Below are positions 1 through 20,148 of a stretch of 20,148 nucleotides of DNA, in pieces; the stretch's first letter is position 1, and the number at the start of each line of letters is the position of its first letter. The stretch lies in the IMG/VR virus record IMGVR_UViG_3300032116_001647, positions 1 to 20,148 of that record, one strand, 5' to 3'. Under the pieces are notes generated by a model. That model did not search any database and was not told where the DNA came from. It saw nothing but the letters and a program-made list of their open reading frames with translations. A program made the position numbers and the translations under genes. Source of the DNA: a virus.

Positions 1-13
1 AGCCGAACTATGA
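1..13 (+). CDS. 3' tail of the tail fibre gene (partial)
   Basis: The first 13 bases match the last 13 bases of the fibre gene at 18160-19221 (codons for Ala-Glu-Leu then TGA at 11-13). Only the end of the gene is present here because the window opens inside it. Its TGA overlaps the ATG of the next gene at 10. Confidence 0.8.
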
Positions 14-213
14 AATATCAACTATTCCAATCCCCATTCACGAACAAAATTTCAGTCATTCAACACAACGACGACGGATCGTCAATTTGCTTCGACCCGG
101 TCAATGACAACACGATCGGCGAACACTTCCGCGCATGGCTCGCCGAAGGTAACGAACCTCTGCCAGCATTACAACCCGAGACACAGTCGGAACCCGATTC
201 CATAGAAACGTGA
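10..213 (+). CDS. Small tail-fibre-associated protein (67 aa), left copy
   Basis: The gene encodes 67 residues with no signal peptide or membrane segment. The C-terminal half contains the pattern FDP...N followed by AWLAEGN and a Pro-rich end. Small phage proteins with this FDPAN...WLAEGN pattern are commonly found directly after tail fibre genes, and the motif also occurs at fibre C-termini. Here it overlaps the fibre stop by four bases, so it is translationally coupled to it. A role as a fibre accessory or chaperone is inference. The copy at 19218-19421 differs by F40Y and E57Q. The stop overlaps the GTG start of the next gene. Confidence 0.75.
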   Translation: MKYQLFQSPFTNKISVIQHNDDGSSICFDPVNDNTIGEHFRAWLAEGNEPLPALQPETQSEPDSIET

Positions 214-869
214 CCCGGATCGCCCGGATCCTCATCTGGGCTCCAGCAGCTGCGCTCACACTCATCGCATCACAAGCCTCCGCGACCGGCTTCATCGTCT
301 GGACTTGTATCGCGGAGCAGAGCTGGACAATGAACCAACCGGTCGAGCATTACGACGCCGGGCTCTTTCCCGGCTGGGACGACTGCGAAGCGTGGCGAGC
401 CGGTGATCCCGGTGAGAGCTACGTCTGGAGCTACGGGCTCCCACAAGTAACACCGACAACATCGACGAGCTCGACTACGAGCACGAGCACCACGTCGACC
501 ACGTCGACCACGTCCACGACGACGACAACCACGATCGCTCCAGAGCCTTCTCCGACGACCGTAGAGACGACCACAACGACCTCGAGCACTACAACACCTC
601 CGACGACGACCAGCACCTCCACGACCTCTACAACGTCAACCACGAGCACCACAACCACCACAATGACGACAACGACAGTCCCCGAAACAACCACGACAAC
701 GACCACGATCGCTGAGCTCATCAAAAAAGAACCCAAGATCGAATCGCGGTCAATCAACACCGACGCTCTCGCTCCCGGCGTCACCCCAGAACAAGCGACG
801 GTCGTAGTGATCTCAACAATCACCGCGCTCGTCGTCCCAACACCTACCAGCAGAAAGAATCGGAAATGA
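210..869 (+). CDS. Secreted, probably membrane-anchored Thr-rich (mucin-like) protein, left allele
   Basis: The 219-residue protein has four parts. Residues 1-25 are a Sec-type signal peptide (positive N-terminus, hydrophobic core, cleavage near SQASA). Residues 26-80 form a small Trp/Cys-containing domain with only two cysteines (C33, C59), probably a disulfide. Residues 81-168 are almost entirely Thr/Ser with short VPET and IAPEP breaks, like an O-glycosylated stalk. Residues 197-211 are a hydrophobic stretch followed by a basic tail (RKNRK), like a C-terminal anchor. The start is GTG at 210, inside the preceding stop; the gene runs into the next with an ATGA overlap, so it is expressed with the lysis genes. 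I do not recognise the N-terminal domain. Surface masking, superinfection exclusion or a lysis helper are all possible. Confidence 0.85.
   Translation: MTRIARILIWAPAAALTLIASQASATGFIVWTCIAEQSWTMNQPVEHYDAGLFPGWDDCEAWRAGDPGESYVWSYGLPQVTPTTSTSSTTSTSTTSTTSTTSTTTTTTIAPEPSPTTVETTTTTSSTTTPPTTTSTSTTSTTSTTSTTTTTMTTTTVPETTTTTTTIAELIKKEPKIESRSINTDALAPGVTPEQATVVVISTITALVVPTPTSRKNRK
450..713 (+). repeat. Thr/Ser-codon low-complexity tract with 9-base tandem units
   Basis: About 88 codons are nearly all ACN or AGC/TCG. Within it the 9-base unit CACGTCGAC is repeated directly at 491-508 (two exact units plus a diverged third). In the right copy the same place, 19699-19725, has three exact units. All length changes seen are multiples of three, so reading frame is kept. 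Confidence 0.85.
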
Positions 870-1036
870 GAAAACTATTCGACGAGCTCACCGCTCTCGT
901 CTGGACTCTCGCCGGCACAGGGCTCGTCATCATCACACTCACCGGATCGGTGCGTCGCTCCGCGATCATCATCACGCTCACAGCTCTCGCGATAAACTTG
1001 GCGACGATCGCACTCAAAAAGGACGACGACGAATGA
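866..1036 (+). CDS. Small two-TM membrane protein, possible holin partner (56 aa)
   Basis: A 56-codon gene starts at ATG 866, overlapping the previous TGA, and stops at 1034-1036, overlapping the next ATG. Two hydrophobic segments (about residues 10-28 and 33-50) are split by a short loop with two arginines, and the C-terminus is charged (KKDDDE). It lies directly before a holin-like gene and an endolysin. Small paired membrane proteins at this place often act as holin/antiholin pairs; that assignment is inference from position and topology. The first 20 codons recur at 20089-20148. Confidence 0.7.
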   Translation: MRKLFDELTALVWTLAGTGLVIITLTGSVRRSAIIITLTALAINLATIALKKDDDE

Positions 1037-1287
1037 CACTTCAACTCGCAAAAGACATTCTTTTTCGCATCATCGGACTATTTCTCACCTCCGCTCTCGG
1101 CATCATCACCGGCGCAGCTCTTATCGCCCCAGACGTCAAAATCTGGGAATCAGCAGTCCTCGCCGGCTTCTCCGCAGTCGCCGGAGTGATCCAAAAACTC
1201 GGAACCGCGATCCTCGACGGCAAGATCACCGCCGAAGAACTAGACCAAGCGTTCAACGTCTCACGGTCAAAAGAAGACAAAGCATGA
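1033..1287 (+). CDS. Holin-like protein (84 aa)
   Basis: The protein has 84 residues. Two hydrophobic segments (about residues 11-31 and 39-60) are followed by a charged C-terminus containing DGKITAEELDQAF. This layout, with a short loop between the helices and a DGK-type tail, resembles the r1t-like phage holins that form the inner-membrane lesion releasing the endolysin. It overlaps the two-TM gene upstream and the endolysin downstream by four bases each, typical of a lysis cassette. No catalytic motif is visible. The other small membrane proteins at 866 and 1844 could instead be the pore former. Confidence 0.65.
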   Translation: MTLQLAKDILFRIIGLFLTSALGIITGAALIAPDVKIWESAVLAGFSAVAGVIQKLGTAILDGKITAEELDQAFNVSRSKEDKA

Positions 1288-1847
1288 GCTCAAAGAAACG
1301 TCCCTACACCGGGACAACCGACGGAGTCGCAACCGCGAAACGCAAAGGACTCGAACGCTTCGCGAAATTCTTCTGCGACGAATACGGCTTCACAAATTGG
1401 GGAACACTCTCCGTCCGGATCATGAAATCCGCTCCGGCAGACATTCAACGACTCCCGATCGACAACCCCAAAGCGCGTCCTTGGCTCTCTGTTCACGCAA
1501 CCGGACGAGCAGTCGACCTTCATCACCCGAACCGGAAAATCATCGTCGCGGTCTGTGACTTTCTTGTCGCGAACGCCGATCAGCTCGGCATCGAAGAAAT
1601 CCACGACTACAACTACAAAGCCGACGGATCCGAATTCGCTTGGGGTAGAGGCTGGCGATGCTCGAGGAACGCTTGGAAAATCTACGACGCAAAAGCAAAC
1701 GCCGGAACACCCGGAGGAACAAAACAGACGTCAAAATGGATCCACGTTGAGCTCTCACCCGAATTCGCAGACGACCCAAAAAAAATTCTCGACGCATTGA
1801 CGGCAGCTGACAAAACGGTGATCCCCAAAAAGAAACCAAAGAAATGA
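1284..1847 (+). CDS. Endolysin, M15-type zinc peptidase (VanY/D-Ala-D-Ala or L-Ala-D-Glu peptidase-like)
   Basis: The 187-residue protein carries the M15 metal-site signatures: SVHATGRAVD at residues 69-78 (H71, D78 as ligands) and WIHVE at 152-156 (H154 as third ligand). This family cuts peptide bonds in peptidoglycan stem peptides. There is no signal peptide, so release must depend on a holin, in line with the holin-like gene just upstream. The last ten residues are very basic (IPKKKPKK), which may help wall binding; no separate cell-wall-binding domain is seen. Start ATG 1284 overlaps the upstream gene; its stop overlaps the ATG of the single-TM gene at 1844. Confidence 0.85.
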   Translation: MSSKKRPYTGTTDGVATAKRKGLERFAKFFCDEYGFTNWGTLSVRIMKSAPADIQRLPIDNPKARPWLSVHATGRAVDLHHPNRKIIVAVCDFLVANADQLGIEEIHDYNYKADGSEFAWGRGWRCSRNAWKIYDAKANAGTPGGTKQTSKWIHVELSPEFADDPKKILDALTAADKTVIPKKKPKK

Positions 1848-1948
1848 AAGCTCTCGTCGTCGCGGTGATTATCTTCGGGCTTCCTCTCGTTGGGATACTC
1901 ATCGCGATCGCGTATCTGTGGAAGGCACTAGACCAAGACACGGACTAG
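1844..1948 (+). CDS. Very small single-TM protein closing the lysis cassette (34 aa)
   Basis: Thirty-four codons start at ATG 1844 (inside the endolysin stop) and end with TAG at 1946-1948. Residues 2-24 are an unbroken hydrophobic helix (Val/Ile/Leu/Gly), followed by a short acidic tail (LDQDTD). The ATGA overlap and the terminator-like hairpin directly after it support a real gene. Function is unknown; a holin regulator or a spanin-like helper in an actinobacterial envelope are possibilities. Confidence 0.6.
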   Translation: MKALVVAVIIFGLPLVGILIAIAYLWKALDQDTD

Positions 1949-1958
1949 AATCCGCAGA

Positions 1959-2000
1959 GCCGGATCACTTGCGTCGCTCCTTCTTCGCGAGTGATCCGGC
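1959..2000 (+). terminator. Strong hairpin ending the tail/lysis transcript
   Basis: A 15-base arm at 1959-1973 pairs with 1986-2000 (fourteen Watson-Crick pairs and one G-T wobble) around a 12-base pyrimidine-rich loop. It lies 11 bases after the last lysis gene and just before the early promoter. No T-run follows, as is usual for actinobacterial terminators. Confidence 0.75.
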
Positions 2001-2023
2001 GAATGCCACACTCTGACGCTCCA

Positions 2024-2035
2024 TTGTGTTATCTT
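2024..2035 (+). promoter_or_regulatory. Candidate extended -10 promoter for the early region
   Basis: TATCTT at 2030-2035 is preceded by TG at 2027-2028, giving an extended -10 element (TGTTATCTT). No good -35 box is visible 17 bases upstream. The predicted start falls near 2042, at the base of the hairpin there. This is the only gap between the late-operon terminator and the early genes, which supports a promoter here. Confidence 0.5.
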
Positions 2036-2041
2036 CACGAC

Positions 2042-2060
2042 TGTCGCGGTGAACGCGACA
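2042..2060 (+). promoter_or_regulatory. Perfect inverted repeat in the early leader (operator or 5' mRNA hairpin)
   Basis: TGTCGCG at 2042-2048 pairs exactly with CGCGACA at 2054-2060 around a five-base loop. It lies at the predicted transcript start and five bases before the Shine-Dalgarno AAGGAG at 2066-2071. It could bind a dimeric repressor as DNA or stabilise the 5' end of the mRNA. Confidence 0.55.
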
Positions 2061-2078
2061 CAAAGAAGGAGAAACTCA

Positions 2079-2636
2079 ATGACGTCATATGACGACCGGC
2101 TCGGCGACTACGTCGACGTAGCACAAAGGATCCGCGAATTCCGCGACAAGTATCCTCACGGCTCACTACAACCTCTCAACCTCGACGAACCTTTCACGAT
2201 CACGACGATCGGCGACCGAATCTTCGTTGTCTATGTCGCGGTGGCGTATCGAACACCAGACGACGCTCGACCCGGGATCGGGCTCGCTTGGGAACCTTTC
2301 CCCGGTCGCACCCCATACACCGCGAATTCTGAGCTCCAGAATGCGGAGACGGCAGCTTGGGGACGGGCAATCGTCGCAGCTCTCGCAGGCGACACCAAGA
2401 AGATCGCGTCACGCGACGAGGTTGTCAATCGGTCTATGGAGCACCCAAGCATCGAAAAAGACCAGGCTCCGGTGCATGGAATCGAACGTCCATCATCAGA
2501 CGCACAAAAGAAATTCGTCCGCGATCTCATGCGAAAGCACGTTCACGAACTCGAAGTCGACTTCGATTCGTTGACGTCACGAGACGCGAAGCAGCTCATC
2601 GACGAGCTAAAGAGCTCACCGCTGAAGGAGGGGTAA
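2079..2636 (+). CDS. Probable single-strand annealing / ssDNA-binding recombination protein (ERF/Rad52-like)
   Basis: The protein has 185 residues from ATG 2079; this start is chosen over a GTG at 2049 because AAGGAG lies 7 bases upstream of the ATG. The N-terminal domain (about 10-120) has YVDVAQRIREF, a beta-rich core, AYRTPDDARPGIG, WEPFPGRTPYT and the helix SELQNAETAAWGRAIVA, a signature shared with actinophage proteins annotated as ERF/RecT-type or ssDNA-binding proteins. The C-terminal part (137-181) begins SSDAQKKFVRDLM, like the small helical tail on many phage annealing proteins. It is the first early gene and is followed at once by a nuclease, as in a recombination pair. The exact family is not certain. 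Confidence 0.65.
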   Translation: MTSYDDRLGDYVDVAQRIREFRDKYPHGSLQPLNLDEPFTITTIGDRIFVVYVAVAYRTPDDARPGIGLAWEPFPGRTPYTANSELQNAETAAWGRAIVAALAGDTKKIASRDEVVNRSMEHPSIEKDQAPVHGIERPSSDAQKKFVRDLMRKHVHELEVDFDSLTSRDAKQLIDELKSSPLKEG

Positions 2637-2947
2637 TGCTCGAAAAACACTTCGCCTCACAACTCGAAGACCTCTTCCGGCTCACCGGCTGGAGATTCCA
2701 ACATCAGCGACCAGCGCAATACATCGACGGACGCTACGCGACACACTTCACCGGAGATCAAGGCTTCCCGGACTATGTCGCGGTGCGCGGTGATCGGCTC
2801 ATCTTCACCGAGCTCAAAACAGACACCGGACGCGCTACAACCTCCCAGCTCACTTGGCTCTCCGATCTTCAATCAGCTCGCACAATCGAGGTCTATCTAT
2901 GGCGACCCAGCGACCTCAACCAAATCGGAAGGATCCTCGCACGATGA
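2636..2947 (+). CDS. VRR-NUC family nuclease
   Basis: The 103-residue protein fits a stand-alone VRR-NUC domain (PD-(D/E)XK fold): GFPD at residues 43-46 (D46), ELK at 59-61 (E59, K61), Gln71, and VYLWRPSD at the end of the core. Such phage nucleases act on branched DNA or as resolvase-like nicking enzymes. The start ATG 2636 overlaps the TAA of the annealing protein gene by one base, with AAGGAGGGG just upstream, so the two are translated together. Its stop overlaps the next ATG by four bases. Catalytic residues appear complete. Confidence 0.85.
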   Translation: MLEKHFASQLEDLFRLTGWRFQHQRPAQYIDGRYATHFTGDQGFPDYVAVRGDRLIFTELKTDTGRATTSQLTWLSDLQSARTIEVYLWRPSDLNQIGRILAR

Positions 2948-3174
2948 ACGACAACTGCTACAACTGCCGAGACCTCCAGCAACAAGTCAACGAGCTTCGC
3001 GCAGAGCTCGAATGCCAAAAACTCGAGAACATCTCGCTACTGACCTCAGCGATGCTCAAATCGCGGTGGGATCATATGAACTCGATCATCAAGCCAATCA
3101 CCTCATGGAGAGAAGACTTCGTCTGTGCCGACCCGATCTGTGATCTCTGCCACCCGGAGAACGACAATGACTGA
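2944..3174 (+). CDS. Small Cys-pair (zinc-binding-like) protein with helical segment (76 aa)
   Basis: The protein starts MNDNCYNC (one CxxC pair), continues with a charged, helix-prone stretch (RDLQQQVNELRAELECQKLE, possible coiled coil) and ends with C..., ICDLCHPE (second CxxC). Two separated pairs suggest a zinc site or a redox pair. I do not recognise a family. It overlaps the nuclease gene by four bases and the next Cys-rich gene by eight, so it belongs to the early operon. Confidence 0.65.
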   Translation: MNDNCYNCRDLQQQVNELRAELECQKLENISLLTSAMLKSRWDHMNSIIKPITSWREDFVCADPICDLCHPENDND

Positions 3175-3454
3175 ACCGATCTTCATATATTTCAGCGACC
3201 AAGCCCCAGAAGGACACCCATACGCCGAACAAGTCCGCGTCGAATGCCGAGACTGCCCTCGAATGGTGCTCTGCCTCAATGAAGTCATGGAAGCATTCTT
3301 CATCACTCGGATCGGTGCAATCTGTCTCAATTGTTTCACGAAACGCTACAACGACCAAGACCCGAAACACTTAGACGCTCTCGACCCGAACCTCGACTGG
3401 CAAGCCTGCGGAGCGTCTGACTGTCACCTATGCACCGGGAGCGACAACGAATGA
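3167..3454 (+). CDS. Small Cys-rich zinc-finger-like protein (95 aa)
   Basis: Ninety-five residues with three cysteine clusters: ECRDC near residue 25, ICLNC near 52, and CGASDCHLC near the C-terminus. The first two are spaced like a zinc ribbon. The C-terminal cluster echoes the C-terminal CADPICDLCH of the preceding gene, so the two may be relatives or partners. The start ATG 3167 lies eight bases inside the upstream gene; its stop overlaps the methylase ATG. Function unknown. Confidence 0.65.
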   Translation: MTEPIFIYFSDQAPEGHPYAEQVRVECRDCPRMVLCLNEVMEAFFITRIGAICLNCFTKRYNDQDPKHLDALDPNLDWQACGASDCHLCTGSDNE

Positions 3455-4011
3455 AATTATGCATCGCGGATCCTCCATACCTAGGACGGGCGGTTAGGTG
3501 GTATGGCGAGAACGGTTGTGGAGACGGATATGGAAAGAATCAAGCTGACAACCACCCAGACGCTCATTTATGGGACAAAAGAGAAACGCACCAAAATCTA
3601 GTCAAACAATTAGAAAACGAGTTCGACGGCTGGGCAATCGCCATGAGCGTACATAGCTTGTCGACCTACTTGGAAATAGTGGAAACTGATAGCAGAAACG
3701 GAATTCGAGTATGCGTCTGGTATAAGCCTTCTGCGGTCACGAGTGGCAATCGGATCACTAATAATTGGGAACCGGTGCTAATTCGAGTACCGCAAACGCG
3801 CAAAGGTTGGCTGAGTAATTGTCCTCGAGTGTCAGACGTTCTAATCGCAAATTCTCCGCGAAAAGGATTCCGAGGAGCCAAGCCTATTGAGTGGACTCAT
3901 TGGATATTAGATCTTCTTGGGTATTGTGACGATGATCAGATCGTAGATCTCTTTCCCGGTTCGGGAGCAGTCACAGAAGCTCTTAGGCAACTGAGGCTAT
4001 TCAATGACTGA
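3451..4011 (+). CDS. DNA methyltransferase (DPPY class, circularly permuted motif order), low GC
   Basis: The 186-residue protein has the catalytic DPPY motif at residues 7-10 and the AdoMet-binding motif VDLFPGSGAV at 165-174, so catalysis precedes cofactor binding as in beta-type N6-adenine/N4-cytosine methylases. In between are ...DGWAIAMS, VWYKP (88-92), WEPVL (106-110) and RGAKP (141-145), the pattern of a methylase family found in many actinophages. No target-recognition domain is added. GC over 3481-3960 is about 47-48% by my count, against about 58-60% in neighbouring lines, and it uses TTA, ATT, GGT and TTG codons that neighbours avoid, suggesting recent acquisition. Role: modifying phage DNA against host restriction, or regulation. 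Confidence 0.88.
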   Translation: MKLCIADPPYLGRAVRWYGENGCGDGYGKNQADNHPDAHLWDKRETHQNLVKQLENEFDGWAIAMSVHSLSTYLEIVETDSRNGIRVCVWYKPSAVTSGNRITNNWEPVLIRVPQTRKGWLSNCPRVSDVLIANSPRKGFRGAKPIEWTHWILDLLGYCDDDQIVDLFPGSGAVTEALRQLRLFND

Positions 4012-4513
4012 GATCCGCTCCGATAACTATTTCGCGATAGTCCCCGAATGGATCATCGACTCAGACGTCTCAGCGAACGCAGTCCGGCTCTACGCGATAC
4101 TGAACCGCTACGCGAACAGTCGGGGTCAAGCCTTCCCGACTCGGGCAACACTCGCCAAGCGTATGAGCTGCTCAACAGACACAGTCGACCGAGCAAAACA
4201 AGAGCTCGTCGACATAGGAGCACTCACGATCCAGCGACGCACAACAGACGCCGGAGACCCAACATCGAATCTCTACACTATCCACACTTTCCCGGTGGAT
4301 AATGGGGAAAACTCCGCAGAGGTGCGGAAGGGTATGGGCAAAGATGCGCCTACGGGTATGGGCAAGAATGCGGAACAAAACAGAGTCAATATGAACCAGA
4401 GCCATATTCGGCAAGATCCGCATGAATGCGAACTATGCCAAGGATTAGGAATAGTCGTCGGGAGCTGGGATCCAGAATCCAACACATCGGAGAAGTGTTC
4501 ATGCAAACTCTAG
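4004..4513 (+). CDS. Replication-initiator-like winged-helix protein with C-terminal Cys pairs
   Basis: The 169-residue protein begins with a winged helix-turn-helix domain of the HTH_36 kind (about 8-95): FAIVPEWIIDSDVS, SANAVRLYAILNRYAN, FPTRATLAKRM...STDTVDRAKQELVDIGAL. This domain is typical of phage and plasmid replication initiators. A hydrophilic linker (96-138) contains two copies of GMGK, encoded by a direct DNA repeat. The C-terminus has CELC (142-145) and CSC (165-167), a small zinc-like site resembling a truncated DnaJ Cys motif. The start overlaps the methylase stop by eight bases. With no polymerase or helicase nearby, it could recruit host replication proteins. Confidence 0.7.
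   Translation: MTEIRSDNYFAIVPEWIIDSDVSANAVRLYAILNRYANSRGQAFPTRATLAKRMSCSTDTVDRAKQELVDIGALTIQRRTTDAGDPTSNLYTIHTFPVDNGENSAEVRKGMGKDAPTGMGKNAEQNRVNMNQSHIRQDPHECELCQGLGIVVGSWDPESNTSEKCSCKL
4313..4408. other. Iteron-like direct repeats and inverted repeats inside the initiator gene (candidate origin)
   Basis: Three elements are packed here. TCCGCA at 4313-4318 pairs with TGCGGA at 4323-4328. Two 19-base direct copies, GGGTATGGGCAARRATGCG, lie at 4330-4348 and 4354-4372 with a 24-base period and two differences. An AT-richer stretch with AATATG at 4388-4393 and CATATT at 4403-4408 follows. Lambda-type phages place origin iterons within the initiator gene between its two domains, which is the layout here. 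Origin function is inference. Confidence 0.5.
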
Positions 4514-4689
4514 GAATGGGATACAACAATCCAGACGACACACGCTCTCAGCTGAGAGAACTCCTCGACAACGACCTCGACGAACACACTCGAGAAACAA
4601 TCGCGGAGGCAATCACAACGATCACCCAACTCAAAAGCGACCTCCGGCGAGCTGGCTGGAGTTTCCAAGATAGGAGCGACAAAGCATGA
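4501..4689 (+). CDS. Hypothetical small helical protein (62 aa)
   Basis: From ATG 4501 (preceded by GGAGAAG) the product is 62 residues, mostly predicted helix (SQLRELLDNDLDEHTRETIAEA, then ITTITQLKSDLRRAG). The N-terminus overlaps the initiator gene by 13 bases; ATG 4516 is an alternative start. The stop overlaps the next ATG by four bases. No family recognised. Early-region location suggests a regulatory or takeover role, but nothing in the sequence shows it. Confidence 0.55.
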   Translation: MQTLGMGYNNPDDTRSQLRELLDNDLDEHTRETIAEAITTITQLKSDLRRAGWSFQDRSDKA

Positions 4690-4901
4690 GCGACGACGAA
4701 CAATTCGTCCGGATCGCGACCCGGCTCGAACTCGAGACCCGGATCGAACTACTCAACGACGTGAAAAGAGCAGCTGACAGGCTTCGCGGTGCTCTCGAAG
4801 ACGCTTGCGAAATGCACCGCGTCGGCGATTCACTCATCATTGACGCTCTCGCGAACCTGAGAGAAGCCCTCAAGATCTGCGAACTACCCAACGGGAACTA
4901 A
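4686..4901 (+). CDS. Hypothetical small helical protein (71 aa)
   Basis: Seventy-one residues, acidic N-terminus (MSDDEQ) and two long amphipathic helices (RLELETRIELLNDVKRAADR and the stretch from GDSLIIDALANLREALKIC). Such a helical hairpin could dimerise. It starts inside the stop of the previous gene (ATGA). No recognised domain; function unknown. It is followed by a 30-base gap with a fresh Shine-Dalgarno for the next gene. Confidence 0.55.
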   Translation: MSDDEQFVRIATRLELETRIELLNDVKRAADRLRGALEDACEMHRVGDSLIIDALANLREALKICELPNGN

Positions 4902-4931
4902 ACCGAAACAACCAAGAAGGAGACCAAAACA

Positions 4932-5285
4932 ATGAACGAGCCCCACCTAACACTCTGGGAAGCCCTAGATCAAGTCATTCCAGCGCATAGACTGGCAAGA
5001 CCTAACCAACCAGAGACCGCCAAGGAAGCCTCCGAGAGCGCAAGCCGGAGAGCACCTTCACAAAGGAGGCGCGTATGGGAAGCACTCATAGAACTCGGAT
5101 CAGCGACCGACTACGAAATCTCAATCCACCTTGGGATCCTTCGGAGCTCAGCTGCCAAAAGACGACAAGAACTCTCCGACCAAGGCTTCGTCGTCGACAC
5201 CGGACAACGACGCAAAACCGACACCGGCTCAACCGCCGTCGTCTGGCGATGCTCCTACTCCCAGCACTACTCGGACTCACAATGA
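4932..5285 (+). CDS. Winged helix-turn-helix DNA-binding protein (117 aa)
   Basis: The start ATG 4932 has AAGGAG at 4917-4922, one of the clearer ribosome sites in the window. Residues about 42-112 form a winged helix: RRVWEALIELGSATDYEIS (helix 1 and 2), HLGILRSSAAKRRQELSDQG (recognition helix), then the wing with VVDTGQRRKT and VWRC. The fold resembles phage proteins that sense or control transcription. The N-terminal 40 residues are less ordered. It is the last gene of the early block and could be a late-gene switch. The 3' end overlaps the lysozyme-like gene by 37 bases in another frame. Confidence 0.65.
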   Translation: MNEPHLTLWEALDQVIPAHRLARPNQPETAKEASESASRRAPSQRRRVWEALIELGSATDYEISIHLGILRSSAAKRRQELSDQGFVVDTGQRRKTDTGSTAVVWRCSYSQHYSDSQ

Positions 5286-5701
5286 TCTCGACACCGGCAC
5301 AAGCGCAAGATCGCACCGATCCAGCTTGGCAACGATGCCAAAAACTCGCACCAGAAATGAGACGACACAAGCTGCCTCCTCGCTACTTCGTGCCGATCTG
5401 CGTCCGCGAATCCAAGGGAATCAGAATGGCATTCGGAGTCAACTACCGCGACGGCTCATCGCACCGCGACTGTACCCCGAAGATCTGGAACGAGTACCTC
5501 AAAAGCTGCGCGAAACATATCAAGTCGACCGACTACTCCTATTTCCAAATCAATTCCAGCTGGAGAACACTCACGAAACAGATCTGCGGAAATTATCCCG
5601 AGAGCGGAATACTCTTCGACAAGAAATGCCACTTCGCGGTCGCTTCATATCTCTATAACAAGGGAGGCGGTCTGGCGAACTGGCGAGGCTCGAGCTCATG
5701 A
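5249..5701 (+). CDS. Secreted lysozyme/transglycosylase-like protein (150 aa)
   Basis: From ATG 5249 the product has a clean signal peptide (MLLLPALLGLTMISTPAQA, cleavage near residue 19). The mature part has six cysteines (C30, C51, C75, C87, C113, C127), fitting an exported, disulfide-bonded enzyme. CVRESKG at 51-57 offers a catalytic-type Glu (E54), and DYSYFQINSSW (95-105) matches the FQIN signature of lysozyme-like and SLT transglycosylase folds. It would cut glycan strands in peptidoglycan. The long frame continues upstream but only this start gives a signal peptide. It lies between early genes and HNH/terminase, far from the main lysis cassette; entry aid, virion or second lysin roles are open. 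Confidence 0.65.
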   Translation: MLLLPALLGLTMISTPAQAQDRTDPAWQRCQKLAPEMRRHKLPPRYFVPICVRESKGIRMAFGVNYRDGSSHRDCTPKIWNEYLKSCAKHIKSTDYSYFQINSSWRTLTKQICGNYPESGILFDKKCHFAVASYLYNKGGGLANWRGSSS

Positions 5702-5940
5702 CCAAGCCGGCATATCGCGGAGAATGGCGCAAGGTTCGACGATTCATTCTCGAACGTGATCGCTACGAGTGTCAGATCCGCGCTCGAGGTTGTACCGGCG
5801 TTGCGGAGCACGTCGACCACATTGTCCCGGTCGTGCTCGGAGGTGCGATCCTCGACGAAGAAAACCTTCGTGCGAGCTGCCGAAACTGCAACCTCACGCG
5901 CAAACTGAAACGAACACAGACAAGCTCAAGATCATGGTGA
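5698..5940 (+). CDS. HNH endonuclease, terminase-associated
   Basis: The 80-residue protein is a complete small HNH nuclease: C25 and C32 of the first zinc pair (ECQIRARGC), HVDHIVPV at 38-45 (catalytic H41), GG, DEENLRASC with N56, and CRNC at 61-64 as the second zinc pair. HNH proteins of this size next to terminase genes stimulate DNA cleavage by terminase during packaging in HK97-like phages. The ATG overlaps the stop of the lysozyme-like gene by four bases. Its stop lies inside a 17-base AT-rich palindrome that begins the gap before terS. Confidence 0.88.
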   Translation: MTKPAYRGEWRKVRRFILERDRYECQIRARGCTGVAEHVDHIVPVVLGGAILDEENLRASCRNCNLTRKLKRTQTSSRSW

Positions 5941-6005
5941 AAAATTTTTTCACGAAGGTCGTTTGCGACCCCGACGAAGTGTCCATCGGTCTCTCCCCTA
6001 GACCG
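5937..6005. other. Palindrome-rich gap before terS (candidate packaging site)
   Basis: The 100 bases between the HNH and small terminase genes hold three symmetric elements: GTGAAAAA/TTTTTCAC at 5937-5953 around one central T; a hairpin GGTCG...CGACC at 5957-5970; and CGGTCT...AGACCG at 5987-6005, overlapping the palindrome GACCGGTC at 6001-6008. The A5T6 run is striking in this GC-rich genome. Sites recognised by small terminase usually lie here; a promoter or terminator role is also possible. Confidence 0.45.
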
Positions 6006-6040
6006 GTCGTTTCTTGGATCTGAAAACAACCGGAAAAGTC

Positions 6041-6391
6041 ATGACAACCGCAAAAAAGCCTCGAAAGCCCAAGAAACCAACAGAAACAGTCCAGAGAACG
6101 ACGAATCTCGAAGCAGCTCGAAAGACGATCCAAGCGATGCGCGATCTCGGTCGTCTCGAGCCGATCGACGAGTCACGAGTCCAAGCCTTCCTCGCGCTCG
6201 CTCACGCGGTCGACGAATGCGAAGCCGAGCAACGTCCGAACCCTAATCTCTGGAGAGAATACCGATCCGCAGAAGCACAGCTGCGAAAAGAAAGCGAGCA
6301 CCATGTCGACGACTTTGAGAAGCTCCTCCAAGCTCTCGACTCCGAGGTGGGCAACCAAGCGCACCCGAAGCCGGCACACTCGCGGAGATGA
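6041..6391 (+). CDS. Terminase small subunit-like protein
   Basis: From ATG 6041 the product has 116 residues: a very basic start (MTTAKKPRKPKKPTE), then helices with LGRLEPIDESRVQAFLALAHAVDECEA, NPNLWREYRSAEAQL and a C-terminal helix. The central helical pattern, with a conserved DE-AL pair and an R-AE-L helix, is that of small terminase subunits that bind the packaging site. Position between HNH and large terminase agrees. It overlaps terL by 89 bases in another frame. A longer frame from TTG 6014 exists but lacks support. Assignment rests on position and general pattern. Confidence 0.65.
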   Translation: MTTAKKPRKPKKPTETVQRTTNLEAARKTIQAMRDLGRLEPIDESRVQAFLALAHAVDECEAEQRPNPNLWREYRSAEAQLRKESEHHVDDFEKLLQALDSEVGNQAHPKPAHSRR

Positions 6392-7721
6392 AGTCGCAGC
6401 TATCGCCAAGATGCTCGGGACTCCGCTCATGCCGTGGCAGAAGCAAGTCTGCGACGTCGCTCTCGAAGTAGACAAGACCGGTCGACCGTACTACCGCGAG
6501 ATCATCGTCCAGATTCCGCGCCAGTCCGGGAAGACAACTCTCATTCTCGCGCTCGAGCTTCACCGCGCTCTCTATTGGGGAGCACCGACGATCACCGCTT
6601 ACTCAGCGCAGACCGGCTTCGACGCCCGCAAGAAACTCATCGACGATCAAGTCCCTCTCATTATGCGCTCACCGTTGTCAGCTGCGATCGAGAAAGTCAA
6701 AGTCGCGAACGGTCACGAGTCAGTCCGATTCCGCAACGGCTCACGGATCGACGTCATGCCGACAACACCGACCGCCGGTCACGGTCGCACGATCACCGGG
6801 CTCGGAGTGATCGACGAAGCATTCGCGGAAGGCTTCGAGGCGCACCGCGAAGGAGCTCTCCTCCCGGCTATGGCAACCGCAAGAGACGCACAGATGCTCG
6901 TCGTTTCGACCGCTGGCACTCAACAGTCGATCTATTTCGCGAAGAAATGCGAACTCGGTCGAAGTTACGTCGACTCCGGACGCACCGAAGGGATCGCATA
7001 TTTCGAGTGGAGCGCAGACCCCGAAGACGACATTGACGAGCTCGCCACTTGGGAGCGTTGTATGCCGGCACTCTATGAAACGATCCCGATCGAATCTGTG
7101 ACACACGCTCGAGCGACACTTAGCGAAGGCGACTTCCGACGCTCGTTTCTGTGTCAATGGACTATCGGCGACGAACGAGCAATCCCCGAGAAACTGTGGA
7201 GCCAGATCCAAAACAAAGAAACCGCTCCGACCGGTCGACTCTCATTCGGTATCGACGTTGCTCTCGATCGTTCGTCGAGCGCGATCGTTGTCGCGGACGA
7301 GACCGGACGTTGTGAACTCATCGAGCATCGTCCCGGCGTGAATTGGGTAGTGGATAGAGCTCTTCAGCTCTACCGAGCTCACAAAGGTTCTCTCGTCGTT
7401 GACGGATACTCGCCAGCCAATAGCCTTGTCGACCGTCTCGAGAACGGCGGAGTCCCGGTCGTGCGATACGGAACTCGAGACATGACGTCAGCATCGGGGA
7501 TCCTTCACGACGCAATCATCGACAAAATGATCCAAGTCCGACCGAACACCGCGCTCGACGAAGCAGTCGCCGGAGCTCAACGACGCCAACTCGGGCAGGC
7601 TTGGCTCTGGAGCCGATCACAAGTCGACGTCGATCTGACTCCGCTCTTTGCATTGACGCTCGCCTATCACCACGCAACGAATCGACAACCTCAAGAAAAA
7701 CCAAGGAGCAAAATCTTCTAA
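6303..7721 (+). CDS. terL: Terminase large subunit (ATPase and nuclease)
   Basis: The 472-residue protein is complete. Walker A is PRQSGKTT (72-79), Walker B with catalytic acid is LGVIDEAF (167-174, D171 E172), and VSTAG (201-205) is the coupling motif. The nuclease domain has acidic residues in FGIDVALD (D318), VVDGY (D368) and VDVDLTP (D442/D444). It powers DNA packaging and cuts the concatemer. The N-terminus LSTPRWATKRTR...GDEVAAIAKMLG...MPWQ matches actinophage homologues from about residue 11, supporting ATG 6303 although it overlaps the small subunit gene by 89 bases. Confidence 0.95.
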   Translation: MSTTLRSSSKLSTPRWATKRTRSRHTRGDEVAAIAKMLGTPLMPWQKQVCDVALEVDKTGRPYYREIIVQIPRQSGKTTLILALELHRALYWGAPTITAYSAQTGFDARKKLIDDQVPLIMRSPLSAAIEKVKVANGHESVRFRNGSRIDVMPTTPTAGHGRTITGLGVIDEAFAEGFEAHREGALLPAMATARDAQMLVVSTAGTQQSIYFAKKCELGRSYVDSGRTEGIAYFEWSADPEDDIDELATWERCMPALYETIPIESVTHARATLSEGDFRRSFLCQWTIGDERAIPEKLWSQIQNKETAPTGRLSFGIDVALDRSSSAIVVADETGRCELIEHRPGVNWVVDRALQLYRAHKGSLVVDGYSPANSLVDRLENGGVPVVRYGTRDMTSASGILHDAIIDKMIQVRPNTALDEAVAGAQRRQLGQAWLWSRSQVDVDLTPLFALTLAYHHATNRQPQEKPRSKIF

Positions 7722-7873
7722 TGAAACACCTACCAACAATCACACAAGCAATCGGGACTACAATTATGGTCGGAGCGTTCTTTCAGCTCGGAGCATTCGC
7801 TGGAATGCTCTCAGCTGGGCTCGGCTTCATAGCGTTCGGAATAGCTGCGGAAAGAGGACGAGATGCTCAATAG
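7721..7873 (+). CDS. Small membrane protein between terL and portal (50 aa)
   Basis: Fifty residues from ATG 7721, which overlaps the terL TAA by one base; AAGGAG lies at 7703-7708. Two hydrophobic segments (about 8-24 and 26-42) separated by a Gly-rich turn, ending in a charged AERGRDAQ. Small proteins with this topology often sit at this place in actinophage genomes; their role is unknown. Its 3' end overlaps the portal gene by 11 bases. Confidence 0.65.
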   Translation: MKHLPTITQAIGTTIMVGAFFQLGAFAGMLSAGLGFIAFGIAAERGRDAQ

Positions 7874-8966
7874 GCTCCTAACACAGAAGCCCCACACTCG
7901 GAACGCTTACGTCGACGCCTACGGTCGCATCAGTCGAAATACTTCACTCGTCGACTCAAACGTCGACGTGAACCTCGACTCACTTCTCAGCGTCCCGGGA
8001 ATCTGGCGAGCGGTCACGCTTATCTCCGATATCGTCGGCTCACTTCCGCTCTACGCAGTCCGCGACGATATCCCGGTCGAGCCAACACCGCGACTCCTCG
8101 AACGTCCGAACCCACTCGAGACACGACCCGAAACTCTTGGAGCTATGACGGCAGCTCTTCTCGTTCACGGGAACTATATCGCGATCCTTGGTGAGCCGGG
8201 AGCGAACGGATATCCCGATTCGATCTACCCTGTGAACCCGGAGCGCGTGAAGATCATGAAGAAGGACGGCGTCAAAGTGTTTGAGATCGAACGCGAAACC
8301 TATTCCGCGTCAGAGATCTTCCACGTCAAAGGCTTCTCCATGCCCGGCGAGGTTGCCGGGATCGGCATCATGGCAGCTCAGCGACAGGGCATCGGCTCCG
8401 CGATCGCGATCCTTCAATTCGCAGCTCGTTACTTCGCCGGCGGTGGACTCCCGAGCTACGTCATCAAGTCAGACAACCCAGATCTCCAACAGGACGAAGC
8501 AGAGGCTCTCAAGTGGAAATGGCTTCAGCAGTACGGAGGCACGAACCGCGAACCGGTCGTCCTGAATGCGTCGACAGATATCAAACAGATCTCCAGCAAC
8601 GCGCAAGAATCACAACTCCTCGAAGCTCAGCAACAGATCAACGTCAACGCCTCGAACATCGCCGGCGTCCCCGGGAACTATGTCAACGCTCCGAACTCGT
8701 CGCGGACATATAACAACCTCGAAGCTCAAGCTCTTGAGCTATTGAAAACATCAGTCCAAGCTCCGATCCTTTCCCGGCTCGAGGCAACATTCACCGACTA
8801 CCTACCGCGAGGACAATACGCCAGATTCAACCTCGACTATTTCCTCCGCGCTGACACACTAACCAGATACCAAGCTCATCAGATCGCTCTCCAGAATGGC
8901 TTCCTCACAGTCGACGAAGTCCGCGAACTCGAGAAGCGTCCCCCATTGAACGGAGGCACTCAATGA
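7863..8966 (+). CDS. Portal protein, HK97 family
   Basis: The 367-residue protein shows HK97-type portal features: VPGIWRAVTLISDIVGSLPLY (about 44-64), LLERPNPLETRPE, LLVHGNYIAIL with Gly-rich turn, YPVNPERVKI, EIFHVKGFSMPG, a GIGSAIAILQFAARYFAGGGLPSYVI segment and the C-terminal region with IAGVPGNYVN and SRTYNNLEAQALELLKTSVQAPILSRLE. The dodecameric ring is the DNA channel of the capsid. At 367 residues it is a little short for the family, mainly at the C-terminus. It overlaps the protease gene by four bases. Confidence 0.92.
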   Translation: MLNRLLTQKPHTRNAYVDAYGRISRNTSLVDSNVDVNLDSLLSVPGIWRAVTLISDIVGSLPLYAVRDDIPVEPTPRLLERPNPLETRPETLGAMTAALLVHGNYIAILGEPGANGYPDSIYPVNPERVKIMKKDGVKVFEIERETYSASEIFHVKGFSMPGEVAGIGIMAAQRQGIGSAIAILQFAARYFAGGGLPSYVIKSDNPDLQQDEAEALKWKWLQQYGGTNREPVVLNASTDIKQISSNAQESQLLEAQQQINVNASNIAGVPGNYVNAPNSSRTYNNLEAQALELLKTSVQAPILSRLEATFTDYLPRGQYARFNLDYFLRADTLTRYQAHQIALQNGFLTVDEVRELEKRPPLNGGTQ

Positions 8967-9496
8967 ACATCGAACAACGCTCCTATGAACTCGATCTCGA
9001 GATCCGAGGATCCGGAGACGGTCGGACAATCTGCGGAGTCTGCGTCCCCTACAACCGCGAACAACGAATCCACGCAGGGCTCACCGAAGTATTCCTCAAA
9101 GGAGCGTTCGCGAATGTCACCCGAGCAGCTCACCGCGTCAAAATGCTCGTCGGGCACGACGCACAAGCTCTGCCGATCGGACGCGCAACACTTCTCCGCG
9201 AAGACGAAGCCGGTCTCTACGGCGAATTCATGGTCTCCAAAACAACGCGAGGAACAGAGATCCTCGAGCTCGTCCGCGACGGTGCGCTCAATCAACTCTC
9301 CATCGGCTTCGCACCGCTTCGCGATCGTCGTCGAGCTGACGGAGTGATCGAGCGCGTCTCAGCTCACCTCGCGGAAGTATCCTTGGTGACTTTCGGTGCA
9401 TACGGTGAAGCAGCTCAAGTCGTCGGAGTCCGCGAGGAATCCGCAACACCGAACCTCGACACCATTCAAGACATACTGAAAGACATTCGCAAATGA
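8963..9496 (+). CDS. Prohead protease, HK97 (U35) family
   Basis: The 177-residue protein carries the family landmarks: ICGVCVPYNR (23-32), the catalytic His in MLVGHD (H65) followed by LPIG, the catalytic Ser in LSIGF (S113), and HLAEVSLVTFGAYGEA (135-150). It cleaves the N-terminal delta domain of the capsid protein during head maturation. The capsid gene downstream does encode such an N-terminal coiled-coil region, so the two agree. Four-base overlaps with both neighbours. Confidence 0.92.
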   Translation: MNIEQRSYELDLEIRGSGDGRTICGVCVPYNREQRIHAGLTEVFLKGAFANVTRAAHRVKMLVGHDAQALPIGRATLLREDEAGLYGEFMVSKTTRGTEILELVRDGALNQLSIGFAPLRDRRRADGVIERVSAHLAEVSLVTFGAYGEAAQVVGVREESATPNLDTIQDILKDIRK

Positions 9497-9750
9497 TCGG
9501 ACAACAGCACACAGTCGGAACAACTCCGACTCTCATCATCGACTCCGATTCCGTTCATCGAACAATCGTCCTCCACGCGATCGGTAACGGAGTGATCTAT
9601 CTCGGTGGATCAGACGTCGCGAGCGGATCGGGCTTCTACCTCGACAAAGCAGCTGGAGCGGTCGTTCTTCAACTACCTCCAAACGAGAAGCTCTACGGCA
9701 TCGTAACGACCGGAACGGACATCATCTCGACTCTTCTTCCGGACGCCTAA
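9493..9750 (+). CDS. Small beta-rich head protein (85 aa), possible decoration or spike
   Basis: Eighty-five residues, mostly alternating hydrophobic/polar strands with glycines (TIVLHAIGNGVIYLGG..., GSGFYLDK, VVLQLPPNEKLYGIV). No Cys, no signal peptide. This resembles small phage head decoration or fibre-like beta sandwich proteins, sometimes written as a beta-roll 'GTxIYLGGSDVTxxxG' type. Location between protease and capsid protein supports a virion role. The family is not firmly recognised. Confidence 0.55.
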   Translation: MIGQQHTVGTTPTLIIDSDSVHRTIVLHAIGNGVIYLGGSDVASGSGFYLDKAAGAVVLQLPPNEKLYGIVTTGTDIISTLLPDA

Positions 9751-10307
9751 TGCCGTGGCATATCGAAGCTGACAATCCGGAGTGTCAAGGCTTCGCGGTC
9801 GTCAAAGACTCTTCAGGCGAGGTCGTCGGTTGTCACCGGACACGGACACAAGCTGAAGCGCAGCTCGCAGCTCTGAACATCGCAGAAGAAGAAGACGAAG
9901 AAGACTTCGACGATGAAGACGACGCCGAGGAACGTCAGCTCTCCTATCAACCGACCGAAGAAATGATCGAAGAAGCTCAACGCGGTCTCGACTGGCGAGA
10001 CGAATTCGGTCGCGGTGGAACAGAGATCGGAGTCGCTCGAGCTCGCGACATTGTCAACCGACGCAATCTGTCACGAGACACAGTCGCTCGCATGAACTCC
10101 TATTTCGCTCGGCACGAAGTCGACAAAGACGCAGAAGGATTTCGACCCGGCGAGAATGGCTATCCCTCCGCAGGTCGTATCGCTTGGGCATTGTGGGGAG
10201 GCGACGCTGGGCAGAGCTGGGCGCGAAACATTGTTCGCGAAGAAATGCCGAACCGATCACAAGTCGAAGACATACTCGCAGACATTCACGCTCGACGACT
10301 AAACTAG
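9750..10307 (+). CDS. Two-domain head-region protein with acidic linker (185 aa)
   Basis: Three parts are visible. Residues 1-44 form a small domain (MPWHIEADNPECQGFAVVKD, then GCHRTRTQAEAQLAALN). Residues 46-62 are an acidic run. Residues 79-175 hold DWRDEFGRGGTEIGVARARD, NLSRDTVARMNSYFARHEVD, EGFRPGENGYPSAGRIAWALWGGDAGQSWA, a domain often found in phage head-gene regions beside or fused to proteases and portals; its exact task is not known to me. Start ATG 9750 overlaps the TAA upstream by one base. After the TAG the same frame stays open for 30 more codons. Confidence 0.7.
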   Translation: MPWHIEADNPECQGFAVVKDSSGEVVGCHRTRTQAEAQLAALNIAEEEDEEDFDDEDDAEERQLSYQPTEEMIEEAQRGLDWRDEFGRGGTEIGVARARDIVNRRNLSRDTVARMNSYFARHEVDKDAEGFRPGENGYPSAGRIAWALWGGDAGQSWARNIVREEMPNRSQVEDILADIHARRLN

Positions 10308-10415
10308 AAGCACGACACCTCGCCGATCGTGAAGGACACCTCGCACAACGCGACACCTCCTCCGAGACTGAAGCGACACCTCGAGAAACATCACGACTAG
10401 GGCAAAGGACAACCC
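10308..10415 (+). repeat. Capsid-gene leader with four GACACCTC repeats
   Basis: This 108-base non-coding gap holds four exact copies of GACACCTC, at 10314-10321, 10335-10342, 10352-10359 and 10375-10382 (spacings 21, 17 and 23), most within CGACACCTCG. The third reads CACCTCCTCC, close to the anti-Shine-Dalgarno end of 16S rRNA. The copies are in three different frames, so they are not a protein repeat. A weak ribosome site (AAAGGA, 10404-10409) precedes the capsid ATG. A role in transcription or translation of the capsid gene is inference. Confidence 0.6.
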
Positions 10416-11765
10416 ATGAACGTATTCCTCTCAAAGCTTCACGAGACTCGGTCACAGAAGGCAGAGCTCATCGACGCAACACTCAACCGCGCAGCTGACG
10501 AGGCTCGCGACATCACAGAAATCGAGCTCGCGAACGTGCAAGCTCTCAAGCTCGAGATCGACAAACTCGACGAGCGCATCTCACAAATGACAGAAATCGA
10601 GGTTCAGAAGCGCAAAGCAGCTGAGCTCGCAGCTTCGGTCGACACAGAGACCGAGGTTCGCGCAGCTGCTCCGGCTCGCGTCAAGTACGAAGAGCCGACC
10701 TATCACGAACGCGGACAGAATTCATTCATGGCAGACGCGATCGCAGCTGAATTCGGCGGATCGTATGAAGCTCGCGAACGTATCGCTCGCTATCAGAACG
10801 AAGTACGTCTCGAGAAGCGCGACTCCTCGACCTCGAACTTCGCTGGCTTGGTCGTCCCTCAATACTTGGTCGACCAATTCGCACCGCTTCGCCGAGCAGG
10901 GCGTCCAGTCCTCGACGTATCGTCACAAGCTGCGCTCCCAGCTCAAGGAATGACAGTCAACATCGGTCGTCTCACAACCGGCGTCACAAGCTACGTTCAG
11001 GCGTCAGAGAACACAGCACCGACAGAGTCAAGCCCCGACGACACACTCCTCACAATCAACGTGAACACCGTCGCCTCGATGTGGGATCTCTCCAAGCAGG
11101 CAGTCCTTCGCGGTGCTGGCATTGAAGACCAGCTCCTCGGCGACGCAGTCCGCAGCTATCACACCAAGCTCGACGGCTTGGCAGTCAACGGCTCCGGCTC
11201 AAGCGGTGAGCATCGAGGCATTCTGAACACATCAGGAATCAACGCAACGACCTACACCGATGCGAGTCCAACTTGGGCAGAATTCTTCCCGAAGCTCGTC
11301 GCAGCTATTCAGAACATCTCCAGCAACTTCTACGGCGGAGCGACCCATATCGTCGCTCACCCAAGTCTTATCGGTTGCTGGCTTCGCGCTCTGGACACAA
11401 CGAATCGTCCGCTCTTCAACGCGACCGCTGGAAACCCATTCAACGCCCCGGGCACTTTCGACCGTCCAGCGTATGACATGGGAGGACTTCAGATCCTCGG
11501 ACTTCCAGTCGTCTCAGACGCAAACGTCCCAACAAACCTCGGAACCGGAACAGACGAAACCGCAGTCATCGTCGGCGACTTCCGTGAGAGCTATATCTGG
11601 GAAGACAACGGAGGTTCTCCGTTGTATGTTCGTTTCGAGCAACCAGACGGAAATATCGCGATCCGAACAGTCGTGTTCGGCTTCTCGGCATACACCGCCG
11701 GCAAGTACCCAACCGCGTTCTCGGCAATCACCGGAACCGGACTCATCACCGCAAACTGGGCATAA
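10416..11765 (+). CDS. Major capsid protein, HK97 fold, with N-terminal scaffolding domain
   Basis: The 449-residue protein begins with about 75 residues of heptad-rich helix (LSKLHETRSQKAELID..., IELANVQALKLEIDKLDERI), the delta-type scaffold domain, then a linker near 80-105 where the prohead protease should cut. The rest follows the HK97 capsid pattern: SNFAGLVVPQYLVDQFAPLRRAG, PVL, TVNIGRLTTG..., WDLSKQAVLRG, DGLAVNGSGSSGEHRGIL, THIVAHPSLIGCW, GLPVVSDANVP and EQPDGNIAIRTVVFGFSAY. It forms the icosahedral shell. A strong hairpin just after the stop may end or tune its transcript. Confidence 0.93.
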   Translation: MNVFLSKLHETRSQKAELIDATLNRAADEARDITEIELANVQALKLEIDKLDERISQMTEIEVQKRKAAELAASVDTETEVRAAAPARVKYEEPTYHERGQNSFMADAIAAEFGGSYEARERIARYQNEVRLEKRDSSTSNFAGLVVPQYLVDQFAPLRRAGRPVLDVSSQAALPAQGMTVNIGRLTTGVTSYVQASENTAPTESSPDDTLLTINVNTVASMWDLSKQAVLRGAGIEDQLLGDAVRSYHTKLDGLAVNGSGSSGEHRGILNTSGINATTYTDASPTWAEFFPKLVAAIQNISSNFYGGATHIVAHPSLIGCWLRALDTTNRPLFNATAGNPFNAPGTFDRPAYDMGGLQILGLPVVSDANVPTNLGTGTDETAVIVGDFRESYIWEDNGGSPLYVRFEQPDGNIAIRTVVFGFSAYTAGKYPTAFSAITGTGLITANWA

Positions 11766-11773
11766 CTTCACAC

Positions 11774-11809
11774 CGATAGTCCCGGAGACGCACAGCTCCG
11801 GGACTATCG
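11774..11809 (+). terminator. Perfect 14-bp hairpin after the capsid gene
   Basis: The 14 bases 11774-11787 pair exactly with 11796-11809 around an 8-base loop. The hairpin starts nine bases after the capsid stop and fills the gap before the gene at 11819. No T-run follows. It probably acts as a partial terminator or mRNA end-stabiliser that lets the capsid message exceed that of downstream genes. Confidence 0.75.
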
Positions 11810-11818
11810 TGAAAGATC

Positions 11819-12067
11819 ATGAACACCGACACAATCATCGAAGCCCTCAAAAGAGAGCGAGACGGATACCTCCGTCGCGGACGCACAGACAGAGCAGCTC
11901 TCGTCGAGGCAGAGCTTCACCGGCTCGGCTACGACGCTCCGGAATCGGGCTCGACTGTGCTAGTCGAGCCGGTGGAGACCACCACAGAGCCCTCTCCAAG
12001 CGTCTCAGAGACGTCGAAAAAGGCTTCAGCACCTAGAACACCCAAGAAGCGAACAAAGAGCTCCTAA
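11819..12067 (+). CDS. Small protein downstream of capsid (82 aa), helical head plus basic tail
   Basis: The first 37 residues look helical and very charged (LKRERDGYLRRGRTDRAALVEAELHRLGYDAP), a pattern seen in small actinophage proteins that follow the capsid gene. The remaining half is disordered, Thr/Ser/Pro-rich and ends with PRTPKKRTKSS. Its TAA overlaps the next ATG by one base. Function unknown; its place between capsid and connector suggests a head or neck accessory role. Confidence 0.6.
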   Translation: MNTDTIIEALKRERDGYLRRGRTDRAALVEAELHRLGYDAPESGSTVLVEPVETTTEPSPSVSETSKKASAPRTPKKRTKSS

Positions 12068-12669
12068 TGGCAATCACGAACGGCTACGTCACACTCAACG
12101 AGCTCAAGTCATATCTCAAGATCGACGACTCAACAGAAGACGCACTCCTCGAGCAGATCATCGAATCGGCGTCGCGGTCAATCGACCGAATCACGAACCG
12201 ACGTTTCTATCTCGACGCGAACGTCTCCGCTCGCCAGTATCGCGCCAATGGCGCAGTCGTTCTTCTCATCGACGACGTCGGCACAACGTCCGGACTCATC
12301 GTCCAGATCGACCAAGCCGGCGACGGAACATTCGCGACAACGCTCACAATCAACTCCGACTATCTTGTCGAGCCATTCAACGCGCTCGCACAAGGACGAC
12401 CAGTCACCCGGATCACAATGATCTCGGGCTTCTTCCCTCAACCATTCAACTACCGTCCCGGCGTACAAGTCACCGCTCGCTGGGGATATCCAAGCGTCCC
12501 CGACGACATAGTCGAAGCAACACTCATTCTCTCCGCCGATCTCTACAAGCGCAAAGACTCAATCGGAGGAGTCCTCGGACTGTCAGAGCTCGGCGCGATC
12601 CGCATGAGCCCACTCGGACGAGACATCGCAGCTATCTGCAAGCCCTACCAGAAGATCACGATCGCATGA
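12067..12669 (+). CDS. Head-tail connector (adaptor) protein
   Basis: The 200-residue protein starts with YVTLNELKSYLKIDDSTEDALLEQIIESASRSIDRITNRRFY, the typical N-terminal helical bundle of phage connector proteins (HK97 gp6/SPP1 gp15-like). A beta-rich insert follows (about 50-140), then RWGYPSVPDDIVEATLILSADLYKRKDS, also conserved in this family, and a C-terminal arm. It forms the ring below the portal. It overlaps the downstream gene by four bases. No separate head-closure gene is visible next to it. Confidence 0.82.
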   Translation: MAITNGYVTLNELKSYLKIDDSTEDALLEQIIESASRSIDRITNRRFYLDANVSARQYRANGAVVLLIDDVGTTSGLIVQIDQAGDGTFATTLTINSDYLVEPFNALAQGRPVTRITMISGFFPQPFNYRPGVQVTARWGYPSVPDDIVEATLILSADLYKRKDSIGGVLGLSELGAIRMSPLGRDIAAICKPYQKITIA

Positions 12670-13064
12670 CTCCCTCTTCTGTGCGCTCCGGTCTCGCGAC
12701 ACAACTCGACACACTCACCGGACTTCGCGTCTTTGACTACATTCCCGATCAAGCTCCGACTCCTTGCGCGGTCGTCGGGAATCTCACAATCGAATTCGAC
12801 GAAGCATTCGGACGCGGTCTCGATATGGGAACAGTCGACTGTCTCGTCATAGTGTCACGCATGAACGATCGCGGAGCACAAGACAAGCTCGACGCCTATC
12901 TCGCCGGCTCCGGTGCAGGATCAGTCAAGACCGCGATCGAAGCAGACAAAACACTCTCAGGATCGGTCGCGACAAGTCGCGTCACCCGGGCAACACCGAT
13001 CGAGGTTGACATTTCCGGAATCAAATATTTCGCTTATCGTTACGAGGTAGAAGTCTATGGCTAA
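12666..13064 (+). CDS. Tail terminator / neck protein
   Basis: The 132-residue protein has LATQLDTLTGLRVFDYIPDQAPTPCAVVGN, FDEAFGRGLDMGTVDCLVIVSR, RGAQDKLDAYLAGSGAGSVKTAIEADKTLSG and a final strand pair ISGIKYFAYRYEVEV. This is the pattern of actinophage proteins placed before the major tail protein and assigned as tail terminators, which cap the tail tube. Position after the connector and before the tail tube gene agrees. It overlaps the next small gene by eight bases. Confidence 0.75.
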   Translation: MTPSSVRSGLATQLDTLTGLRVFDYIPDQAPTPCAVVGNLTIEFDEAFGRGLDMGTVDCLVIVSRMNDRGAQDKLDAYLAGSGAGSVKTAIEADKTLSGSVATSRVTRATPIEVDISGIKYFAYRYEVEVYG

Positions 13065-13230
13065 ATATCGAATTATCAGCTCGAAATCTGTGCTCGGCAG
13101 TCCGGGAACAATTATCGACGACGAAGATCTTCTCAATGCTGGAGTGAACATTGACGCACTCCTATCATCGGGAGGACTAGAATTGCAACGAACGCCGAAG
13201 CCGGCAAAGACCCAAGAGGAGACCGAATAA
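13057..13230 (+). CDS. Small protein between tail terminator and tail tube genes (57 aa)
   Basis: Fifty-seven codons from ATG 13057 to TAA 13228-13230. The protein reads MAKYRIISSKSVLG, then GTIIDDEDLLNAGVNIDALLSSGGLE and a charged tail. Small proteins with the DEDL...NIDALLSSGGLE pattern are frequent at this place in phage tails and resemble short LEM/SAP-like helices. It overlaps both neighbours (eight bases upstream, one base downstream), supporting a real gene. GC is near 50%, lower than most neighbours. Function unknown. Confidence 0.65.
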   Translation: MAKYRIISSKSVLGSPGTIIDDEDLLNAGVNIDALLSSGGLELQRTPKPAKTQEETE

Positions 13231-13634
13231 TGGCTCAATACATCGCAGCTACAAAGGCAGTCGTGAATAGCGTGGATATGACGGATCACCTGGTCTCGTG
13301 TGAGCTCGTTTTCACAAAAGAGGCTCAGGATATTACTAGCATGGCGGATAATTTCCGACGTTTTCAGGGCGGGCTCGAGACGTGCTCTGTGACAATGGAA
13401 GTCCAACTCGACCAAGCAGCTGCCGACGTCTCCGCGACGTTCGAGGCTCTCGTCGGCACAACAACGACGATCGCATTGAACCCAACTAACGCAGCTACCA
13501 GCGCGACGAACAGGCTCTACACGATCACGAATGCATTCCTCGAATCGTTCGCTCCGATCTCTGGATCGGTCGGCTCGATCGCGACCGCGACCGCAACCTT
13601 CCAAGGTGGAGATCTCACGATCACAAGCGTATGA
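13230..13634 (+). CDS. Major tail (tube) protein
   Basis: The 134-residue protein is short for a tail tube protein but shows the pattern: YIAATKAVVNSVDMTDHLVSCELVFTKEAQDITSM, FRRFQGGLETCSVTMEVQLD, SATFEALVGTTTTIALNP and GSVGSIATATATFQGGDLTITS, an all-beta arrangement. It lies directly before the frameshifted tail assembly chaperone pair, the expected place for the tube gene. It starts at the A of the preceding TAA and its stop overlaps the chaperone ATG by four bases. Confidence 0.85.
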   Translation: MAQYIAATKAVVNSVDMTDHLVSCELVFTKEAQDITSMADNFRRFQGGLETCSVTMEVQLDQAAADVSATFEALVGTTTTIALNPTNAATSATNRLYTITNAFLESFAPISGSVGSIATATATFQGGDLTITSV

Positions 13635-13936
13635 TCCCGAAAATCAAAATCTCCGTCCAGCACAGTAACGGAACCGCCGGATCCTATTCGGTGACTCCTT
13701 GGGTAATCGACCAATTCGAGACAATGTCGAAAGTCGGATTCATCGGCGCGTTCAGCGACCCGAACGGAATCCAAAACGGTCACCTCAACCTCTTGGCGTT
13801 TCTTGCGGAACGTAACGCCGGAGAACCGGTCGAAGCATGGCGAGAGGCATACATCAAAAGCCTCGAAGAAATGCCAGTAATTGAGGTCGAAAACCCTCCG
13901 AACGCGGAGACGTCCGACAACTCCTCGCCGAGCTGA
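13631..13936 (+). CDS. Tail assembly chaperone, short (G-like) product
   Basis: The zero-frame product has 101 residues: IKISVQHSNGTAGSYSVTPWVIDQFETMSKVGFIGAFSD..., NLLAFLAERNAGEPVEAWREAYIKSLEEMPVIEVENP and a short tail to TGA 13934-13936. The W-IDQFETM and LLAFLAERN-GE-VEAW elements fit the N-terminal chaperone domain made by tailed phages in excess over the fusion form. It chaperones the tape measure protein and is not part of the virion. The last 12 residues are replaced in the frameshift product. Confidence 0.85.
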   Translation: MIPKIKISVQHSNGTAGSYSVTPWVIDQFETMSKVGFIGAFSDPNGIQNGHLNLLAFLAERNAGEPVEAWREAYIKSLEEMPVIEVENPPNAETSDNSSPS

Positions 13937-14061
13937 GCTTGGTGACGGGACTATCTCCGCGAGAACTCAGAGAACATTCAATCGACGATCTCAACGCGCT
14001 CATATACGTCGTCGAGGAAGTCGAAAAAGCCAAAAGAAGGGCGTCTCGTGGCTCTCAATAA
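13631..14061 (+). CDS. Tail assembly chaperone, long (GT-like) product by -1 frameshift
   Basis: Reading zero frame through codon 89 (CCT ending at 13897) and re-reading base 13897 in the -1 frame gives a 143-residue fusion. The added 54 residues read SERGDVRQLLAELSLVTGLSPREL, IDDLNALIYVVEEVEKAKRRAS, ending with TAA 14059-14061. LLAELSLVTGLSPREL is a typical T-domain motif. The -1 frame lacks a convincing own start, and its stop overlaps the next gene. The fusion binds the tape measure during tail building. Confidence 0.82.
13891..13897 (+). promoter_or_regulatory. -1 ribosomal slippery site A AAC CCT
   Basis: The heptamer AAACCCT fits X XXY YYZ in the chaperone reading frame (..GAA AAC CCT..). 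After slippage the tRNAs re-pair on AAA and CCC. A small stem CGGA/TCCG at 13905-13916 starts seven bases downstream, though it is short. It sits 37 bases before the zero-frame stop, as expected for a tail chaperone shift. Confidence 0.75.
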
Positions 14062-14488
14062 ATACCAAAAAGCAGCTCAGAAAGAATATCTCGATTCAGT
14101 CACCGGCGGTCGAGGCAAAGTCGAGATCGAAGGACTGCGCCAGCTGAACAAGACACTCAAGGACTTCTCGAAAGCAACTCGAGAAGAGCTCAAAGAGGTG
14201 CACCGCGAAGCCGGACAGATCGTTGTCGACGGAGCTCTTCGCATTGTGCCATTCCGCACCGGACGACTCGCAGCTTCACTCAAATCAAATCCGACAATGA
14301 AACAAGGACGAGTCCGGATCGGTGACTCATCAGTCCCCTACGCCGGAGCGATCCACTTCGGCTGGGCAGCTCGAAACATTCAACCGAATCCATTCGTCTA
14401 CGACGTATTAGACGACCGGCGACAAGCGGTCTACAACGCATATGCCGAAGGCATCTCGAAGCTCATTATCAAATACGATCTCGACTGA
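14048..14488 (+). CDS. HK97 gp10-like neck/tail protein, placed after the chaperones
   Basis: The 146-residue protein starts at GTG 14048, preceded by AGAAGGG, and overlaps the GT stop. The core reads GLRQLNKTLKDFSKATREELKEVHREAGQIVVDGALRIVPFRTGRLAASLK, then VPYAGAIHFGW and NPFVYDVLDDRR, which matches the HK97 gp10-like family (conserved PFRTG-L--S and YA-A-HFG). Members normally lie between connector and tail terminator and help join head and tail. Here it is between chaperone and tape measure. Confidence 0.75.
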   Translation: MALNKYQKAAQKEYLDSVTGGRGKVEIEGLRQLNKTLKDFSKATREELKEVHREAGQIVVDGALRIVPFRTGRLAASLKSNPTMKQGRVRIGDSSVPYAGAIHFGWAARNIQPNPFVYDVLDDRRQAVYNAYAEGISKLIIKYDLD

Positions 14489-14505
14489 GCAAGTAGAATC
14501 ACGTC

Positions 14506-16107
14506 ATGGCAAAAGCGATAAACGTCGTCGTCACGGGCAACGCAGCTCCGCTTCGCAAAGCCTTAGGACAAACTCAAGGGCATCTCACCGACTTCGCGTC
14601 GAAAGCCCGGAACGCGCTCCTTCCGGCAGCTGCTGCTCTCGGAGGGCTCGCGTTCGCAGCTAATGGCGCGATACAAGCAGCTGCCGATCTCAGCGAATCA
14701 ACATCGCAAGTCGGCGTCATATTCGGCGAAACCCAGAAAGAGATCCTCGACTTCTCAAAGACGACCGCGAAGTCGCTCGGCTTATCGCGGAAAGCGACAC
14801 TCGACGCGACGAGCACTTTCGCAACATTCGGGAAAGCAGCTGGGCTCACGAACAAGGATCTCTCGAAATTCGCGATCGACTTCACGAAACTCTCTGCCGA
14901 TCTCGCGTCGTTCAAGAACACAACCCCAGAAGAAGCAATCACCGCGATCGGCTCAGCTCTTCGCGGTGAAGCTGAACCGCTCCGACGGTATGGCGTCCTC
15001 CTCGACGATGCTTCAATGAGACAGAAAGCTCTCGAGCTGGGGATCATCGAATCCACAAAGCAAGCTCTGACGCCTCAGCAGAAAGTCTTAGCAGCTCAAG
15101 CTCTGATCTATCAGCAAACCTCGGACGCGCAAGGTGACTTCGCTCGCACCTCGGACGGTCTCGCGAACCAGCAGAGAATCCTCCGCGCTCAGCTCGAAAA
15201 CGCCAGAGCGGAACTCGGCGAGAAACTTCTTCCGATCGCGACAAAGATCGCGACGTTCTTCAATGACACTCTCGTTCCGGCGATCCAAGCGGTCGCAGCT
15301 TGGTTCTCCGAGAAAGGCTTCTCCGGCGTCCTCAAATACGTCACCGAAGAAGCAATCCCGAAGCTCCGCGAAAAACTTATCGACTTCGCGAAAGCGTTCG
15401 CGGAATGGATCCCGGACGCATCGCGTCGACTTCTCGAGAACCTTCCCGAGATCCTGTCAACGATCGGTCAATGGGTACTCCGCGAAGGTATCCCAAAACT
15501 CATCGAACTGACGACAAAAATGTCTCTCGCTCTAGCTGCGTTCGCTGGCATCTTCGCGATCGAAGTCGTCAAAGGACTCTCATCGGCGGTCTTCGGCATT
15601 GTGCGAGAGCTGCCAGCAATCTTCGGAGCTCTCATCGAAGGCATCAAGAAGATCGGCGCGTCAATCGGCGAAGCACTCGGAACCGCGATCCAAGTCAGCT
15701 TCGAGAAAACACTCGAATTCATCATCAACGCGGTGAAGTCGCTCATCAACGGCGTCGCAAACCTCATCGAATCCGGTCTCAACAAAGTCTTCGACGGCAT
15801 CAACCACGTCATATATCTCGCCGAGTGGACGAATGGTCCAGCTGACTATCCACGACTGCCGAAAGTCAATATCCCAGAGCTGGCGAATGGTGGCATCGTC
15901 AAAGCTCGACCCGGTGGCACACTTGCGCTCATCGGCGAAGGAGGACGCGACGAAGCAGTCGTCCCACTAGGAGCCGGAGGAATCGGCTCGACCTACAACA
16001 TCACAGTCCAAACCGGAGTCGGTGACGCACGAGAAATCGGTCGACAAATCGTCGAATATATTCAGAAATTCGAGCGCACCGCCGGACAAGTCTTCGCCTC
16101 AGCATGA
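14506..16107 (+). CDS. Tape measure protein
   Basis: The 533-residue protein opens with INVVVTGNAAPLRKALGQTQ, a typical tape measure start, followed by long Ala-rich helices, the conserved domain SESTSQVGVIFGE...ATFGKAAGLTNKDLSKFAIDFTKLSADLASF and ALRGEAEPLRRYGVLLDD. A hydrophobic stretch lies around 339-356. The C-terminus has LANGGIVKARPGGTLALIGEGGRDEAVVPL, common at tape measure ends. At about 0.15 nm per residue this predicts a tail near 80 nm. It has only a weak ribosome site and a 17-base gap before it. Confidence 0.92.
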   Translation: MAKAINVVVTGNAAPLRKALGQTQGHLTDFASKARNALLPAAAALGGLAFAANGAIQAAADLSESTSQVGVIFGETQKEILDFSKTTAKSLGLSRKATLDATSTFATFGKAAGLTNKDLSKFAIDFTKLSADLASFKNTTPEEAITAIGSALRGEAEPLRRYGVLLDDASMRQKALELGIIESTKQALTPQQKVLAAQALIYQQTSDAQGDFARTSDGLANQQRILRAQLENARAELGEKLLPIATKIATFFNDTLVPAIQAVAAWFSEKGFSGVLKYVTEEAIPKLREKLIDFAKAFAEWIPDASRRLLENLPEILSTIGQWVLREGIPKLIELTTKMSLALAAFAGIFAIEVVKGLSSAVFGIVRELPAIFGALIEGIKKIGASIGEALGTAIQVSFEKTLEFIINAVKSLINGVANLIESGLNKVFDGINHVIYLAEWTNGPADYPRLPKVNIPELANGGIVKARPGGTLALIGEGGRDEAVVPLGAGGIGSTYNITVQTGVGDAREIGRQIVEYIQKFERTAGQVFASA

Positions 16108-17366
16108 GCCAAGTCGCCCCTCCAGTCGTCGAAGTCGAATTCGACCTCTCAACGGTGACGAATAGCTTCGTCCTCAACAACGCGACGCAAGGAGTCCTCA
16201 ACGGCACGACGTACCGGCTCGGAGGATCACAATTCACCGACATCACCGACTACGTCTTCGGAGTGTCAATCTCGCGCACCCGATCAACCGCAACCGGAGA
16301 AGAACGATACAACGCTGGAACGTGCTCGATCCTTGTCAACAATGACCAAGCGGTCTTCGATCCGACAATCACAACGATCTCAAGCTCCTATCCTTACGCC
16401 GGGAACATCGTTCCGGGAAAGAATGTTCGCGTCACGATCGGAACGGAACGCCAATTCACCGGAATTGTTCAAGACTGGGACTACGACTACCCTCACACCG
16501 GGATCGCGACCGCTTCGATCCAAGCGTCAGATCGTTTCGTTCAGCTCGCGAACCAATTCATCTCTCCGCGTACCGTCTCCGGCGCGGTCTCCTCAACGAT
16601 GATCGGCACAATCCTCGACCTCCCCGAAATCAACTTCCCTCCAGCTGATCGCGATATCGCGGTCGGTCAAACAGTCATGCAGAGCGTCACCTACACCGAA
16701 CCGACGCTCGTTCTTGGTGCGCTTCAACTTATCGAACGGAGCGAGCCGGGAGCGTTATTCGTCACGAAAGAAGGAGAGCTCGCGTTTCGATCGCGGAGAA
16801 GCAATCCGACCTATTCCGGCGCGGTCGAAATCCGCGACGACGGAACGTCGGTGACGCCGGCGCGAATCGAGGTTGAATATGGCTCTGAGCAGCTCTTCAA
16901 CCGCGCTCAGATCACCCGAGTCGGAGGCTCTTTGCAAGTCGCGGAGAACACCGCTTCACAAGCCGACTATGGCATCTTGCAATTCACCTCGGACGGTCTT
17001 CTCATGTCGACCGACATTGTCGCTCAGTCAATGGCGCAATATTACGCGAACTCATATTCTCAACCGCTCTTCCGTCCTCGTCGAGTAACGATCGACATGG
17101 CAGCTCAAAGCGGATCGAATCAAGGACTGCTCCAAGCTCTCGACCTCGACGATCTTGTGCTCATCGCGTTCACTCCTCCCGGCGGTCAACTCATCGAGAA
17201 ATATATGATCATTGTCGGGATCACTCACAACATGAGCCCAGCGCGACACGAGATCCAATATGACCTCGTTGACGCATCGTCGCTCGCTGGAATCTATGGT
17301 GACGAAGCACTACCTCCAGAAGATCAGCCTCTCTCTCAACTAGACTCGATCGTGTATGGCTTCTAG
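16104..17366 (+). CDS. Minor tail protein, tail hub/baseplate-like
   Basis: The 420-residue protein begins with VEVEFDLSTVTNSFVLN...LGGSQFTDITDYVFGVSISRTRS, then NAGTCSILVNNDQAVFDP, NIVPGKNVRVTIGTERQFTGIVQDWDYDYP, ATASIQASDRFVQLANQ and, near the C-terminus, RVTIDM...LDLDDLVLIAFTPPGG...IVGITHNMSPARHEIQYDL. This matches the minor tail proteins of actinophages that follow the tape measure, related to the tail hub (gp27-like) fold. It would cap the tail tip and hold fibres. Four-base overlap with the tape measure gene. Confidence 0.82.
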   Translation: MSQVAPPVVEVEFDLSTVTNSFVLNNATQGVLNGTTYRLGGSQFTDITDYVFGVSISRTRSTATGEERYNAGTCSILVNNDQAVFDPTITTISSSYPYAGNIVPGKNVRVTIGTERQFTGIVQDWDYDYPHTGIATASIQASDRFVQLANQFISPRTVSGAVSSTMIGTILDLPEINFPPADRDIAVGQTVMQSVTYTEPTLVLGALQLIERSEPGALFVTKEGELAFRSRRSNPTYSGAVEIRDDGTSVTPARIEVEYGSEQLFNRAQITRVGGSLQVAENTASQADYGILQFTSDGLLMSTDIVAQSMAQYYANSYSQPLFRPRRVTIDMAAQSGSNQGLLQALDLDDLVLIAFTPPGGQLIEKYMIIVGITHNMSPARHEIQYDLVDASSLAGIYGDEALPPEDQPLSQLDSIVYGF

Positions 17367-17377
17367 GAGACTGAGAA

Positions 17378-18151
17378 ATGGCTGAAGGATATAAAGCTTG
17401 GAACTCTGGCGACATTCTGAACGCAGCTGACCTCAACGACTACGCCAGCTCACAAGCGGTCATGAGATTCGCGAACGCAGCTGCTAGGGACGCAGCTCTC
17501 ACCTCGCTCGTCGTGGTCGAAGGAATGGTCGCCTACCTCAAAGACTCGAACATTCTCACAGTCAACACCGACGGAACGACCTCGGGCTGGCGCGAAGTAT
17601 CGCCAGCTGAAGCAAACTCGATCAAAGACTCCGCAGTCACCTCAGCAAAAATCCAAGACGGCGCAGTCATAGCCTCCAAAATTCCAGACGGGACAATTAC
17701 CTCCGCAAAGATCCTCGACGGAACAATCGTGAACGCTGACCTCTCCGCGTCAGCTGCGATCGACCTCACCAAACTCGCGTCGCCAGCATGGACGAGCTAC
17801 ACCGCGACAATTAGTCACGGAACCGGCTCACCGACGAAGACCGGATACTATTACAAGATAGGTCGTCTCGTCGTTGTCAAGCTTCAATCATTGACGCTTG
17901 GAGCCGGTCGTAGTGCTGGCGTTGTGACATGCACACTACCAGTCACGGCGGTTAGTGCTAACGGGCTCGCAGTCGGCTCAGCTACTTGGCTGAACGGCTC
18001 GTCATTTCTTACTCAACCGCTCGTCGCAACACTCGCGACCAGCACGACAATCGAATTCTTTGACTGTGCATCTCCCGGATTCGCTTACGCGCCGAGCGCG
18101 TCAACTCTCGATGAATTGAACTTCACAATCACCTACGAATCGACGAGCTAG
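17378..18151 (+). CDS. Tail fibre / minor tail protein with decapeptide-like repeats
   Basis: The 257-residue protein starts MAEGYKAWNSGDILNAADLNDY, the usual fibre start (W--GDILTAADLN). Residues 81-130 hold about five approximate ten-residue repeats of the form I-DG-ITSAKI (KDSAVTSAKI, QDGAVIASKI, PDGTITSAKI, LDGTIVNADL), which form a narrow trimeric shaft in known fibres. The C-terminal 120 residues are beta-rich with GYYYKIGRLVVVK and form the likely tip. AGGAGA upstream gives the start. It would bind the host surface or hold the next fibre protein. Confidence 0.8.
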   Translation: MAEGYKAWNSGDILNAADLNDYASSQAVMRFANAAARDAALTSLVVVEGMVAYLKDSNILTVNTDGTTSGWREVSPAEANSIKDSAVTSAKIQDGAVIASKIPDGTITSAKILDGTIVNADLSASAAIDLTKLASPAWTSYTATISHGTGSPTKTGYYYKIGRLVVVKLQSLTLGAGRSAGVVTCTLPVTAVSANGLAVGSATWLNGSSFLTQPLVATLATSTTIEFFDCASPGFAYAPSASTLDELNFTITYESTS

Positions 18152-18159
18152 GAGCACTC

Positions 18160-19221
18160 ATGCCAACAAACGGACAATTCGTCGTCGGTGAGATCGTCTC
18201 GGCAGCTGACGCGAACCAATATTTCTCACGCGGATCGCGGAATATGCTCATCAACGGCGATTTCCGAGTCGCACAACGCGGAACAAGCTTCGTCTCCGGT
18301 GCGAACAATGACGACACCTACAACCTCGACCGCTGGACACTACTCTCCGACGGGAATGACATAGTCGACGTCACACAATCAACGACCGCTCCGACCGCTG
18401 GACTCTACTCAATCGGGCTCGACGTCGAAACGATAAACAAGAAATTCGGGATCATTCAATTCGTCGAACAACGAAACATGGTTGGAGCCCTTGGACAAGT
18501 CGTGACACTTTCATTCCAAGCTCGTATCTCTGGGACGTCAATCTCAAACGTGAAAGCGGTCGTCCTTGCATGGAGCGGAACCGCTGACACAGTCACAAGC
18601 GACGTCGTATCAGCTTGGGGAGCTGACGGCGTGACTCCAACATTCGCGACGAACTGGACTGCTGAGAACACTCCCTCGAATCTTGCGGTCACTTCCAGCT
18701 GGGCGACGTATCGAATCCAAGCGACAATCGACACCGCCAACACCAAGAATCTCGCGGTCTTCATATGGTGCGACGACACAACGACAACCCTCGGAGACTT
18801 CCTCTATCTCACCGACATTCAGCTCGAGATCGGCGCAGTCGCTTCACCATTCGAGCGACGCAGCTACGGCGAAGAGCTCGCATTTTGTCAAAGATACTAT
18901 TTCCGATGGACTAGTGAGAGTGCTTTCGGCTCGGTGATGATAGCTGCGTTATGGTCTACGACCGCGCACTACGGGCACATGCGTTTTCCGGTGACTATGA
19001 GAGTCAACCCTACGACCGGAGGAAGATCAAACGCGGGAGACTTCCTTGGATATTGGTATGCGACGACCTTTGCTACTGCAACCGCAGTCACGGTCGATAC
19101 TGGAACTGCGACCACGAACACGATCGAAGTCCAATTCACTTTCGCGACTGGCACGACCTCGTCAGCTTCATTCATAAGAGGCTCAAGTAGCGCATGGATC
19201 GAAGTAGGAGCCGAACTATGA
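18160..19221 (+). CDS. Tail fibre protein with jelly-roll (carbohydrate-binding-like) domain
   Basis: The 353-residue protein starts PTNGQFVVGEIVSAADANQYFSRG, again the fibre entry motif, then NMLINGDFRVAQRGTSF (28-44) and YNLDRWTLLSDG, the hallmark of phage fibre jelly-roll domains that bind sugars. The module closes with LTDIQLEIGAVASPFERRSYGEELAFCQRYYFRW (about 223-256), which is shared by many fibre proteins. The last 100 residues form a variable tip rich in Thr/Ala. The AGGAG upstream supports ATG 18160. It is the best candidate for the receptor-binding protein. Confidence 0.85.
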   Translation: MPTNGQFVVGEIVSAADANQYFSRGSRNMLINGDFRVAQRGTSFVSGANNDDTYNLDRWTLLSDGNDIVDVTQSTTAPTAGLYSIGLDVETINKKFGIIQFVEQRNMVGALGQVVTLSFQARISGTSISNVKAVVLAWSGTADTVTSDVVSAWGADGVTPTFATNWTAENTPSNLAVTSSWATYRIQATIDTANTKNLAVFIWCDDTTTTLGDFLYLTDIQLEIGAVASPFERRSYGEELAFCQRYYFRWTSESAFGSVMIAALWSTTAHYGHMRFPVTMRVNPTTGGRSNAGDFLGYWYATTFATATAVTVDTGTATTNTIEVQFTFATGTTSSASFIRGSSSAWIEVGAEL

Positions 19222-19421
19222 AATATCAACTATTCCAATCCCCATTCACGAACAAAATTTCAGTCATTCAACACAACGACGACGGATCGTCAATTTGCTT
19301 CGACCCGGTCAATGACAACACGATCGGCGAACACTATCGCGCATGGCTCGCCGAAGGTAACGAACCTTTGCCAGCACTACAACCCCAGACACAGTCGGAA
19401 CCCGATTCCATAGAAACGTGA
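19218..19421 (+). CDS. Small tail-fibre-associated protein (67 aa), right copy
   Basis: The second copy of the 67-residue protein at 10-213, with Tyr for Phe at residue 40 and Gln for Glu at residue 57; other differences are silent. In this copy the full upstream context is present: the ATG at 19218 overlaps the fibre TGA by four bases, which confirms the start and translational coupling to the fibre gene. Confidence 0.8.
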   Translation: MKYQLFQSPFTNKISVIQHNDDGSSICFDPVNDNTIGEHYRAWLAEGNEPLPALQPQTQSEPDSIET

Positions 19422-20092
19422 CCCGGATCGCCCGGATCCTTATCTGGGCTCCAGCAGCTGCGCTCACACTCATCGCATCACAAGCCTCCGCGACCGGCTT
19501 CATCGTCTGGACTTGTATCGCGGAGCAAAGCTGGACAATGAACCAACCGCTCGAGCATTACGACGCCGGGCTCTATCCCGGCTGGGACGACTGCGAAGCT
19601 TGGCGGAATGGAGACCCCGGTGAGAGCTACGTCTGGAGCTACGGGCTTCCACAAGTAACACCTACAACATCGACAACCTCGACCACCAGCACGAGCACCA
19701 CGTCGACCACGTCGACCACGTCGACCACGTCCACGACGACGACAACCACGATCGCTCCAGAGCCTCCTCCGACGACAGTAGAGACCACCACAACAACCTC
19801 GAGCACCACAACACCTCCGACCACGACCAGCACCTCCACCACCTCCACAACGTCAACCACGAGCACCACAACCAGCACCTCGATAACCACGACAACGACA
19901 GTCCCCGAAACAACCACGACAACGACCACGATCGCTGGGCTCATCAAAAAAGAACCCAAGATCGAATCGCGGTCAATCAACACCGACGCTCTCGCTCCCG
20001 GCGTCACCCCAGAACAAGCGACGGTCGTTGTGATCTCAACGATCACCGCGCTCGTCGTCCCAACACCTACCAGCAGAAAGAATCGGAAATGA
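19418..20092 (+). CDS. Secreted, probably membrane-anchored Thr-rich protein, right allele
   Basis: This 224-residue version has the same signal peptide, two-Cys domain, Thr/Ser stalk and hydrophobic C-terminus with basic tail as the protein at 210-869. It differs by V45L, F53Y, A64N and one Glu-to-Gly after the stalk, and has five more stalk residues: three from an extra 9-base unit at 19699-19725 and two near the VPET segment. Both ends are conserved while the stalk varies in length, so the stalk seems to be a spacer rather than a fixed fold. Confidence 0.85.
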   Translation: MTRIARILIWAPAAALTLIASQASATGFIVWTCIAEQSWTMNQPLEHYDAGLYPGWDDCEAWRNGDPGESYVWSYGLPQVTPTTSTTSTTSTSTTSTTSTTSTTSTTTTTTIAPEPPPTTVETTTTTSSTTTPPTTTSTSTTSTTSTTSTTTSTSITTTTTVPETTTTTTTIAGLIKKEPKIESRSINTDALAPGVTPEQATVVVISTITALVVPTPTSRKNRK

Positions 20093-20148
20093 GAAAACTA
20101 TTCGACGAGCTCACCGCTCTCGTCTGGACTCTCGCCGGCACAGGGCTC
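20089..20148 (+). CDS. Two-TM membrane protein, right copy, cut by the window end
   Basis: Twenty codons identical to the start of the gene at 866-1036 run off the window edge within the first hydrophobic segment. The ATGA overlap with the upstream stop is preserved. It is truncated by the end of the sequence, not broken. Confidence 0.75.
   Translation, partial: MRKLFDELTALVWTLAGTGL

Follow-up and report, generated by a model that had tools for sequence, protein, structure and literature searches.

The gene analysed here, which we call Y, codes for an exported protein with a Thr/Ser-rich stalk. Together with its downstream neighbour X, a small holin-like gene, it forms a pair which recurs in phage contigs, and, to judge from sequence and gene order, it is probably a component of the lysis machinery that has escaped notice. 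Y is found in positions 210–869 (+ strand) of the window, by which we mean the whole stretch of DNA that was analysed: 20148 bases, which is the whole virus record. The constant partner X and a doubling of Y were both absent from the initial annotation; X is the most informative point.

The doubling of Y comes from an overlap of the contig with itself. Positions 1–925 are repeated at 19209–20148 with 95% identity, and the repeat reaches both contig ends exactly. This is most simply explained by a circular or circularly permuted genome of ~19.2 kb, with contig ends which represent two population variants: the record is probably a complete genome, and its overlap, being inexact, shows two natural variants. 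As a result Y is present twice, in two forms. The first copy has a GTG start and 219 aa; the second one (19418–20092, + strand, in the self-overlapping contig end) has 224 aa. When both copies are compared, 24 synonymous nucleotides and 8 amino acids differ, and there are two in-frame indels in the stalk. An excess of synonymous changes like this is expected of a protein which is translated and under constraint; relatives have also been found, and Y is confirmed as a real coding gene, beyond chance. The Val-rich reverse ORFs in positions 431–823 and 19639–20046 were rejected as genes: they are the complement of Thr codons.

Y lies within a compact series of genes, all on the + strand. It is preceded by a small ORF of 67 aa (10–213; second copy at 19218–19421), with a weak match to PHROG_20370, which has no functional label. 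Then come X (866–1036, 56 aa), Z (1033–1287, 84 aa) and an endolysin of M15 type (1284–1847). At every junction, from the small upstream gene to the endolysin, there is a 4-bp stop/start overlap (210–213, 866–869, 1033–1036 and 1284–1287). These overlaps, which couple translation in the window and in relatives, bear out the earlier proposal that Y is expressed with the lysis cassette. X has two transmembrane (TM) segments and would be a holin, to judge by its size, its two hydrophobic segments and its position. It is recognised by its adjacency to Y in the counts given below, by PHROG_29041 (no functional label) and by the X HMM, with E=2e-23, a value which is not independent because the HMM includes the window sequence; X of the window is 38–58% identical to the other aligned X proteins. 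Z, identified by alignment, is also holin-like: it is about as large as Phage_r1t_holin (PF16945) and, like it, has two TMs. Of nine Z members one matches this profile weakly (E=0.005), and there is no match in the window itself. PHROG_26427, to which Z belongs, carries the label 'nuclease', which looks mis-annotated for a two-TM holin-like family. The endolysin holds both motifs of the M15 pattern SxHxxGxAxD ... WIHVE (SVHATGRAVD and WIHVE); it has conserved relatives and a weak match to Peptidase_M15_4 (E=0.07). Outside the lysis cassette, the middle part of an ORF at 5075–5701 looks exported and lysozyme-like (...ICVRESKGIRMAFGVNYRDGSSHRDC...), with no Pfam or PHROG match.

The protein Y starts with a Sec-type signal peptide (210–284, + strand, residues 1–25), MTRIARILIWAPAAALTLIASQASA, followed by TG: it has a basic n-region, a hydrophobic h-region and A-S-A, after which cleavage is predicted. 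A lipobox was looked for in Y of the window, and there is no Cys at the cleavage site. According to a crude rule, a basic n-region, a hydrophobic segment and a small-x-small site are present in all 102 non-identical complete members of the Y family. The Thr/Ser stalk (450–713, + strand, residues 81–168) has 88 aa, and its length differs between both copies. A stretch of 40 residues with at least 60% T/S/P is found in 97 of the 102 members, and 84 of them have at least three K/R within the last 12 residues. The description of Y as an exported protein with a stalk of about 88 residues is thus upheld, and both features recur across the family. Y is found directly after the tail-fibre genes, in the window and in many relatives, a position which would suit a virion component such as a tail-associated fibre or decoration. 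We consider this reading very improbable, given a signal peptide in 102/102 members (by the same crude rule) and the assembly of virion proteins of such phages in the cytoplasm.

The host is likely actinobacterial, because relatives carry WhiB genes and the terminase is of actinophage type. WhiB genes are found in 23 of the 34 related records tested, none of them in the window, and the terminases nearest to that of the window come from phages of Rhodococcus, Gordonia and Arthrobacter. WhiB is restricted to actinobacteria (PMC6802176). Secreted proteins of actinobacteria carry O-mannose on Ser/Thr (PMC12757957), and it is plausible that in such a host the stalk of Y is O-mannosylated.

Between signal peptide and stalk there is a two-Cys head (285–449, + strand, residues ~26–80, 55 residues), which is delimited by alignment. 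The initial annotation had suspected here a small folded domain of undescribed type, and structure prediction agrees: the AlphaFold model has a beta hairpin and two short helices, with a mean pLDDT of 91.6, and in a PDB fold search it found no resembling fold and no structural relative whose function is known. Among viral proteins (BFVD) one match is significant: A0A6J5MF45, which has the same head fold (E=5e-5, 59% identity), belongs to an uncultured Caudovirales phage and is itself uncharacterised. A CBM13-like head was rejected, as the PDB matches were at chance level only. Direct searches with the window head in IMG/VR and with the whole Y protein in INPHARED (tblastn) gave no relatives, after which they were reached via the neighbouring genes. 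The two-Cys head recurs in 11 other contigs (loci L043 and L193–L202), and the 12 sequences have 21 invariant columns, both Cys included.

By querying IMG/VR with Z, the long-form Y tail, the two-Cys head and X we obtained over 200 loci, and Y- or X-like sequences are present in hundreds of metagenomic phage contigs. The gene before X nearly always codes for an exported protein, in most cases one with a T/S/P stalk. Members of the Y family have 219–1203 aa, so that Y of the window is a compact one. Their heads vary. In L111 the head is a PA14 domain, above the Pfam cut-off and with PA14 matches in the PDB as well; L054-type heads have a PPC fold (model pLDDT 79.6; PDB PPC domain 5sv5, E=3e-4). 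Both are ligand-binding types. The head of the window matches neither PA14 nor PPC, by sequence or by fold; by analogy with the heads of these other members it may bind glycans. Long-form proteins share a C-terminal region which ends in YVPxGSxVxVxxRRxxVA. Y of the window is without their helical C-terminal region: the tails align weakly (P=0.005) and the Y HMM has no match in the window. It has the architecture of the pair family, namely signal peptide, head, T/S/P stalk, short hydrophobic tail and basic end, and it is mainly this architecture and the partner X which place it in the family. No PHROG matches Y, and the one INPHARED phage in which it turned up is DSL-LC01, assembled from a metagenome. 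Locus L183 has a further exported-looking protein of 434 aa (7960–9264) near the Y-X pair, just upstream of Z.

The association of Y with X is almost strict. Among Y loci with at least 250 bp downstream, X comes after Y in 138 of 138 (137 adjacent, one fused). A first count had given X as the next gene in 132 of the 138, with one fusion; the remaining five have X too, masked by the choice of start codon. The commonest junction is a 4-bp overlap (41 cases), as in the window, where X is directly downstream of Y. Starting from X, Y adjoins it in 73 of 75 loci. The two exceptions are L223, where Y was found on inspection about 1 kb upstream of X, and L222, which has similar upstream genes. The loci counted are the best-scoring ones and partly redundant (102 non-identical complete Y proteins), so that these figures measure linkage and not independent events. 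In the actinophage DSL-LC01 Y and X are fused in a single ORF of 944 aa (L115, 4901–7735; OQ999401.1, WJZ48438.1), annotated as hypothetical. Z is near Y-X in most loci but is less faithful, either upstream of Y or some kilobases off, and M15- or VanY-like endolysins adjoin the pair in many of them. The pairs are mostly within the lysis gene block. In L139 (5281–6465) the pair lies among genes for the tail and for collagen-like fibres, and no gene in its vicinity was recognised as a lysis gene; this counts against a role in lysis, and the pair may have a different use there.

Three loci have short proteins of 71–77 aa before X, with no evident signal peptide or stalk (L042, 5604–5837; L044, 5620–5844; L045, 5599–5814), which have a tail-like hydrophobic segment with basic residues (P=8e-4). 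Apart from such short forms (L042, L044, L045 and L046), none of the loci examined keeps X, Z and the endolysin without Y. Thr-rich stalks are common among exported actinobacterial proteins, and Y might be mere cargo, a host-derived surface protein with no role in lysis. This is hardly likely for a sequence which, as itself or as X, appears in hundreds of phage contigs and stays with its partner in the samples examined. Moreover, pattern-based scans of bacterial genome contigs, which reach mainly close relatives, turned up no confirmed relative of either the long-form tail or Z.

The Y tail (714–866, + strand, residues 169–219) has a conserved LAPGVTP motif, apparent in the alignment, and a basic end; its sequence ends in ...PEQATVVVISTITALVVPTPTSRKNRK. 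It had been described as a C-terminal anchor. The hydrophobic stretch and the basic end are indeed there, whereas membrane insertion is marginal on the sequence alone. The hydrophobic segment, ATVVVISTITALVV (795–836, + strand, residues 196–209, from hydropathy), has about 14 residues (12–16). The best 19-residue Kyte-Doolittle mean in the tail is 1.55, and the insertion energy is about +1 kcal/mol, compared with about -1.0 and -0.7 kcal/mol for the two segments of X; all these are crude values from simplified calculations of our own, not from SignalP or DeepTMHMM. The strongest argument for insertion is indirect: the constant pairing with X and the one fusion to it. In X proteins the mean number of K/R is 1.7 in the N-terminal flank and 1.0 in the loop, and their own tail is acidic, a weak indication that the N-terminus is cytoplasmic. 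If this is so and Y is exported, the fusion in DSL-LC01 requires that the hydrophobic segment of Y cross the membrane, which supports its insertion in spite of its weak hydrophobicity. A sortase-anchored surface protein was rejected: there is no LPXTG-type motif before the hydrophobic segment, the conserved motif there being LAPGVTP. The idea that the Y tail is a paralogue of the second TM of X found no support either (hhalign probability 0.3%).

The pairing and the tail also bear on a different function. Y might be an extracytoplasmic regulator of X, an antiholin or a sensor for lysis inhibition, with a head which senses the outside and a tail which holds X inactive. The near-strict one-to-one pairing and the one fusion with a holin-like two-TM protein speak for it, as do the heads which vary while the tail is conserved and the short forms of L042, L044 and L045, which keep only the tail-like segment beside X. 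On the other hand a regulator has no need of a long stalk, X is taken as a holin only from its size, two TMs and position, and no profile similarity was found between the Y tail and X. We regard regulation of X as rather unlikely, second among the readings considered.

The likeliest reading, to which we would give slightly less than an even chance, is that Y is an envelope-facing accessory of lysis, and that Y and X form a two-part module which acts in the manner of LysZ or of a spanin with the opposite topology. Y would be expressed along with the lysis genes and exported through Sec, and the host would probably O-mannosylate its stalk. This extended stalk would keep the head at a distance from the membrane, within the cell wall or outside it, and the short C-terminal segment would sit in the cytoplasmic membrane, kept there by the two-TM protein X. 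The holin-like proteins would open the membrane and the M15 endolysin would cut the wall. Bound to a glycopolymer of the envelope, the head would then help to disrupt or remove the outer envelope and let the virions out. The initial annotation had suggested receptor masking or superinfection exclusion. The mucin-like stalk, the export and the adhesion-type heads of relatives might indeed fit a protein which coats the infected cell or its debris, as a glycosylated decoy or mask which blocks re-adsorption, be it to exclude superinfection or to protect the progeny from debris. Such a mask would be wanted early in infection, whereas Y is one of the genes of a late lysis block and is paired with a holin-like protein. 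A role in lysis is likelier because of the constant pairing with X inside lysis operons, and coating appears improbable.

How lysis proceeds beyond holin and endolysin in Gram-positive hosts, especially actinobacteria, is an open question, to which LysZ is a first answer. Y-X adds a concrete two-gene module, with hundreds of members in metagenomic phages, one holin-like partner and exchangeable heads of ligand-binding types. Tentatively, and with some reserve, the family might be a new class of lysis component which is common among phages of seldom cultured actinobacteria. Y would then be a glycosylated stalk which spans the wall, carries exchangeable binding heads and is tethered to X as its dedicated holin-like protein; during lysis it would attack the envelope beyond the wall or sense it. 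The heads could report on the envelope polymers of uncultured hosts.

Among known systems, compared by description, T and RI of phage T4 are similar to Y-X in that an exported protein is paired with a membrane lysis protein: in this holin-antiholin pair RI holds T inactive. X differs from T by its two TMs and by having hardly any extracytoplasmic domain. Like the spanins (Rz/Rz1), Y would be a third, envelope-spanning element of lysis. It differs from them by the lack of a lipobox Cys at the cleavage site, by its reversed topology, since spanins are described as N-in/C-out in PMC13056207, and by a host which probably has no outer membrane. LysZ of the Corynebacterium phages CL31 and Cog (McKitterick et al.) is, as described in PMC13056207 and PMC13148394, a lysis-cassette protein of 177 aa with one TM and N-in/C-out topology, found downstream of lysins and holin; it is proposed to act on lipid- or membrane-anchored glycans, and its deletion is reported to give small plaques, which are rescued on hosts lacking LAM. 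It resembles Y in being an additional protein of an actinophage lysis cassette, linked to the membrane and in part extracytoplasmic. In Y the order is reversed: a signal peptide, head and stalk, the bulk of the protein outside, and a hydrophobic tail at the C-terminus, in a gene which precedes the holin-like ones. We have therefore not filed Y as a LysZ; by analogy it may work like LysZ, which is the closest known idea.
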